Positions 1 through 64,000 of a DNA stretch of 64,000 nt are shown here, piece by piece (position 1 is the first letter of the stretch; every line of letters begins with the position of its first letter). The stretch lies in NCBI RefSeq assembly GCF_013328815.1, contig NZ_JABUHN010000005.1:248001-312000 (forward strand), given 5' to 3'. The DNA comes from Tabrizicola fusiformis (GTDB lineage Bacteria; Pseudomonadota; Alphaproteobacteria; Rhodobacterales; Rhodobacteraceae). The notes below the pieces were generated by a model, which was given only the letters and a program-made list of their open reading frames with translations, did not search any database and was not told the DNA's origin. The translations under genes were made by a program, and so were the position numbers.

Positions 1-393
1 GCGATGGGCGCGGACCTCGGCGCTGGCGGTGACGTAAAGCTTCACCTCGGCCTCGGGGCAGATCACCGTGCCGATGTCGCGCCCGTCCAGCACGGCGCCA
101 CCTTCGGCCCGCGCAAAACGGCGCTGAAACTCCAAGAGCGCTGCGCGCACCTCGGGGATCACGGCAACGCGGCTGGCAGCCTGACCGGCGGCGAGCGTGC
201 GCAGGTCGTCGCGGGCAAGGTCGGCCTCGGTCAGCCCCCGTGCCGCCGCAACCGGATCGCCGCCCTTGGCGCCGACCGCCCGGTAAAGCAGCCCGGTATC
301 CAGATGGCGAAAGCCGAAACGCGCCGCGATGGCCCGGCTGATCGTGCCCTTGCCCGCCGCCGCAGGCCCGTCGATTGCCACCGTGAAGATCAT
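1..393 (-). CDS. cmk: cytidylate kinase (partial, 3' end outside window)
   Basis: The protein phosphorylates CMP and dCMP with ATP in pyrimidine nucleotide metabolism. Reading the minus strand from the ATG at 393 gives 131 codons with no stop, so the C-terminus lies before base 1. The N-terminus carries the P-loop GPAAAGKGT (residues about 9-17), and DGRDIGT lies near residue 103; both are typical of bacterial Cmk. The usual family length is about 210-230 residues, so roughly 60% is present. In many Proteobacteria cmk directly follows aroA. Here a BchE-like gene and a membrane protein gene lie between them, which suggests an insertion into an aroA-cmk-rpsA neighbourhood. Confidence 0.9.
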
Positions 394-518
394 CTGGCCC
401 GCCTTGGTCCGCCTTTGGATGCCGCTGGTTTAGCGCGGGGGGAGGGGCAAGGAAACCCTGCGGTTGACCCCGCGGGCGCGGCTTGGCAGGCTTGTGGGGT
501 GCTGCGCGTGGTGCCCCT

Positions 519-2033
519 TTGAAGATTGCCCTTCTGAACCCGCCCCACCGTGCCATCGGGTCGCGCGTGCCGGGGGAGTTGCTGCCGCCCTTCGGCCTTC
601 TGGCCATTGGCGGGCCGCTGATCGACGCGGGCCACGCGGTGCGGCTGGTGAATGCCGACATCGCGCCGATGACGCCGGCGCAGATCGTCGCGGCCCTGCT
701 GGCGGACCCGCCCGATGCGGTGCTGATCGGGCATTCCGGCTCAACCTCGGCCCATCCGGTGGTGGCGCGGCTGGTGCCGGCGATCCGCGCCGCGCTGCCC
801 GGGGTGCGGATCGTCTATGGCGGGGTCTTTCCCAGCTATCACTGGGAAACCGTGCTGCGCGACTGCCCCGAGATCGACGTGATCGTGCGGGGCGAGGGCG
901 AGGAAACCGCGCCGCGCCTGATGGTCGCGCTTGCGACCGGGGCGGCGCTGGATACGGTGCCGGGCATCGCCTTTCGCCGGGATGGCCAGCCCCATGCCAC
1001 CGCGCCCGCGCCGATGCTGCGCGACTTCGCGGTGGCGCGGATCGGGTGGGAGCTGATCAACTTCGCCGATCACAGCTACTGGGGCGGGCGGCGGGCGGTG
1101 ATCCACCAGTTCTCGCGCGGCTGCCCGCATCCCTGCACCTATTGCGGCCAGCGCGGCTTCTGGACCCGCTGGCGCCACCGCGACCCGGTGGCGTTTGCCC
1201 GCGAAATCGCCTGGCTGGTGCGGGAAAAGGGGGTGGAACTGATCAATCTGGCCGATGAAAACCCCACGTCGTCCCGCAAGGCGTGGGAGGCGTTTCTGCG
1301 CGCGCTGATCGCCGAGGATGTGAAGGTGACGATCATCGGATCAACCCGCGCCGATGATATCGTGCGCGATGCCGATATTCTGCATCTTTACAAACAGGCG
1401 GGTTGTCTGCGCTTTCTTCTGGGGCTTGAGGGCACCGATGAGGCCACGCTGACCGCCGTGCGCAAGGGCGGCTCGCGCCCCAAGGACCGCGAGGCGATCC
1501 GGCTGTTGCGGGCGCATGGCATGATCGGGCTTTGCACCTTTGCCGTGGGCTTTGCCGAGGAAACCGATGCCGATTACTGGCGGCTCTTGCGCCAGCTTCT
1601 GGCCTATGACCCCGATCAGGTGATGTCGGTCTATGCCACGCCGCACCGCTGGACGCCGTTCTTTGGTCAGTCGGCGGGGCGGAGGGTGGTGCAGCAGGAT
1701 CTGGAGCTTTGGGATTACAAGCATCAGGTGCTTGAGGTGCCGGGCGTTCCGGCCTGGCGGGTGTTCCTGTGGGTCAAGCTGATCGAAGCCTGCCTGCAAC
1801 TGCGCCCGCGCGCGCTGTGGCGCGCCTTTGCGCAGCCGGATGCCGAGCTGCGTCATGCGCAGCGCTGGTATACACGGATGGGGCGCGGCGTCTGGCTGCG
1901 CGAGATCGCCGATGCCTTCCGCTTTCGCCCGGTTCCGGGGCCGACGGTGGCCGAGTTCTGGGGCGGCGCGGATCAAATGGACGAGGCGGCGCTTGCCGTT
2001 ACCCCGCGCCGCGCAGCCGCCGCAGGGCGCTGA
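519..2033 (+). CDS. BchE-like B12-binding radical SAM protein
   Basis: This is a radical SAM enzyme with an N-terminal cobalamin-binding domain (about residues 1-140; YGGVFPSYHW and IVRGEGEE are typical). The 4Fe-4S motif CPHPCTYC fits CX3CX2C, at about residues 206-213. The stretch GQRGFWTRWRHRDP and the C-terminal TPHRWTPFF and WDYKHQVL segments recall BchE, the anaerobic Mg-protoporphyrin IX monomethyl ester cyclase of bacteriochlorophyll synthesis. The length (504 residues from the TTG at 519) is slightly short for BchE. I chose TTG at 519 because homology-like sequence starts at KIALLNPPHR; a TTG at 483 is also possible. No other photosynthesis gene is present, so it may be a paralogue with another substrate. 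Its 3' end overlaps the convergent membrane gene by 35 bp. Confidence 0.75.
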   Translation: MKIALLNPPHRAIGSRVPGELLPPFGLLAIGGPLIDAGHAVRLVNADIAPMTPAQIVAALLADPPDAVLIGHSGSTSAHPVVARLVPAIRAALPGVRIVYGGVFPSYHWETVLRDCPEIDVIVRGEGEETAPRLMVALATGAALDTVPGIAFRRDGQPHATAPAPMLRDFAVARIGWELINFADHSYWGGRRAVIHQFSRGCPHPCTYCGQRGFWTRWRHRDPVAFAREIAWLVREKGVELINLADENPTSSRKAWEAFLRALIAEDVKVTIIGSTRADDIVRDADILHLYKQAGCLRFLLGLEGTDEATLTAVRKGGSRPKDREAIRLLRAHGMIGLCTFAVGFAEETDADYWRLLRQLLAYDPDQVMSVYATPHRWTPFFGQSAGRRVVQQDLELWDYKHQVLEVPGVPAWRVFLWVKLIEACLQLRPRALWRAFAQPDAELRHAQRWYTRMGRGVWLREIADAFRFRPVPGPTVAEFWGGADQMDEAALAVTPRRAAAAGR

Positions 2034-2511
2034 CCGCTACGGCCAGCGCGAAAGCCGTCAGCGCCAGCCCGTCCAGTGCCCATTTTGCCACCGTCGCCTG
2101 CGAGGCCGCGGCGGCCATCTCTGCCGTCACCTCGGGCGCGCGCAGCATTGCGGCGACACGGGCGTTTTCCAGCAGGTCCGCCCCGGCCCCTGCCATGGCG
2201 ATGATGGCAAGACCAATGGCCGGAAGCCGCGGGTAAAGCACCACGAAGGACCATGTGAGAAACAGGCCCAGCAGCACCGGGAACAGCGTATCCAGCCGCA
2301 TCTGCGCCTCAAGATACAGATCCCGCCCCGGGGCGCTGATCCGGCCCAGAAAGGTCTGCACCTCTGCCAGATCATAGCCGGTGATCCGCAGATCGAAGGG
2401 TGCCAACCCGCCAGCCGCCTTGCGGATGGCCGGGCCGGTGACCGTGACCATCAGCGCCCAAAGCGCCAGAACCACCGCCGCCAGCGCCAGATAGGTCAGG
2501 CGGCCCAGCAT
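1999..2511 (-). CDS. small multi-pass membrane protein, function unknown
   Basis: This 170-residue protein has an N-terminal membrane segment (about residues 5-27), a polar loop with GRDLYLEAQMRLD, and at least two or three further hydrophobic segments around residues 75-115 and 140-165. I do not recognise a named family. Its ATG lies 2 bp after the aroA stop, so it is probably translated from the aroA transcript. Its end overlaps the convergent BchE-like gene by 35 bp. It could be an inner-membrane protein specific to Rhodobacteraceae. No catalytic motif is visible. Confidence 0.7.
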   Translation of the reverse strand: MLGRLTYLALAAVVLALWALMVTVTGPAIRKAAGGLAPFDLRITGYDLAEVQTFLGRISAPGRDLYLEAQMRLDTLFPVLLGLFLTWSFVVLYPRLPAIGLAIIAMAGAGADLLENARVAAMLRAPEVTAEMAAAASQATVAKWALDGLALTAFALAVAVSALRRLRGAG

Positions 2512-2513
2512 GG

Positions 2514-3860
2514 TCAGCCCCGCCGCAGGCTGGCGCCGAGGCCGGTCATCAGTCCCTCGAAGATCGGGAAAGAGGTCAGGATGGGCGAGGCATCATCCAC
2601 CGCGATGTCCGCCTTGGCCGCCATGCCGGCGACAAGGAAGCTCATGGCGATGCGGTGGTCGAGATGGGTGGCGCAGGTGGCGCCCCCGGGCATCCCGCCC
2701 GCGCCCATGCCGTGGACGATCAGCGTATCCTCATCCTCTTCCACCCGCACGCCGCAGGCTTCCAGCCCGCGGGCCATGGCGTCGATCCGGTCGCTTTCCT
2801 TGACGCGGAGTTCCTTGACACCGCGCATCACCGTCTTGCCAACGGCAAAAGAGGCGACGACTGACAGGATGGGATATTCGTCGATCATCGACGGCGCACG
2901 TTCCGGCGGCACCTCGATGCCCTTCATGTTGCCGCTGAAGCGGACGCGCAGATCGGCGACCGGCTCCCCCCCCTCTTCGCGTGGGTTGAGGAAGGCGATA
3001 TCGGCGCCCATCTCGACCAGGGTGAGGTAAAGCCCGTTGCGCGTCAGGTTCTGGCTGACGCCCGGCACCAGAATATCCGAGCCTTCGACGATCAGCGCGG
3101 CACAGACCGGGAAGGCGGCAGAGGACGGATCACGCGGCACGGCCACGGTTTGCGGGCGCAGTTCGGGGCGGCCCAGAAGGGTGATGACATGGCCCTCGGC
3201 GGTCTTTTCCACATTCAGCGTGGCGCCGAAGCCCAGAAGCATCCGCTCGGAATGGTCGCGGGTGGGTTCCTTTTCGATCACCACCGTCTCGCCCGGGGCA
3301 TTCAGCCCGGCCAGCAGCACGGCAGATTTCACCTGCGCCGAGGCGACCGGTAGGGCATAGCGCACCGGCACGGGGGCAGCGGCGCCCACCACGGTCATCG
3401 GCAGGCGACCGCCCTTGCGGCCATAGGCGCGGGTGCCGAAGAGCGACAGGGGATCGGTCACGCGGCCCATCGGCCGCTTGCGGAGCGAGGCATCGCCGGT
3501 GAAGGTCGCGGTGATCGGCGTGGTCGCCATGGTGCCCATGATCAGCCGCACCCCGGTTCCCGAATTGCCGCAGTCGATCACATCCGCCGGTTCCTGAAAC
3601 CCGCCGACGCCGACCCCGTTCACCGTCCAGTCGCCCAGGCCGTGGCGGGTGACCGTGGCGCCGAAAGCCTGCATCGCCTTGGCGGTGTCCAGCACGTCCT
3701 GCCCTTCCAGCAGGCCGGAAATCCGCGTCTCGCCCACGGCCATCGCCCCGAAGATCAGCGCGCGATGGCTGATCGACTTGTCACCCGGCACCGATGCGGT
3801 GCCACTGAGCGGCCCCGACTTCGATGCGATCATCGGTTGTGCTTGGCCATGGCCGGACAT
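2514..3860 (-). CDS. aroA: 3-phosphoshikimate 1-carboxyvinyltransferase (EPSP synthase)
   Basis: AroA transfers the enolpyruvyl group of PEP to shikimate-3-phosphate in the shikimate pathway (cytosol). The 448-residue product contains the N-terminal [11 protein letters not shown] motif, the NSGTGVRL segment that binds substrate, and the RVKESDRI motif near the C-terminus. The alanine in GNSGTG and the PSS...FP spacing resemble class II (CP4-type) enzymes, a common alphaproteobacterial form; that subclass call is inference. Two ATGs lie at 3866 and 3860. The one at 3860 is preferred because gaggag stands 6 nt before it. The upstream gap holds a 35-bp tandem repeat. Confidence 0.95.
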
Positions 3861-3949
3861 GCGCATCTCCTCGTTTCGCCGCCCGCTGATAGCGCAAGCG
3901 CCCGGAGGGGTCCATCCCGCGATGGTGGTAGCGGTGATGGTGAAGCGGA

Positions 3950-4144
3950 GTCGGGGTGAACCCCGACCTACGGTTTGCGAGTGGGTCGGGGTTTGCCGCG
4001 GCATGTGGTTTGCGAGTGGGGCGGGGCAAACCCCGGCATGCGGGTTGCGGGTAGGTCGGGAGTTGCCGCGGCATGCGGGTTGCTGGTGGGTCGGGGTGAA
4101 CCCCGACCTATGGTTTGCGGGGTAGGTAGGGGTTTACCCCGACT
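3950..4144. repeat. 35-bp tandem repeat array with internal dyad (about 5.5 copies)
   Basis: Units begin at 3950, 3985, 4020, 4055, 4090 and 4126 (the last truncated), with a period of 35 bp (36 once). Each unit starts gtcggg(g) and ends in a tgcgagtgg-like tail. Units 1 and 5 carry the dyad GTCGGGGTGAACCCCGAC; the others carry diverged versions. The array fills most of the aroA-irr gap, upstream of aroA and downstream of irr. It is not CRISPR, because there are no unique spacers. Confidence 0.85.
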
Positions 4145-4153
4145 CTCCGGCGC

Positions 4154-4582
4154 CTACGCCCGCCGCAGGCGGATCACCACATCTACGCGGGCAATCTCGG
4201 TGCCCGGGGGCGCCTCCGGCAGGGTGGCGATGCGCAGTTCCGAGGCCGGGGCATCGGTCAGGCTGGCGCTGTCTTCCCAGTAGAAATGCGGATGGTCGTC
4301 CAGCCGCGTGTCGAAATAGCTGCGCGAGCCGTCCACCACCACCTCGTTCACCAGGCCCGCCTCACAAAAGGCGCGCAGGGTGTTGTAGACGGTGGCAAGG
4401 CTGACCTTTTCTCCGGCATCCGCCGCGGCGGCATAAAGCCCTTCGGCAGTAACATGCCGGTCCTGCCCGTCGCCCACAAGCAGCGCCGCCAGCGCCAGAC
4501 GCTGCCGCGTCGGGCGCAGGCCCCCCCGCTGCAGCCATGCAGATGTGCGGGTTTCGGCTTGAAGAGGGTCTGGCAGGCTCAT
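4154..4582 (-). CDS. irr: Fur-family iron response regulator Irr
   Basis: This 142-residue Fur-superfamily protein has a winged-helix N-terminus ([19 protein letters not shown], then the recognition region [20 protein letters not shown]) and a short dimerisation domain with [14 protein letters not shown]. Fur zinc-site cysteines (CxxC) are absent, as in Irr proteins. The histidine run of Bradyrhizobium Irr is reduced here to HPH. Irr controls iron and haem genes in alphaproteobacteria. It is transcribed divergently from fabA, an arrangement also known in rhizobia. The start at 4582 places the methionine 20 residues before the helical domain; a more upstream ATG exists at 4612 inside the promoter gap. 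Confidence 0.85.
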
Positions 4583-4742
4583 GTCTTCATATAAAGGACA
4601 TATCCGGTGCATTTCAATTGAAAAGCCGTCCGGCCCCCGCGACCCGCGCCTGCCCCCCGCCCTTGCTTCCCCTTCGCTGCCTCTGTTACACGGGGGGAAG
4701 CGGGCCGGGGCACGGGGTCAGGCCGGGGGGATCAGAGCAGGC
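4583..4742. promoter_or_regulatory. divergent irr/fabA promoter region with 12-bp palindrome
   Basis: The 160-bp gap between the divergent starts must hold both promoters. A perfect palindrome, TTTCAATTGAAA, lies at 4612-4623, 30 bp from the irr start. Its AT content stands out in a high-GC region and it could be an operator, for example for Irr autoregulation. It does not match the usual Irr-type ICE consensus as I remember it, so the binding protein is unknown. Confidence 0.4.
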
Positions 4743-5252
4743 ATGGGCGGCTATCCGACGAGTTTCGACAAGGACGACCTTCTGAAATGCGCACGCGGCG
4801 AGCTGTTCGGGCCGGGCAATGCGCAGCTTCCGGCGCCGCCGATGCTGATGATGGACCGCATCACCGACATTTCCGAAGATCGCGGCGAGCATGGCAAGGG
4901 CCATGTCGTGGCCGAGTTCGACATCACGCCGGACCTGTGGTTCTTTGACTGCCATTTTCCGGGTAACCCGATCATGCCGGGCTGCCTTGGCCTTGACGGT
5001 CTCTGGCAATTGACCGGCTTCAACCTGGGCTGGCGCGGCTGGCAGGGGCGGGGCTATGCGCTGGGCGTCGGTGAAGTGAAGCTGACCGGCATGGTGCGGC
5101 CCGACCGCAAGAAGCTGACCTACTACGTCGATTTCACCAAGGCCATTCAGACCCGCCGCCTGACCATGGGCGTGGCCGATGGCCGCGTCGAGGCGGACGG
5201 CGAAACGATCTATCTCGTCAAGGACATGAAGGTCGCCCTGTCGGCAACCTGA
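4743..5252 (+). CDS. fabA: bifunctional 3-hydroxydecanoyl-ACP dehydratase/isomerase
   Basis: FabA dehydrates 3-hydroxydecanoyl-ACP and isomerises trans-2- to cis-3-decenoyl-ACP, the branch point to unsaturated fatty acids. The 169-residue protein matches the family length. The catalytic His lies in [14 protein letters not shown] and the partner Asp in CLGLDGLWQ. The start at 4743 gives the normal N-terminus [10 protein letters not shown]; the open frame runs further upstream but is unlikely to be used. fabB follows after 19 bp and fabI after that, forming a fabA-fabB-fabI operon. Confidence 0.97.
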
Positions 5253-5271
5253 CACCCAAGGAGGAACGCCC

Positions 5272-6501
5272 ATGCGTCGCGTCGTCATCACCGGGATCGG
5301 TATCGTCTCGTCCATCGGCAACGATGTGGCCGAGGTTGAGGCCAGCCTTCGCGCCGGGAAGTCCGGTATCGTCTTTGCGCCCGACTATGCCGAACGCGGG
5401 TTCCGCTGCCAGGTTCACGGCACGCCGAAGGTGGTGATCGAGGATCTGATCGACAAGCGCGACCTGCGGTTCATGGGGGACGGCGCGGCCTATACCTATA
5501 TCTCGATGCGGCAGGCGATTGCCGATGCCGGCCTGACCGATGCCGAAGTGTCGAACGACCGCACGGGGATCATCGTCGGTTCGGGCGGGCCCTCGACCAA
5601 GGCATTCTTCAAGGCGCATAACATCGTCCGCGAGACCGGCGCGCCGAAGCGGATCGGTCCGTTCTCTGTGACCAAGGGGATGTCCTCGACCGTTTCGGCC
5701 TGTCTTGCCACGCCGTTCAAGATCAAGGGCGTGAACTATTCGATCACATCGGCCTGCTCGACATCCGCCCATTGCATCGGCAACGGAACGGAACTGATCC
5801 AGATGGGCAAGCAGGACATCGTCTTTGCCGGCGGGGGCGAAGAGCTGGACTGGACCCTGTCCTGCCTGTTCGACGCGATGGGGGCCATGTCGTCGAAATA
5901 CAATGACGCGCCCGCCACGGCCAGCCGCACCTATGACGCGACCCGCGACGGGTTTGTCATCGCGGGCGGCGGCGGTGTTGTGGTTCTGGAAGAGCTGAAC
6001 CACGCCCTTGCGCGCGGCGCCAAGATCTATGGCGAAGTCACCGGCTACGGCGCCACCTCCGACGGTCAGGACATGGTGGCCCCCAGCGGCGAGGGCGGCG
6101 AGCGCGCAATGCGGCTTGCGCTGTCCACCCTGCCTGCGGGGCGGCAGATCGACTATATCAACAGCCACGGAACCAGCACGCCGGTCGGCGATGTGGTCGA
6201 GGTCGAGGCGATCCGCCGCGTCTTTGGCAAGGGTGCCACGCCCCCCATCGCATCGACCAAATCGCTGACCGGGCATTGCCTTGGCGGCGCGGGCGTGTGG
6301 GAGGCGATCTATTCGCTGATCATGATGAACGGTGATTTCATCGCGGCTTCGGCCAATGTCACCACGCTGGACCCCGCGCTGGACCCCTCGGAAATCGTGA
6401 CCGAACTGCGCGAGGGGGTGAAGCTGGATTCGGTTCTGTCCAACAGCTTCGGCTTTGGCGGCACCAATGCGACGCTGGTGATGAGCAAATACCTCGGCTG
6501 A
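5272..6501 (+). CDS. fabB: beta-ketoacyl-ACP synthase I
   Basis: FabB condenses malonyl-ACP with acyl-ACP, including the cis-3-decenoyl product of FabA. The 409-residue thiolase-fold protein shows the catalytic Cys in SACSTSAHC (about residue 161) and the two histidines in [11 protein letters not shown] and LTGHCLGG, giving the Cys-His-His triad. The start at 5272 has aaggagg upstream (ATG after ggaacgccc). It sits in the fabA-fabB-fabI operon. Confidence 0.97.
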
Positions 6502-6531
6502 GATTTCACAAAGTCATAGGGGAGACGCCGG

Positions 6532-7320
6532 ATGGCCGATCTGATGAAGGGCAAGCGCGGCCTCGTGATGGGCGTCGCCAATGAACGCTCGATTGCCTGG
6601 GGCATTGCCCGCGCGCTGGCTGCCGAGGGTGCCGAACTGGCCTTTTCCTATCAGGGAGAGGCGTTCGGCAAGCGGGTGGAGCCGTTGGCGGCCTCGGTCG
6701 GGTCGGATTTTCTGGTCGATGTCGATGTGACCGACGACGCCAGTCTGGACGCCTGTTTCGGCGCGCTGAAGGACCGTTGGGGGACGATGGACTTTCTGGT
6801 CCATGCCATCGCCTTTTCCGACAAGAACGAGCTGACCGGGCGGTTCATCAATACGACCCGCGGCAATTTCAGCAATTCGCTGGCGATTTCCTGTTTTTCG
6901 TTCATCGACGTGTCGCGCCGCGCGGCCGAGATGATGCCGAATGGCGGCAGCCTGATCACCCTGACCTATGCCGGGTCGAACCGGGTGACGCCGAATTACA
7001 ACGTGATGGGCGTGGCAAAGGCGGCGCTGGAATCGGCCACCCGCTATCTGGCCAATGACCTCGGGCCGCAGCAGGTGCGGGTCAATGCGATCTCGCCCGG
7101 CCCGATGAAGACGCTGGCCGGGGCGGCCATCGGCGGGGCGCGGGCCACCTTCCGCCACACCGAGGCGAATGCCCCGATGCGGTCAAACGCCACGCTGGAG
7201 GCGATCGGCGGCACGGCGGTCTGGCTCTGTTCCGATTACGGTGCCTGCACCACGGGCGAGGTGGTGCATGTGGACAGCGGCTATCATGTGCTGGGGATGC
7301 CGCAGCAGGAAAACCTCTGA
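6532..7320 (+). CDS. fabI: enoyl-ACP reductase (NADH), FabI
   Basis: FabI carries out the last reduction of each fatty-acid elongation cycle. It is an atypical short-chain dehydrogenase of 262 residues. The nucleotide-binding region GVANERSIAWGIA and the active-site Tyr-Lys pair in LTYAGSNRVTPNYNVMGVAK (Y-x6-K type) are present. It lies 30 bp after fabB, with gggga before the ATG. A strong hairpin terminator (7344-7380) closes the operon. Confidence 0.96.
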   Translation: MADLMKGKRGLVMGVANERSIAWGIARALAAEGAELAFSYQGEAFGKRVEPLAASVGSDFLVDVDVTDDASLDACFGALKDRWGTMDFLVHAIAFSDKNELTGRFINTTRGNFSNSLAISCFSFIDVSRRAAEMMPNGGSLITLTYAGSNRVTPNYNVMGVAKAALESATRYLANDLGPQQVRVNAISPGPMKTLAGAAIGGARATFRHTEANAPMRSNATLEAIGGTAVWLCSDYGACTTGEVVHVDSGYHVLGMPQQENL

Positions 7321-7343
7321 TCCTTTGCGAAGGTGATCTGACT

Positions 7344-7380
7344 GCGCCGCCGTTTCTTGCGAAACGGCGGCATTTCTTTT
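7344..7380 (+). terminator. intrinsic terminator after fabI (copy A of a duplicated sequence)
   Basis: The stem gccgccgttt / aaacggcggc has loop cttgcg and is followed by atttctttt. Essentially the same sequence recurs after phoH at 22163-22200. Confidence 0.85.
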
Positions 7381-7414
7381 GCGTCGGCCGCGCGGCGGGG
7401 CCGCTTGCCTCCGG

Positions 7415-7447
7415 TGCCTCCGGCGGGGATATTTGGGCCAAGATGAA
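7415..7447. repeat. dispersed repeat element, single copy (GATATTTGGGCCAAGATGAA core)
   Basis: The sequence has gcctccggcgggg followed by the core GATATTTGGGCCAAGATGAA. The same sequence occurs at 22235 and 41635, each with an inverted partner, and a diverged copy lies at about 53402. This copy sits between the fabI terminator and the VOC gene and has no inverted partner nearby. Confidence 0.8.
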
Positions 7448-7532
7448 GGTATATAGTTAGCGCTTGTGCTAAGTTTCTGTTGCCCGGTGTCGCCGGTTGC
7501 GACAGGATCGGGGGGCAACAGGAGGTGGTGCC

Positions 7533-7937
7533 ATGTCCCGCATGATCTTTGTCAATCTGCCCGTCAGCGACATTCCCCGGGCGCGGCGGTTTTATGAAAG
7601 CCTTGGCTTTGCCATCAACGAGCAGTTTTCCGGCCCGGATACCGCCTGTGTGGTGGTCTCGGAAACGATTTACCTGATGGTGCTGGCGCGTGACCGTTTC
7701 GCCGGCTTCTGCGCCCTGCCGGTGGGCGATCCGGCGCGCGAGACGGCGGTTCTGCTGGCGCTGAGTTGCGAGGGCCGGCCGGCGGTGGATGTGATGGCGG
7801 CGGCGGCGCTGGCCCATGGCGGGCGCGAGGTGCGTCCGGCCGAGGATCACGGGTTCATGTATCAGCGCTGCTTTGCCGATCCCGACGGCAATGTGTTCGA
7901 GCCGTTCTGGATGGACCCGGCGGCGGTTGCTGGCTGA
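7533..7937 (+). CDS. VOC-family (glyoxalase/bleomycin-resistance fold) protein
   Basis: The 134-residue protein has the paired beta-alpha-beta-beta-beta layout of vicinal oxygen chelate proteins. The N-terminal half carries FVNLPVSDIPRARRFYESLGF and the C-terminal half carries DPDGNVFEPFWMD. Annotated relatives include lactoylglutathione-lyase-like proteins, but the substrate cannot be read from sequence. The start at 7533 follows an aggagg ribosome site with good spacing. It is monocistronic and lies before the tRNA-Gly gene on the opposite strand. Confidence 0.8.
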   Translation: MSRMIFVNLPVSDIPRARRFYESLGFAINEQFSGPDTACVVVSETIYLMVLARDRFAGFCALPVGDPARETAVLLALSCEGRPAVDVMAAAALAHGGREVRPAEDHGFMYQRCFADPDGNVFEPFWMDPAAVAG

Positions 7938-7945
7938 GGGATTGG

Positions 7946-8016
7946 AGCGGGTGACGGGAATCGAACCCGTGTCTTTAGCTTGGAAGGCTAAGGTCTTACC
8001 ATTACACAACACCCGC
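7946..8016 (-). tRNA. tRNA-Gly (anticodon TCC)
   Basis: The minus strand folds into a 71-nt cloverleaf. The acceptor stem is GCGGGTG/CACCCGC with discriminator T, the anticodon arm is TTAGC-CTTCCAA-GCTAA, and the T-loop is GGTTCGATTCC. The anticodon is TCC. CCA is not encoded. Confidence 0.95.
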
Positions 8017-8035
8017 GCTGTGCCGACAGATAGCA

Positions 8036-8071
8036 CCCCGCAGCGGCAGGCTCAAGCCATCCGCTGCGGGG
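8036..8071 (-). terminator. strong hairpin downstream of the 5'-nucleotidase-like gene
   Basis: A perfect 11-bp stem CCCCGCAGCGG / CCGCTGCGGGG with a 14-nt loop lies 9 bp after the stop of the minus-strand gene ending at 8081. No clear T-tract follows. Confidence 0.6.
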
Positions 8072-8080
8072 CAGGGGCGA

Positions 8081-9586
8081 TCAGTTGCCCAGCTTCTTGA
8101 TCCGGCCTTCGGGGGCCAGGTTCACGGTGCCGAGTTTCTCGACATAGGCCATCACGTCATTGGCCACGAAGGCGCCGCCGCCGGTATCGGTCACCAGCCG
8201 CCCGCCGCCGAGGGCTGCATAGCCATCGCCGCCGCCGAGGATGTAATCGTTGACCGCGACGGTATAAAGCTTGTCGGCTTCAAGCGGCGCACCCGCCACC
8301 ATGACCTCGCTGACCCGGCTGCCCGCCGGGGCGGAAGCGTCAAACGCATAGCTCAGGCCCGAGACCTGTGCAAACCGGCCGGCACCCTTTTCGACCTGAC
8401 TCACGCCGTTTTCCAGCGCCAGCAGCACCTGCGAACCCGGCAGTTCGGTGACCACGGTGACATTGCCGAAGGGCAGTTCGGTCAGGATGTCGCGGCGGGT
8501 CAGCTTGGTGCCTGCGTCATAGGTGCGGTCGCCCCGGATGCCGCCGCCGTTCATGATGGCGATATCGGCGCCGGTCTGGGCCCGCATCGCATCGGCGATC
8601 AGGTTGCCCATGGTCGTCTCTTCGCCGCGCACCATGTTGCGCCGCGAATCAAGCGGCGCCTCAAGCGTGCCGATCTCGACATTCAGCGCCGCATCCAGAT
8701 CGGCGGTCAGCTTGTCGGCCAATGCCTGGCTTTCGGGGTCAGGCTCGACCGTGGCGGTGTCGATGAAGCGGAAGGCGGGGGTCCATTTGACCGTGCGCTT
8801 GCCGTCCTTTTCGGTGACCTCGACCGTCAGGTCGATGGGCGACAGAAGCTGTGCATCCACCGAGGTTTCGACATAGGCCGTCACCCCGTCATAGGCGGTG
8901 GCATAGGAGTGGTCGTCACCCGACAGGATCACGTCGAAGGCGTGGCTGGCGATCAGGGCGCGGTCATTGTCCATATTGGTCTGCACCACGCCTACCACCA
9001 GATCGGCGCCCTGATCACGGGCGTCCTTGGCGGCGGCAATGGCGCTGTCCACCGTGGGCAGGAATTTCAGGCTGCCGGTCGAAGAGACCTCGGGCGAGGT
9101 ATCCTGCGCCACCGGGATCAGCGCGATCTTCAGCCCGGCCAGTTCCTTGACCATGACACCGCCCAAACCTTCGATCGGGCTGCCGTCATCCTTGGTGATG
9201 TTGATGGCGGCCCAAGGGTATTTCGAGCCCTTCATCCGTTCCATGAACAGGTCGGGGCCGAAGTCGAATTCATGGTTGCCGGGCACCGCAAGGTCGAACG
9301 GCACCAGATTGGTGAAATCGACGGTGTTCTGCCCCTTGTCGAACCCCGAGGCGAGCGAGGGCGACAGCATGTCGCCGTTGAAAAGATAAAGCGTGTTGGG
9401 ATTGGCGGCACGTTCGGCCTTGGCAACGGCATTCAGGCGGGCAAAGCCGCCGCGGCCATCCTCGTCCTGAAAATTATAGACATCGCCGACACCCAGCAGG
9501 GTGATCTTGATCGTTTCGGCGGCAAGCGGAGCGGCGCCGAGCGTGGCGAGAAGCGAAAGCGTGGAAAGACGGGTAAAACGACTCAT
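8081..9586 (-). CDS. exported 5'-nucleotidase/metallophosphatase-like protein (UshA/NT5E family)
   Basis: The 501-residue protein starts with a signal peptide (residues 1-23, cut after PLAAE-like sequence), then a calcineurin-type metallophosphatase domain and a C-terminal 5'-nucleotidase domain with MNGGGIRGD. Metal motifs NGD (about residues 70-72) and GNHE (103-106) are kept. The first motif, normally D-x-H, reads DVY (35-37), and the usual histidine of the L-T-H motif reads VVQTN. Metal binding or activity may therefore differ from UshA. It is expected in the periplasm. The start at 9586 has aagaggtt upstream. It lies alone, with a hairpin downstream. Confidence 0.8.
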   Translation of the reverse strand: MSRFTRLSTLSLLATLGAAPLAAETIKITLLGVGDVYNFQDEDGRGGFARLNAVAKAERAANPNTLYLFNGDMLSPSLASGFDKGQNTVDFTNLVPFDLAVPGNHEFDFGPDLFMERMKGSKYPWAAINITKDDGSPIEGLGGVMVKELAGLKIALIPVAQDTSPEVSSTGSLKFLPTVDSAIAAAKDARDQGADLVVGVVQTNMDNDRALIASHAFDVILSGDDHSYATAYDGVTAYVETSVDAQLLSPIDLTVEVTEKDGKRTVKWTPAFRFIDTATVEPDPESQALADKLTADLDAALNVEIGTLEAPLDSRRNMVRGEETTMGNLIADAMRAQTGADIAIMNGGGIRGDRTYDAGTKLTRRDILTELPFGNVTVVTELPGSQVLLALENGVSQVEKGAGRFAQVSGLSYAFDASAPAGSRVSEVMVAGAPLEADKLYTVAVNDYILGGGDGYAALGGGRLVTDTGGGAFVANDVMAYVEKLGTVNLAPEGRIKKLGN

Positions 9587-9755
9587 CTGCGTAACCTCTT
9601 GGCTGCGTGGAGTGGGGCGATGGTCGGCCTTTGCCGTGCCACCTGTCAAAAGCTTTCGTCTGAAGGGGTGACAGGCCCGTGACGGGGCGGCGATGCCTTG
9701 CCCCCAGACGCCCTTGCCCATTGACCCGCAGGGCACAACGGGGCATCACCGCGCC

Positions 9756-10094
9756 ATGCTGATCTACAAGATTTTCCGCCGCCCCGAATGGGATGCTTTC
9801 CGCGCCGCGGGCGAGACCGCCGGGGCGCCCGTCGATCTGGCCGACGGGTTCATCCATTTTTCCGCAGCGCCGCAACTGGCCGAGACGGCAGCCCGCCATT
9901 TTGCCACCGAAAGCGACCTTGTGCTGGTGGCCTGCGATGCTGCCCGTCTGGGGGCGGCCCTGAAATGGGAGCCGTCACGGGGTGGGGCGCTTTTCCCGCA
10001 TCTCTTCCGCGTGTTGACCCTTGCCGATGTGGTCTGGGACAAGTCGCTGCCCCTTGGCGCCAGCGGTCATATTTTTCCCGAAGGTGTGTTTTGA
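9756..10094 (+). CDS. DUF952 family protein
   Basis: This 112-residue protein has the family signature [11 protein letters not shown] and ends near [13 protein letters not shown]952 proteins are small cytosolic proteins of unknown function, sometimes proposed to be related to glutathione S-transferase-linked activities; the function is not established. Its TGA overlaps the TTG start of pyrD (TTGA), so the two are translationally coupled. Confidence 0.85.
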
Positions 10095-11152
10095 GCCTGA
10101 CCGAACGTCTGGGCCTTGCCCTGTTGCACCGGATCGACCCCGAGCGGGGGCATGGTCTGTCGCTGACGGCGCTGCGGTCGGGGTTGGTGCCCTTGCCGGG
10201 GGTGGTGACTTCGGCGCGGCTGGCCTGCACGCTGGCGGGGATGTCGCTGCCCAATCCGGTGGGGCTGGCGGCGGGATATGACAAGAACGCCACCGCGATT
10301 GCGCCGCTGACGCGGGCGGGCTTTGGTTTTGTCGAGGTGGGGGCCGCGACGCCGCGCCCGCAACCGGGCAATCCGCAGCCGCGTCTGTTCCGCCTGACCG
10401 AGGATCGGGCGGTGATCAACCGTTTCGGTTTCAACAACGAGGGCGCCGAGGCGATTGCGGCCCGGCTGGCCGCCCGTCCGCAGGGGCCGGTTCCGGTGGG
10501 GCTGAACCTTGGCGCCAACAAGGACAGTGCCGACCGTGCCGCCGATTTCGCCCGGGTGCTGGCCATCTGCGGCCCGCATGTCGATTTCGCCACCGTCAAC
10601 GTCAGTTCCCCCAACACCGAACGGCTGCGCGACCTGCAGGGGCGGGCGGCGCTGTCGGCGCTCTTGGCGGGGGTGATGGAGGTGCGCAGCGGGTTGGCGC
10701 GGCGCATTCCGGTCTTTCTCAAAATCGCGCCCGATCTGGGCGGCGATGAGCTGGCCGAGATTGCCGAAGTGGCTTTGGCCTCCGGTCTGGATGCGATCAT
10801 TGCCACCAACACCACGCTGTCGCGCGAAGGTTTGAAAAGTGTAAGCAAGGCCGAGGCTGGCGGCCTTTCCGGCGTGCCGTTGTTCGAAAAGTCTACCCGG
10901 GTTCTGGCGCAGCTTTCGCAACTGACCGAAGGAAAGTTGCCTTTGGTGGGCGTGGGCGGCATTTCTTCGGCCGAAGACGCCTATCAGAAGATCCGCGCCG
11001 GCGCCTCGGTGGTGCAGTTTTATTCGGCGATGGTCTATCAGGGCATGTCGCTGGTGCCGCGGGTGGCGCGGGGGCTGGATGCGGCGCTGGCGCGCGGCGG
11101 TTTCGCCACGGTTGCGGCGGCGGTGGGCACGGGGCGCGGCGCATGGCTGTGA
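10091..11152 (+). CDS. pyrD: dihydroorotate dehydrogenase (quinone), class 2
   Basis: PyrD oxidises dihydroorotate to orotate with FMN and passes electrons to quinone at the inner membrane. The 353-residue product has the class 2 N-terminal helical extension, the catalytic Ser in [14 protein letters not shown] and the FMN-binding GVGGISS and [10 protein letters not shown] motifs. The start codon is taken as TTG at 10091, overlapping the upstream stop, with gaaggtg before it. The gene ends inside the next one (10-bp overlap), giving a DUF952-pyrD-GNAT operon. Confidence 0.95.
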
Positions 11153-11589
11153 CCTTTCGCCTTGCCCGGCGCGGCGATGTGCCGGCTTTGGTGGCGATGC
11201 TGGCCGATGATCCACTGGGTGCGGCCCGCGAAACGGCTGACATGGCGCCCTATCTTGCCGCCTTTGACGCGATTGTCACCAGCCCGGCGCAGCATCTGAT
11301 CGTGGGGGAGCAGGCGGGCCGGATCGTGGCCACCTGTCAATTGACCCTGCTGCCCGGCCTGTCGCGGCAGGGCGCCACCCGCGCGCTGGTCGAGGCGGTG
11401 CGCGTCGCGGCAGACCTGCGGTCTTCTGGCGTCGGGGCGCTGTTGATGGCCGAGGCCGAGGCGCGCGCCCGCGCCGCCGGGGCGGTGCTGATCCAGTTGA
11501 CCACCGACAAGAGCCGCCACCGCGCCCATGCCTTTTATGACCGGCTGGGCTATGAGCAAAGCCATCTGGGCTACAAGAAGGCGCTGTGA
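11143..11589 (+). CDS. GNAT family N-acetyltransferase
   Basis: The 148-residue protein has the GNAT fold order, with the acetyl-CoA loop around [26 protein letters not shown] and the C-terminal [21 protein letters not shown]. The R/Q-x-x-G-x-G/A element reads RSSGVG. The substrate is unknown. It overlaps the end of pyrD by 10 bp and is probably in the same transcript. Confidence 0.85.
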
Positions 11590-11648
11590 TCCGCCCATGC
11601 GGCGGCCTGCCGCTTGCCGTGGCGCAGCACAAAGGATAGGGCGCGGCC

Positions 11649-12155
11649 ATGGAACCGCTGGTTGATATCGTCATCGAGGATGACCGCTGGGAGGCGCTGG
11701 GGCTTGAGCCGCTGGCAACCCGCGCTGTTGTGGCGGCGCTTGAGGAACTGGGCCTTGGGCAGGCGGGCTTCACCCTCTGCCTGATGGGCTGCGACGATGC
11801 CCGCATTGCCGAACTCAACGCCGATTTTCGCGGCAAGCCGCAGCCGACCAATGTGCTGTCCTGGCCCAGCGAGGAGCGTGCGGCAGAAACCCCCGGCACC
11901 GCGCCCGATCTGCCCGAGCCGGGCGACCCCGATGACCCCGAGGAGTTGGGCGATATCGCGCTGGCCTATGAAACCTGCGCGGCAGAGGCCGCTGCGGCGG
12001 GCAAGCCGATGGCGGATCATGCCACCCATCTGGTGGTGCATGGGTTTCTGCATCTGCTGGGCTATGACCATGTTGAGCCCGACGACGGCGATCTGATGGA
12101 AGCAACCGAGGTGGCGATACTTGCGCGCCTTGGCCTTTCTGACCCATATTCATAA
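11649..12155 (+). CDS. ybeY: endoribonuclease YbeY (16S rRNA 3'-end maturation)
   Basis: YbeY is a zinc-dependent single-strand RNase that matures the 16S rRNA 3' end and takes part in ribosome quality control. The metal motif H-x3-H-x5-H appears as HGFLHLLGYDH near residue 130. The 168-residue length fits alphaproteobacterial members, and NVLSWPSEE is the conserved upstream segment. corC and lnt follow, as in the common phoH-ybeY-corC-lnt cluster, but phoH is 9 kb away here. Confidence 0.95.
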   Translation: MEPLVDIVIEDDRWEALGLEPLATRAVVAALEELGLGQAGFTLCLMGCDDARIAELNADFRGKPQPTNVLSWPSEERAAETPGTAPDLPEPGDPDDPEELGDIALAYETCAAEAAAAGKPMADHATHLVVHGFLHLLGYDHVEPDDGDLMEATEVAILARLGLSDPYS

Positions 12156-12192
12156 CTGCGCCCCCGGACGGGCGCCTTCGGACCAAGGACCA

Positions 12193-13098
12193 ATGGGCAG
12201 TACGAACGAAGACTCTTCTGTAGCGCCGCGCGTGGCAGACAGAAGCGAGGGCGAAGAGCCTCCGACACGCGGATTTTTCGGGCGTCTGCTTGACGCGCTT
12301 TCTCCACAGGATGCAGAGCGGTCGGGGCAAGGGGCCGCGGCGGGCGGCGGCGGAACCGCGTTGCACCCGGGTCTGGGCAATCTGCGCCGGATGCGGGTGG
12401 ATGATGTGGCCATCCCCAAGGTGGAAATCGTCGCGGTGCCGCTGGACATCGGCAAGGATGAGCTGGTCGAGGTGTTCCGCAAACATGGCTTCAGCCGCCT
12501 GCCGGTTTACAAGGGCACGCTGGACCATCCGCAAGGGCTGGTTCTGCTCAAGGATCTGGCGTTGCAGCACGGCTTTGGCGCCTCGGCGCGGTTCAGCCTC
12601 AAGCGGCTGTTGCGCCCGGTGTTGTTCGCGCCGCCGTCGATGCCTGCGGGCACGCTCTTGCAGAAGATGCAGCGCGACCGGGTGCATATGGCGCTGGTGA
12701 TCGACGAATATGGCGGGGTGGACGGTCTGGTCACCATCGAAGACCTGATCGAAACCGTGATCGGCGAGATCGAGGACGAACATGACGAGGCCGAGGGCGC
12801 CCTCTGGAAAGAGGAAAAGCCGGGGGTCTATGTCGCGCAGGCGCTGACCCCGCTGGAAGAGTTCGAGGCGGCCATCGGCCTGCGCCTGCGTCAGGACGAG
12901 GATGACAGCGAGATCGACACTTTGGGCGGGCTGGTCTTTCTGCGCACTGGCCGGGTGCCCGCGCGGGGCGAGATCGTGACCCATGAAAGCGGCGTGGAGT
13001 TCGAGGTGATCGACGCCGACGCCCGCCGGATCAAGCGGCTGCGGGTGCGCCTGCCCGGGGTTGCCCCTGCCGAAACCCCGGCTGCCGTGGCTGAATGA
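12193..13098 (+). CDS. corC: CBS-domain transporter-associated protein (CorC/TlyC)
   Basis: The 301-residue cytosolic protein has two CBS domains (about residues 65-190; VIDEYGGVDGLVTIEDLIE is the typical end) and a C-terminal CorC_HlyC domain (about 215-285; DTLGGLVF). CorC has been linked to Mg/Co efflux, but the role is not firm. The ATG at 12193 is preferred, as an upstream ATG (12121) lies inside ybeY. It is followed by lnt with a 1-bp gap. Confidence 0.88.
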   Translation: MGSTNEDSSVAPRVADRSEGEEPPTRGFFGRLLDALSPQDAERSGQGAAAGGGGTALHPGLGNLRRMRVDDVAIPKVEIVAVPLDIGKDELVEVFRKHGFSRLPVYKGTLDHPQGLVLLKDLALQHGFGASARFSLKRLLRPVLFAPPSMPAGTLLQKMQRDRVHMALVIDEYGGVDGLVTIEDLIETVIGEIEDEHDEAEGALWKEEKPGVYVAQALTPLEEFEAAIGLRLRQDEDDSEIDTLGGLVFLRTGRVPARGEIVTHESGVEFEVIDADARRIKRLRVRLPGVAPAETPAAVAE

Positions 13099-13099
13099 G

Positions 13100-14581
13100 A
13101 TGAAGGCGCTGCGCGCAGGCTGGCCGGGGCTGCGGCCCGTGGCCCTTGCCGCAGCGGCGGGCGCTGTCGCTGCGCTGGGGCAAGAGCCGCTGGGCTGGTG
13201 GCCTGCCGCGCTTGCCGGCTTTGCGGCGCTGATCCGGCTGGTGCTGCGGGCGCCGCGGGGCGCGGGTTGGCTCGCGCTGTTCGGCGGGGCGGGGCATTTT
13301 GCCGTCGCGCTGAACTGGATTGTCGAGCCTTTCATGGTCGAGCCGGAGACCTATGGCTGGATGGCCCCCTTTGCCTTGGTCGGGCTGGCCTTCGGGTTGG
13401 CGTTGTTCTGGGCCGGGGTGGCGGTGCTGGCGCGGCGGTTCGTGCCGGGCGCGTTGGGGCTGGTTGCCGCGCTGACCCTTGCCGAGATGCTGCGCGGCCA
13501 TGTGCTGACCGGGTTTCCATGGGCCTTGCCGGGCCATGTCTGGTTTCACACGCCGGTTTTGCAGGGGGCGGCGCTGTTTGGCGGCTATGGGCTGACACTG
13601 CTGACGCTTTTGGCGGCGGCGGGGCTGGCCAGCCCGCGCTGGCCCGGGGCGCTGATGGCGGCGGCGCAGGTGGCGGCGGGCTGGGGCTGGGGGCTGATTG
13701 CCCTGTCGCAGCCTGATCCGGCGGCGCCGGGTGTAACCCTGCGGTTGGTGCAGCCCAATGCGGAACAGCGGCTGAAATGGGATCCCGACCTTGCCGCGAC
13801 GCATTTCGACCGGCTTTTGCGGCTGTCGGCGCCGCAAGGGGCCGTGCCAGATCTGGTGGTCTGGCCGGAAACCGCGCTGCCCTATCTTCTGGACCGCCAC
13901 CCCGAGATTGCCGGCATGATCGCGGCTGCTGCGGGTGGCGCGCCGGTGGCGCTGGGGTTGCAGCGGGTTGCGGGTGAGCAGGCGTGGAACAGCCTGACGG
14001 TCATCGCCCCGGACGGCACCGAAATCGCGCGCTATGACAAGGCGCATCTGGTGCCCTTTGGCGAGTATATTCCTGCGGGCGATCTGGCCTATCGGCTGTT
14101 CGGGCTGCGCGCCTTCGCCTCGCAGGCGGGGGCGAGCTATACGGCTGGTCCCGGCCCCCAAATTATGGATCTGGGGGGCAAACTGGGCGAGATTTTGCCG
14201 CTGATCTGCTATGAGGCGGTCTTTCCGCAGGACATCCGCGCCGCCGCCAGCCGCCCCGGCTGGCTGTTGCAGGTGACCAATGACGCCTGGTTCGGCACCC
14301 TGACCGGCCCGTTTCAACACGCGGCCCTTGCCCGGCTGCGCGCGGTGGAGTTCGGGCTGCCATTGGCACGGGCGGCCAATACCGGGGTCACCGCCGTTTA
14401 TGACGCACGCGGGCGGCAGGTTGCCGCCTTGCCCTTCGGCACCGAAGGCGCGCTGGATGTGGCGCTTCCGGGTGCGCTGTCGGCCACGCCCTATGCCCGT
14501 TTTGGCGAAATTCCGGTGCTTTTGTTGCTGGCGGGTCTGCTGGGGCTGGCCATCTGGCGCCGCCGCCACAGCCTTGCTTGA
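13100..14581 (+). CDS. lnt: apolipoprotein N-acyltransferase
   Basis: Lnt adds the third acyl chain to the N-terminal Cys of lipoproteins at the inner membrane. The 493-residue protein has about six to eight N-terminal membrane segments and then a nitrilase-type domain. The catalytic triad is visible as Glu in [10 protein letters not shown], Lys in [13 protein letters not shown] and Cys in [12 protein letters not shown] last membrane segment ([12 protein letters not shown]) is near the C-terminus. The ATG at 13100 starts 1 bp after the corC stop. The open frame extends to 13061 but would overlap corC. Confidence 0.95.
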
Positions 14582-14610
14582 CCCTGCGCCGCAAAGCGCC
14601 TAGGCAGCTT

Positions 14611-14661
14611 GCGATCCGCCTCAACGGCTTCCTGGCGAGGCGGAATGATCCCAATGGAGCG
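14611..14661 (+). promoter_or_regulatory. SAM/SAH riboswitch upstream of metK
   Basis: The sequence matches the Rhodobacterales SAM/SAH riboswitch: a CAACGGCTTCCTGGCG core followed by AATGGAGC. Stem P1 pairs 14616-14621 with 14638-14643 (6 bp). A pseudoknot can form between gcttc (14627-14631) and ggagc (14656-14660). The latter contains the metK Shine-Dalgarno ggag, 8 nt before the ATG at 14668, so ligand binding would hide the ribosome site and lower MetK synthesis. Confidence 0.9.
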
Positions 14662-14667
14662 CTTCCC

Positions 14668-15834
14668 ATGAGCCGTCAGAACTATGTTTTCACCTCGGAA
14701 TCGGTTTCCGAGGGCCATCCCGACAAGGTTTGCGACCGTATTTCCGATGCGGTGCTGGATGCTTTCCTGACCGAAGAGCCGAACGCCCGCGTCGCCTGCG
14801 AGACCTTTGCCACCACAAACCGGGTGGTTGTCGGCGGCGAGGTGGGGCTGTCCACCAAGGAAAAGACCCGCGAGATGGTGGGCCGGGTCGAGGCCATCGT
14901 GCGCGATGCCGTGCGCGACATCGGTTATGAACAGAAGAAGTTCCACTGGGAAAAGATCAAGGTTCACAACTATCTGCACGAACAATCGGCCCATATCGCC
15001 CAAGGCGTGGACCGCGACGGCGCCGGCGATCAGGGCATCATGTTCGGCTATGCCACCCGTGAGACGCCCGAGTTCATGCCGGCGCCGATCCAATATGCCC
15101 ATGCCATCCTGCGCCGCTTGGCCGAGGTGCGCAAATCGGGTGCCGAGCCGACACTGGGCCCGGATGCCAAAAGCCAGCTCACCCTGCGCTATGAAGGTGG
15201 CAGGCCGGTCGAGGTGACTTCAATCGTGCTGTCCACCCAGCACACGTCGAAGCGGCAGACCTCCAAGGTGATCCGCGGCATCGTGGAGCCCTATATCCGC
15301 GAGATTCTGCCCGAAGGCTGGCTGACCAAGAAGACCGAATGGCACGTCAACCCGACCGGAACCTTTGTCATCGGCGGGCCGGATGGCGATGCGGGCCTGA
15401 CGGGCCGCAAGATCATCGTTGATACCTATGGCGGCGCGGCGCCCCATGGTGGCGGCGCCTTCAGCGGCAAAGACCCGACCAAGGTTGACCGTTCGGCGGC
15501 CTATGCCGCGCGCTATCTGGCCAAGAACGTGGTGGCCGCCGGGCTGGCGGACCGCTGCACGCTGCAAGTGTCTTATGCCATCGGTGTGGCCAAGCCGCTG
15601 TCGATCTATGTCGATACCCATGGCACCGGGCAGGTGGATGCCGCCCAGATCGAAAAGGCTGTGGCCGAGGTCATGGACCTGACCCCGCGCGGCATCCGCG
15701 AGCATCTGCAACTGAACCGTCCGATCTATGCCCGCACCAGCGCCTATGGCCATTTCGGCCGCGCACCCGAGGCGGATGGTGGCTTCTCCTGGGAGAAGAC
15801 CGATCTGGTCGAGGCGCTGAAAAAAGCGGTCTGA
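14668..15834 (+). CDS. metK: S-adenosylmethionine synthetase
   Basis: MetK makes SAM from methionine and ATP in the cytosol. The 388-residue protein starts [21 protein letters not shown], where GHPDK holds the catalytic His. The family motifs [12 protein letters not shown] and the P-loop-like [22 protein letters not shown] region are present. It lies directly under the SAM/SAH riboswitch, with ggag before the ATG. A terminator at 15857-15882 follows. Confidence 0.98.
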
Positions 15835-15856
15835 CCGCTTTTGGCGCTGCAAACCG

Positions 15857-15885
15857 GGCGCGCCCTTGCCAGAGGGCGCGCCTTT
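15857..15885 (+). terminator. intrinsic terminator after metK
   Basis: A perfect 10-bp stem GGCGCGCCCT / AGGGCGCGCC with loop tgccag is followed by ttt. It sits 23 bp after the metK stop. Confidence 0.8.
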
Positions 15886-15921
15886 GCATTAGCCATGGGC
15901 AGCACTTCAAACGGTTGTCCC

Positions 15922-16722
15922 ATGATCTTTTCGCGCCTTCTGCCCGCCTTTGGCACCTTTGCCCTTCTGACCGCCTGCGTTCCCGCCGATCTGCCCACCG
16001 CTGCGCGCACGCTGCCCGCCAACAGCCGGGAATGCCCGGTGGGTGCGGGGGCAGGGTGTTACTTCCGCAACTCGCCAGTGAAATTGCAGCCGGAAAAGGT
16101 CGAGATTGCAGGCCGGCCCTATGTGTTCCACCCCACGGCGCGCAGCCTTGAATTTGTCGATGGCGAAGGCCGGGGCTGGACGGCACCCACCGGCACGCTG
16201 ACCGATGGCGCCTCGATCCCGCAGATCTTCGTGCCCATCGTCGGCAATCCGCGCAGCCGGGAATTCGCCAATGCCGCCGCGATGCATGACGCCTGGTGCG
16301 GCATCGGCAACGAGGATGGCCCGGTTTTTCACAAGGCGACATGGCAGGAAGTCCACCGTATGTTCTATGACAGCCTGATCGTCGGCGGCACCGATGATGT
16401 CCGGGCCAAGGTCATGTTCGCCGCCGTCTGGCTGGGTGGCCCGCGCTGGTCGCCGATCAGCCGGGCGCCAGATACAAGACTGGACCGGCTGCCTGCCGAA
16501 CTGCGGCGTGACGCGATGCGCCGCGCCAAGACCTATATCGAGCGGGAAAATCCGCCGATCCTCCTGCTGATCCCCTATCTGCACGAGGTGGAGCGCGGGA
16601 TGTTTCAGGCCGTGGCGCGCGAAGGGGCTGACGGGCAGGACGGCACCGATCCCAACGAAGGCTATGAAGGTTATCCGCCTGTGGCGGGGGCGCCCGGTCC
16701 GGTTGGCGCCGTGCAGCAATAG
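15922..16722 (+). CDS. DUF1353 domain lipoprotein
   Basis: The 266-residue product has a short lipoprotein signal (ATG at 15922, then FGTFALLTAC with the lipobox Cys at about residue 19) and a DUF1353 domain. The domain shows LTDGASIPQIF and AAAMHDAWC, the latter with a conserved HD pair. DUF1353 proteins are often found in phages and bacteria and their activity is unknown. The C-terminus is rich in Gly and Pro. An alternative ATG at 15898 would add 8 residues and weaken the signal peptide. trmB follows after 68 bp. Confidence 0.75.
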   Translation: MIFSRLLPAFGTFALLTACVPADLPTAARTLPANSRECPVGAGAGCYFRNSPVKLQPEKVEIAGRPYVFHPTARSLEFVDGEGRGWTAPTGTLTDGASIPQIFVPIVGNPRSREFANAAAMHDAWCGIGNEDGPVFHKATWQEVHRMFYDSLIVGGTDDVRAKVMFAAVWLGGPRWSPISRAPDTRLDRLPAELRRDAMRRAKTYIERENPPILLLIPYLHEVERGMFQAVAREGADGQDGTDPNEGYEGYPPVAGAPGPVGAVQQ

Positions 16723-16790
16723 CCGCGGCGCCCCGCCCTTGACCCGCGCCCCCGCGCCTGCGAAGAGGCCGCCGCGACCCGGAGGGACAG

Positions 16791-17492
16791 ATGGACAGCA
16801 CGGCAGGGCAGGGTGAACGGCGGAACTTCTATGGCCGCGTGCATGGCAAGACCCTGCGCGCCAGCCAGAAGGACTATCTGGAAACCGATCTTGAGCCCTT
16901 GCGCCTCAAGGGCGTGACCCCGGCTGAAAACCCCGGGCGCGATGCCGTGTCGCTGGATTTCACCGGCGGGCGTCCGTTGTGGCTTGAGGTCGGCTTTGGC
17001 GGCGGCGAGCATCTGGTGCATATGGCCGCGGCCAATCCGCAGGTCTTCCTGATCGGGGCCGAGCCTTTCGTGAACGGCATTGCCATGCTTTTGGGCAAGA
17101 TCCGCAAGGCCGGGGTACAGAACCTTGCGCTGCATCCGGGCGATGTGCGCGACCTCTTCGATGTGCTGCCCGAAGCCAGTGTCAGCAAGGTTTTCCTGAA
17201 TTACCCCGACCCCTGGCCCAAGGCCCGCCACCACCGCCGCCGTTTTGTGACGCCCGGCTATCTGGCGCTTTTGGCGCGGGTGATGGCGCCGGGGGCCGAA
17301 TTCCGGGTGGCCACCGACATTCCCGATTACGTCCGCCAGACGCTGGAAGAGGTGCCGCAGGCCGGCTTCGACCTGATTGCAGAGGCGGGGTTGGGTGGGG
17401 CATGGGCCGACTGGTATTCCACTCGCTATGAACAAAAGGCGCTGCGCGAGGGGCGCGAACCGCATTACCTGACTTTCCGGCGGCAGGGCTAG
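16791..17492 (+). CDS. trmB: tRNA (guanine-N7-)-methyltransferase
   Basis: TrmB methylates G46 of tRNAs using SAM. The 233-residue Rossmann-fold protein has the SAM-binding motif LEVGFGGGEHL (about residues 65-75) and the signature NYPDPWPKARHHRRRFV of the TrmB family. The ATG at 16791 follows cggaggga with good spacing. It is next to metK, the SAM producer, but there is no visible shared control. Confidence 0.95.
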   Translation: MDSTAGQGERRNFYGRVHGKTLRASQKDYLETDLEPLRLKGVTPAENPGRDAVSLDFTGGRPLWLEVGFGGGEHLVHMAAANPQVFLIGAEPFVNGIAMLLGKIRKAGVQNLALHPGDVRDLFDVLPEASVSKVFLNYPDPWPKARHHRRRFVTPGYLALLARVMAPGAEFRVATDIPDYVRQTLEEVPQAGFDLIAEAGLGGAWADWYSTRYEQKALREGREPHYLTFRRQG

Positions 17493-17514
17493 ACGGGGGC
17501 GGGCAAGGCGGGCG

Positions 17515-18384
17515 TCAGAACCACTGACCCGGTTCCATCAGGCCAAGGTCCATCAGTTGCTGGCTGTGCCACTGGAACGGCACCGAATTGTGCCAACTGA
17601 AATCATGGATGTCGAACATCGACCCGGCGTTGCTGCGCAGGGCCTTGGCGGTGCGGAAGCTGGCAATGGCGGTGGTGATGTTGTGGTGCCACGCGCATGC
17701 GTAGGTATTATATTCCTCGTCCGAAAAGGTGTAATCGCCGCGCAGCACCAGTCCGGGCGCGGTCTTGAACAGCGCGATCCGGTCGATCTTGCGGCGGATC
17801 ACCGGCACATGCTCTTCAAACCGCCAGCGCAACCCGCCAAAGAAATCCAGTTGCCGCTCTTTGGGGTAATTGTGGTTGGCCGGATCGGGCCGGGCCAGCG
17901 CGTAATAACCCGACCTGTCCAGATGCGCCCGTTCAAGCGAGACGGCATTGGGATGTTGCCCCAGATCGTCGGCATAAAGATCAATGACATAGGACAGCAT
18001 CGCCGTCCGCCGCTCTTCGACGTGAAAGGCGATCAGTTCGCGGACATTGCGCGTTTCGCAAAAGGGGTGGAACAGGTATTCGGCGTTGTAGCAGTAATAG
18101 AGCCAAATCTCTGGCGCGGCGGCGATCACCGCATTGATGGCATCGAACACCGCATTCTCGCGGTGAACATCCAGCATCACGCGATGCACCAGCGCCTCAA
18201 GCGCGGGCGGAACCTCGATCCCTTCAGGGGCCAACAGGGCGACATGGGGAAAGCCCGCGGCCAGATGGTGGCGCAGGGTGGTGTCCACCTCGACCGGGTC
18301 TTCGGCGAAGATCAGGGCGAGCGGGCCCTTGGCAAAGGCCGCCTTGCCCTGTTCGAGGAAGGCGGAAAGGGATGCGTATCTCAT
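17515..18384 (-). CDS. conserved protein of unknown function, Rhodobacteraceae type
   Basis: The 289-residue soluble protein starts MRYASLSAFLEQGKAAFAKG. It has no signal peptide or membrane segment. Recognisable blocks are a beta-alpha start with ALIFAEDPVEVDTTL, the aromatic stretch WLYYCYNAEYLFHPF, and PANHNYPKERQLDFFGGLRW. The order of a nucleotide-binding first half followed by Asp/His-rich blocks recalls a GT-A glycosyltransferase, but I see no clear DXD motif. Its substrate is unknown. It is transcribed opposite to trmB and divergently from miaB, and it stands alone. Confidence 0.6.
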   Translation of the reverse strand: MRYASLSAFLEQGKAAFAKGPLALIFAEDPVEVDTTLRHHLAAGFPHVALLAPEGIEVPPALEALVHRVMLDVHRENAVFDAINAVIAAAPEIWLYYCYNAEYLFHPFCETRNVRELIAFHVEERRTAMLSYVIDLYADDLGQHPNAVSLERAHLDRSGYYALARPDPANHNYPKERQLDFFGGLRWRFEEHVPVIRRKIDRIALFKTAPGLVLRGDYTFSDEEYNTYACAWHHNITTAIASFRTAKALRSNAGSMFDIHDFSWHNSVPFQWHSQQLMDLGLMEPGQWF

Positions 18385-18508
18385 GCGGTGTCCTGAGCCG
18401 GTCTTTGGCCATCGGGCACAGAATCGGTGAAGGCAGCGTGCATTGCAAGCCTGCCGCGTTGCGAAACGCGCGATCTTGGCTTATGCCGTCCGCTTGCCGG
18501 AGGATGCC

Positions 18509-19819
18509 ATGACCGAACCCAGAAAGCTCTTCATCAAGACCTATGGCTGTCAGATGAATGTCTATGACAGCGAGCGTATGGCCGAAGCCATGGGCGGCGA
18601 GGGCTATGTTCTGACCGATCAGGCCGAGGGCGCCGACATGGTGCTGCTGAACACCTGCCATATCCGCGAAAAGGCGTCGGAAAAGCTTTACTCCGACCTT
18701 GGCCGCCTGCGGCCGCTGAAGGCGGCCAATCCGAACCTCAAGATCGGGGTGGCGGGTTGTGTGGCGCAGGCCGAAGGCGACGAGATTCTGCGGCGGATGC
18801 CGCTGGTTGATCTGGTGGTGGGACCGCAAGCCTATCACCGGCTGCCGGAAATGGCGTGGGCCGGGCGCCAGCAGGTCGATACCGAATTCCCGGTCGAGGA
18901 CAAGTTCGACCTGCTTCCCGCCCGCAAGGCGCCGCGCGGCCCGACCGCCTTCCTGACCGTGCAGGAGGGGTGTGACAAGTTCTGTGCCTTTTGCGTGGTG
19001 CCCTATACCCGCGGCGCCGAAGTCAGCCGCCCCGGCGCCCGCATTCTGGATGAGGCGGCAAAGCTGGTGGAACGCGGCGTGCGTGAGATCACCCTTCTGG
19101 GGCAGAACGTGAATGCCTATCACGGCGCGGGCGAGGGCGGCGACTGGACCCTTGCCCGGCTGATCCGGGCACTGGCGGCCATCCCGGGGCTGGAGCGGCT
19201 GCGCTATACCACCAGCCATCCCAATGACATGGAGGATGACCTGATTGCCGCCCATGGCGATCTGCCGGCGCTGATGCCCTATCTGCATCTGCCGGTGCAA
19301 TCGGGCAGCGACCGCATCCTCAAGGCGATGAACCGCAAACATACCGCCGAGCAATATCTGCGGCTGGTCGAGCGTATCCGCGCCGCGCGCCCGGATATCC
19401 TGCTGTCGTCCGATTTCATCGTGGGTTTCCCGGGCGAGACCGACCGTGATTTTGAAGACACGATGGAGCTGATCCGCGCCGTGGGCTTCGGTTCGGCCTT
19501 CAGTTTCAAATATTCCGCCCGCCCGGGCACCCCCGCCGCCGAGAAACCGCCGGTCGAAGAGGCATTGGCCGATGACCGGCTGCAGACCTTGCAGGCGCTG
19601 ATCACGGCGCAGCAGCGCGCCGCGCAAGAGGCAATGGTGGGCCGCGAGGTGGGGGTGCTTTATGAAAAGCCGGGCCGCCTTGCCGGGCAGATGGTGGGCA
19701 AGTCCGATCACCTGCACGCCGTCCATGTCGAAGACCCGCAAGGTCGGGTCGGAGAGCTGGTCCGCGTGCGCGTCTCAGCTTCGGCGTCCAACTCTTTGGC
19801 GGCTGTAAGAATTCCCTGA
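18509..19819 (+). CDS. miaB: tRNA-2-methylthio-N6-dimethylallyladenosine synthase
   Basis: MiaB adds the methylthio group to i6A37 of tRNAs. The 436-residue protein has the UPF0004 N-terminal domain ([14 protein letters not shown] with the first cluster Cys), the radical SAM CX3CX2C motif in [10 protein letters not shown], and a C-terminal TRAM domain ([20 protein letters not shown]). The ATG at 18509 follows ggagg; the frame is open upstream to 18443 without support. In many Proteobacteria miaB precedes phoH. Here two envelope genes lie between them. Confidence 0.95.
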
Positions 19820-19987
19820 CGGCCTTTGCTGACTCCGCCACCACCTTGGGCCGAACCGCCGCCGGTGACGCAACAATTAGATGTTAAGCCCCGAGATTGT
19901 CTATATTTTGCTTGCGTTCGCCGGGGCAGGTCGGCAAGGCTAATCCTCAGTTTGGCGTAAAGATCGCAATATCGGGGGACTGCGGCG

Positions 19988-20557
19988 ATGGCATTTCTGT
20001 CCATAGCGTTCCGTTTGGCAATGGGGGGGGCCGTGCTTGCGGCCGGTCTTGCGGGGGCGTCCGCCACGCTTGCGCAGGGCGCCCCGGATGTCTACGGCAA
20101 GATCGAATGGGGCGTCTGGCTGGACGACGACGGCTGTATGCATTGGTGGGCGGATGGCGGTGTCGAAGGCTATATGCTGGACCGCGTCAATCCCAAGACC
20201 GGCAAGCCGGTTTGCCTCAAGCGCAATACCTGCCTTGTCGAGAATACCGATACGCTCTTTGCCACCGACAGCCACAAGTTGACTGCCTCGGGCCGCAAGC
20301 GGCTTGAGGGTTTCTTCCGCAAGTCCGGCGCTTTTGGTTATGCCATCTACGGCCACACCGACAGCCGCGCCTCGGATGCCCATAACGACCGCTTGTCACA
20401 GCGCCGCGCGGCGGCGGTGGCGGCGGTGGCCCGGTCGGTCGGCGCCGTGGTCGAACGCGAAATCGGTTATGGCGAACGCCGCCCTGTCGCCAGCAACGCC
20501 ACGGCTGCCGGGATGCAGAAGAACCGTCGCGTTGAAGTTGTCTGCTACCGCTGGTGA
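19988..20557 (+). CDS. secreted OmpA-like protein with N-terminal Cys/Trp motif
   Basis: The 189-residue protein has a signal peptide (residues 1-30, cut near TLAQGA), a short motif region D-D-D-G-C-x2-W-x2-D-x-G-x-E-G-Y (about 46-62) ending in GKPVC (about 72-76), and an OmpA-like C-terminal domain (about 85-187). The OmpA domain keeps GHTDSRASDAHNDRLSQRRA and ends in NRRVEVVCYRW, the peptidoglycan-binding loop type. It likely attaches to the cell wall from the periplasm. Its stop codon overlaps the ATG of the next gene, which carries a related motif. Confidence 0.8.
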   Translation: MAFLSIAFRLAMGGAVLAAGLAGASATLAQGAPDVYGKIEWGVWLDDDGCMHWWADGGVEGYMLDRVNPKTGKPVCLKRNTCLVENTDTLFATDSHKLTASGRKRLEGFFRKSGAFGYAIYGHTDSRASDAHNDRLSQRRAAAVAAVARSVGAVVEREIGYGERRPVASNATAAGMQKNRRVEVVCYRW

Positions 20558-20916
20558 TGAAAATGGCAAAAACCTCGTTTCTTGTTCTGGGGCTTGCGGG
20601 CCTGACACTGGTCGCGGGCTGCACCGATGGCCTGACGCCCTATACCAAAAGCGCCGATACGGTGATCGCCACGGCATCGGATTCGGGCGGTGACAAGATC
20701 GGCCTGCGTGAAGGCGAGGCCGCCATCGCCTATGACCCCGATGGCTGTCAGGGCTGGATCATCGACGATGGCGCCGAAGGCTATTCCGGCCGCCGCTATG
20801 ACCCGGTTTCGGGGCTGCCGGTCTGCAACAATCTCTATCCGCCGGGAACGGTGGTTGGCAATTACCAGACGGATTCCGCGCCGGTCAAAGACTATGTTCC
20901 GGGGCGCCGGAACTGA
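20557..20916 (+). CDS. small lipoprotein sharing the DGC-W-DDG-EGY motif
   Basis: The 119-residue product has a lipobox (LVAGC, Cys at about residue 22) and would be lipidated. Its second half carries DPDGCQGWIIDDGAEGY (about 60-76) and GLPVC (86-90), the same pattern as in the upstream OmpA-like protein. I chose ATG at 20557, which overlaps the previous stop (TGATG). A GTG at 20554 and an ATG at 20563 are alternatives. The family is not recognised. A terminator follows at 20945. Confidence 0.7.
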   Translation: MKMAKTSFLVLGLAGLTLVAGCTDGLTPYTKSADTVIATASDSGGDKIGLREGEAAIAYDPDGCQGWIIDDGAEGYSGRRYDPVSGLPVCNNLYPPGTVVGNYQTDSAPVKDYVPGRRN

Positions 20917-20944
20917 TTTCCGGGCAATTCTGCCACCAGATCGG

Positions 20945-20972
20945 GGGCCGCAGCGGTGCTGCGGCCCTTTCT
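20945..20972 (+). terminator. intrinsic terminator after the lipoprotein gene
   Basis: The stem GGGCCGCAGC / GCTGCGGCCC with loop ggt is followed by tttctctt. Confidence 0.85.
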
Positions 20973-21121
20973 CTTGTGGCGTGCCGACGGTGTTGCCTGA
21001 AAAAACGTCACCCGGATGTCACGAAACGGGCAGAGGCTGGCCCGGCGTCGAAACGGGGCTTGCCTGATCGGCGCTGCGGACGCAGACTTGACCTACGGCC
21101 CTTTTACAGAAGGAGACCCCT

Positions 21122-22141
21122 TTGGGCATCAGCGCGCTGACCCCCCCGACCCGTGCCGAAGACCTCGTGGAAACCGTTCTCGAATTCCCCGACAACCGGC
21201 TGCTTATCGACCTCTGCGGCGAGTATGACCGGAACCTCGCCCAGATCGAACACCAGATGGGGGTGCATGTCCTGCGACGCGGCAATCGCCTGTCGGTGAT
21301 CGGCGACAAGGGGGCGCGCGAACAGGCTGCGGCGGTGCTGCGCGCGCTTTATGCCCGGCTTGAGGCCGGGCGCGGCCTTGCCGCGGGCGATATCGACGGC
21401 GCGATCCGCATGGGCCGCCCGATGCCCGCCACGCCCCGCGCCGAAGGCGAGCAGATCGAGATGTTCAATGCCTCTGGCATCGAGATCCGCACCCGCAAGA
21501 AACCGATCGAGCCGCGGACCGAAGCGCAGAAGACCTATGTGGCCAACCTTTTCGCCAATGAGCTGGGCTTTGGCATCGGGCCTGCGGGCACCGGCAAGAC
21601 CTATCTGGCGGTGGCGGTGGGGGTGACGATGTTCATCTCTGGCGCGGTGGAAAAGATCATCCTGTCGCGTCCCGCGGTCGAGGCCGGTGAGCGGCTGGGT
21701 TTTCTTCCCGGCGACATGAAGGAAAAAGTCGATCCCTACATGCAGCCGCTTTATGATGCGCTGAACGATTTCCTGCCCGCCAAGCAGGTGCAGAAGCTGA
21801 TGGAGGAAAAGCGGATCGAGATTGCGCCGCTGGCCTTCATGCGCGGCCGCACCCTGTCGAATGCCTTCGTGGTGCTGGACGAGGCGCAGAACGCCACGAC
21901 CATGCAGATGAAGATGTTCCTCACCCGTCTGGGCGAGGGCAGCCGCATGGTCATCACCGGCGACCGCACCCAGATTGACCTGCCGCGCGGCGTGCCCTCG
22001 GGGCTTCAGGATGCCGAGCGCATTCTGAAAGGGGTGAAGGGCGTCAGCTTCAACTACTTCACCTCGAAGGATGTGGTGCGCCACCCGCTGGTCGCCCGCG
22101 TGATCGAAGCCTATGAGGCGGATGAGGCCAAGGGCGCCTGA
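21122..22141 (+). CDS. phoH: PhoH-like ATPase
   Basis: The 339-residue P-loop NTPase of the PhoH (YbeZ) family has the Walker A GPAGTGKTYLAVA (about residues 158-170), Walker B FVVLDEAQNATTMQ and the sensor MVITGDRTQIDLP. PhoH/YbeZ proteins are linked to RNA metabolism and work near YbeY. No ATG fits the start; TTG at 21122 has aaggag 8 nt upstream and gives the expected N-terminus. A terminator identical to that of fabI follows. Confidence 0.92.
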   Translation: MGISALTPPTRAEDLVETVLEFPDNRLLIDLCGEYDRNLAQIEHQMGVHVLRRGNRLSVIGDKGAREQAAAVLRALYARLEAGRGLAAGDIDGAIRMGRPMPATPRAEGEQIEMFNASGIEIRTRKKPIEPRTEAQKTYVANLFANELGFGIGPAGTGKTYLAVAVGVTMFISGAVEKIILSRPAVEAGERLGFLPGDMKEKVDPYMQPLYDALNDFLPAKQVQKLMEEKRIEIAPLAFMRGRTLSNAFVVLDEAQNATTMQMKMFLTRLGEGSRMVITGDRTQIDLPRGVPSGLQDAERILKGVKGVSFNYFTSKDVVRHPLVARVIEAYEADEAKGA

Positions 22142-22162
22142 CCCCTTGCATTGAAGACTATT

Positions 22163-22200
22163 GCGCCGCCGTTTCTTGCGAAACGGCGGCATTTCTTTTT
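22163..22200 (+). terminator. intrinsic terminator after phoH (copy B of a duplicated sequence)
   Basis: The stem gccgccgttt / aaacggcggc has a cttgcg loop and an atttcttttt tail. It is a near-perfect copy of the sequence at 7344-7380. Confidence 0.85.
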
Positions 22201-22234
22201 CTCGCCTCTGGCCTGCGACCAACCGGCTCGGGCG

Positions 22235-22304
22235 TGCCTCCGGCGGGATATTTGGGCCAAGATGAACGGGCGGGCTTTCATCTTGGTCCAAATATCCCGG
22301 GGGA
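22235..22304. repeat. dispersed repeat element as an inverted pair
   Basis: The direct copy (gcctccggcgg, then gatatttgggccaagatgaa, 22235-22266) is followed about 11 nt later by an inverted copy (ttcatcttggtccaaatatc, 22278-22304). Together they can form a long hairpin between phoH and trpB. Related copies lie at 7415, 41635 and about 53402. Confidence 0.85.
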
Positions 22305-22393
22305 GAGCCCGGAACGGGCGAGGGGGCAGCGCCCCCCTTTTCCCCGGGCGTCAAGGGCGCTACACCCTGATCAGCAGCATCGGGGAGTGGGCC

Positions 22394-23626
22394 ATGGCCG
22401 AGGACGGGTTGAACAGTTTCATGACGGGGCCGGACGAAGCCGGGCGTTTCGGCATCTTCGGCGGGCGGTTCGTGTCGGAAACGCTGATGCCGCTGATCCT
22501 CGATCTGGAAGAGCGCTATGAATATGCCAAGACCGACCCGAGTTTCTGGGCGGAAATGGACGATCTGTGGAAGCATTATGTCGGCCGCCCCAGCCCCTTG
22601 TATTTCGCGCCGCGGCTGACCGCGCATCTGGGCGGTGCCAAGGTCTATATGAAGCGCGACGAGTTGAACCACACCGGCGCGCACAAGATCAACAATGTGC
22701 TGGGGCAGATCATCCTTGCCCGCCGCATGGGCAAGACCCGGATCATCGCCGAAACCGGCGCGGGGCAGCATGGGGTGGCGACGGCAACGGTCTGCGCCAA
22801 GTTCGGGCTGAAATGCGTGGTCTATATGGGCGCGCATGATGTCGAGCGGCAGGCGCCGAACGTGTTCCGCATGAAGTTGCTGGGGGCCGAGGTGATTCCG
22901 GTGACCTCGGGTCGCGGCACGCTGAAGGATGCGATGAACGATGCCTTGCGCGATTGGGTGACCAATGTGCGGGACACCTTCTATTGCATCGGCACGGTGG
23001 CGGGGCCGCATCCCTATCCGGCGATGGTGCGCGATTTCCAGTCGATCATCGGCAAGGAAGTGCGCTGGCAATTGGCCGAGCAGGAAGGCGAGGGGCGGCT
23101 GCCCGATACTGTGGTGGCGGCGATCGGCGGCGGCTCGAATGCGATGGGGCTGTTCTTCCCCTTCCTTGACGATCCTTCGGTGAACATCATCGGGGTCGAG
23201 GCGGGCGGCAAGGGCGTGGACGACCGGATGCAGCATTGTGCCAGCCTGACCGGCGGGCGGCCGGGCGTGCTGCATGGCAACCGCACCTATCTGTTGCAGG
23301 ACGGCGACGGGCAGATTCTGGAAGGGTTTTCGATTTCGGCGGGGCTCGACTATCCGGGGATTGGGCCGGAGCATAGCTGGCTGCATGACATCGGCCGGGC
23401 GAGCTATGTCTCGATCACCGATGCCGAGGCGCTGGAGGCGTTCCAGCTTTGCGGCAAGCTGGAGGGAATCATCCCGGCGCTAGAGCCTTCCCATGCGCTG
23501 GCGCATGTGATGAAGATCGCGCCGGCCCTGCCCAAGGACCATATCATCGTGATGAACATGTGTGGCCGGGGCGACAAGGACATCTTCACGGTTGCCAAGC
23601 ATCTGGGCGTGCAGATGGCTGTCTGA
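22394..23626 (+). CDS. trpB: tryptophan synthase beta subunit
   Basis: TrpB condenses indole and serine using PLP. The 410-residue protein shows the PLP Lys in [10 protein letters not shown] and the phosphate loop GGGSNAMG, plus the [10 protein letters not shown] loop. The ATG at 22394 follows ggggag. trpF, often adjacent upstream, and trpA are absent from this window, so the gene is monocistronic here. A terminator follows at 23648. Confidence 0.97.
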
Positions 23627-23647
23627 GGTCAGCGCAATCCGAAGGTC

Positions 23648-23678
23648 GGGCCGCCCTTGGGGCGGCCCATTTCGTTTT
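23648..23678 (+). terminator. intrinsic terminator after trpB
   Basis: The stem GGGCCGCCC / GGGCGGCCC has a short ttg loop and is followed by atttcgtttt. Confidence 0.85.
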
Positions 23679-23833
23679 CGCGGCATAAACTGCGGTTTAT
23701 GGCCCTATTTCTTGGGGATCAGGGGGCCGAAGCTAAACCCCCGGTCAATAGCCGGCGCCTGATCTGCCGTGTTTCCTGCTGTCATGCCGGGGGGATGTTC
23801 CGTCCGGTGCCATAGACAGGAAAAGGACAGGAC

Positions 23834-24307
23834 ATGAAAACGAAGTTCCTCCATGCCGCGGCCATGCTGATGATGAGCGCCACGCTCTCGAATGCGGCAA
23901 TCACCAGCGATGATCTGGTCGCGCAGTATCAGGCCCAGGGCTATACGCGCATCGAGATCAAGGTGGGGCCAACCCTGGCCAAGGTCGAGGCGATCAAGGA
24001 CGGCCAGAAGGTGGAAGTGCTGTATGATCTGGTCACCGGCGCCATTCTGAAAACCGAAACCGAACAGGTTCAGGCCGGCGACGACGTGAGTCCGGGTGTC
24101 GAAGTGCGCACTGTCAGCGATGAGAAGCTGGATGACGACAAGGGGCGTGGCCGCAGTGACGGCGAGGACGACGACGACAGCAACGATGACAATGACGACG
24201 ACAGCGGTGATGATGACAGCGGTGACGACGATGGCGGCGACGACGACAGCGGTGATGACGACAGCGGCGATGATGACGGCGGTGACGATGACGGCGATGA
24301 TGATTGA
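23834..24307 (+). CDS. secreted PepSY-like protein with long Asp-rich tail
   Basis: The 157-residue protein has a signal peptide (residues 1-22, ending in LSNAAI), a PepSY-like domain (about 25-80: YQAQGYTRIEIKVGPTLAKV, then VLYDLVTGAILKTE) and a tail from about residue 100 made of Asp with Gly/Ser, in repeats such as DDSGDDD. The tail is very acidic and could bind divalent metal ions or stay disordered; this is inference. Its gene is low-complexity from about 24160. A similar protein (24412) and a LuxR-type regulator (24823) follow on the same strand. Confidence 0.75.
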   Translation: MKTKFLHAAAMLMMSATLSNAAITSDDLVAQYQAQGYTRIEIKVGPTLAKVEAIKDGQKVEVLYDLVTGAILKTETEQVQAGDDVSPGVEVRTVSDEKLDDDKGRGRSDGEDDDDSNDDNDDDSGDDDSGDDDGGDDDSGDDDSGDDDGGDDDGDDD

Positions 24308-24344
24308 GCTTGCGTGCTGAGATGCTGCTCGATTGACTGCAACG

Positions 24345-24369
24345 GGCGGTTCGGCCTTGCCGGACCGCC
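24345..24369 (+). terminator. hairpin between the two Asp-rich genes
   Basis: The stem GGCGGTTCGG / CCGGACCGCC (one G-T pair) has loop ccttg and a weak tail. It may only attenuate. Confidence 0.5.
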
Positions 24370-24411
24370 TCATCTGGTTGAGAAGGGGGCCGAAATCATC
24401 GGTCTGAAGCT

Positions 24412-24810
24412 ATGAAACGTCGCCAGTTCCTGTTTGTCGGGGCAGCCGCCGCGCTTTTGCCAAGCGTCGCTTTTGCGGCCGATTTCGCCGACAAGATCAT
24501 CCGTCGCCTGCGCAAGCAGGGCTATACCGATATCACCACTTCGCGGACCTTGCTGGGCCGGGTGCGCATCCTTGCGTGGCGCGGTGGCGAATCGCGCGAG
24601 ATCATCCTCAATCCCCATACCGGAGAGATTTTGCGCGATGTCTGGACGGCGGCGGATGGCCGGCTGGTTCCGGGCACGCTGGAGGGCGATGACAGCGACG
24701 ACGACAAGGATGATGACAAAGACGACGACGAGGAAGACGACGACGAGGAAGACGATGGGGGGGACGACGACAACAGCGGATCAGGCGGCGGCGATGACGA
24801 CGAAGACTGA
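24412..24810 (+). CDS. second secreted PepSY-like protein with Asp/Glu-rich tail
   Basis: The 132-residue protein has a signal peptide with an RR pair (MKRRQFLFVGAAAALLPS, cleavage near AFAAD), which might be Tat-like, although the usual S-R-R-x-F-L-K is incomplete. A PepSY-like domain follows (about 25-80: RLRKQGYTDITTSRTLLG, then EIILNPHTGEILRDV), then an acidic tail from about residue 92 made of Asp, Glu, Gly and Lys. It is a diverged paralogue of the protein at 23834. The LuxR-type gene starts 12 bp after its stop. Confidence 0.75.
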   Translation: MKRRQFLFVGAAAALLPSVAFAADFADKIIRRLRKQGYTDITTSRTLLGRVRILAWRGGESREIILNPHTGEILRDVWTAADGRLVPGTLEGDDSDDDKDDDKDDDEEDDDEEDDGGDDDNSGSGGGDDDED

Positions 24811-24822
24811 CCGGGCGCGTCC

Positions 24823-25344
24823 ATGAAGCGCCCGTGGGCCATCCTTGCCATTCTGATCGTGCAGGCGTTGAGCGCCTTCTTCTTCATTGCCGATATCCTG
24901 TCGTCCTATATTCCGCTGTGGTCGCGGCCTCTTGCCTGGCAATACCGCGAGTTGCTGGAAATTCTGTCGGCGCTGGGGCTGTTTCTGGGCGTGGTTCTGG
25001 GGGCGCTGTCGCTTTGGCGGGCGCAGCGCGAACGGCATCTGGCCGAAGAGCGGCTGCGCCGTGCCTCGGGTGCCTTCATGGATCTGTTGCAGGAACGGTT
25101 CGGCGAATGGGCCCTGACCAAGGCCGAGGCGGATGTGGCGCTTTTCGCCATCAAGGGGCTGTCCACCGCCGAAATCGCGGTGCTGCGGCAAACCTCGGAA
25201 GGCACCGTCAAGGCGCAGACCAATGCGATCTATCGCAAGGCGGGCGTCTCGGGGCGGTCACAGCTTTTGTCGGTGTTCATCGAGGATCTGATGCGCGATG
25301 AGGGCACCCTGCGCCCGGGTGCCGCGCGGGCGGCGGCGGAATAG
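24823..25344 (+). CDS. membrane-anchored LuxR-type transcription regulator
   Basis: The 173-residue protein has two N-terminal membrane segments (about residues 5-25 and 45-65), a short coiled region (RAQRERHLAEERLRRA) and a C-terminal LuxR/GerE helix-turn-helix (about 95-155: LTKAEADVALFAIKGLSTAE, then SEGTVKAQTNAIYRKAGV). The DNA-binding domain would face the cytosol. It starts 12 bp after the second Asp-rich gene, so it probably shares its transcript and may control this cassette. No receiver or autoinducer domain is present. Confidence 0.8.
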   Translation: MKRPWAILAILIVQALSAFFFIADILSSYIPLWSRPLAWQYRELLEILSALGLFLGVVLGALSLWRAQRERHLAEERLRRASGAFMDLLQERFGEWALTKAEADVALFAIKGLSTAEIAVLRQTSEGTVKAQTNAIYRKAGVSGRSQLLSVFIEDLMRDEGTLRPGAARAAAE

Positions 25345-25345
25345 G

Positions 25346-25714
25346 TCAATCCGCCGCGTATTGCTCCAGCACCTCCAGCGGCACGACATGCAGGGTGTTG
25401 GCGTGGGTGGCGTTCAGGCGGACCAGCGGCGCCGCCCCTTCGTCATGCGCCTGCAGGAACCGCCCGGCGCAGAGGCACCAGCGATCCCCCGGTTTCAGCC
25501 CGGCAAAGCCATATTCCGGGCGGGGCGTGGACAGATCATTGCCAAGGTATTTCGACAGGGCCAGAAACTCGGCCGTCATCAGGGCGCAGACCGTGTGCAG
25601 CCCCCGGTCCTGCGGGCCGGTATTGCAGCAGCCGTCACGGAAAAATCCGGTGAGCGGTGCGGTCGAGCAGGGTTCGAGCGTGCCGCCCCGGACGTTGATC
25701 GACGGTTCTTTCAT
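25346..25714 (-). CDS. DUF2237 family protein
   Basis: The 122-residue protein has the conserved Cys-rich DUF2237 pattern: EPCSTAPLTGFFRDGCC, TVCALMTAEFL, GNDLSTPRPEYGFAGLKPGD and WCLCAGRF. It is soluble and of unknown function; the conserved cysteines suggest metal or redox chemistry, which is inference. It is convergent with the LuxR gene (1-bp gap) and has aggaggc before the ATG. Confidence 0.88.
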   Translation of the reverse strand: MKEPSINVRGGTLEPCSTAPLTGFFRDGCCNTGPQDRGLHTVCALMTAEFLALSKYLGNDLSTPRPEYGFAGLKPGDRWCLCAGRFLQAHDEGAAPLVRLNATHANTLHVVPLEVLEQYAAD

Positions 25715-25766
25715 CGGCGCCTCCTGACACTTGTGATGGTAGCCTCTGGCAGCCGCTTGTCCAGCC

Positions 25767-26939
25767 TCAGCGCCCGAGCGGCGGCATGAGATCGCCCGAG
25801 ACCAGCGCCGTCAGCAGATGCCGCACCCCCGGCAGGCGCGACAGCGGCGCCAGAAGATGGTCGCGGATCAGCGGCAGGACACGGCTGTCGGATTGATACA
25901 TCGGGGTGAAGGCGGCACTCATCGCCTGATAGGCGGCAACGTGTGTGCGGCGCATCCGGGCCTGCCGTTCCGCCGCGGTATCGGCGGGGCCTTGCCGCAG
26001 CGCCTGTGCCAGTGCCATGGCATCAAGCAGCGCCATATTCGCCCCTTGGCCAAGTTGCGGGCTGGCGCGGTGGGCGGCATCGCCCAGATGCAGCAGCCGG
26101 CGCGCAAAGGGACGGCGCAGCGTGCCATGGGAATAGCGCGCCGGAGTCATGTCGGCGGTGCCGGTCAGGGGCACAAGGAAGGGCGCCATCTCGGGCCAGA
26201 AGGCCGCGACCTCGGCCTTCCATGCGGCAAGGTCGGTCTCGGCCCAACGGTCAAGTGCCGGGCGGGGCAGCGACCAGAAGACGGCGGCCCTTGGGCCGGG
26301 ATCATCCGGCAGGCGCCCGATGGGCAGCACGCCGGCCATCCGGTGTGCGCCCAGATAGCGCTGCGTCAGCCGGTCCTGCGGCAGCGCCGCATCGCGGGGC
26401 CAGGGCACATGGCCCCAGATCGCGCCAAAGGGCAGGGCACGCGCGTGCAGGGGCGACAGCGCCGATCCGGCCCCGCCCGCATCGACCACCAGATCGAAAG
26501 GGCCAAGCGGCGGCGCCCCTTCGCGCAGGATCAGGCGCCCGGCGCCCCCGGGCCGCAGCGGGGAATCCGTAACCGCCGCCCCGGTTTTCACCGTGACACC
26601 GGCCCGTGCGGCGGCCTGCCAAAGCAGGTGAAACAGCGCCGCGCGGTGCATCGCCAGCCCCGGCGCGGCGGGGCGATAGCGCACATCCAGCACCACCCGC
26701 TTTCCGGCATGGCCCAGCATTCGCGCAATGGGCTGGCCAAGGGCGCGGGCCGCGTCGCCCGCCCCAAGCGCATCCAGCACCGCCAGCCCCACCGGCTGCA
26801 CAACCAGACCCGAACCCAGCGGGCGGGGGGTGGCAAAACGCTCGGCAATGGTCACGCGGTGGCCATCCTGCGCCAGCAGGGCCGCTGCCGCCAGACCGCC
26901 GATTCCCGCCCCCACGATTCCGATGTTCAGGCTTGCCAT
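25767..26939 (-). CDS. FAD-dependent monooxygenase (aromatic hydroxylase type)
   Basis: The 390-residue protein has the FAD-binding GAGIGGLAAAALLAQDGH at the N-terminus, a DG-like motif in DLVVDAGGAGS, and the second FAD motif LLHLGDAAHRASPQLGQGAN. It belongs to the UbiH/PHBH-like group, class A flavoprotein monooxygenases using NAD(P)H. The substrate is not clear; salicylate-type or ubiquinone-type hydroxylation are options. The ATG at 26939 is preferred over 26972. It is divergent from the DUF2339 gene. Confidence 0.8.
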   Translation of the reverse strand: MASLNIGIVGAGIGGLAAAALLAQDGHRVTIAERFATPRPLGSGLVVQPVGLAVLDALGAGDAARALGQPIARMLGHAGKRVVLDVRYRPAAPGLAMHRAALFHLLWQAAARAGVTVKTGAAVTDSPLRPGGAGRLILREGAPPLGPFDLVVDAGGAGSALSPLHARALPFGAIWGHVPWPRDAALPQDRLTQRYLGAHRMAGVLPIGRLPDDPGPRAAVFWSLPRPALDRWAETDLAAWKAEVAAFWPEMAPFLVPLTGTADMTPARYSHGTLRRPFARRLLHLGDAAHRASPQLGQGANMALLDAMALAQALRQGPADTAAERQARMRRTHVAAYQAMSAAFTPMYQSDSRVLPLIRDHLLAPLSRLPGVRHLLTALVSGDLMPPLGR

Positions 26940-27065
26940 GGCGCGACAGTGGCGCGGCACGGCTGTGGGCACAATGGCGCGCGCAAAGGGGGCGGGAATT
27001 CCGCACTGGCCACGCGCCGGGTGGCAGCTTAGGCTGCCGCCTCAGGTTTGATCGGGGGCATTGCG

Positions 27066-29825
27066 ATGGATGGTATTCTGGCGCTGCTGGTTTTGGCCGT
27101 TTTGGCAATCCCGGTGTCGATCATCGTGCTTTTCGCCGGGCAATCTGGGCTGAAACGCCGGATCGCCGCGCTGGAGGCCCAGCTTGCCGCCCGCCCGATT
27201 CCGGTGCCCGCGCAGGCTGCGCCCGCGACGGCCCCGGCGGCGGCTGAACCCGCCGCCGATGCGCCGCCCGCGCCGGATGAGGTGGCGGCTGACACCCCGG
27301 CGCCCGCCGAACCCCCCACCGAAACCCGCGCCGAAACGCCATGGGACCGCGCCGCGCGGGCGGTGCGCCCGGACCTGCGGCGCACCCCGACGGGCGAGCC
27401 CGCTTCCGCAGCCCCGCCTCCACCCAAAGGCCCGGGCCCGGCGGACCGGCTGATGGTATGGCTGCGCGACAACTGGGTCTATGCGGTGTCGGCGGCCTCT
27501 CTGGCGCTGGCCGGGGTGTTCTTCGTGCAATATGGCATCGAGAACGGGCTTCTGCCGCCCGCCGCCCGGGTTGCGGCGGCGCTGCTGTTCGGTCTCGTGC
27601 TGATCGGCGCCGGGGAGTGGCTGCGGCGGCGCCATGGCGATGGCGAGCAGAGTTCGACGGCCCATCTGCCTTCGGTCTTCAGCGGCGCCGGGATAGTCTC
27701 GGTCTTTGCCGGCATCGTGGCGGCGCGGCAGCTTTACGGGCTGATCGGCCCCGAGACCGCGTTTGGCGGTCTGATGGTCACTGCGGCGGGCGCGGTGGCG
27801 CTGGGCTGGTTTTCCGGGCCGCTTCTGGTGGTGGTGGGGCTGGTCGGTGCCGCCTTGACGCCGTTTGTTGCGGGCGATGGCAGCGGGGCCGCGCCCTGGC
27901 TTTACGGCCATTACGGGCTGATCGCCGCGGCGGGGCTGGCGGTGGACAAGGTGCGCGGCTGGCGCTGGCTGTCGGTTCTGGCGCTGGTTTTGGGTTTTGG
28001 CGGCGGCTGGCTCATGCTTCTGGCCGGGGCAGGGGTGCCGGGGATGGTGGCCCTTTTGCTGCTGCTGCCGCTGGCCACGCTGGTTCTGGCGGGCTTTGCC
28101 CTGATCCCGCAGTTGGATGGCCCGCCGCTCTGGCGTCTGGCGATGGGGACCGTCGGTCGGCCCGCTTTTGCGGTGACGCTGGCCCATGGCGCCACGCTCG
28201 CGGCCAGTCTGGCGCTGGTGGCGGTGCCGGGAGCCGAAGGGGAGGCGATGCTGGCCTTTGCCGCGCTGGCGGTGTTGGCGGTGCTGCTGCTGCTCTGGGC
28301 CGACCGGGGCGAGGGGGCAGAGGATCTGGCGCTTTGGCCCGCGCTGGGCTTCCTGATGCGGCTGGTGGCCGAGCCGATGTCCTGGGGCGGCGCCTATGCC
28401 GCCTTCCGCGGGCAGGAGATTGCGCTGCGGGCGCCGGAAACTGCAGCTCCGCTGACGGTGAGCCTGCTTCTGGGGCTGGGCCTGGCGATTTCGGCGGCGG
28501 CGGCGTTCCGCGCGCTGCGTCCGCAGATCGGGCCTTTGTCCGGTCTTGGCTTTGGCCTTGCGGCGGTGTTGGTGGCGCCGCTGACGGCGGCGGGGCTGGA
28601 GCTGCTCTGGAACCCTTCGCCGGTGCTGGGCGCCTACCCTTGGGCGTTGCAGGTGATCGCGCTGGCCGCTGTCATGGTGGCGCTGGCCCTGCGCTTTGCC
28701 AAGGCCGATGGCGAGGATCGCCGCCGCGCCGCCCATGCCACGCTGTCGGCGCTGGTGCTGATCGCGTTGGCGCTGTTCCTGATCACCACCAAGACGGCGC
28801 TGACCCTTGCGCTGGCTGTGCTGGCGCTGGTGGCAGCGGCGCTTGACCGCCGCTTCCGCCTGCCCGAGATGGGGGCCTTCGTGCAGTTGGCGGTGGCGGT
28901 GCTGTCCTGGCGGCTGTTGGTGGACCCGGGGCTGGATTGGGCGATGTGGGCGCCACCGGGGCAGGTTCTCTTGGCCTTTGGCGGCACCATCGCCGGGCTG
29001 ACGGCGGCCTGGGTCGTGCTGCGCCCGATGGCGCGGACGCTTACGCTGGGTGTGCTGGAAAGCGCGGTTGCGGGCCATGCGGCGGTGCTGGTGAACCTGT
29101 TGCTCACCCGCTGGCTGACCGGGATGGCGCAGCCAGGCATGACCGAAGCCTATTGGTCGTTGACGTTGCAAGCGCTGCCTTGGGCGGTGCTGGCGGCGGT
29201 GCAGGTCTATCGCGCGGGGTTTGGCGGCTGGCTGCGCCGGTTGCGGCTGGCCTTGGCCGGGCTGGCAGGCGTGATCGCGGCGGGGCTGATCCTTGTGTCG
29301 TTGACCTATGCCAATCCCCTGATCGACAGCTATGGCCCCCATGCGGCAAGTCTGGTTCTGGGGCCGCAGCCTTTTGACACGTTGCTCTTGGCCTATGGTC
29401 TGCCGGGCGCGCTCATGCTGGCCTTGGCCTTGCGGTTGCGGCCACTTGCGGTCTGGCCCCGGCTGCGGTTGGGGGTGTTGTGTGCCGGGGCCGGGCTTCT
29501 GGCCTTCTGGATCGCGCTGGAAATCCGGCGCTTCTGGCAGGGCGACTGGCTGGCGGTGCCGGGGGTGCGGCAGGAAGAGCTTTACAGCTATACTGTCGCG
29601 CTGATCCTGCTGGGCGCCGGGCTGCTCTATCAGGCCATCGCCAGCCGCTCGGTCGGATTGCGGCGGGTGGCGATGGCGGTGATCGGGCTGACGGCGGCCA
29701 AGGTGTTTCTGATCGACGCGGCGGGGCTGAGTGGCCTGACGCGGGTGTTGAGCTTCCTTGGTCTTGGCCTGTCGCTGGCGGGGCTGGCTTGGCTGAACCG
29801 CTGGGCCGCCGGGCGCCAGCCCTAG
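27066..29825 (+). CDS. DUF2339 large multi-pass membrane protein
   Basis: The 919-residue protein starts with a single membrane segment (about residues 4-24), then a Pro/Ala/Glu-rich low-complexity linker to about residue 125, then more than 20 hydrophobic segments to the C-terminus. Segments such as DNWVYAVSAASLALAGVFFV and the overall size fit DUF2339. Its function is unknown; it sits in the inner membrane. A 940-codon antisense frame over this gene is a composition artefact. A hairpin at 29848 follows the stop. Confidence 0.85.
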   Translation: MDGILALLVLAVLAIPVSIIVLFAGQSGLKRRIAALEAQLAARPIPVPAQAAPATAPAAAEPAADAPPAPDEVAADTPAPAEPPTETRAETPWDRAARAVRPDLRRTPTGEPASAAPPPPKGPGPADRLMVWLRDNWVYAVSAASLALAGVFFVQYGIENGLLPPAARVAAALLFGLVLIGAGEWLRRRHGDGEQSSTAHLPSVFSGAGIVSVFAGIVAARQLYGLIGPETAFGGLMVTAAGAVALGWFSGPLLVVVGLVGAALTPFVAGDGSGAAPWLYGHYGLIAAAGLAVDKVRGWRWLSVLALVLGFGGGWLMLLAGAGVPGMVALLLLLPLATLVLAGFALIPQLDGPPLWRLAMGTVGRPAFAVTLAHGATLAASLALVAVPGAEGEAMLAFAALAVLAVLLLLWADRGEGAEDLALWPALGFLMRLVAEPMSWGGAYAAFRGQEIALRAPETAAPLTVSLLLGLGLAISAAAAFRALRPQIGPLSGLGFGLAAVLVAPLTAAGLELLWNPSPVLGAYPWALQVIALAAVMVALALRFAKADGEDRRRAAHATLSALVLIALALFLITTKTALTLALAVLALVAAALDRRFRLPEMGAFVQLAVAVLSWRLLVDPGLDWAMWAPPGQVLLAFGGTIAGLTAAWVVLRPMARTLTLGVLESAVAGHAAVLVNLLLTRWLTGMAQPGMTEAYWSLTLQALPWAVLAAVQVYRAGFGGWLRRLRLALAGLAGVIAAGLILVSLTYANPLIDSYGPHAASLVLGPQPFDTLLLAYGLPGALMLALALRLRPLAVWPRLRLGVLCAGAGLLAFWIALEIRRFWQGDWLAVPGVRQEELYSYTVALILLGAGLLYQAIASRSVGLRRVAMAVIGLTAAKVFLIDAAGLSGLTRVLSFLGLGLSLAGLAWLNRWAAGRQP

Positions 29826-29847
29826 ACGGGGGTGCCCCGGCCCGGCC

Positions 29848-29872
29848 CCGGAGGGGTCTTGCACCCCTCCGG
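29848..29872. terminator. bidirectional hairpin between DUF2339 and crotonase genes
   Basis: A perfect 10-bp stem CCGGAGGGGT / ACCCCTCCGG with loop cttgc lies between two convergent genes. No strong T-tract is present on either side. Confidence 0.6.
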
Positions 29873-29915
29873 ACCACCCCGCAGGATATTTGCGGAGAGA
29901 GGATGGGGGCAGGGG

Positions 29916-30698
29916 TCAGCCCCAGTCCGGTTCGCGGCGCTCCAGCCAGGCCGCCAGCCCCTCGGCGGTATCGGCGCTGCCAGCGACGCGGGCGAACTGG
30001 TCACCCTCCAGCGCCAGCCCCTCGGCGATGGGCAGGTTCAGCCCGCGCGTGACCGCCGCAATGATGCGTGCCACCACGGGCGGGGCGTTGCGGGTAATGG
30101 CGGCGGCCAGCGTCAGGGCGGCGGGCATCAGATCGCCGGGGGAAACCACCCGGCTTATCAGACCCATCGCCAGCGCCTGTTCGGCGCCAAAGCTGTCGCC
30201 GGTGAGCAAATGCTCCAGCGCCCGTTTGCGCCCGGCCAGCCGCGGCAGGCGCTGGGTGCCGCCAAAGGTGGGCGGGATGCCGATGCGCACCTCGGGCTTG
30301 GCAAAGCGGGCGGTGGTGACGGCGACGGCCAGATGCGCCGCCTCGGTGATCTCGCAACCGCCGCCATAGGCCAGCCCGTTGACCGCCACGATCACCGGCT
30401 TGGGGAAAGCTTCCAGCCTTGCGGTAAGGCGTTGGCCCCGCGCTACAAATTCCCGACTGGCCAAATCTCCGCCCGCGCGAATCGAGGCGGCGAATTCGGG
30501 AATGTCACCCCCTGCCGAAAAGGCCCGCCCGGCGCCGGTCAGCACCACCGCCCGCAAGGCGGGATCGCCCTCGATCCGGTCCAGCAGTGCCAGCAGCCGG
30601 TCGTTCAGCGCATAGTTCAGCGCATTCAGCTTTTCGGGGCGGTTCAGGGTCAGGACCGCCACGTTTCCTTTGGTTTCCATCAGCACAAGTTCGGGCAT
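29916..30698 (-). CDS. enoyl-CoA hydratase/isomerase family protein
   Basis: The 260-residue crotonase-fold protein has the oxyanion-hole motif GAGRAFSAGGDIPEF and the second block AVNGLAYGGGCEITEAAHL, then PEVRIGIPPTFGGTQRLPRL. The Glu in GGGCEIT is consistent with one catalytic Glu of hydratases. It could act in beta-oxidation or aromatic acid breakdown. The start at 30698 has aaggagg upstream. It is divergent from a TetR gene, which probably controls it. Confidence 0.88.
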   Translation of the reverse strand: MPELVLMETKGNVAVLTLNRPEKLNALNYALNDRLLALLDRIEGDPALRAVVLTGAGRAFSAGGDIPEFAASIRAGGDLASREFVARGQRLTARLEAFPKPVIVAVNGLAYGGGCEITEAAHLAVAVTTARFAKPEVRIGIPPTFGGTQRLPRLAGRKRALEHLLTGDSFGAEQALAMGLISRVVSPGDLMPAALTLAAAITRNAPPVVARIIAAVTRGLNLPIAEGLALEGDQFARVAGSADTAEGLAAWLERREPDWG

Positions 30699-30747
30699 CA
30701 GAGCCTCCTTTCGATTGACGGCAGAATGCCCGGATGGCAGGCTGATA

Positions 30748-30767
30748 TAAACTCACTGGTCGGTATA
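30748..30767. promoter_or_regulatory. candidate TetR operator in the divergent promoter
   Basis: An imperfect 20-bp dyad centred between 30757 and 30758 (halves taaactcact and ggtcggtata; 6 of 10 positions symmetric) ends 1 bp before the TetR ATG. It resembles the ACCGACC-type half-sites of several TetR regulators. Confidence 0.4.
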
Positions 30768-30768
30768 G

Positions 30769-31395
30769 ATGAACACCGAAACACCCCCCGATACCCGCAG
30801 TCAGATTCTGCTTCGCGCGGCCGAACTTTTCTATGGCGAGGGCATCCGCGCCATTAGCATGGACCGCATCGCCGAGGCGGTGGGGGTGACGAAGAAGACG
30901 CTTTATTACCACTTCCGGTCCAAGGATGACCTGATCGAAGCCTATCTGGTGGCGCGCGATGGGCCGAACCTCGCGGCCTTTGCCCGCTGGTATGACAGGG
31001 CGCAGGGTCCGGTGCCCGACCGTATCGCGGCGCTGTTTCACGGGCTGGCGCGGCAGGCGCGCAGCCCGCGCTGGCGGGGTTGCGGCTTTCTGCGGACGGC
31101 GGCGGAACTGGCCAACATGCCCGGTCACCCGGCCGTCAAGGCCGGGGCCGCCCATAAGAAGAAGCTGGAAAGCTGGCTCGCCCGCACTTTGGCCGGGGAA
31201 GGTGCGGCCGAGCCGGAGCTTGTGGCGCGGCAGGTTGCCCTGCTGATCGAGGGGCTGTTCAGCACCCTGCTGTTCCACCGCGACCCGGCCTATGCCGAAG
31301 CCGCCGCCAGTGCCGCCCGGGCGCTGACGGCGGCCGCGCTTCAGCGCAACATCGGCACACCATCGGCGGATTTGCCCGGCTCGACCAGCCCATAG
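30769..31395 (+). CDS. TetR family transcriptional regulator
   Basis: The 208-residue protein has an N-terminal helix-turn-helix (AISMDRIAEAVGVTKKTLYY, then HFRSKDDLIEAYL) and a helical ligand domain with a conserved WRGCGFLRTAAEL segment. TetR proteins of this type usually repress neighbouring acyl or drug-related genes. It is divergent from the crotonase gene with 70 bp between, so it likely regulates that gene and itself. Its end overlaps the convergent haemoglobin gene by 55 bp. Confidence 0.85.
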   Translation: MNTETPPDTRSQILLRAAELFYGEGIRAISMDRIAEAVGVTKKTLYYHFRSKDDLIEAYLVARDGPNLAAFARWYDRAQGPVPDRIAALFHGLARQARSPRWRGCGFLRTAAELANMPGHPAVKAGAAHKKKLESWLARTLAGEGAAEPELVARQVALLIEGLFSTLLFHRDPAYAEAAASAARALTAAALQRNIGTPSADLPGSTSP

Positions 31396-31751
31396 CGCAG
31401 GCCCTGTCCGATCCGGTGCGCCAAGGCCGACCAGGATGCTGCCTGATCGGGCCGCAATTCGCGCCTCAGGACCGCGTCGAAAAGGCCAAGCCAGACCTCG
31501 AACATGCCGGGGCGCACATTGCCCGCCGCTTTGTGGACCGCCATCGGATTGCCGTCATAGCCGCGCTCCAGAAGGATCGCATTGCGCCAGAAGGCGGCAA
31601 TCTTGGCCTCATGCGCGGGCCAGTCGGTGACATGGGCGGCAAAGACCGGGCCAAGGCCGGGATGGCTGCGGATCGCGGCATAGAATTCGGCCACGACACG
31701 GGCGATTTCCTCGGCAGTGATCGGGAAGCGGGGGGGCAGGGCGCTGGACAT
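31341..31751 (-). CDS. group III truncated haemoglobin
   Basis: The 136-residue globin has the family blocks IARVVAEFYAAIRSHPGLGPVF, then WRNAILLERGYDGNPMAVH with the likely proximal His in MAVHKAAG, and FEVWLGLFDAVL. Group III truncated globins bind oxygen or NO and may help redox or NO defence. The ATG at 31751 fits the family start. The gene is convergent with the TetR gene, with a 55-bp 3' overlap. Confidence 0.85.
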   Translation of the reverse strand: MSSALPPRFPITAEEIARVVAEFYAAIRSHPGLGPVFAAHVTDWPAHEAKIAAFWRNAILLERGYDGNPMAVHKAAGNVRPGMFEVWLGLFDAVLRRELRPDQAASWSALAHRIGQGLRYGLVEPGKSADGVPMLR

Positions 31752-31968
31752 GGGCCATTCTTGCCCCGGTGACGGCGCTCTGCAAGGCGGTGCGCCGCCG
31801 CACCCCTTTACCACCGCCTGCCCCAACCCTATAAGGCCCCGCATGAGCCGTCACTTCGCGCCCTCGCGTCGAATTATCGGCCCGGCGTCCTGAAGGGGCG
31901 CCGGGACATTGGCGCTGCGTTTCGCCGCCAGACCTGCCTGATATCCTCCTTCGATAGGACCGCATCCG

Positions 31969-34857
31969 ATGTGCGCCGACACGCCCGACTACCGCGACAC
32001 CGTTTTCCTGCCCGAAACCGAATTTCCCATGCGCGCAGGCCTGCCGCAGCGCGAGCCTGACTGGCTGGCCCGTTGGGAAAAGATCGGCGTCTATGACCGC
32101 CTGCGCGAGAAATCCGGCCGTCCGGCCTTTACCCTGCATGACGGCCCGCCCTACGCCAACGGCCACCTGCACATCGGCCATGCGCTGAACAAGGTGCTGA
32201 AGGATATGGTTGTCCGCTCGCAGCAGATGATGGGCAAGGATGCCCGTTATGTGCCGGGATGGGACTGCCACGGTCTGCCGATCGAATGGAAGATCGAAGA
32301 GCAATACCGGGCCAAGGGGCTGAACAAGGACGACGTGGATGTGGTGGCCTTCCGTCAGGAATGCCGCAAGTTCGCCGAAGGCTGGATCGACGTGCAGCGC
32401 GAAGAGTTCAAGCGTCTGGGCGTGACGGGCAACTGGCCGAACCCCTACCTGACGATGGATTTCCACGCCGAAGCGGTGATCGCCGACGAATTCATGAAGT
32501 TCCTGATGAACGGCTCGCTGTATCAGGGGTCCAAGCCCGTGATGTGGTCGCCGGTCGAAAAGACCGCGCTGGCCGAGGCGGAGGTGGAGTATCACGACCA
32601 TACCTCGCACACGATCTGGGTGCGGTTCCGGCCCCTTGACGGTAAGCTGGAGGGTGCTTCGGTGGTGATCTGGACCACCACGCCCTGGACCATCCCGCAG
32701 AACCGCGCTGTGGCGTTCAATCCTGCCATCGCCTATGGCGCCTACCGCGTTGATAACTTGGGTGAAAACGCGCAGGCGCAGGTGGGTGAGGTTCTGGTGC
32801 TGGCCGATGCGCTGGCCGAAGCGGTGCTGAAATCGGCGCGGGTCGAGGGCTTTACCCGCCTGCGGGACGTGACTGCTGCGGACATGCAGGATGTATTCCT
32901 CTCCCACCCCTACCGGCGCATTGAGGGCGGTAACGGCGAGTGGGATTTCGATGTCCCCCTCCTTCCCGGCGATCATGTGACCGATGATGCGGGCACGGGC
33001 TTTGTCCATACCGCGCCTTCTCATGGCGATGACGACTATCAGATGGGGCTGAAGTTCCGGCTTCCGATGACCTACAATGTCGAGCCGGATGGGGCTTATC
33101 GCGCCGATCTGCCGCTGTTCGGCGGGCAGACCATCATCACGCCTGAGGGCAAGGAAGGCCCGGCGAACGTCAGCAATATCAAGGCGCTGGCGGCCCAAGG
33201 CGCGCTCCTCGCCAAGGGCAAGCTGAAGCACTCCTATCCGCATAGCTGGCGGTCCAAGGCGCCGCTGATCTACCGCAACACGCCGCAGTGGTTCGTTGCC
33301 ATCGACCGCAAGCTGGACGATGGCATGTCGACCTATGGCGACACGATCCGCGCCCGCGCGCTGAACTCGATCAACCAACTGGTCGAATGGACGCCGCAAA
33401 CCGGCCGCAACCGCCTGCATTCGATGATCGAGGCGCGGCCGGACTGGGTGCTGTCGCGGCAGCGCGCCTGGGGTGTGCCGCTGACCTGCTTTACCAAGAA
33501 GGGCGCCAAGCCGACCGATTCCGATTTCCTGCTGCGCGATCCGCGCGTGAATGCCCGCATCACCGCCGCCTTTGAGGCCGAGGGCGCGGATGTCTGGTAT
33601 GTGCAAGGATTCAAGGAAAAGATGCTGGATGGCATCGTTGATCCGTCGGATTATCAACAGGTGTTCGACGTGCTGGATGTGTGGTTCGACTCCGGTTCGA
33701 CCCATGCCTTCGTGCTGCGCGACCGCGCGGACGGGTCGGAAGACGGCATCGCCGACCTCTACCTTGAAGGCACCGACCAGCACCGCGGCTGGTTCCATTC
33801 CTCTATGCTACAAGCCTGCGGCACCAAGGGGCGGGCCCCTTACCGGGGCGTGCTGACCCACGGCTTCACGCTGGACGAGAAGGGCATGAAGATGTCCAAA
33901 TCGCTCGGCAACACCGTGGCGCCGCAGCAGGTGATTGGCGAATACGGCGCCGATATCCTGCGGCTCTGGGTGGCGCAGTCGGATTACACGACCGACCTGC
34001 GAATCGGGAAGGAAATCCTGAAAGGCGTGGCTGACAGCTATCGCCGCCTGCGCAACACGTTGCGCTTCCTTCTGGGCAACCTTGCGGGCTTTACCGAGAC
34101 TGAAAAGGTGGCCCCGGCGGATATGCCGGAACTGGAACGCTGGGTGCTGCACCGGGTTGCCGAACTGGATGCAGAGGTGCGCCAGGGCTATGCCAAATAT
34201 GATTTCCAGGGCGTGTTCCAGAAGCTGTTCACCTTTGCGACGACCGATCTGTCGGCAGTCTACTTCGACATTCGTAAAGACAGTCTTTACTGCGATGCGC
34301 CGGGCAGCACCCGGCGGCGGTCGGCGCGGACGGTGCTGGATATCCTCTTCCACCGGCTGACCACCTGGCTTGCACCGATTCTGGTCTTTACCATGGAAGA
34401 GGTCTGGCTGTGCCGTTTCCCGGGCGAAACCTCGTCGGTGCATCTGGTGGATATGCCGGAAACCCCCGCCGACTGGCTGAACCCGGCGCTGGCCGCGAAG
34501 TGGGAGGGCATCCGCGCCGCCCGTCGCGTAGTGACCGGGGCCTTGGAGGTGCAGCGCACGGCCAAGGTGATCGGCGCCAGTCTTGAGGCGGCGCCGGTGG
34601 TGCATGTGGCCGATACGGCGATTCTGGCGGCGCTGAAATCGGTCAACTTCGCCGATCTCTGCATCACCAGCGGCATCCAGCTTACCGCCGACCCCGAGCC
34701 GCAAGAGGCGTTCCGCCTGCCCGAAGTGCCGGGCATCGGCGTGGTGTTTGAGGGCGCGATGGGCGAGAAATGCCAGCGTTGCTGGCAGATCCTGCCCGAT
34801 GTCGGCAGCCACAAGCACCCCGGCACCTGCAAGCGTTGCAACGACGCGCTGGGGTAG
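31969..34857 (+). CDS. ileS: isoleucyl-tRNA synthetase
   Basis: IleS charges tRNA-Ile. The 962-residue class I synthetase has the HIGH motif in NGHLHIGHALNK (about residue 65), the KMSKS motif in GMKMSKSLGNT, an editing (CP1) domain between them with TTTPWTIPQNRAVA, and a C-terminal zinc finger with CxxC pairs in CQRCW and CKRC. The bacterial-type finger and length fit. It starts at 31969 with no strong Shine-Dalgarno nearby. The stop is fused to a 24-bp palindrome. Confidence 0.97.
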   Translation: MCADTPDYRDTVFLPETEFPMRAGLPQREPDWLARWEKIGVYDRLREKSGRPAFTLHDGPPYANGHLHIGHALNKVLKDMVVRSQQMMGKDARYVPGWDCHGLPIEWKIEEQYRAKGLNKDDVDVVAFRQECRKFAEGWIDVQREEFKRLGVTGNWPNPYLTMDFHAEAVIADEFMKFLMNGSLYQGSKPVMWSPVEKTALAEAEVEYHDHTSHTIWVRFRPLDGKLEGASVVIWTTTPWTIPQNRAVAFNPAIAYGAYRVDNLGENAQAQVGEVLVLADALAEAVLKSARVEGFTRLRDVTAADMQDVFLSHPYRRIEGGNGEWDFDVPLLPGDHVTDDAGTGFVHTAPSHGDDDYQMGLKFRLPMTYNVEPDGAYRADLPLFGGQTIITPEGKEGPANVSNIKALAAQGALLAKGKLKHSYPHSWRSKAPLIYRNTPQWFVAIDRKLDDGMSTYGDTIRARALNSINQLVEWTPQTGRNRLHSMIEARPDWVLSRQRAWGVPLTCFTKKGAKPTDSDFLLRDPRVNARITAAFEAEGADVWYVQGFKEKMLDGIVDPSDYQQVFDVLDVWFDSGSTHAFVLRDRADGSEDGIADLYLEGTDQHRGWFHSSMLQACGTKGRAPYRGVLTHGFTLDEKGMKMSKSLGNTVAPQQVIGEYGADILRLWVAQSDYTTDLRIGKEILKGVADSYRRLRNTLRFLLGNLAGFTETEKVAPADMPELERWVLHRVAELDAEVRQGYAKYDFQGVFQKLFTFATTDLSAVYFDIRKDSLYCDAPGSTRRRSARTVLDILFHRLTTWLAPILVFTMEEVWLCRFPGETSSVHLVDMPETPADWLNPALAAKWEGIRAARRVVTGALEVQRTAKVIGASLEAAPVVHVADTAILAALKSVNFADLCITSGIQLTADPEPQEAFRLPEVPGIGVVFEGAMGEKCQRCWQILPDVGSHKHPGTCKRCNDALG

Positions 34858-34879
34858 GATGGGCAATATTGCCCATCCT
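34856..34879. repeat. perfect 24-bp palindrome (GGATGGGCAAT-type element)
   Basis: The halves AGGATGGGCAAT and ATTGCCCATCCT are exact reverse complements, and the element begins within the ileS stop codon. A related hairpin lies at 63582-63602. It may act as a terminator for ileS, though no T-tract follows. Confidence 0.85.
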
Positions 34880-34906
34880 GCGAACGGGCGGGCCTGAGGA
34901 GGGAAC

Positions 34907-35884
34907 ATGCCGCGGCTGCGGGATCTGGGTTATGGCATCGGCCAGTATCCGACTGGCCCGCTGAATGCGATTACCGATGTGGCGGGGGTGACCGTGGGCC
35001 ATGTCACCCTGATTGAAGGGGACCGCACCCGCACGGGGGCCACGGCCATCCTCGCCCATCCCGGCAATCTCTTTCAGGACAAGCGCCCGGCGGCGCTTGC
35101 CGTTCTGAACGGCTTTGGCAAGTTCGCGGGGGCCACGCAACTGGCCGAGCTGGGCCAGTTGGAAACGCCGATCCTCTTGACCAATACGCTGGCCGTGGGC
35201 CGGGCGGTTGAGGCGATCAACCGCCATGTGCTGGACCAGCCGGGCAATGAGCGGGTGACTTCGCTGAATGCGGTGGTGGGCGAAACCAATGACAGCCGGC
35301 TGAACGATATCCGTGCCGCACGCCCGACGGTGGCCGAATTGCGGGCGGCGATAGATGCCGCACGGGGCGGGCCGGTGGCCGAGGGCGCCGTGGGGGCGGG
35401 CACCGGGACGGTGGCTTTCGGGCTGAAGGGCGGCATCGGCACCGCCTCGCGGCTGGTCGGGGGCCATGTGCTGGGTGTGCTGGTGCAGGCCAATTTCGGC
35501 GGCCATCTGCGGGTGGACGGGGTGCCGGTGCAGAACCTTGCGGCGCATGATGCCGATGGCTCCATCGTGATCGTGCTGGCGACCGATGCGGCGCTGGACG
35601 CCGCCGGTCTGCGGCGGCTGGCCACCCGCGCCTTTGGCGGGCTGGCGCGCACCGGGGCGGCGCTGTCGCATGGCTCGGGCGATTATGCGCTGGCGTTTTC
35701 GACGCAGGCCCGGCCCGAGACGCAGGCGCCCGCGCAGCTTTCCGCCCTGTTCGAAGCCGCCATCGAGGCAAGTGAAGAGGCGATCCTGAATGCGCTGACC
35801 ATGGCCGAGGATATGGCGGGCTATGACGCGGGGACCGGGCAGGCCAGCCGCTTTGCCGCGCTGCGGCTGCCGCGCAAAACTTGA
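34907..35884 (+). CDS. P1 family peptidase (DmpA-like)
   Basis: The 325-residue protein fits the DmpA/L-aminopeptidase family, which self-cleaves before a Ser or Thr that becomes the N-terminal nucleophile. The family blocks ITDVAGVTVGHVTL, AVVGETNDSRLNDI, GAVGAGTGTVAFGLKGGIG and AHDADGSIVIVLATDA are present. The Gly-Ser in ADGS is the expected cleavage site, by analogy. Substrates are N-terminal amino acids of peptides, or beta-peptides in some members. The ATG at 34907 follows gaggga. A bidirectional terminator follows. Confidence 0.85.
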   Translation: MPRLRDLGYGIGQYPTGPLNAITDVAGVTVGHVTLIEGDRTRTGATAILAHPGNLFQDKRPAALAVLNGFGKFAGATQLAELGQLETPILLTNTLAVGRAVEAINRHVLDQPGNERVTSLNAVVGETNDSRLNDIRAARPTVAELRAAIDAARGGPVAEGAVGAGTGTVAFGLKGGIGTASRLVGGHVLGVLVQANFGGHLRVDGVPVQNLAAHDADGSIVIVLATDAALDAAGLRRLATRAFGGLARTGAALSHGSGDYALAFSTQARPETQAPAQLSALFEAAIEASEEAILNALTMAEDMAGYDAGTGQASRFAALRLPRKT

Positions 35885-35889
35885 ACAAG

Positions 35890-35920
35890 CTTCGCGGAGG
35901 GAAAAAGCCCCTCCGCGAAG
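35890..35920. terminator. bidirectional terminator between P1 peptidase and DUF1127
   Basis: A perfect 12-bp stem CTTCGCGGAGGG / CCCTCCGCGAAG with an A-rich loop lies between convergent genes. Confidence 0.75.
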
Positions 35921-35926
35921 AGTTCC

Positions 35927-36133
35927 TCAGGCGCGGACAGGGTGTACGCGCTGGGGGAGTGAGTGGAAGCGGGCCGCATCCGACAGCATCCGGCCGCGAT
36001 CCAGCCCCAGATGCATCGCCGCCAGATCGTCGCGGTTCATCCCGATGTCGGCCAGCAGGTGGTCATCCTGTCGCGCCAGCAGGAACGCGGTCGAATGGCG
36101 CAACTGCAGAAGAGAAAGGATATGGCGGAACAT
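35927..36133 (-). CDS. DUF1127-like small protein
   Basis: The 68-residue protein has an N-terminal helix (MFRHILSLLQLRHSTAFLLA) and the DUF1127 core LLADIGMNRDDL followed by a basic, Arg/His-rich end. DUF1127 (YjiS-like) proteins are small and basic; some alphaproteobacterial members bind RNA and affect stress or phosphate use. It is divergent from a LysR gene with 67 bp between, an arrangement often seen in Rhodobacteraceae. LysR likely regulates it. Confidence 0.75.
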   Translation of the reverse strand: MFRHILSLLQLRHSTAFLLARQDDHLLADIGMNRDDLAAMHLGLDRGRMLSDAARFHSLPQRVHPVRA

Positions 36134-36200
36134 GACGGGTCTCCTGTGTCAGACCCCGGTTTTGCCATGGGCGTTGACATTTCACAAACGAATAGGTTTC

Positions 36201-37109
36201 ATGGGTGACATCAGGAATATTCATGGCAAACCGATGATCGCGCCGCCCGACAGCGACCTTTTGCGCAGCTTTCTTGCGGTGGCCGATACCGGATCGGTGA
36301 CGGCCGCCGCCGACCGGCTGGGGCGCACGCAATCTGCCGTCAGCCTGCAGATCAAGCGGCTGGAAGACAGCCTTGGCCAGCCCCTGTTCGAGCGGTTGCC
36401 GCGCGGCGTCGCACTGACACCCCGGGGGGCGCAACTGATGCCCTATGCGCGGCGGATCACGGCCCTTCTGGAGGAGGCGGCTCTGGCCCTGCGGGTCAAG
36501 CCGCTGGTGGGGCCGGTGCGGGTGGGCATTCCCGATGAATATTCCGGCACCGTCCTGCCCCGGGCCCTGTCGGCCTTTGCCGAGCGCCACCCCGAGGTGG
36601 AGGTTTCGGTGCGCTGCGACCATTCCGAGCCGCAGTTGCAGGCGATGGATTCCGACGACATCGATCTCGCCGTGATCTATGACTGGAGCTATGTCGGCGA
36701 GGGCGAGGTTCTGTGCATCGACCCGACGGTCTGGGCCACCTCGGTCACCCATCAGCAGCATCTGCGGCGGCCACTGCCGGCGGCGGTCTTCATGCGGTCG
36801 GACTGGTGCCGCGATTTCGCTGAACGCTCGCTGGATCAGCAGGGGCTGCCGTGGCGGGTGGCTTTTGAATGCGACGATGCGGGCGCGATGCGGATGGCAG
36901 TGCAGAACGGGCTGGCGATTGCGCCGATTTCCCGCTCGACCATCCCGGTCGGATGCCGCGAGCTGACGGCGGCGGATGGGTTTCCCATCATCGATAGTTC
37001 GCGCGTTTTGCTGCGGCGCAATCCGCGCGGCACCTCCGAGGCGATCGAGGGCATGGCGACCATGCTGCGCGAGGCATTCCGCCCGCTGGCGGAACGGGTG
37101 GCGGTGTGA
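36201..37109 (+). CDS. LysR family transcriptional regulator
   Basis: The 302-residue protein has the N-terminal winged helix (DLLRSFLAVADTGSVTAAAD, then RLGRTQSAVSLQIKRLEDSL) and a LysR substrate domain from about residue 95. The ATG at 36201 gives MGDIRNIHGK; the frame is open upstream but runs into the DUF1127 gene on the other strand. A TTGACA box at 36174 and an AT-rich stretch lie in the divergent gap. The ligand is unknown. Confidence 0.88.
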   Translation: MGDIRNIHGKPMIAPPDSDLLRSFLAVADTGSVTAAADRLGRTQSAVSLQIKRLEDSLGQPLFERLPRGVALTPRGAQLMPYARRITALLEEAALALRVKPLVGPVRVGIPDEYSGTVLPRALSAFAERHPEVEVSVRCDHSEPQLQAMDSDDIDLAVIYDWSYVGEGEVLCIDPTVWATSVTHQQHLRRPLPAAVFMRSDWCRDFAERSLDQQGLPWRVAFECDDAGAMRMAVQNGLAIAPISRSTIPVGCRELTAADGFPIIDSSRVLLRRNPRGTSEAIEGMATMLREAFRPLAERVAV

Positions 37110-37149
37110 CAGTCCGGGGCAAATCCAGCCAGATCAGCCGGAGTGCCCG

Positions 37150-37737
37150 ATGCGCCTGACCGCCCCCCTTGCCCTGATTGCCCTGACCTGCGGCACCGCC
37201 GCCCGCGCCGATCAGGCGGCGGCGGTTGCGGCCTTTACCGGCGCGTTTTCCAGCTATTGCAGCGCCGCTTTCCTTGAGGATGGCAGTCTGGTCGATCCGC
37301 CGCTTCGCCATGACATGACCTCGCCCGTGACATGGGGCGGCGATCCGGTGCCGGTGACCCTGTGGGAGTTTCGCTGCAACATCGGCGCCTATAATGTGCA
37401 GACCGTGTTCTTCAGCGACAGCGAGAGCAGCGGTCTGATGCCGCTGTCCTTTGCGCGGCCCGATCTGGACGTGGTGCTGGAAGACCCCGAGAATTACGAA
37501 GGCCCGGTGAAAGAGGTCCGCATCGCGGGGTATTCGGCCAGTTCCTATGTGGTGAATGCCAGTGTCGATGCCGCTGCGGGCACGATCAGCGAATATTCGG
37601 CTTGGCGCGGTATTGGCGATGCCTCTTCCGCCGCGGTCTGGACGCTGGTGGATGAGGCGTTCCGCCTGACCCGTTTTGATGTTGACCCAAGCTATGACGG
37701 CGAGGTGACGCCGAAAACGCTGGTCAGTTTCCCGTGA
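37150..37737 (+). CDS. DUF1176-like secreted protein
   Basis: The 195-residue protein has a signal peptide (residues 1-20, ending in GTAARAD). The body contains AAFTGAFSSYCSAAFLEDGS and AYNVQTVFF, then DVVLEDPENYEGPV, and ends VDPSYDGEVTPKTLVSFP. DUF1176 is a periplasmic family of unknown function; I place it there with moderate confidence. The following ogt starts with GTG inside its stop (GTGA), so both are probably coupled. Confidence 0.6.
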   Translation: MRLTAPLALIALTCGTAARADQAAAVAAFTGAFSSYCSAAFLEDGSLVDPPLRHDMTSPVTWGGDPVPVTLWEFRCNIGAYNVQTVFFSDSESSGLMPLSFARPDLDVVLEDPENYEGPVKEVRIAGYSASSYVVNASVDAAAGTISEYSAWRGIGDASSAAVWTLVDEAFRLTRFDVDPSYDGEVTPKTLVSFP

Positions 37738-38183
37738 CGCTGCGCGCGGCCCTGCTGACGCCCCTTGGCCGGCTGGTCGTGGGCGAGACGGAGGGGGTGA
37801 TCACCTCGCTGCGCTGGTCCGATGAGGGGGCTGCGGATGATAGCCCGCTGTTGCGGCAGGCTCTGGCGCAACTTGCCGGGTATTTCGCCGCAGAACGCCA
37901 GACCTTCGATCTGCCACTGGATTGGGGGGAGGGGCTTCATGCAAGGGTGCGGCGGGCGATGGCCGCTATCCCCTTCGGCCAGACCCGCAGCTATGGCGAG
38001 ATTGCCCGCGCGGTCGGTGCCCCGGCGCAGGCGGTGGGGCAGGCGTGCGGGGCCAATCCGGTGCCGGTGATCATTCCCTGCCACCGGGTGCTGGGTGCCG
38101 CCGGTCTGGGCGGTTTTTCGGCGCGGGGCGGGGTTGAGACCAAGGCGGCCCTCTTGCGGCACGAAGGCACGCTGCTGCTCTAG
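37734..38183 (+). CDS. ogt: methylated-DNA-protein-cysteine S-methyltransferase
   Basis: Ogt removes methyl groups from O6-methylguanine in a one-time transfer to its own Cys. The 149-residue protein has the active-site motif PCHRV in NPVPVIIPCHRVLGAAGLGG and the DNA-binding helix FGQTRSYGEIARAVG. The GTG start at 37734 overlaps the upstream stop. The absence of an Ada domain fits Ogt rather than Ada. Confidence 0.92.
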   Translation: MTLRAALLTPLGRLVVGETEGVITSLRWSDEGAADDSPLLRQALAQLAGYFAAERQTFDLPLDWGEGLHARVRRAMAAIPFGQTRSYGEIARAVGAPAQAVGQACGANPVPVIIPCHRVLGAAGLGGFSARGGVETKAALLRHEGTLLL

Positions 38184-38316
38184 CCTCTCAGGGTGATTCC
38201 AGAGGGCGGGCACCGGCCAGTCCAGAACCGCGCGGCCTTGCCCTGCCGCGCAAGGCTTTGTAACGGTTCCATGACGGGCAAGGGCCAGCGGGGCCGACGG
38301 GCAGGCGGGGTATCGG

Positions 38317-39153
38317 GTGAGCTTCTGGGTCATGGCGGCGGTCCTTGGATCGGCCTTCCTGCATGCGCTGTGGAATTCTCTGATCAAGGTCGGAACCTCG
38401 CGCCTTGGCGCCATGGTGATCCTGTCCATCGGCGAGGTGCCGATCGGGCTGGCTGTGCTGGCGACGCGCCCGGCGCTGGAATGGAACGTGGCGCCTTGGG
38501 TTCTGGCGGCGGGTTGCGCGCATTTCTTCTACAAGTTCTTCCTGACCTACGCCTATGAACGGGGAGACCTCAGCCGGGTCTATCCCATTGCGCGCGGCAC
38601 GGCGCCCTTGGTGGTGGGGCTGGTGTCGGGGGTGTTCCTGAAAGATGTGATCACGCCGATGGAATATGCCGGGATCGCCATTTTGGGCGCCGGTATCCTG
38701 TTGATGGCGCAGGGGGTTTTTGCCAGCGGCGAGAACCGCAAGCTCTTGCCCTATGCGCTGGGCTCTGCCTGTGCCACGGCAACCTACACGCTGATCGACG
38801 GTTCGGGCGCGCGGGTGGCGGGCGATGCGGTGGCCTATGTCGCCTGGGTCTTTGTGGTGGACGGGCTGTTCTTCGCGCTGGGGATGCTGGCATGGAAGGG
38901 CATCGACGTGCTGCCGCGCCAGCGCAAGGCATGGGGCGTGGGCTTCATCGCTTCGGCGGCCAGCTATGGCGCCTATGGCGTTTCGGTCTGGGCCATGACC
39001 ATCGCGCCCATCGCCCTAGTTGCGGCGCTGCGCGAAACCTCGATCCTTTTTGCCGTGCTGATCGGCTGGCTGGCCTTTGGCGAGCGGATGACGCGGGGCA
39101 AGGCGCTGGCGGCGCTGGTGATCGTCGGTGGCGTGATGGTGACGCGGCTTTAG
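38317..39153 (+). CDS. EamA/DMT family transporter
   Basis: The 278-residue inner-membrane protein has about ten hydrophobic segments in the two-repeat EamA layout, with the family-like YAYERGDLSRVYPIARGTAP block and GIAILGAGILLMAQG. DMT proteins export metabolites such as amino acids or purines; the substrate is unknown. The start is GTG at 38317; ATG at 38332 is an alternative. It is convergent with pcs, 9 bp apart. Confidence 0.85.
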   Translation: MSFWVMAAVLGSAFLHALWNSLIKVGTSRLGAMVILSIGEVPIGLAVLATRPALEWNVAPWVLAAGCAHFFYKFFLTYAYERGDLSRVYPIARGTAPLVVGLVSGVFLKDVITPMEYAGIAILGAGILLMAQGVFASGENRKLLPYALGSACATATYTLIDGSGARVAGDAVAYVAWVFVVDGLFFALGMLAWKGIDVLPRQRKAWGVGFIASAASYGAYGVSVWAMTIAPIALVAALRETSILFAVLIGWLAFGERMTRGKALAALVIVGGVMVTRL

Positions 39154-39162
39154 GGCGCGGGG

Positions 39163-39867
39163 TCAGCTTATGCGGCGGACCTTGGCCGGAAAGACCTGCT
39201 GCGCGATCCCGGCGAGGCAGAGGTAAAGCGAGCTTGCCACCAGCCCCCAATGCGCGACCGAGCCTTCGGCGAAATCCACCCAAGCCGCCCAGGCGGCAAA
39301 AACCACCCAAGCCAGCGACACTGGCAGCGTGACCTCGCGCCAGCGTTTGGTGCGGGTGGGGTGGACGAATTTCAGGTTCAGGAACATCGCCACCGTCAGG
39401 AAGCTGACCACGACAAGGATCGTCGTCGGATTGGGGTCCAGCGCGAACAGCACCAGAACCACCATGTTCCAGCAGGCCGGAAAGCCGGAAAAGCTCTTGT
39501 CCTTGGTCTTCATCCGCGTATCGGCGAAATAGATGACCGAGCCGTAGCAGATCACAATGATGGCAAACCAGCCGGTCCAGCCATCCAGCATCCCCGATTT
39601 GAACAGCGCATAGGCGGGGATGAAGACATAGGTCAGGTAATCGACGATCAGGTCCATCAGCACGCCGTCATAGGTCGGCCAGTTGCGCGGCGTGTCCCAG
39701 CGCCGGGCCAGCGGCCCGTCGATCCCGTCCACCAGAAGCGCCACCACCAGCCAGAGGAACATCAGGCTCCACTTCTCTTCGACGGCGGCCAGCATGGCAA
39801 ACATCGACAGAACTGCGCCCGAAGCGGTCAGCAGGTGGACGGAGAGGGCTTTGAGACGGATATCCAT
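39163..39867 (-). CDS. pcs: phosphatidylcholine synthase
   Basis: Pcs makes phosphatidylcholine directly from CDP-diacylglycerol and choline in the inner membrane. The 234-residue protein carries the CDP-alcohol transferase motif in LVDGIDGPLARR and GVLMDLIVDYLTYVF, with the Asp residues that bind metal, and several membrane segments. The start at 39867 gives MDIRLKALSVHLLTASG. It would make choline available in the medium useful for membrane lipids. The neighbours are unrelated. Confidence 0.85.
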   Translation of the reverse strand: MDIRLKALSVHLLTASGAVLSMFAMLAAVEEKWSLMFLWLVVALLVDGIDGPLARRWDTPRNWPTYDGVLMDLIVDYLTYVFIPAYALFKSGMLDGWTGWFAIIVICYGSVIYFADTRMKTKDKSFSGFPACWNMVVLVLFALDPNPTTILVVVSFLTVAMFLNLKFVHPTRTKRWREVTLPVSLAWVVFAAWAAWVDFAEGSVAHWGLVASSLYLCLAGIAQQVFPAKVRRIS

Positions 39868-39917
39868 GGCATTTCTTCGCGCAAAATCGGGTGTCCCGCA
39901 AGGAGTCAGGCAAGGTT

Positions 39918-40850
39918 TCACGCCCGGGGGTGGGCCTTTTCATAGACCTCCATCAGCCGCGCCGCATCCACAGCGGTATAGGCTTGAGTGGTGGAGAGCG
40001 AGGCATGGCCGAGCAATTCCTGAATGGCGCGCAGATCGCCGCCCGCCGACAGAAGGTGCGTGGCAAAGCTGTGGCGCATGGCATGGGGCGTGGCACTGGC
40101 CGGCAAGCCCAGTTGCATCCGCGCCTTCTCCATCACCAGTTGCACCAGCCGCGGGTTCAGCGCCCCGCCCCGCGCGCCGCGAAACAGCGGCCCGTCGCGG
40201 TCCAGCGCATAGGGGCAGAGCGCAGCATAGCGGGCAATCGCCGCCTGCGCCGCGGGCAGGGTGGGCACCAACCGCTCCTTGCCGCCCTTGCCGATGATGC
40301 GCAGCACCTCGGGCAGCGGATGGGCCGCGCCGGTCAGCCCCAGCGCCTCGGAGATCCGCAGGCCCGAACCGTAAAGCAGGGTGACCACCGCCGCGTCGCG
40401 CGCCGCGATCCAGTCCACGCGCGCCTGATCGGCCACGGCGCCGATCAGATCGACGGCGGCCTCTTCCGACACCGGGCGGGGCAGGCGGCGGCGATACTTC
40501 GGGCCGCGCGCCGCCAGAAGGGCAGAGACATCGCCGCCGTCATGGTCATTCACCCAGGCAAGGAAACCCTTCACCGCCGAAAGCCCCCGCGCCCGCGAAC
40601 GGGCAGACAGGCCGCGCTTGGTCTCGGCCGCCATCCAGCTCCGCAGATCGGTCGCAGGCAGGGCACAAAGTGCGCCGCGTCCGGCAGCCCCGCCGTGATG
40701 CCGCGCCAGAAAGCCCAGAAACCCGCCGACATCCCGGGCATAGGCATCAAGCGTATTCTTCGCCGCCCCGTCCAGCGCGCGCAGATGGTCCAGCCAGTCC
40801 GACAACGCCTGTCGCCAGGCGGGTGACAGCGCAAGGCTGTCCGCGGTCAC
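39918..40850 (-). CDS. xerC: tyrosine recombinase XerC
   Basis: XerC resolves chromosome dimers at dif. The 310-residue protein has the SAM-like N-terminal domain (about residues 10-95) and a catalytic domain with Arg in LLYGSGLRISEALGL, the Lys region IIGKGGKERLVP, HAMRHSFATHLLSAGG with His-x-x-Arg, GHASLSTTQAYTAV and the catalytic Tyr in TQAY. The GTG start at 40850 overlaps the TGA of the DUF484 gene. The open frame further upstream is antisense noise. Confidence 0.92.
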   Translation of the reverse strand: MTADSLALSPAWRQALSDWLDHLRALDGAAKNTLDAYARDVGGFLGFLARHHGGAAGRGALCALPATDLRSWMAAETKRGLSARSRARGLSAVKGFLAWVNDHDGGDVSALLAARGPKYRRRLPRPVSEEAAVDLIGAVADQARVDWIAARDAAVVTLLYGSGLRISEALGLTGAAHPLPEVLRIIGKGGKERLVPTLPAAQAAIARYAALCPYALDRDGPLFRGARGGALNPRLVQLVMEKARMQLGLPASATPHAMRHSFATHLLSAGGDLRAIQELLGHASLSTTQAYTAVDAARLMEVYEKAHPRA

Positions 40851-41539
40851 GACAGCCAGCGGCGCATGGTCCGCTCGAAAATGCCCGCGAAAAAGCCCAG
40901 AAGGTCGGTGCCATGGGTCGGTTTGAACTGATGCGGGTCTTCGGCCCCCAGCGCCAGCATCCCGGGCAACCGGCCCTTGCCGAAATCCAGCTTCATCAGC
41001 GCCTCGGAGCGGACCCAGCCCGCCCGCTCGCCATAAAGCGCATCCGATTGCGGCAAGACCTGCCGCAGCACGACGGGGCGCAGCGGCACGTTGCGCCCGC
41101 CCGAGACATAATCCTGCACAAAGCCCGGCTCGGCGACATACAACACGTCGCCCAGACGGCGCAGCGCCGGGTCTTCGGCATCCTGCACCGATTCCAGCAC
41201 CAGCCGCACGCAATCCACCCGCAGCGTCTGCGCCACATCCCCCGCCAGCGCCTTGAGGAAATCCTCGAAACTCAAAGGGTCCAGCAGTTGCAGAATGGCG
41301 CGATGCACCTGATTGGTGCCGGCAAGGTTTTCATAAGCCGCCGCGATCACCGTGCGGTGGGTATCCTCCAGCCGGTCCAGCCGCGATTCCAGCCGTTCCA
41401 TTGCAATGCCGCGCAGATCGACGATGTTCGACCCCATCAGCCGCTCGTTCGCGCCGATCAGGGCGTTCATCACATCGCGGTCTTCGAGTAAAGCATCGGG
41501 CTCCGCAAGAATGCGGTCCCGCAAATCCTGGTCGATCAT
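40847..41539 (-). CDS. DUF484 family protein
   Basis: The 230-residue cytosolic protein has an N-terminal helical region with IAMERLESRLDRLEDTHRTV and a GAF-like body. DUF484 genes often precede xerC in Proteobacteria, as here with a 4-bp overlap (GTGA), so the two are co-translated. The function is unknown, possibly linked to recombination. The ATG at 41539 follows a weak ggcagc site. Confidence 0.88.
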   Translation of the reverse strand: MIDQDLRDRILAEPDALLEDRDVMNALIGANERLMGSNIVDLRGIAMERLESRLDRLEDTHRTVIAAAYENLAGTNQVHRAILQLLDPLSFEDFLKALAGDVAQTLRVDCVRLVLESVQDAEDPALRRLGDVLYVAEPGFVQDYVSGGRNVPLRPVVLRQVLPQSDALYGERAGWVRSEALMKLDFGKGRLPGMLALGAEDPHQFKPTHGTDLLGFFAGIFERTMRRWLS

Positions 41540-41634
41540 GCTGCCCCTGACGGTTCTTGCTGTTGGGCGCATGATAGCAGGGCCGCGCCCGCTGCGCCTC
41601 ATTTTTCTGCATGTGCCCCGCCCCGGCTTCGGAT

Positions 41635-41706
41635 GCCTCCGGCGGGGATATTTGGGCCAAGATGAATGCACGGCGATTTCATCTTGGCGATAAATATCCC
41701 CCGCGG
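41635..41706. repeat. dispersed repeat element as an inverted pair
   Basis: The direct copy (gcctccggcgggg, then gatatttgggccaagatgaa, 41635-41666) is followed by an inverted copy (tttcatcttggcgataaata, 41677-41706), making a long imperfect hairpin. It sits downstream of the transaldolase-like gene and upstream of the DUF484 gene on the minus strand. Confidence 0.85.
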
Positions 41707-41736
41707 AGCGTCCGGCGGCCGGGGCGGGTGCTGTCT

Positions 41737-42390
41737 TTACAGGATCTTCTGGCCGGTCTTGGCCCAATCCTTCATGAACTGCTCCAGCCCCTTGTCGGTC
41801 AGGGGATGGCTGGCCAGCGCCTTGATCACCGAAGGCGGCGCGGTCATCACATCTGCGCCGACCAGCGCGCATTGCGTGACATGGTTGGCCGAGCGGACAG
41901 AGGCGGCGAGGATCTGGGTTTCAAAGCCATAATTGTCATAGACCTGACGGATGTCCGAGATCAGCTCCATCCCGTCGAGGTTGATGTCATCCAGCCGCCC
42001 GATGAAGGGCGAGATGAAGGTGGCGCCGGCCTTGGCCGCGATCAGCGCCTGATTGGCCGAGAAGCACAGGGTCACGTTGACCATCTTGCCTTCGCCCGAC
42101 AGCACCTTGCAGGTTTTCAGCCCGTCCCAGGTCAGCGGCACCTTGACCGCGATGTTCGGCGCGATTCCGGCCAGCTTGCGGCCTTCGGCGATCATCTCGT
42201 CTGCGGTCAGCGCCACGACTTCGGCCGAGACGGGGCCGGAGACGAAGCTGCAGATTTCCTTGGTGACTTCGAGAATGTCGCGGCCCGATTTCAGGATCAG
42301 CGAGGGGTTGGTGGTCACGCCGTCCACCATGCCCAGATCGTGCAGTTCGCGGATGGCATCGACGTCGGCGGTATCGACAAAGAACTTCAT
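41737..42390 (-). CDS. transaldolase-like/fructose-6-phosphate aldolase family protein
   Basis: The 217-residue protein belongs to the short transaldolase family (TalC/Fsa, class 3B). The Schiff-base Lys sits in [13 protein letters not shown], with [14 protein letters not shown] and [15 protein letters not shown] as supporting blocks. It could act as transaldolase in the pentose phosphate pathway or as an aldolase; sequence alone does not decide this. The ATG is at 42390, with priA divergent from it. Confidence 0.88.
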
Positions 42391-42497
42391 GGGGCGGTCT
42401 CCGGCAGGTTGGGAATGGGGGTTGGAATGCGGTTGCGGGGGGTTTACCTGAAACCACGCGGGGGCGAAAGCCTTGTGGTAACGCTAACGGAGGTGCC

Positions 42498-44687
42498 GTG
42501 GTCGAGCGGGTCTATGAGGCGGGCGAACTGGTGGGCGTTCTCACCACCGAACCGCTGGGCCGGGTGCTGGATTACAAGGCGCCCGAGGGCGGTTGTGGCG
42601 ACGGCGATTTCGTCGAGGTGCCCTTGGGGCCGCGCCGGGTGCTGGGCGTGGTCTGGGGTCCAGGCGAGGGTAAGTTCGATCCTGCCCGCATCCGTCCGGT
42701 GCATCGGGTGCTGGAGGCGGCACCGATGCGGGCCGAGCTGCGCAGCTTTCTGGCCCGGGCTGCCGATTACACGCTGACGCCGTTGCCCGCCATGCTGCGG
42801 CTGGCCACGCGGGCGCCGGGGTTGGGCGATCCGGCTTCGACCAAGCGGGTCTACCGGCTGGGCGGCACGGTGCCCAACCAGATGACCGAGGCGCGGTTTC
42901 GTGTGGTCGAGGCGCTGCGGTCGTTCCGCGAGGCGCCGGTGACGTTGGGCGAGTTGGCCGAGGCGGCGGGCTGCGGCGCCTCGGTGGTCAAGGGACTGGT
43001 CAAGCTGGGCGTGGTGCTGGAGGAAGATGCGCCGCGCGATCTGCCCTATCCGCCGATGGCACCCAAGGGGGCTGCGCGGCTGGTGGGCGACCAGGTCACG
43101 GCGGGCGATGCGCTGGTGGCGGCGGTCGCGGCGGGGGCGTTTTCGGCGACGCTGCTCAAAGGGGTCACCGGCTCGGGTAAGACCGAGGTTTACCTTGAGG
43201 CGGTGGCGGAATGTCTGCGTGCCGGGCGGCAGGCACTGGTCCTGCTACCGGAAATCGCACTGACGGCGGATTTTCTGGCCCGGGTCGAGGCGCGCTTTGG
43301 CGCAAGGCCGGCCGAATGGCATTCCGGTGTCACCCAGACCGAGCGGCGGCGGCTGTGGCGGATGGTGGGGCAGGGGGGGGCGCAATTCGTCGTTGGTGCG
43401 CGGTCGGCGCTGTTCCTGCCGTTCCGCGATCTGGGGCTGATCGTGGTCGATGAAGAGCATGACACCAGCTACAAGCAGGAAGAGGGCGTGATGTATAACG
43501 CCCGCGATATGGCCGTGTTGCGGGCAAGCATCGTCGGGGCGCCGGTGGTTCTGGCCTCGGCCACGCCCTGCCTTGAGACCTGGGCCAATGTCGAGGCGGG
43601 CAAATATGGCCGCATCGACCTTGGCGCGCGGTTCGGAACGGCGGAATTGCCCGAGATGCGCGCCATCGACATGCGGGGCGAAAGCCTGTCGGCGGATCAG
43701 TGGATTTCGGCCCGGCTGGCCGGGGAGGTTCAGGCGCGGATTGCGAAGGGGGAACAGTCGCTCCTGTTCCTGAACCGCCGCGGCTATGCGCCGGTCACGC
43801 TTTGCCGGGCCTGCGGGGCGCAGGTGGGATGCGAGCATTGCGACGCCCGGATGGTCGAGCATCGTTTTCTCAAACGGCTGGTCTGCCATCAATGCGGCGC
43901 CACCAAGCCGGTGCCCGAGGCCTGCCCGTCCTGTGGGGTTGAGGGCAAGATGGCGGCGGTCGGCCCGGGGGTGGAGCGGCTGGCCGAAGAGGTGACGGCG
44001 CGCTTTCCGCAGGCGCGGCTGGCGGTGCTGTCCTCGGACCTCTTCGGATCGGCCCGGGCGCTGAAAGAGGCGATTGTGGGGATTGCCGAGGGGGCGGCGG
44101 ATATTATCATCGGCACGCAGATCGTGGCCAAGGGGCACAACTTTCCCCTGCTGACGCTGGTGGGGGTAATCGACGCTGACCTTGGCCTGCAAGGGTCCGA
44201 CCTGCGGGCGGCCGAGCGGACGTTTCAACTGATACGACAGGTGACGGGCCGGGCGGGGCGGGCGGAAAAGCGCGGGGTGGCCTATCTGCAAACCCACCAG
44301 CCCGAGCATCCGGTGATCCGCGCCATCCTTGGCGGCGATGAAGAGGCGTTCCTGCGGGCCGAGGCCGAGGAACGGCGGGCGGCGGGTGTGCCGCCCTATG
44401 GCCGGATGGTGGGGATTATCCTGTCTTCGCCCGATGTGGCACAGGCGTTTGACGTGGGCGCCGAACTCGCCCGCCGGGACGATCCGCTGCGCCGGGTGGG
44501 TGCGCAGGTCTATGGCCCGGCCCCGGCGCCGGTCGCCCGGGTGCGCGGGCGCCACCGGGTGCGCCTGTTGGTCAAGGCGGCCAAGGGCGTGCCCATTCAG
44601 GCGGCGGTTGCCGAATGGATCGGCCAGATCAGATTGCCCAGCCAGTTGCGGCTGGTGGTGGATATCGACCCGCAGAGTTTTTACTAG
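42498..44687 (+). CDS. priA: primosomal protein N' (replication restart helicase)
   Basis: PriA restarts collapsed replication forks. The 729-residue protein has a DNA-binding N-terminus, Walker A in GVTGSGKTEVYLE, the DEEH box in IVVDEEHDTSYKQEEG, and the zinc-binding Cys pairs in CRACGAQVGCEHCD and CHQCG. The start is GTG at 42498 with cggaggt upstream. A DUF6958-type gene follows on the opposite strand. Confidence 0.95.
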   Translation: MVERVYEAGELVGVLTTEPLGRVLDYKAPEGGCGDGDFVEVPLGPRRVLGVVWGPGEGKFDPARIRPVHRVLEAAPMRAELRSFLARAADYTLTPLPAMLRLATRAPGLGDPASTKRVYRLGGTVPNQMTEARFRVVEALRSFREAPVTLGELAEAAGCGASVVKGLVKLGVVLEEDAPRDLPYPPMAPKGAARLVGDQVTAGDALVAAVAAGAFSATLLKGVTGSGKTEVYLEAVAECLRAGRQALVLLPEIALTADFLARVEARFGARPAEWHSGVTQTERRRLWRMVGQGGAQFVVGARSALFLPFRDLGLIVVDEEHDTSYKQEEGVMYNARDMAVLRASIVGAPVVLASATPCLETWANVEAGKYGRIDLGARFGTAELPEMRAIDMRGESLSADQWISARLAGEVQARIAKGEQSLLFLNRRGYAPVTLCRACGAQVGCEHCDARMVEHRFLKRLVCHQCGATKPVPEACPSCGVEGKMAAVGPGVERLAEEVTARFPQARLAVLSSDLFGSARALKEAIVGIAEGAADIIIGTQIVAKGHNFPLLTLVGVIDADLGLQGSDLRAAERTFQLIRQVTGRAGRAEKRGVAYLQTHQPEHPVIRAILGGDEEAFLRAEAEERRAAGVPPYGRMVGIILSSPDVAQAFDVGAELARRDDPLRRVGAQVYGPAPAPVARVRGRHRVRLLVKAAKGVPIQAAVAEWIGQIRLPSQLRLVVDIDPQSFY

Positions 44688-44783
44688 ATCGTCGCGCAAA
44701 GCCGAGGCGTGCATCGCCGGGACCGACATTTCCCCCAAAGGGTGTCGCGGCCCGCTTGGCGGAGGGGTCGGGGGCTTTGCCAG

Positions 44784-45080
44784 CTATGCCTGCCGCCAGA
44801 GCTGCACCGGGGCCTTGTCATGGCGGACGATCACCCCCTTGGCCTCAAGGTCAAGCTGGACGCATTTCACCCACCAGCCTGCCGTCGCGCCCCCCGGAAA
44901 CAGTCCGGGGTCCAGCCGGGGGCGGACGGTTTCGATCAGGTCGGCCACCTTCAGGCCCGGCGCCTTGTCGGGCAGCGCCTCCAGCACTCTGGCCCGCATC
45001 TCCGTATATTTGGCGGCATCGACCTGATAGGTCTTGCCGGGCTGGCCGACGTTCTGAACGGTGATCTTCTCGGCTGCCAT
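44784..45080 (-). CDS. small conserved protein (DUF6958-like)
   Basis: The 98-residue soluble protein has [20 protein letters not shown], a central [17 protein letters not shown] and [20 protein letters not shown] near the end. This fits what I remember of DUF6958, a family of unknown function with a small winged-helix-like layout. It stands alone between priA and msrA, divergent from msrA. Confidence 0.65.
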
Positions 45081-45176
45081 GGCGCTCTCCCTTTCGTGTC
45101 AGTCTGCCTTGGCGGCATGGCTGGTCGCAACCGTCTTGCCGCTCTATATTGCAGGCTCAGGCGAAAGGAGGCCCCC

Positions 45177-45836
45177 ATGTTCTTCGTTGACCGCCGCAAG
45201 ATGCAGATGGTGGACCCAGCCGACGCGCTGCCGGGTCGCCCCGACCCGCTGCCCACCGCCGAGGTGCATTTCCTCTCGGGTCTGCCGCTGAAATCGCCGG
45301 TGCCTGCGGGCATGGAAGAGGCGATGTTCGGCATGGGCTGTTTCTGGGGTGTGGAGCGCAAGTTCTGGGCGGTGCCGGGGGTCTGGCTGACCATGGTCGG
45401 CTATGCCGGGGGCTATACGCCGAACCCGACCTACAAAGAGACCTGCACCCAGTTGACCGGCCATAACGAGGTGCTGCGGGTGATCTTCGATCCCGCGGTC
45501 GTCAGCTATGAAGCCTTGCTCAAATTGTTCTGGGAGGGGCACAACCCCACGCAGGGGATGCGGCAGGGCAATGACATCGGCTCCACCTATCGCTCGGGCA
45601 TCTATACCTATTCCGAAGCGCAGGCCGCGGCGGCCCATGCCTCGAAAGCGGTGTATCAGGCGGCGCTGAATGCGCAGGGGCTGGGGGAAATCACCACCGA
45701 AATCCTGCCGGCGCCGGTGTTCTATTTTGCCGAGGATTATCACCAGCAATATCTGGCCAAGAACCCCGACGGCTATTGCGGCATCGGCGGAACCGGCGTG
45801 ACCTGCCCGATCGGCACGGGGGTTGCGGCCCGCTGA
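45177..45836 (+). CDS. msrA: peptide-methionine (S)-S-oxide reductase
   Basis: MsrA repairs methionine-S-sulfoxide in proteins. The 219-residue protein has the active-site GCFWG motif (in [14 protein letters not shown]), then [20 protein letters not shown] and [20 protein letters not shown] with a resolving-type Cys. The ATG at 45177 follows aaaggagg. It lies upstream of prmA with 70 bp between. Confidence 0.95.
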
Positions 45837-45906
45837 GGCCCCCTGCGCTTGACCCGGAAGGGCCAAGCGCCTAAGCCGCGGGGCAGGACAGCAACCGGGG
45901 GTTCCG

Positions 45907-47019
45907 ATGCCGCTTTATCTCGCAAGTTCGCTGGTCGAAGGCGATGATGCCGCTTTCGCGCTTGCCGAGGCGCTGGAACGGATGAGCCCGGCCCCGCTGG
46001 ATGCCGAATGCTATGATGCCGAGGGGATGCCCGGCATGGTCGAGGTGCTGGCCACCTTCCAGTTCGCCCCCGATGCGACGCTGCTGGATGTGGTTGCCGC
46101 GGCCTTTGGTGCCACCCCCTTCACGGTAAGCGAGCAGCATCAGAACACCTTCTCCGCCCTGACCACCCTGCCCGGGGAGGCTGCCGCCCGCGCGCTGGCC
46201 GAGGCGCTTGAGGCGCTGGACCCCGCCCCCTATGGCGTGGGCGCCTTCGAGATCGAGGATGGCTCGGGTCTGTGGGAGGTGGGCAGCTATTTCCACGACG
46301 CGCCGGATGCGGCGGTGCTGAACGGTCTGGGTGCCAAACATGGTGCGCGGCCCTTTGCCATTTCCGAAGTGCCCGATGTCGATTGGGTCGCCAAGGTGCG
46401 CCGCGAGTTGAGCCCGGTCGAGGCGGGGCGCTTCTTTGTCTATGGCAGCCACGATGCCGACAAGGTGCCGACGGCCCCGGGGCGCGTGGCCTTGCAGATC
46501 GAGGCGACCGTGGCCTTTGGCACCGGCCACCACGGCACCACGCTGGGTTGCCTGCGCGCCTTCGACCGGCTGTTCGACGCCGGGCTTCGCCCGCGCAAGG
46601 TGGCCGATATCGGCTGCGGCACGGCGGTTCTGGCCATGGCGGCGGCGGCGGTGTTGCCCGATGCGCTGGTCATTGCCAGCGACATTGATCAGGTCGCGGT
46701 GGATGTGGCCGAGGCGAATGTGGCGATCAACGGGCTGGACGGGCGGGTGGAATGCCTTGAGGCGGCGGGCTTTGCCCATCCCCGCCTGCATCAGGCCGGT
46801 CCCTATGATCTGGTCTTCGCCAATATCCTGAAAGGCCCGCTGATCGAGCTGGCACCCGATATGGCCCGCCATACCGCGCCGGGCGGACTTGTCATCCTGT
46901 CCGGCCTTCTGGTGGTGCAGGCCGAGGCGGTGACGGCGGCCTATGTGGCGGCCGGTTTCACCCCCGAAGCGCGTGAGGATCTGGGGGAGTGGTCGGCATT
47001 GGTGCTGAAACGGAACTAG
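45907..47019 (+). CDS. prmA: ribosomal protein L11 methyltransferase with duplicated N-terminal domain
   Basis: PrmA methylates ribosomal protein L11. The C-terminal SAM domain shows ADIGCGTAVLAMAAA and FANILKGPLIELAP, and FGTGHHGTT. The usual length is about 290; this product has 370 residues. Residues about 2-78 resemble residues about 80-155: both read [ST]-[ST]-L, then AEALE, a Pro-Ala-Pro, G/E-hydrophobic blocks, and end PF-[TA]-[VI]-SE. So the substrate-recognition domain seems duplicated in tandem. The ORF is continuous with no frameshift. The start at 45907 is the only good ATG. Confidence 0.9.
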   Translation: MPLYLASSLVEGDDAAFALAEALERMSPAPLDAECYDAEGMPGMVEVLATFQFAPDATLLDVVAAAFGATPFTVSEQHQNTFSALTTLPGEAAARALAEALEALDPAPYGVGAFEIEDGSGLWEVGSYFHDAPDAAVLNGLGAKHGARPFAISEVPDVDWVAKVRRELSPVEAGRFFVYGSHDADKVPTAPGRVALQIEATVAFGTGHHGTTLGCLRAFDRLFDAGLRPRKVADIGCGTAVLAMAAAAVLPDALVIASDIDQVAVDVAEANVAINGLDGRVECLEAAGFAHPRLHQAGPYDLVFANILKGPLIELAPDMARHTAPGGLVILSGLLVVQAEAVTAAYVAAGFTPEAREDLGEWSALVLKRN

Positions 47020-47125
47020 ACCGTTTCGGGCTTTCCCGGGGCAGGACCGGGCCATCTGCCCCAATCTCGCCACATTCCCGACCTAGTTTTACCTTGGGTG
47101 GGCGAGTGTATGTGGGATTTCAGGT

Positions 47126-47476
47126 ATGGCCGATCCGAATCTTGTCGATTTCTATGACCGCGTGTCGCGCTTTGAACGGGCCCGGGCGCATGGTTGGGCG
47201 CATCAGACCGGCGGTATGCCGGAACCGCGCCGCATCCGGGGCACACGCCGCCGCCGTTCCTTCCTGATGCCGCTGCTGCTGGTCGCCTTTGCCATCTTTG
47301 CGATGAAGGGGGCGATCCTGTATTCCGTCGGCGCCTCGGCCTATCAGGACCGTGTGGCGCGGCTTGAGGCGGGCGAGGGGTTTGACCGGCTGGGTGCATG
47401 GATGATGCAGGCCGATCCGCTGACCCAGTTCATGGCGGGGCAGATTGCCCATGCCATGCTGCAAATCCAGAAATGA
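47126..47476 (+). CDS. single-pass membrane protein, function unknown
   Basis: The 116-residue protein has a charged N-terminus (to about residue 45, with RRIRGTRRRRS), one membrane segment (SFLMPLLLVAFAIFAMKGAI, about 45-65) and a helical C-terminus ending in MLQIQK. It is a Rhodobacteraceae-type hypothetical protein and its role is unknown. It follows prmA by 106 bp; a hairpin at 47492 ends the unit. Confidence 0.65.
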   Translation: MADPNLVDFYDRVSRFERARAHGWAHQTGGMPEPRRIRGTRRRRSFLMPLLLVAFAIFAMKGAILYSVGASAYQDRVARLEAGEGFDRLGAWMMQADPLTQFMAGQIAHAMLQIQK

Positions 47477-47491
47477 CCCCGGAAATGCAAA

Positions 47492-47522
47492 AGGCCGGCG
47501 TTCTTGCGAACGACGGCCCAGC
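47492..47522. terminator. hairpin between two convergent genes
   Basis: An imperfect stem aaggccggcgttc / gaacgacggcc with loop ttgc lies between the membrane-protein gene and the DUF1127 gene. Confidence 0.55.
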
Positions 47523-47557
47523 ATCTTGAAGCCCTGATTGCGGGCTCGGCTTCGGCC

Positions 47558-47761
47558 TCAGCGGCCGATCAGCTCGATGTCGCCCCGGCACAGGCCGATG
47601 TCTTCCAGCTCACGGTCTGACAGCTTGGTGAGCGCCTTGCGCGTCACACGGGCGTCGTTCCAGGCAGAGAAGCGGGCGGTCACTTCGGTCAGCGACTGAA
47701 CGAAGCGGAAGATCGAGATGGCGCCGAACGGCGCCGTGCGGGTCGTTTCATAGGCGGCCAT
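47558..47761 (-). CDS. DUF1127 family small protein
   Basis: The 67-residue protein has the DUF1127 core in RKALTKLSDRELEDIGLCRG and ends in DIELIGR. Members are small, basic and stress-linked; some bind RNA. It is monocistronic on the minus strand, next to a 322-bp gap with the ruvC promoter region. It resembles the DUF1127 gene at 35927 only in family. Confidence 0.82.
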   Translation of the reverse strand: MAAYETTRTAPFGAISIFRFVQSLTEVTARFSAWNDARVTRKALTKLSDRELEDIGLCRGDIELIGR

Positions 47762-48083
47762 GGCGGTATCCTTTCACAAACTGCTCACGGGGGAGGCAGC
47801 TTCCCGCCTCCGATGACGGCTAAATAGTCATGCTGCGTATGCAAAGCAATGAGAGTGCGGACATGCCTGCAATGCGTGTCCTGCATGGCTTGTCGCCACA
47901 TTTTCGCCATGTTTTTCAGGGTGGGTGCCCCGAACTGGCGGCCAATGTCGGGTTTCGGACCGCGATTGTCGCCTTTGCTGCATGTGCATAATGCCCGACC
48001 CGCACGGCGACAAGTCTGCAATTGATCTTGGCGGATGTTCTCTTTTCGTGCTAACCCTTGGAAAAGACCGAAAAGGGGCAGGC
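47762..48083 (+). promoter_or_regulatory. 322-bp gap with ruvC and DUF1127 promoters, LexA-like site
   Basis: No gene is visible. On the ruvC side a near LexA box, GTTC-N7-GTGC, lies at 48037-48051 (one mismatch to GTTC-N7-GTTC), 33 bp before the ruvC ATG at 48084. On the other side the DUF1127 start has gaaagga near its ATG. No strong inverted repeat was found elsewhere. Confidence 0.45.
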
Positions 48084-48596
48084 ATGCGCGTTCTGGGGAT
48101 TGACCCGGGCTTGCGGAATCTGGGTTGGGGGGTGATCGACGTGGCCGGCGCCCGCATCACCCATGTCGCCAATGGCATCTGCCATTCGGACGGCGCCGAG
48201 GGCAGCCTTGCCCAGCGGTTGCGCAGCCTGCACGCCCAACTGACCGAGGTTCTGCGGGCCTATGCGCCCGATGCCGCGGCGGTGGAGCATACCTTCGTCA
48301 ACAAGGACGCAGTGGCCACGCTGAAATTGGGGCAGGCGCGCGGGATTGCCCTGCTGGTTCCGGCGCAGGCCGGGATCGAGGTGGGCGAATACGCCCCCAA
48401 TGCGGTAAAGAAGACCGTGGTTGGCGTCGGCCATGCCGCCAAGGTGCAGGTGGACCATATGGTGCGGCTGCACCTGCCGGGGGTGGCCATTACCGGGCCG
48501 GACGCGGCAGATGCGCTGGCCGTGGCGATCTGCCATGCACATCATCTGCAAAGCTCGACCCGGTTGCAGGATGCGCTGCGGAGGGCGGCAGGATGA
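48084..48596 (+). CDS. ruvC: Holliday junction endonuclease RuvC
   Basis: RuvC resolves Holliday junctions. The 170-residue RNase H-like protein has the first metal Asp in [13 protein letters not shown], the Glu in [12 protein letters not shown], and the final acidic block in [17 protein letters not shown]. The ATG at 48084 follows aaaggggc. ruvA follows with a 4-bp overlap (ATGA), then ruvB, so the three form an operon. A possible SOS site lies upstream. Confidence 0.97.
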
Positions 48597-49264
48597 TCGG
48601 CAAGATTTCCGGGCGGCTGGACTGGCGCGGCAGCGATCAGGTGCTGATCGACGTGCGCGGGGTGGGCTATATCGTGCATGTGTCCGAGCGCACGCTGGCT
48701 GGCCTGCCCGGCGTAGGCGAGGCGGTGTCGCTTTATACCGAACTGATGGTGCGCGAAGACCTGCTGCAACTCTTCGGCTTTCCCACCATGCTGGAGAAAG
48801 AGTGGCACAAACTCCTGACCACCGTGCAGGGCGTGGGCGCCAAGGCGGCCATGGCGATTCTTGGCACGCTGGGCGCCGAGGGCACCGCGCGCGCAATCAC
48901 GCTGGGCGATGCCCGCGCCGTGCAGGCCGCGCCGGGGGTGGGGCCGAAACTGGCGCAACGGGTGATCCTTGAGCTGAAATCCAAGGCGCCGGGCGTCATG
49001 GCGATGGGCGTCAGCCTTGCCGCCACCGCCAGCGCCGAAGATGTGGTGATCGAGCCTGCGACGGCGGCGCCAAAGCGCGCCAAGGCGCCGCCTCCGCCGC
49101 CCCGCGCTGCCTTTACCGCCGACGCGCTCTCGGCGCTGATCAACCTTGGTTATTCGCAGGGTGACGCGGCGCAGGCCGTGGCCACCGTCGCCGGCGAAAC
49201 GCCCGAGGCCGACACCGCCGCCCTGATCCGCGCCAGCCTGAAACTGCTGGCACCCCGGGGATAA
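48593..49264 (+). CDS. ruvA: Holliday junction branch migration protein RuvA
   Basis: RuvA binds the junction and recruits RuvB. The 223-residue protein has the N-terminal OB-fold ([11 protein letters not shown] to about residue 60), the helix-hairpin-helix region with [13 protein letters not shown] and [12 protein letters not shown], an acidic/Pro-rich linker at about 165-180 and the RuvB-binding C-terminus ([18 protein letters not shown]). It overlaps ruvC by 4 bp. Confidence 0.96.
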
Positions 49265-49267
49265 GCC

Positions 49268-50293
49268 ATGCAATCCGACCCGGCCCTGCGCCCCGACCGC
49301 CAGCCCGAAGACAATGACCGTGCGCTCCGCCCGCAGGGGCTGGACGAGTTCATCGGCCAGCACGAGGCGCGTGCCAATCTGCGCGTCTTCATCGAAAGCG
49401 CCAAGATGCGGGGCGAGGCGATGGACCACACGCTGTTCCACGGCCCGCCCGGTCTGGGCAAGACCACTCTGGCGCAGATCATGGCGCGCGAATTGGGGGT
49501 CGGCTTTCGCATGACCTCGGGGCCGGTTCTGGCCAAGCCGGGCGACCTTGCGGCGATCCTGACCAATCTCGAACCCCGCGATGTGCTGTTCATCGACGAG
49601 ATTCACCGTCTGTCGCCGGTGGTGGAAGAGGTGTTGTATCCTGCGCTGGAAGATTTCGCGCTGGATCTGGTGATCGGCGAAGGCCCGGCGGCGCGGACCG
49701 TGCGGATTGACCTGCAACCCTTCACGCTGGTCGGTGCCACGACGCGGCTGGGCCTGCTGACCACGCCGCTGCGCGACCGTTTCGGCATTCCGACCCGGCT
49801 GCAATTCTATACCGAAGACGAACTGGACCTGATCGTGACCCGTGGCGCGCGGCTGCTGGGCATTGCCAGCGATCCCGACGGCACGCGCGAGATTGCCCGC
49901 CGCGCCCGGGGCACGCCGCGCATTGCCGGGCGTCTTCTGCGCCGGGTGGTCGATTTCGTCACGGTCGAGGGGGATGGCCGCCTGACGCGCGACATCGCCG
50001 ACCGTGCGCTGACCCGGCTGGGGGTGGATCACCTTGGCCTCGATGGTGCGGACCGGCGCTATATGTTGCTCCTCGCCGAAAACTATGGCGGTGGGCCGGT
50101 GGGGGTGGAAACCCTCTCGGCCGCGCTGTCGGAAAGCCGCGATGCCATCGAAGAGGTGATCGAGCCTTACCTCTTGCAACAGGGTCTGATCCAGCGCACC
50201 CCGCGTGGCCGGATGCTCGCCGCGAAGGCATGGCGCCACCTTGGTCTCGATGCCCCACGCGCACCGGGGCAGAGCGATCTCTTCGACGGCTGA
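49268..50293 (+). CDS. ruvB: Holliday junction helicase RuvB
   Basis: RuvB is the AAA+ motor of branch migration. The 341-residue protein has the Walker A in [15 protein letters not shown], the Walker B in [11 protein letters not shown], an arginine-finger-like [18 protein letters not shown] region and the C-terminal winged helix with [16 protein letters not shown]. It starts 3 bp after ruvA and completes the operon. Confidence 0.97.
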
Positions 50294-50305
50294 TGTCTCG
50301 CGGTG

Positions 50306-50328
50306 GCGGGGCCGGGTGCCCGGCCCGC
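50306..50328. terminator. hairpin between convergent ruvB and Lrp genes
   Basis: A GC-rich stem gcggggccggg / cccggcccgc (one bulged G) with a two-base loop lies between the two stops. It may stop transcription from both sides. Confidence 0.6.
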
Positions 50329-50333
50329 AAGGA

Positions 50334-50765
50334 TCAGACGGCGCGGTCCAGCCGGGTGGAGAGGTGGATCAGGCTTTCCGAGCTTTTCACGCCGGTCATC
50401 GCGCCGATCTGATCCAGCACCGAATCAAGCACCTGGGTGTTCGGCGCCGCGATTTGCAGCAAAAGGTCGAAACGGCCTGAGGTGGTGAAGACCCGCTCAA
50501 CCTCGGGCACCGATTTCAGCCGGGTCAGGATGGCGGCCTGGCTGCGCGGCTCGATTGTCAGCAGGACCGAGGCGCGCAACCGCCCCTGCCGTGCCGCCTC
50601 GCCCAGTTTCAGCGTGTATCCGGCGATGATGCCGCCGGTCTCCAGCCGCTCCAGCCGGGCCTGAATCGTCGAGCGGGCGACCTTCAAGCGGCGGGCCAGC
50701 GTGGCCACCGACATCCGTGCGTCGGCCCCCAGAAGGGTCAGAATGTTACGATCGAGGTCATCCAT
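50334..50765 (-). CDS. Lrp/AsnC family transcriptional regulator
   Basis: The 143-residue protein has the N-terminal helix-turn-helix (ILTLLGADARMSVATLARRL, then KVARSTIQARLERLE) and the C-terminal RAM domain (about 65-140; VFTTSGRFDLLLQIAA). Lrp-type regulators respond to amino acids. It is divergent from the ornithine/lysine decarboxylase gene, which it may control. Two TTTGTCCGG copies lie in the 214-bp gap (50770 and 50821). Confidence 0.85.
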   Translation of the reverse strand: MDDLDRNILTLLGADARMSVATLARRLKVARSTIQARLERLETGGIIAGYTLKLGEAARQGRLRASVLLTIEPRSQAAILTRLKSVPEVERVFTTSGRFDLLLQIAAPNTQVLDSVLDQIGAMTGVKSSESLIHLSTRLDRAV

Positions 50766-50979
50766 GCAATTTGTCCGGCGGTTTCGTCATTCTGACGGTG
50801 ATTCACGCCAGATATATAGTTTTGTCCGGTGGGAATGTCACCCATATGCGGCATCCTCAGTTGCAGGAAAAGGGCGGCTCATACGCACCTGGCCTGGTTG
50901 GAAAAACCTCGCAGGTGCCCGGGCCCGTATCAGGCAACGGAAGGGGACTTGCATCTTGTTGGCAGAAAGGATCACGCCG

Positions 50980-52125
50980 ATGGGACTGTCCAAAACGATC
51001 TGGACCAATCCGACCGAATTCCTCCGCAACCAGCAGCCGGAGAACCCGGTGCTGTTCTTTGCGCCTTCGGTCGTTCAGGCCATGGCGCGCCGTTTTCTTG
51101 ACGGATTTCCGGGGCTGGTGACCTATGCGGTCAAGTCTAACCCGGGCGAAGAGATGGTGGAAAACCTCATCGCGGCAGGCGTGAAAGGGTTTGACTGCGC
51201 CTCGCCGTTCGAGATTGACCTGATCCGCCGTTTGGCCCCCGATGCGGCCATTCACTATAACAACCCGGTGCGTTCGCGGGCCGAGATCGCCCATGCCGTG
51301 GCGCGGGGCATCAAAAGCTATTCGGTTGATTCGGCTTCGGAACTGGCCAAGCTGATCGAGATGGTTCCGGCGGCGGGCACCGAGATTTCGGTGCGCTTCA
51401 AGCTGCCGGTGGCAGGGGCGGCCTATAACTTTGGCGCCAAGTTCGGTGCGACCGAGGAACTGGCGGTCGAACTCCTCAAGACCGTGGCGGCGGCGGGCTT
51501 TGTGCCGTCGATCACCTTCCATCCGGGCACGCAATGCACCGACCCGAACGCTTGGGCCAGCTATATCCGCGAGGCGGCGGTGATCGCGCGCCGCGCCGGG
51601 GTGAAGATTCGCCGGCTGAATGTTGGCGGCGGTTTCCCGAACCACCGGGCGACCGGCGTGGTGCCGCAGCTTGACGCCACGTTCGAGACCATCGGCCGTG
51701 TCGCGCGTGAGGCGTTCGGCGCCGATCTGCCGGAACTGGTCTGCGAGCCGGGCCGCGCACTTTGCGGCGACGCCTTCACTTTGGCGGCGCGGATCAAGGC
51801 GGTGCGCGACGATCTGCATGTCTTCCTGAACGACGGCCTTTACGGCAGCCTGTTCGAGCTGGGCCAGATCGGCATCATCGACCGGATCGAAGTGCTGGAT
51901 CCGCAGGGCACGCGCCGCAGCGGCGCCGTGCATGGCCGCATCTGTTTTGGCCCGACCTGCGATTCGGTGGATCGGCTGCCGGGCGATGTGCCCTTCCCCG
52001 ACGATATCGCCGAGGGCGATTTCGTGGTGGTCCACGGCATGGGCGCCTATTCGACGGTGACCAACAGCCGTTTCAACGGTTTTGGCGAGTTGCAACTGGT
52101 GACGGTGCTGTCGCTCAAGCTCTGA
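50980..52125 (+). CDS. ornithine/lysine decarboxylase-like enzyme (type III PLP)
   Basis: This fold-III PLP enzyme of 381 residues has the PLP Lys in LVTYAVKSNPGE, a glycine loop in RRLNVGGGFPNH, GRALCGDAFT, and the catalytic Cys in ICFGPTCDSVD, typical of ornithine decarboxylases. It would make putrescine (or cadaverine) from ornithine (or lysine). The ATG at 50980 is preceded by agaaagga; the frame is open further up. aguB, another putrescine enzyme, lies 1.3 kb downstream. A terminator follows. Confidence 0.88.
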   Translation: MGLSKTIWTNPTEFLRNQQPENPVLFFAPSVVQAMARRFLDGFPGLVTYAVKSNPGEEMVENLIAAGVKGFDCASPFEIDLIRRLAPDAAIHYNNPVRSRAEIAHAVARGIKSYSVDSASELAKLIEMVPAAGTEISVRFKLPVAGAAYNFGAKFGATEELAVELLKTVAAAGFVPSITFHPGTQCTDPNAWASYIREAAVIARRAGVKIRRLNVGGGFPNHRATGVVPQLDATFETIGRVAREAFGADLPELVCEPGRALCGDAFTLAARIKAVRDDLHVFLNDGLYGSLFELGQIGIIDRIEVLDPQGTRRSGAVHGRICFGPTCDSVDRLPGDVPFPDDIAEGDFVVVHGMGAYSTVTNSRFNGFGELQLVTVLSLKL

Positions 52126-52176
52126 GCGCAGGGAATTAACCTTGCGTTCGGGCAAATTCGGCTAAACTCGGGGCAG

Positions 52177-52203
52177 GGCCCGCCGGTTGCGGCGGGCCTT
52201 TTG
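52177..52203 (+). terminator. intrinsic terminator after the decarboxylase gene
   Basis: A perfect 8-bp stem GGCCCGCC / GGCGGGCC with loop ggttgc is followed by ttttg. Confidence 0.85.
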
Positions 52204-52219
52204 CCTGAACGGGGGCCGG

Positions 52220-53299
52220 ATGACCATTCTGCAACGCCTGACGCGCTGGTGGCGCGGTGCGCCGGTTGTGGCGAGCGAGCCTGCCGCGCCGCCCGCGCCG
52301 GGGCGGGTGCGGGGTGTTGTCGATCATGTGATCATTCTGGACGGCACGCTGTCGTCGCTGGAGCCGGGGCAGGAAAGCAACGCCGGGCTGTTGTTCAAGC
52401 TGTTGCAGGAGAACCGCCCCGGCCAGCACCGCCGCCTGTATTACGAGCCGGGCCTGCAATGGGAGGGGTGGCGCCATGCCTCGGGCTTCCTGCAGGGGCG
52501 GGGGATCAGCCGGCAGATCAGCCGCGCCTATGGCTGGCTTGCCAGCCAGTATCGGGAGGGGGACCGGATTTTCCTTTTCGGCTATTCGCGGGGCGCCTAT
52601 GCGGTGCGCTCGCTGGCGGGGGTGATCGACCGGATCGGCCTTTTGCGGCGCGAAGAGGCGACAGAGCGGGCGGTGCGGCAGGTCTGGCGGCATTACCGGC
52701 AGGCCCCGGCCTCGCCCGCCGCCCGCGCCTTTGCGACACGCTATTGCCACCGCCACGCGCCGATCGAGGTGGTGGGAGTCTGGGATACGGTCAAGGCGCT
52801 GGGCCTGCGGCTGCCGCTCCTCTGGATGCTGACCGAAAAGCGCACGGCCTTTCACAGCCCCTATCTCGGCCGCTCGATCCGTCATGGTTTTCACGCGCTG
52901 GCCCTGAACGAAACCCGTGCCGTGTTTGAACCCGTGATGTGGGTCAGCCCGCCGGACTGGACCGGCAACGTCGAACAGGTCTGGTTTCGCGGCGGCCATG
53001 CCGATGTGGGCGGGCAGGTGGGGCATTTTCCCGTCGCCCGACCGCTGGCCAATATCCCGCTGGTCTGGATGGTCGAGCGGGCCGAGGCGGCGGGGCTGGC
53101 GATGCCGCTCGATTGGGCAGCCCGGTTTCCCTGCGATGCTTCGGTGCCCATGGTGGGCACCACGCGGGGCTGGTCCAAGGTCTTCCTCTTGCGCCGCCCG
53201 CGGGCTGTGGGGCGCGATCCGTCTGAGGCGATCCATCCCAGCGCCATTGGCGTGCGGCCTTTCAGTTGGACGCCCTGGCCACTGACCAAATTGTTCTGA
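52220..53299 (+). CDS. DUF2235 domain protein (alpha/beta hydrolase-like)
   Basis: The 359-residue protein has the DUF2235 lipase-like signature FLFGYSRGAYAVRSLAG (G-x-S-R-G nucleophile elbow), an early VDHVIILDGTLSS and VVGVWDTVKALG. DUF2235 includes T6SS phospholipase effectors (Tle1) but also cytosolic proteins. No T6SS gene is nearby, so a non-secretion role is more likely here. The ATG at 52220 is chosen over 52187 because the latter overlaps the terminator. Confidence 0.8.
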   Translation: MTILQRLTRWWRGAPVVASEPAAPPAPGRVRGVVDHVIILDGTLSSLEPGQESNAGLLFKLLQENRPGQHRRLYYEPGLQWEGWRHASGFLQGRGISRQISRAYGWLASQYREGDRIFLFGYSRGAYAVRSLAGVIDRIGLLRREEATERAVRQVWRHYRQAPASPAARAFATRYCHRHAPIEVVGVWDTVKALGLRLPLLWMLTEKRTAFHSPYLGRSIRHGFHALALNETRAVFEPVMWVSPPDWTGNVEQVWFRGGHADVGGQVGHFPVARPLANIPLVWMVERAEAAGLAMPLDWAARFPCDASVPMVGTTRGWSKVFLLRRPRAVGRDPSEAIHPSAIGVRPFSWTPWPLTKLF

Positions 53300-53352
53300 A
53301 CATGCGCCGTTTGCGACAGCGGAAATGTCGGAGCGGGGGTTTCACACCCCCC

Positions 53353-53393
53353 GAGCCATTGGTTACTTGAACCAATGGCGTTACCAATGGCTC
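53353..53393. repeat. nested CCAATGG inverted repeats upstream of aguB
   Basis: The segments GAGCCATTGGT (53353-53363), ACCAATGGC (53371-53379) and ACCAATGGCTC (53383-53393) allow two mutually exclusive hairpins, using either the first and second or the first and third segments. A G/C-rich hairpin (ggggg ttcac ccccc) lies just before, at about 53335. Confidence 0.65.
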
Positions 53394-53440
53394 ACCCCGT
53401 GGGATATTGGGGCCAAGATGAAAGCAGGGGGAGTCTTTCT

Positions 53441-54313
53441 ATGCGTTCCGTCACAGTTGCGGCCACCCAGTTCGCCTGTTCCTGGGATTTGCCCAGCAAT
53501 GCCGACCGGGCCGAGGCATTGGTGCGGCAGGCTGCGGGGCAGGGCGCCAATGTGGTGCTGGTGCAGGAGCTGTTCGCGGCGCCCTATTTCTGCATCGAGG
53601 AGCGGGCGGAGTATTTCGCCTTGGCCCAACCGATGGCAGGCCACCCCCTGATCGCGCGGTTTTCGGCACTGGCAAAGGAATTGGGCGTGGTGCTGCCCTG
53701 TTCCTATTTCGAGAGGGCCGGGCAGGCGCATTTCAACTCGGTTGCGATGATTGATGCCGACGGGCGGGTCTTGGGCAATTACCGCAAAAGCCATATTCCG
53801 CAGGGGCCGGGCTATGAGGAGAAATACTATTTCTCGCCCGGCGATACCGGCTATCGGGTCTGGGATACTGCCTTTGGCCGGATCGGGGTGGGTATCTGCT
53901 GGGATCAGTGGTTCCCCGAATGCGCGCGGTCGATGGCGCTGATGGGGGCAGAGATGCTGCTTTACCCCACCGCCATCGGATCGGAACCGCCCAGCCCCGG
54001 CTATGACAGCCAGCCACATTGGGAAATGACGATGCGGGGACATGCGGCGGCCAATATAATGCCGGTGGTGGCCGCGAACCGGGTGGGAACCGAGGTGGCG
54101 CCGGGCGGGACAGAGGTGACTTTCTACGGGTCAAGCTTCATCGCCGACCAGACCGGCGCGCTGATGGCCAAGGCCCCGCGCGGGGGGGAGGCGGTGTTGC
54201 TGCACCGCTTTGACCTTGCGGCGATTGCCGCCCTGCGCGCCAGTTGGGGCCTGTTCCGCGACCGCCGCCCCGAAACCTATGGGGCGGTGGCCACGCTGGA
54301 TGGCGGGCTTTAG
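53441..54313 (+). CDS. aguB: N-carbamoylputrescine amidase
   Basis: AguB converts N-carbamoylputrescine to putrescine in the agmatine route. The 290-residue nitrilase-type protein has the catalytic Glu in [13 protein letters not shown], Lys in [20 protein letters not shown] and Cys in [16 protein letters not shown]. The length and FSPGDTG block fit AguB. The ATG at 53441 follows ggggagt; a degenerate copy of the dispersed repeat lies just before. It is convergent with tex, overlapping it by 4 bp. Confidence 0.92.
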
Positions 54314-56622
54314 CGCCCGAACTTGCCTTTCAGCGCATCGCTGAAGGCATTGCCGCCCGATCCGCCCTGCGGTGCCGCGCTGGAGGGGCCGGGGCGGCCC
54401 TTGGCGGGCGGGCGGGGTGTGTCGCGTTCGCGGCTGGTCTCGCGCGCTTCGGCGGAAGAGGATTTCATCGTCAGCCCGATGCGCTTGCGCGGCACATCCA
54501 CCTCGACCACCCGGACCTTGACCACATCGCCGGCCTTGACCACCTCATGCGGGTCACGGACGAATTTGTCGGCCAACTGGCTGACATGGACCAGCCCGTC
54601 CTGATGCACCCCGATATCGACGAAGGCGCCAAAGGCGGCCACGTTGGTAACCGTGCCTTCCAGCAGCATCCCCGGCTTCAGGTCTTTGATATCGTTCACG
54701 CCCTCGGTAAAGGTCGCCGTGCGGAAACTGGGGCGTGGGTCGCGGCCCGGCTTTTCCAGTTCGGCCAGAATGTCGCGCACCGTGGGCAGACCAAAGCGGT
54801 CATCGACAAAGGCGCGCGGGTCCACCTGTTTCAGCGCAGCACTGTCGCCCATCAGCGCGCGGATGTCGCGGCCACAGGCGGCCACGATCTTGCGCGCCAC
54901 GTCATAAGCTTCCGGGTGGACCGAGGAGGCATCCAGCGGCTCTTTCCCGCCGCTGATCCGCAGGAAACCCGCCGCCTGCTCAAACGCTTTCGGCCCCAGC
55001 CGCGCCACTTTCAGCAGGTCGCGCCGGGTGGCGAAGGGGCCGTTGGCATCGCGGTGCGAAACGATGGCCTGCGCCAGCCCCGGACCCACGCCCGAAACCC
55101 GTGCCAGCAAGGGCGCCGAGGCGGTGTTGAGGTCCACCCCCACCGCGTTCACCGCATCCTCGACGACCGCTTCCAGACTGCGGCCAAGACGGGATTGGTC
55201 CACGTCATGCTGATACTGGCCGACACCGATCGACTTCGGCTCAATCTTGACCAGTTCGGCCAGCGGATCTTGCAGCCGGCGGGCAATCGACACCGCGCCG
55301 CGCAGCGACACGTCCAGATCGGGAAATTCCCGTGCGCCCAGCTCCGAAGCAGAATAGACCGAGGCGCCCGCCTCGCTGACGATCACCTTCACCGGCTTTT
55401 CGCTGCCGGGCAGCACGGCCAGCAGATCGGCCACCATCTTTTCGGTTTCCCGGCTGGCGGTGCCGTTGCCAATGGCAATCAGCTTGACGCCGTGGCGCGC
55501 GATCAGTTGTGCGATGGCCACCTGCGCGCCGCGCAGGTCGTTCTTGGGCTGGAACGGATAGACGGTTTCGGTGGCCAGCACCTTGCCCGTGGCATCCACC
55601 ACCGCCACCTTGCAGCCGGTGCGAATGCCCGGGTCCAGCCCCATGGTGGCCTTGCCGCCGGCAGGTGCCGCCAGCAACAAATCCTTGAGGTTGCGGGCAA
55701 AGACGTTGATCGCTTCGGTCTCGGCCCGCTCGCGCAGCTCGCCCATCAGGTCCAGCGTCAGCGAGGTCTTTAGCTTGACCCGCCAGGCCCAGGCAGCCGC
55801 CTCGCGCAGCCAGGCATCGCCCGGCCCGCGCCCCGTGGCCGACATCATGGCACCGCAGGCCCGCTCGGCCGGGCTTTCGCCCTTGGCTGCATCCGGGTCC
55901 ACCGCAAGGTCAAGCGTCAGGAAACCCTCATTCTGACCGCGCAGCATGGCCAGAACCCGGTGGCCGGGGGCGCTGGCCCAAGGCTCATTATGGTCGAAGT
56001 AATCCGAGAATTTGGCGCCTTCGGTCTCTTTGCCCGTCACGACCTTGGCCGCCAGCCGCCCGGCCTGTTTCATATGGCTGCGCAGGCGGCCCAACAGTTC
56101 GGCGCTTTCCGACAGGCTTTCGGCAATGATGTCGCGGGCGCCTTCCAGCGCGGCCTTGGTGTCGGGCACCGCCTCGGTCACATAGGCAGCGGCCAGCGCC
56201 TGCGGATCGGCGGCGCGGTCGGCGAGAATGGCCTCGGCCAAGGGGCCAAGGCCATTCTCGCGGGCGATCATCGCACGGGTGCGGCGCTTGGGCTTGTAGG
56301 GCAGATAGATGTCCTCGATCTCGGCCTTGGTGGCGGCCTGCATCAGCGACAGCGCGAGCGCATCCGTCATCTTGCCCTGCTCGGTGATCGAGGCGAGCAC
56401 GGCGGCCCGCCGCGTCTCCATCTCGCGCAGATAGACCAGCCGTTCGGCCAGCGTGCGCAGTTGCGAATCGTCCAGTCCGCCGGTGACCTCTTTGCGATAA
56501 CGGGCGATGAAGGGCACCGTGGCGCCGCCGTCCAAAAGCTCTATCGCGGCGGCAACCTGCCGGGCTTCGGCATTGATTTCGCGGGCGATCACAAGGGGAA
56601 TGCGGCGGATGGCGTCGGTCAT
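54310..56622 (-). CDS. tex: Tex-family RNA-binding transcription accessory protein
   Basis: The 770-residue protein has the Tex N-terminal domain ([20 protein letters not shown]), a YqgF-like RNase H fold with [20 protein letters not shown], helix-hairpin-helix motifs ([13 protein letters not shown]) and a C-terminal S1 RNA-binding domain ([20 protein letters not shown]). A basic, Arg/Pro-rich tail follows. Tex-type proteins bind RNA and affect transcription. The ATG at 56622 is chosen; the open frame extends to 56751 over the tRNA. Confidence 0.93.
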
Positions 56623-56708
56623 GCGAATCCTCGGGTCAAGGGGAGGGCGACCATAGCCGGATGTGCCCGGGTGGCAAGACCCGGCAGGAACGGCAGGTTT
56701 CGGGGGGA

Positions 56709-56785
56709 TGGTACCGCCTCCCCGGCTCGAACGGGGGACCCCCAGATCCACAATCTGGTGCTCTAACCAACTGAGCTAAGGCGGC
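56709..56785 (-). tRNA. tRNA-His (anticodon GTG), lacking G-1, with A73
   Basis: The minus strand folds into a cloverleaf with anticodon arm CCAGA-TTGTGGA-TCTGG, so the anticodon is GTG. The 5' base is G1, which pairs with U72, and the discriminator is A73, followed by an encoded CCA (56709-56711). No extra G-1:C73 pair is encoded; this is the derived alphaproteobacterial form of tRNA-His. Confidence 0.93.
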
Positions 56786-56840
56786 ACTTGGGGGCCGTTT
56801 ACCGTCGCGCGCCGGCGATTGCAAGCGCCAGTTTCGCGGC

Positions 56841-57755
56841 TCAGGGCAGGTCGCGCTGCCATGTCTGGTCGATCACCTCGCGGCCAAAGGCGCGCGCCGG
56901 AGACGAGGCGACAAGGGCGAATCCGTTGCGGGCGTAAAGCCTGCCTGCGGCCTGATGGCTTTCATGGGTCCAGAGCAGCATCTGGCGATAGCCGGCCGCC
57001 GTGGCAAAGCCAAGGCAGGCTTCGATCATGCGTTGGGCAAGGCCGGTGCCGCGTGCCTCCGGCTCGATCAGGAACAGCCGCAGCCGGGCAATCTGTGGGG
57101 CTTCTGGCCCCTCGGCCATGCAAAAGATGCTGCCCAGCATCCGCCCGCCGGGGCTTTGCGCGATCCAGCCACGCTCGCGGGTGGTGTCGTTGCGGGTCAG
57201 GAAGGCGGCAAGGATTTCGGCCACCAGCGCCTCGAAGCTTTGGTCATAGCCTTCATCGCGGGCATAAAGCGCGGCATGGCGGGCAATGACCTGTCCGGCA
57301 TCGCCGGGCAGAAGACCGCGCAGCAGGGGCGGTTGTGGCGGCCTCAGCAGGTCTGACGCCTGATCCAGCACCCGGGCCAGCGCGGCAAGCCCGGCAGCGC
57401 CAAGCGGAGCCGTCGCCTCGGCAATGGCCGTGCGCGACGCAAGGCGCAGCACCTCAAGCTGCGCGCGGCCCGCTTCGGTCAGGTGCAGCGGACGTTGGCG
57501 CGAGTCGGCCTCATCCCGCGCACGCCGGATCCAGCCGCGCCGGGCAAAACCGGCGAGAATGCGGCTGGTCTGTCCCTCGTCCAGCCCAAGCCCCTGCGCC
57601 AATTCCCGCGCCTTGACCGGCCCCGCCCTGTCGAGGTCATGCAGCAGCCGTGCCTCGCTCAGGGCCAGACCGCTGCCCAGATAGCTCTTCGACAACAGGC
57701 CGAGCCGATGGGTGTAGGTTCGGCTGAAATTGCGGATCAGGTCGATGTCGTCCAT
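56841..57755 (-). CDS. MarR-GNAT fusion protein
   Basis: The 304-residue protein has an N-terminal MarR winged helix (about 1-140: RARELAQGLGLDEGQTSRIL-like block, then RRARDEADSRQRPLHLTEAG) and a C-terminal GNAT acetyltransferase (about 150-300: FLIEPEARGTGLAQRMIEAC with the R-x-x-G-x-G/A loop and HESHQAAGRLYARNGF). Such fusions usually act as sensors or self-regulated acetyltransferases. The ATG at 57755 has ggaacc upstream. A perfect 13-bp inverted repeat lies just before the start, and a small gene is divergent from it. Confidence 0.88.
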   Translation of the reverse strand: MDDIDLIRNFSRTYTHRLGLLSKSYLGSGLALSEARLLHDLDRAGPVKARELAQGLGLDEGQTSRILAGFARRGWIRRARDEADSRQRPLHLTEAGRAQLEVLRLASRTAIAEATAPLGAAGLAALARVLDQASDLLRPPQPPLLRGLLPGDAGQVIARHAALYARDEGYDQSFEALVAEILAAFLTRNDTTRERGWIAQSPGGRMLGSIFCMAEGPEAPQIARLRLFLIEPEARGTGLAQRMIEACLGFATAAGYRQMLLWTHESHQAAGRLYARNGFALVASSPARAFGREVIDQTWQRDLP

Positions 57756-57771
57756 GGCGGGGTGGTTCCGT

Positions 57772-57802
57772 CTGCAATACTTGATTTTGTCAAGTATTGC
57801 AG
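57772..57802. promoter_or_regulatory. perfect inverted-repeat operator of the MarR-GNAT/DUF6324 promoter
   Basis: The arms CTGCAATACTTGA (57772-57784) and TCAAGTATTGCAG (57790-57802) are exact reverse complements with a 5-bp spacer. They lie 16 bp before the MarR-GNAT start and 53 bp before the ATG at 57856. AT-rich sequence in a GC-rich context and the position are typical of a MarR operator. Confidence 0.8.
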
Positions 57803-57855
57803 ACTTGCAGGCAAAAGCGCAATCCACTACGCCAGTTGAGGCAAAGGAGACCGCC

Positions 57856-58080
57856 ATGGGCATCGACAAGCAAAGCGACATCGCCGCCAATATCCAGATC
57901 GGCCCGACCGATCAGGGCATGGTGCGAATTTACATCGAGGCCGATGGCGGCATCGAGCTGCCGCTGGATTTCGACCCGGAAGAGGCCGAGGAAATCGCCG
58001 AAGAATTGCGCGCCGCCGCCGAGGCCGCCCGTGATATCGGCGCCGGTGGCAAGCCCAAGCCGAAACCCAAGCGCCGCTGA
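57856..58080 (+). CDS. small acidic/basic protein (DUF6324-like)
   Basis: The 74-residue protein starts MGIDKQSDIAANIQIGPTDQ, has a central acidic helix (DFDPEEAEEIAEELRAAAEA) and a Lys/Pro-rich end (KPKPKPKRR). It fits DUF6324, a Rhodobacteraceae family of unknown function, as I remember it. It is divergent from the MarR-GNAT gene and may share its operator. mmcB lies on the other strand after 13 bp. Confidence 0.65.
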   Translation: MGIDKQSDIAANIQIGPTDQGMVRIYIEADGGIELPLDFDPEEAEEIAEELRAAAEAARDIGAGGKPKPKPKRR

Positions 58081-58093
58081 CCGCCGCAGCCCG

Positions 58094-58573
58094 TCAGATA
58101 TTGACCAGCGCCGCCACGCCGGGATCGCGCCAGCCCTGCAAGCGCAGCGCGGCGTGACGGGCGAATTTCTGCACCATCACCTTGCGCCGCGCCGGGGCCA
58201 GCGGCGTTTCGGGCGCCATCCGCACGATTTCGGCATCATAGGCATCGGCAAGGATCAGCCCGCTTTCCTGTGGCAGCAGGCCGGTCGGAAAATCGCCGTC
58301 CACCGCCCAGAAGAAGCGGTCGCACCATTCCAGATAGCCCTGCCACTTGCGGTCGGCGCGGAAATCGGCGGTGCCCGACTTGCACTCAATCACCCAGATT
58401 TCGCCCTTGGGCCCCAGCGCCATGACATCCACCCGCAATCCGGGGGCGGGCACCAGCTCTTCAACCGTCACGAAACCATGGCTCAACAGATGCCGGCAAA
58501 CCCCCCGGGCCAGCCGCTGACCGGGCATGGCAGGCAGGGGATCGGGGGCAAGATCGGGCGGGCGCAGCGTCAT
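58094..58573 (-). CDS. mmcB: MmcB family DNA repair protein
   Basis: The 159-residue protein has the MmcB/PD-(D/E)xK-like core: LRVDVMALGPKGEIWVIECK and then DFRADRKWQGYLEWCDRFFW. In Caulobacter mmcB is SOS-controlled and helps mitomycin C resistance. The Asp and Glu-x-Lys of the nuclease fold are visible. The ATG at 58573 is preferred. A perfect LexA-type box lies 12 bp upstream. Confidence 0.88.
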   Translation of the reverse strand: MTLRPPDLAPDPLPAMPGQRLARGVCRHLLSHGFVTVEELVPAPGLRVDVMALGPKGEIWVIECKSGTADFRADRKWQGYLEWCDRFFWAVDGDFPTGLLPQESGLILADAYDAEIVRMAPETPLAPARRKVMVQKFARHAALRLQGWRDPGVAALVNI

Positions 58574-58584
58574 GGCACAATGGT

Positions 58585-58599
58585 GAACCAAAAGTGAAC
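58585..58599 (-). promoter_or_regulatory. SOS box (GAAC-N7-GAAC) upstream of mmcB
   Basis: On the plus strand GAAC (58585-58588), CAAAAGT, GAAC (58596-58599) matches the alphaproteobacterial LexA direct-repeat site exactly, read as GTTC-N7-GTTC from the mmcB side. It ends 12 bp before the ATG. Confidence 0.85.
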
Positions 58600-58643
58600 A
58601 TCGCGCAAGCCTTGCGGTGGTGCGGCGGTGCCCCTATCTTGGG

Positions 58644-58812
58644 CAGTGGCGGGTGCTGCTCTTCGCGTGTGAGGCAACTTTTCCAGTGGCCGATAAGCAA
58701 GCGAACGGGGGCTGGCTCTGGCAGGATCCTGGTCCTGCTACCTGGCGCCCACCTGAGACCTCTGGCTCTCGGGAAAACCCAGTCTCCACGGCCGCTGCGG
58801 GCCCGCCACCTT
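58644..58812 (+). ncRNA. candidate 6S RNA (ssrS), about 165-170 nt
   Basis: No ORF fits the 58600-58853 gap. A closing stem GTGGCGGG (58646-58653) / CCCGCCAC (58802-58809) surrounds a large internal loop, then TTTTCC (58679-58684) / GGAAAA (58772-58777), then an apical hairpin GCAGGA / TCCTGC (58721-58738). This long rod with a central bubble is the 6S layout. A promoter-like -35 TTGCGG, 17-bp spacer and -10 TATCTT lie just before 58641. A hairpin follows at 58828. Confidence 0.55.
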
Positions 58813-58827
58813 TCACCACAGGAAAAA

Positions 58828-58850
58828 GGGGCGGGTTTCCCCGCCCCCTT
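58828..58850. terminator. bidirectional terminator between the candidate ncRNA and DUF481 gene
   Basis: A perfect stem GGGGCGGG / CCCGCCCC with loop tttc is flanked by aaaaa on one side and cttcctt on the other. It can serve the plus-strand RNA and the minus-strand gene ending at 58854. Confidence 0.75.
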
Positions 58851-58853
58851 CCT

Positions 58854-59690
58854 TCAGAACCCCATGACCAGCGAAACGCCCAACTTGTTGTCCGAACGGA
58901 TCGCCCGGCTGTCGTTGTATTCGGTCAGATAGCTGACCCGGGTCGAAAGCGTGTCGGTCATCCTGTAGTTCACGCCGATGTCATTGTTGATCCGCAGCGC
59001 CGAATCCGACTTCAGGATATCGGTGTCATTGGTCAGGAACACGGTCGGGCTGATGCCATAGAACAGCCGCGACGAGGCGATGGCGGCTGCCTCGGTGTCG
59101 CTGTCGCCGGTGCCGTCCTCAAGATAGCTGACGCCGACGCCGGCCTGCACGCGCCATGTCAGGTCGGGATTGTTGATCACGCGCCAGCCGGGGCCGACGC
59201 CGACGAAAGCATCGGTCTTGACCTGACCTGCCGTGCTGGCAAGGCCATCGGTTTCCACCCGGCCCAGCACGAAGGCATAGAACTGGTCGTTGAAGTAGTA
59301 ATTCGCGTCATAGACCGCGAAAACGTCTTCCTTGGTCGAGGCGCCTGCCGATTCGGCATAGTCCAGCGCGACACCGATCGTCTGCACGAAAGCGCCGCTG
59401 GCATAGCGCAGCCGGGCCCCCACGCTCAACTCCTGCGAGTCGTTGTTGCCGGTTTTGCCGGAATAGCCAAGCGAAGCCGAGCCGGACAGGCCGGGGCGGA
59501 ACTCGGGGTTGCCAAAGCGCGCGGCATCTTCCGAACGGGCCAGATCATCGGCGACCGCCTGATCAACGTCGTCGATCCGGTCGTTCAACGCCTGCGTGCC
59601 CGTCAGCGTGGTCTGCGCAAAGGCGGCGCTGCCGCCCGCCAGAGCAAGGGCCAGAGTGGAGGCGCCCAGAAGGCGAAGGGTCTTGGTCAT
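58854..59690 (-). CDS. outer-membrane protein, DUF481-like
   Basis: The 278-residue protein has a signal peptide (residues 1-25, ending in SAAFAQ) and then a region predicted to be beta-strands with alternating hydrophobic residues (GSASLGYSGKTGNNDSQELS, then VGARLRYASGAFVQTIGVALDY). The aromatic C-terminus (SLVMGF) is typical of outer-membrane barrels. The size and YSGKTGNND pattern fit DUF481. It is probably an outer-membrane porin-like protein of unknown role. The start at 59690 has aaaggaaac upstream. Confidence 0.75.
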   Translation of the reverse strand: MTKTLRLLGASTLALALAGGSAAFAQTTLTGTQALNDRIDDVDQAVADDLARSEDAARFGNPEFRPGLSGSASLGYSGKTGNNDSQELSVGARLRYASGAFVQTIGVALDYAESAGASTKEDVFAVYDANYYFNDQFYAFVLGRVETDGLASTAGQVKTDAFVGVGPGWRVINNPDLTWRVQAGVGVSYLEDGTGDSDTEAAAIASSRLFYGISPTVFLTNDTDILKSDSALRINNDIGVNYRMTDTLSTRVSYLTEYNDSRAIRSDNKLGVSLVMGF

Positions 59691-59934
59691 GCCGTTTCCT
59701 TTCAAGTCACACACAGGAACATCCCGGCGGTTTTCATGCGCCGTGAGAGGGACTTGGGGGCGGAAAAGGGTCAGACAAGGTTTGCGCAAAAGGGGCGCGG
59801 CGCTGCGGCGGCATCTCGCCGGAAACGCCCGCATGGCCAAGCGAGTGCTTGCCGATCAAGGGCTTGGCAGGTGCTTTCGGGCCGGTTCTGACGTGGGGTC
59901 AGCCTGCGACTGTGCCCCGGATGCAAGACCGGGG

Positions 59935-60240
59935 TTAACGGGCGCTGCGGATGCGGACAGGCTGCAATTCACCCGGCCGGGTCACCGGCGCGCGGGTTCC
60001 GCCGCGCGGGCCGTCATCCGCCTCGGCCAGTTTCATCACCGCAATGGCGAATTGCACCCCGGCGAAAACCACGCCGTTGAAGACCCACAGCATTGCAGCC
60101 GCAACCAGCCCCATCGACGAACCGAAGATCAGCCCGCGCAACCCTGCGATATCAAGCCACAGCACCCCGCCCAGAAACACCGCCGCCAAGGCAAAGCCGA
60201 TGGCGACAGAGCGGATGTAAAGCGCGACGAGTTTCGGCAT
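59935..60240 (-). CDS. small membrane protein, function unknown
   Basis: The 101-residue protein has two membrane segments (about residues 8-28 and 38-60), then a polar C-terminus with ADDGPRGGTRAPVTRPGELQ. The ATG at 60240 has ggaggtt upstream. I do not recognise a family. It sits between the DUF481 and META genes on the same strand. Confidence 0.6.
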   Translation of the reverse strand: MPKLVALYIRSVAIGFALAAVFLGGVLWLDIAGLRGLIFGSSMGLVAAAMLWVFNGVVFAGVQFAIAVMKLAEADDGPRGGTRAPVTRPGELQPVRIRSAR

Positions 60241-60306
60241 GGCAACCTCCGGTTTGCACCAGCCTAGCACGGTGCCGGCGCAAGGAAAGCGCGCTGTTGC
60301 CGCAGC

Positions 60307-60696
60307 CTAGTCCAGCGGGCGGCGGAAGATCAGGCTGTGGCCCGCACCCGACAGATGCAACTCGCGCTCCGAATGGGTCAGCCGGTCCACGCCCTGCAGC
60401 AGGGTGAAATAGGCGTCTTCCTCGGCCATCGCATCGCAGGCCATGCGGGTTGATCCCATCGCCTCGGGCCGGAACTCGGGCAGGGTGCCGGTGAAGCCCG
60501 CGAAATAGCGATTGCAGGGCGCCCGGCCCGTCAGCCGCCCCTCGGCATCGACCGAAAGCGTCGCGGTGTAGCCAGCCGGCTGGCCGTCCACCTCGGCCAG
60601 CGTCCATTCCAGCGCGAGAACCGGCGGAATGGCCTGTTGCGCCTCTGCGGCGGCAGGGAGGCTCAGCAGAAGGGCAAGGGCGATAGGGCGGATCAT
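60307..60696 (-). CDS. META domain protein, secreted
   Basis: The 129-residue protein has a signal peptide (residues 1-20, MIRPIALALLLSLPAAAEAQ) and a META domain with the conserved RAPCNRYFAGFTG and STRMACDAMAEEDAYF blocks. META domains (as in HslJ) are stress-related envelope proteins. The ATG at 60696 has ggag 8 nt upstream. A GTG at 60705 is too close to it. Confidence 0.8.
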   Translation of the reverse strand: MIRPIALALLLSLPAAAEAQQAIPPVLALEWTLAEVDGQPAGYTATLSVDAEGRLTGRAPCNRYFAGFTGTLPEFRPEAMGSTRMACDAMAEEDAYFTLLQGVDRLTHSERELHLSGAGHSLIFRRPLD

Positions 60697-60771
60697 GGCA
60701 GGCACTCCTTCACGGGGATGATGCCTGTTTGACGTGCCCGCGCAACCGATCCTTGGGCAATGGTGCAGAAA

Positions 60772-61251
60772 TCAGCCCTTGAAGGCGTCGGGCCGCGCCT
60801 CACGCGCCATGTGGTCCAGCACGGCATTGACGAATTTCGGCTCTTTGCCATCAGGGAAAAAGGCTTTGGCCACATCGACATATTCGTTGATCGCCACTTT
60901 CGGCGGGGTGACCATATCCACCATCTCGGCACCCGCCGCGCGGAACAGCGCGCGCAGCACCGGGTCGATCCGGTCGATCGGCCATTTCGCCACCAGCGCG
61001 CGGTCGGTCATCTGGTCGATCTTGGCCTGCCAGTTGACCGCCTTTTCGATGATCTCGCGAAAATGGTCCACATCGCCTTCGGCCAGTTCGCCCGTGCCTT
61101 CGGCATCCTCATAGGTGGCGCCAAAGCGATGCACTTCAAACTCACGGCTGACGGCCCGGGCCGTCTGGCCCGAGACCTCCATCTGAAACAACGCCTGCAC
61201 GGCATAGAACCGGGCGGCGGATTTCATCTGTTTCTTGTCAGGCCCGGTCAT
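60772..61251 (-). CDS. nusB: transcription antitermination factor NusB
   Basis: NusB binds boxA RNA with NusE in rRNA antitermination. The 159-residue helical protein starts MTGPDKKQMKSAARFYAVQALFQME and carries WPIDRIDPVLRALFRAAGAE and VAINEYVDVAKAFF, the typical core blocks. It overlaps the ribH end by 4 bp (ATGA). The ribBX-ribH-nusB order is common in alphaproteobacteria. Confidence 0.95.
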   Translation of the reverse strand: MTGPDKKQMKSAARFYAVQALFQMEVSGQTARAVSREFEVHRFGATYEDAEGTGELAEGDVDHFREIIEKAVNWQAKIDQMTDRALVAKWPIDRIDPVLRALFRAAGAEMVDMVTPPKVAINEYVDVAKAFFPDGKEPKFVNAVLDHMAREARPDAFKG

Positions 61252-61748
61252 GCGCGAAACCCGATGCCCTTGGCGTCGCCCGCCCAGTTGCGCGACAGCG
61301 CAATCAGATGCAGCGCCGCCGCCGCCGCGCCGCCGCCTTTGTTCTGCCCGGCGGGATCGGCGCGGACCTCGGCCTGTGGGCGGTTTTCTACTGTCAGGAT
61401 ACCATTGCCGATACAGGCACCCTGCAGGCCCAGCAGGCTGATCGCGCGCGAACTGTCGTTGCAGACGGTATCGTAATGCGTCGTCTCGCCGCGGATGACG
61501 CAGCCAAGGGCGACATAGCCGTCATATTGCGCCAGCCGCTCGGCCAGCGCGATAGCGGTCGGCACTTCCAGCGCGCCCGGCACCTCGACCAGATCCACCT
61601 CGGCACCGCAGGCGGCAGCGGCGGCGCGGGCGCCGGCCACAAGATTGTCGGCGATGTCCTTGTAATAGGGCGCCACGACGATCAAGAGCTTCACCGGCTT
61701 GTCAAAGACCGGCAGCGGCAGGGTATAGTGTTGTTCGTGTCCGGCCAT
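61248..61748 (-). CDS. ribH: 6,7-dimethyl-8-ribityllumazine synthase
   Basis: RibH condenses the ribBX product 3,4-dihydroxy-2-butanone 4-phosphate with 5-amino-6-ribitylaminouracil. The 166-residue protein has the conserved VAPYYKDIADNLVAGA, the substrate loop EVPGALEVPTAI and the catalytic His in GETTHYDTVCNDSSRA. The ATG at 61748 lies 4 bp after the ribBX stop. Confidence 0.96.
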   Translation of the reverse strand: MAGHEQHYTLPLPVFDKPVKLLIVVAPYYKDIADNLVAGARAAAAACGAEVDLVEVPGALEVPTAIALAERLAQYDGYVALGCVIRGETTHYDTVCNDSSRAISLLGLQGACIGNGILTVENRPQAEVRADPAGQNKGGGAAAAALHLIALSRNWAGDAKGIGFRA

Positions 61749-61752
61749 AGCC

Positions 61753-62853
61753 TTAGTCCTTGATCGCACGGGTGCCGCAGATCGACAGCCCATAAGCTTC
61801 GAGCCCGACAACGCGGGGGGCGGCGGAATTGGTGACAAGTGTGATCTTCGTCAGGCCCAGCGCCGACAGGATCTGCGCGCCCAGCCCGTATTGCCGCAGT
61901 GTCTGCGGCGAAGCTTCGCCTTCCTCTACCATCTTCATCGTCGTGTCGCGCAACAGAACCACCGCGCCGCGCCCTTCGGCGGCGATGATCCGCATGGCGC
62001 CCTGCAGGTCGCCGACATGGCCGCCACCGATGCCCAGCACGTCCTCCATCGGGTTCAGCGCATGGACACGCGCCAGAACCGGCGCATCGCCGCCAAGGTC
62101 GCCCTTGGTCAGCACAATATGCTCGGCCCCCTGCGTCTCATCGGCGAAGACCCGCATCAGCCAGTCGCCGCCATGGGTGGAATGCACCCGCTTGACCGCC
62201 CGTTCACGCACCAGATTGTCGTGACGGCGGCGATAGGCGATCAGGTCGCTGATGGTGCCGATCTTCAGCCCATGCTTCTGGGCAAAGCCGATCAGGTCGG
62301 GCAGGCGGGCCATGGTGCCGTCGTCATTCATGATCTCGCAGATCACGCCCGAGGGGTTCAGCCCGGCAAGGCGGCTGACATCCACCGCCGCTTCGGTATG
62401 GCCCGCGCGCACAAGAACGCCGCCATCGCGCGCGCGCAGCGGGAAGACGTGACCGGGGGTGGCAATATCGGCAGCGCCCTTGCTGGGGTCGATGGCCACC
62501 GAAACGGTGCGGGCGCGGTCAGCCGCCGAGATGCCGGTGGACACGCCTTCGCGCGCCTCGATCGACAGGGTGAAGGCGGTTTCGTGGCGAGACGAGTTTT
62601 TCGGGCTCATCAGCGGCAGGCCAAGCTGCTCGATCCGCGCGGCCGGCATCGCAAGGCAGATCAGGCCGCGGCCATGCGTCGCCATGAAGTTGATCGCCTG
62701 CGGCGTACACATCTGCGCCGGGATCACAAGGTCGCCCTCGTTCTCGCGGTCCTCGTGATCGACAAGAATGAACATCCGCCCGTTGCGGGCGTCTTCGATG
62801 ATCTCTTCGACCGAAGAGATGGCATCGGAAAAATCGGTCTTGGTTCCGCTCAT
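61753..62853 (-). CDS. ribB: 3,4-dihydroxy-2-butanone 4-phosphate synthase with a RibA-like domain lacking Cys ligands (RibBX type)
   Basis: The N-terminal half (about residues 1-210) is a full RibB: DHEDRENEGDLVIPA (metal Glu), RHETAFTLSIEAREGVSTGI, GHVFPLRARDGGVLVRAGHTEA. The C-terminal half (about 215-366) looks like GTP cyclohydrolase II, but the zinc Cys cluster (normally C-x-G-D-x-x-x-S-x-x-C-x-C) is missing; the same place reads ARVHALNPMEDVLG. So GTP cyclohydrolase II activity is unlikely, as in the described RibBX proteins. It is the first gene of a ribBX-ribH-nusB operon. Confidence 0.93.
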   Translation of the reverse strand: MSGTKTDFSDAISSVEEIIEDARNGRMFILVDHEDRENEGDLVIPAQMCTPQAINFMATHGRGLICLAMPAARIEQLGLPLMSPKNSSRHETAFTLSIEAREGVSTGISAADRARTVSVAIDPSKGAADIATPGHVFPLRARDGGVLVRAGHTEAAVDVSRLAGLNPSGVICEIMNDDGTMARLPDLIGFAQKHGLKIGTISDLIAYRRRHDNLVRERAVKRVHSTHGGDWLMRVFADETQGAEHIVLTKGDLGGDAPVLARVHALNPMEDVLGIGGGHVGDLQGAMRIIAAEGRGAVVLLRDTTMKMVEEGEASPQTLRQYGLGAQILSALGLTKITLVTNSAAPRVVGLEAYGLSICGTRAIKD

Positions 62854-63010
62854 GGGTCTGGTCCCCCCGCAACTGGCTTCCCTGCCTCTAGCCTTCCCCG
62901 GGGCAAAACGCCAGAGGCGGCGCGGCCCGGAGGGGGCGCAAAGCCGCAGGTTCCCTGTGCGCCGGGTGGGGGCGGGGGCGGGAGGGGTCCGGGGTCTCCC
63001 AGAGATCACC

Positions 63011-63421
63011 TTATTCCCACCACGGATCAACCGCCGCGATGTCATCGTCGGACCAGCCAAAGTGATGCGCCAGTTCGTGGATCATCACATGCGTCACCAG
63101 TTCGGCAATTGAGACATCGCCCCGCTCGACCCACTCATCCAGGATCGGCTTGCGGAACAGCCAGATCATGTCGGGCTGGGTCGGCTGGTCGCCCACCGAT
63201 TTTTCGGTCAGCGGCGTGCCTTCATACAGCCCGGTCAGGTCATAGGGGCTGTCCACCCCCATCGCCTCAAGAATGCCGTCCGGCGCGAAATCCTCGACCC
63301 GCAGCGCGACAAGGGTTGCGGCGGCGCGGAACGGCTCGGGCAGGGCGATCACCGCCTCGCGGGCAAGCTGCTCGATCATCAGAAGGTCGGGGGCAATGGC
63401 GGCGGGGGAGGGGCGTGTCAT
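63011..63421 (-). CDS. metallopeptidase-like protein with HExxH motif
   Basis: The 136-residue protein has the zinc motif HELAHHFGWSDDDI near the C-terminus and an upstream helical part. It fits the small zinc-peptidase-like family found across Actinobacteria and Proteobacteria (PF06262-like). Its substrate is unknown. The ATG is at 63421. It lies alone between ribBX and gltX. Confidence 0.8.
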   Translation of the reverse strand: MTRPSPAAIAPDLLMIEQLAREAVIALPEPFRAAATLVALRVEDFAPDGILEAMGVDSPYDLTGLYEGTPLTEKSVGDQPTQPDMIWLFRKPILDEWVERGDVSIAELVTHVMIHELAHHFGWSDDDIAAVDPWWE

Positions 63422-63581
63422 GGCGGCAGTCTATCCCTGCAACCGGGCGCTGGAAAGCCGCAAGCGGTTTTCCAGCGCCCGGGCGGCGGAGAGCGCGGAT
63501 TTTGCGATGCCCTGTCGGGGGTGGTTCCTCGGCGCCGAAGATGGGTTCGCGGCAAGGGGTTCTTCTGCAGGATGGCGCTTG

Positions 63582-63602
63582 GGATGGGCAATCTGCCCAT
63601 CC
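63582..63602. repeat. hairpin related to the ileS palindrome
   Basis: The arms GGATGGGCA (63582-63590) and TGCCCATCC (63594-63602) have a 3-base loop. The sequence is a shortened version of the 24-bp palindrome at 34856, and a wider partial stem (tgcaggat / atcctgca) surrounds it. Confidence 0.75.
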
Positions 63603-63678
63603 TGCAAGGCGGCCTGCCGTCCAACTGGACAATCCGCCCCCCTTGTGACAGGGAAGGGCGGTTCAAGGAGCCGCTCCC

Positions 63679-64000
63679 ATGTCCCTGCCCACCGTCACCC
63701 GTTTCGCCCCCTCGCCGACCGGCTACATCCATGTCGGCAATCTGCGCACCGCGCTGATGAATTTCCTGATCGCCCGCAAGGCGGGGGGAACCTTCATCCT
63801 GAGGCTGGACGACACCGATCAGGAGCGGTCCAAACAGGAATATATCGACGGGCTTTTCGCCGATCTGGAATGGCTGGGCCTGCATTACGACCGGGTGGAG
63901 CAGCAGTCCAAACGGATGGACCGCTATGCCGAGGCGGCGGGTCAGTTGCGTGCGGCGGGGCGGTTCTATGAGTGCTTTGAAAGCCCGGTGGAACTGGACC
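63679..64000 (+). CDS. gltX: glutamyl-tRNA synthetase (partial, 5' part)
   Basis: GltX charges tRNA-Glu. The first 107 residues are present and run off the window end. They include [20 protein letters not shown], where HVGN replaces the HIGH motif as in many GltX, and [18 protein letters not shown]. The ATG at 63679 follows aaggag. The KMSKS motif and anticodon-binding domain lie outside the window. Confidence 0.93.

Follow-up and report, generated by a model that had tools for sequence, protein, structure and literature searches.

A conserved and probably autoregulated signaling cassette of secreted PepSY-like proteins and a membrane-anchored LuxR-type regulator in Rhodobacteraceae

The window (the whole 64,000-nucleotide stretch of DNA that was analyzed) belongs to a genome of 4.4 Mb and contains three genes, A, B, and C, arranged head to tail on the plus strand, with 12 bp between the stop codon of B and the start of C (Table 1). 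The original prediction had listed these three open reading frames and the 12-bp gap, and all were present exactly where it had placed them. Since a hairpin follows trpB on one side and a gene encoding a DUF2237 protein faces C at the far side of the cassette, the three genes appear to form a separate unit. A strong GC hairpin in the A-B intergenic region is seen again in related loci (mean z of -1.6 over 77 loci, with z < -2 in 21 of them; -1.4 for this intergenic region in the window), and it may lower the output of B and C relative to that of A. On the minus strand, a Val/Ile-rich open frame of 222 codons (positions 23705-24373) lies opposite gene A and mirrors its Asp codons; it is unlikely to be a gene.

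Table 1. Features of the cassette and its upstream region (positions in the window)
Feature	Position	Strand	Details
trpB	22388-23626	+	651 bits vs TIGR00263 (cut-off 392)
Terminator-like hairpin and T-rich tail, 3' of trpB	23648-23678	+	9-pair stem, loop of 3
Putative operator site 1, CATAAAC-TGCG-GTTTATG	23684-23701 (core 23686-23699)	+	Palindrome
Putative operator site 3, TAAACCCCCGGTCAATAG	23734-23751	+	48 bp past site 1; TAAAC recurrence across cassettes
Gene A, exported protein	23834-24307	+	157 aa; PepSY-like domain at about residues 21-75, Asp-rich tail
A-B hairpin, possible attenuator	24344-24370	+	RNA fold
Gene B, exported protein	24412-24810	+	132 aa; divergent PepSY-like domain (24460-24690), Asp-rich tail
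Gene C, membrane-anchored LuxR-type regulator	24823-25344	+	173 aa
C, helix 3-29	24829-24909	+	
C, helix 39-95	24937-25107	+	
C, GerE helix-turn-helix	25114-25272	+	Residues 98-150

Proteins A and B both begin with what, judged by eye, are export signals; the RR-x-F-L stretch of B scored under the TAT cut-off of Pfam. Against the PepSY_2 profile, A reached 22.6 bits and B 15.8 bits, under the Pfam cut-off of 24.3 in both cases, and both proteins thus fell short of PepSY membership (PF03413/PF13670) by curated cut-off. Family alignments were built from 48 of 85 B rows plus the window (A1), 54 of 88 C rows plus the window (A2), and 51 of 90 A rows (A3). In A1, PepSY_2 matched 20 of the 49 members and PepSY matched 19 at an E value of 0.1 or better, the best being 6.6e-4. 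The B family has invariant positions in T-x-L-G-R, R-E, and G-E-x-L-R-D. Profile-profile comparison gave a 98% probability (E value, 1.6e-13) that A and B are homologous. The structure of B was predicted, with a pLDDT of 86, as one helix followed by five strands (H-E-E-E-E-E). Foldseek returned zero matches to this model at an E value of 0.001 or better, and a sequence search of solved structures with B gave no convincing match. In a second structure comparison, in which all Z scores stayed below 8, a Mediator chain came top (7.6); the matches included 4exr (6.7), 4ipb (6.0), 3nqy (5.5), and 5boi (5.3), which we take to be PepSY-type chains, 3nqy presumably being a vibriolysin complex and 5boi being YpeB.

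The original prediction had assigned a PepSY-like domain and an acidic tail to both A and B, which is what the window contains, while among relatives the tails are acidic in most proteins, not in all. In 141 different B proteins (duplicate B domains left out), the tail had a median length of 73 residues and a median Asp plus Glu content of 40%. This content was at least 20% in 111 of them, at least 30% in 87, and less than 10% in 8, and tail length varied less than tail charge. The tail of B can thus be described as a low-complexity extension that is conserved and, for the most part, acidic. A strain-specific expansion, which the original prediction had named as a result that would count against it, was ruled out by the 111 acidic tails and their similar lengths. 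Similarly, a strict requirement for acidity was ruled out by the 8 tails with less than 10% Asp plus Glu and by the Gly/Ser/Asp tails of a relative from the same genus (L040); those 8 tails also indicate that strong cation binding by the tail is not required everywhere.

For its part, C scored 28.6 bits against GerE (PF00196; cut-off, 23.5), and all 55 members of A2 matched this profile at an E value of 0.01 or better. A sequence search of solved structures with C retrieved two GerE domains (E value, about 8e-4). Pfam detected no receiver or autoinducer-binding domain, a feature of NarL or LuxR proper, and beyond GerE it gave just sub-threshold hits to sigma-70 region 4 and LapA. Membership of C in the LIC13292 family (NF047608) was not supported (60.7 bits, far under the cut-off of 200), and no literature on LIC13292 was found. 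The predicted structure (pLDDT, 86; pTM, 0.61) consists of a first helix (residues 3 to 29), a loop of about 9 to 10 residues, an unbroken second helix (residues 39 to 95), and the GerE domain. Hydropathy was maximal around residues 14 and 54, and a basic stretch follows the second segment, so that both ends of C should be cytoplasmic. The two hydrophobic segments, the GerE score, and the modeled helices bear out the view of C as a two-segment membrane protein with a LuxR helix-turn-helix. Q14, D24, and E46 are conspicuous in the membrane part. D24 was conserved in 98% of the C proteins found with B (type I, defined below), 100% of the cytochrome b561-linked type, and 72% of the other C rows, and E46 in 100%, 100%, and 83%, respectively. 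In type-I C, the recognition stretch TSEGT and AQ were invariant.

Homologues of C (E value of 1e-8 or better) were found in 123 of 198 sampled Rhodobacteraceae genomes and B (1e-6) in 91, all of them among the 123 with C; none of the 75 genomes without C contained B. B lay directly 5' of a close C in 61/62 and 85/88 loci of two locus sets, which overlap in part and whose counts were not de-duplicated between them. The four exceptions were a locus in which an EF-hand protein takes the place of A and B (L096, see below), two contig ends (L139 and the second copy of L170), and a single open frame running through B and C (L181, 4369-5328). The first helix of C is damaged in L181, and a genuine B-C fusion was set aside as a probable frameshift in a metagenome assembly. 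C of a genome from the same genus, apparently Fuscibacter oryzae (L121), was 80% identical in the best segment. A was less conserved than B and C: among 136 cassettes (loci with fewer than 1,400 bases upstream left out), the A domain was encoded 5' of B in 88, of which 79 were acidic, while another acidic open reading frame occupied this place in 11 and neither was present in 37. A is thus optional, and B and C are the core. Several loci contain tandem repeats of B plus C (L128, L132, L144, L145, L157, L161, and L163); L170 likewise has tandem copies, and in most of these eight loci one of the copies encodes a B whose tail is not acidic.

In Rhodobacteraceae the usual place of the cassette is between trpB and the DUF2237 gene, and trpB was found within 4.5 kb upstream in 53/62 and 66/88 loci. 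Part of the co-occurrence is therefore plain inheritance, and this strong synteny is what could be expected if the genes were neighbors by inheritance alone and had no joint function. We consider such an explanation highly improbable, given that no genome searched had B but lacked C and that the two genes remain together at 21 loci away from trpB, in another family, and in duplicates copied as a pair. Chance co-location or synteny alone was accordingly ruled out, as B and the upstream palindrome described below stay with C away from trpB and B was absent from the 75 sampled genomes without C. In a sample of the class, B was detected in 4/385 genomes, two of which belong to another family; in each of these two, a C gene lies no more than about 1 kb away in the same orientation. 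C itself (1e-10) was present in 21/385 genomes of the class, 17 of them outside Rhodobacteraceae, and in 39/398 of the phylum. Contigs labeled Devosia, Rhizobiales, or Phyllobacteriaceae (L126, L135, L143, L173, and L193) also hold the cassette, with C 65 to 70% identical; L126, L135, L143, and L173 keep the palindrome and lack trpB. These contigs represent either mislabeled bins or transfer. The neighborhood search suggested by the original prediction thus revealed wide co-occurrence, not the lack of it that would have spoken against a functional set, and the prediction understated what was observed.

A dyad search of the DNA ahead of the first cassette gene detected TAAAC-N4-GTTTA in 75 of 108 regions, with about 0.3 expected in shuffles. 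We then define type-I cassettes as those with C of at least 150 bits and B present, which gave 138 after 5 duplicates and 5 loci with fewer than 1,200 bases upstream had been removed from 172 rows. The palindrome lay within 2.6 kb upstream in perfect form in 117 of these 138 and with up to one mismatch in 123, the remaining 15 having more than one mismatch and being counted as lacking it. It was also perfect at 17 of the 21 cassettes without trpB in 6 kb. By contrast with these figures, L104 was the sole one among 22 more distant C loci to have it. It occurred 3' of C in 5/138 cases, all five ahead of a second, tandem cassette. Among eight type-I loci sharing no 60-mer with the discovery set, five had the palindrome (L289, L291, which was already in the set, and L294 were left out). 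The consensus is close to CATAAACYNNRGTTTATG, with the 7-2-7 spacing of NarL-type sites. Further sites form an array with it: a weaker one about 21 bp on and a third, TAAACC-N4-GGNCAATGG, about 47 bp on, TAAAC being found at +45 to +48 in 79/118 cassettes. In the window the second site is not recognizable and the third starts at 23734.

The palindrome of the window is the sole perfect copy in its 4.4-Mb genome, and a site this exclusive speaks for the regulator encoded in the cassette. The likeliest reading is that C autoregulates its operon through the palindrome, which is likely an operator bound by C. A genome-wide excess of the palindrome over a reversed control was not found: allowing one mismatch, the genome holds 7 matches (six besides the cassette) against 46 for the control, and exact matches number 1 against 2. 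The place of the palindrome, not its number, is therefore informative, and in view of these counts we do not claim a wider regulon in this genome. A perfect site somewhere in the genome was present in 74/91 genomes with B and 40/107 others, a contrast confounded by base composition and relatedness; the latter comprise 12/32 genomes with C and no B and 28/75 without C, as base composition predicts. These background matches would also suit another, global factor binding the palindrome, with C regulating something else, and the assignment of C to this site is one that we infer. Such a factor is quite improbable, as a genome of 4.4 Mb would be expected to offer it more than a single perfect site, and the palindrome follows the cassette away from trpB. 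Additional perfect sites in other genomes were inspected at 16 loci chosen among the matches listed, 15 of which hold one. Among the matches listed, these sites precede genes for a multi-EF-hand protein (120 bp ahead; L273, genome G047), a b561/dihaem cytochrome (L276), a multicopper oxidase (L272), and a Gly/Ser-rich secreted protein (L274), with no pattern seen in the other eleven.

A lead to the nature of the signal came from loci in which EF-hand proteins occupy the place of A or of both A and B. In L096 the order is trpB, the palindrome, a gene for one secreted protein, which has two EF-hand loops in addition to a long Asp-rich tail, and C, with both A and B absent. This protein scored 33.3 bits against EF-hand_5 once the tail was removed (cut-off, 25.9), and 17.2 bits at full length, below the cut-off of 25. 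Similarly, the A slot of L071 is filled by an EF-hand protein (28.6 bits; cut-off, 25) whose tail is Asp-rich, and the multi-EF-hand gene of L273 is the third case. Since the replacement in L096 keeps the tail, the palindrome, and the regulator, these cases, just three in number, suggest that what has been retained is the ability to bind cations, and they hint that the cassette manages calcium in the cell envelope. The proposal of the original prediction that a periplasmic ion is sensed gained support to this extent from L096 and L071. No observation bore on its other suggestion, the inhibition of a protease. Metal binding by a PepSY protein has also reportedly been observed. Tail length being steadier than tail charge would fit another role as well, in which the PepSY protein reports the state of the outer membrane, as DbfQ does, and the tails serve just for solubility or wall attachment; the DbfQRS system responds to outer-membrane perturbation (PMC12714742). 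We regard an envelope-damage sensor of this kind as unlikely, because it leaves unexplained both an EF-hand replacement with a similar Asp tail and the high Asp content of most tails.

With regard to known systems, the closest in logic is DbfQRS of Vibrio cholerae, in which the PepSY protein DbfQ acts on a histidine kinase by binding to the sensor domain, and PepSY genes also neighbor BqsSR of Pseudomonas aeruginosa (PMC12714742). An earlier V. cholerae paper already notes the PepSY gene (PMC7768729), and in Caulobacter a PepSY-like locus is implicated in ferric iron reduction (PMC12004947). As described there for DbfQRS and BqsSR (PMC12714742), small periplasmic PepSY proteins, sometimes two, are encoded just 5' of a membrane signaling protein, as in the cassette, whereas those proteins pair with a histidine kinase that has a periplasmic sensor domain and works with a response regulator. 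C, in contrast, combines two membrane helices and a GerE helix-turn-helix in one protein and has hardly any outer domain, and the PepSY-like proteins encoded with it have long, mostly acidic tails and can be replaced by EF-hand proteins. The neighbors being trpB and the DUF2237 gene, and C having no receiver or kinase domain, the cassette is not a PepSY two-component module; by analogy, it would best be explained as a one-component counterpart of DbfQRS-type signaling. A periplasmic protein that is controlled by its membrane regulator and in turn feeds back on it is also known from ZraP/ZraSR and CpxP/CpxRA, which are two-component systems made of unrelated proteins. No paper on a PepSY protein with a membrane LuxR regulator was found, including in Rhodobacter, b561, and EF-hand/calcium contexts, by a literature search that had most subscription journals outside its reach. 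The gene set is thus apparently undescribed, in line with the original prediction, which knew of no described system of this composition, with the qualification that a system of the same logic, DbfQRS, is in print.

Taken together, A, B, and C constitute a conserved, probably autoregulated signaling cassette. In the model that we propose, A and B would be exported, and the PepSY-like domain of B would touch C on its periplasmic side, where an outer loop of just about 10 residues implies that C needs a partner or ligand at the membrane. Binding of a cation, most likely Ca2+, by the acidic proteins would alter the B-C contact, and the change would travel down the unbroken second helix of C to the GerE domain. 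A dimer of C would then act on the TAAACYNNRGTTTA operator ahead of A and set the output of A, B, and C, closing a homeostatic loop, with the binding proteins as output and input at once. The contact between B and C is plausible and the identity of the ligand as Ca2+ is tentative; as a whole, a self-regulated one-component envelope sensor with a divalent-cation input, Ca2+ being the likeliest, falls a little short of probable in our judgment. The linkage of B to C, the tandem repeats of the pair, the placement of the palindrome, the invariant TSEGT and AQ of type-I C, and the EF-hand cases speak for it. Against it stand the 15/138 cassettes without the palindrome, the number of EF-hand cases (three), the 8/141 weakly acidic tails, the b561-linked C genes, the synteny with trpB, and genome-wide palindrome counts no higher than those of the reversed control. 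More tentatively, there may be a class of one-component transmembrane GerE regulators that borrow their sensor from secreted PepSY-like or EF-hand proteins in an autoregulated calcium-buffering circuit acting through a multi-site operator; if so, such regulators would be the one-component counterpart of PepSY two-component systems. The cassette offers a testable case of how a membrane-anchored transcription factor without its own sensor domain could receive a periplasmic signal, with a likely operator named and divalent-cation homeostasis proposed for Asp-rich secreted proteins that are otherwise hypothetical.

Homologues of C were also found beside cytochrome b561 genes. A gene with b561 motifs lay upstream in 19 of 57 lower-identity C loci of Rhodobacteraceae, and one b561 and three small PepSY_2 proteins from such loci passed the Pfam cut-offs, one of the three coming from a locus without b561 (L110). 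These operons resemble the cassette in that a gene for a PepSY_2 protein adjoins a C homologue (about 40% identity), and differ from it in the b561 gene, the tailless PepSY protein, a recognition stretch that mostly departs from that of type I, and the lack of TAAAC-N4-GTTTA except in L104. Weak dyads alone were detected for the cytochrome-linked types, the best being AGGT-N5-ACCT in 7/19, and no description of a PepSY, cytochrome b561, and membrane LuxR operon was found in print. A paralogous C subfamily comprises L039, in the genome of the window (G000:C12:302489-302953), L108, L112 to L114, and L117; in L112 to L114 and L117, C comes after genes for a PepSY-like protein without a tail and for cytochrome b561.

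The presence of related C genes beside cytochrome b561 suggests another input at those loci. The cassette itself could have derived from PepSY/b561 electron-transfer operons and respond to envelope redox state or iron instead of Ca2+, which the extra palindromes before the b561/dihaem cytochrome and multicopper oxidase genes, among the matches listed, would also suit. BqsS, which has PepSY neighbors, reportedly senses Fe2+ (PMC12666569). A redox or iron input is nevertheless rather unlikely, since the type-I cassettes read contain no b561 gene, the replacements seen are EF-hand proteins, and the type-I recognition stretch and palindrome are unlike those of the b561 types. Because PepSY/cytochrome b561 operons with homologous regulators are found beyond Rhodobacteraceae as well, working out a single case would shed light on many loci. 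Among the loci outside Rhodobacteraceae with a C recognized by pattern, a b561 gene was present in L201, L206, and L211 and, by eye, a small PepSY-like open reading frame in L201, L206, L208, and L209, while no b561, cytochrome c, or PepSY-like gene was seen in L204 and L212. In L205 and L207, from other families, genes with cytochrome c (CxxCH) motifs adjoin the C homologues.
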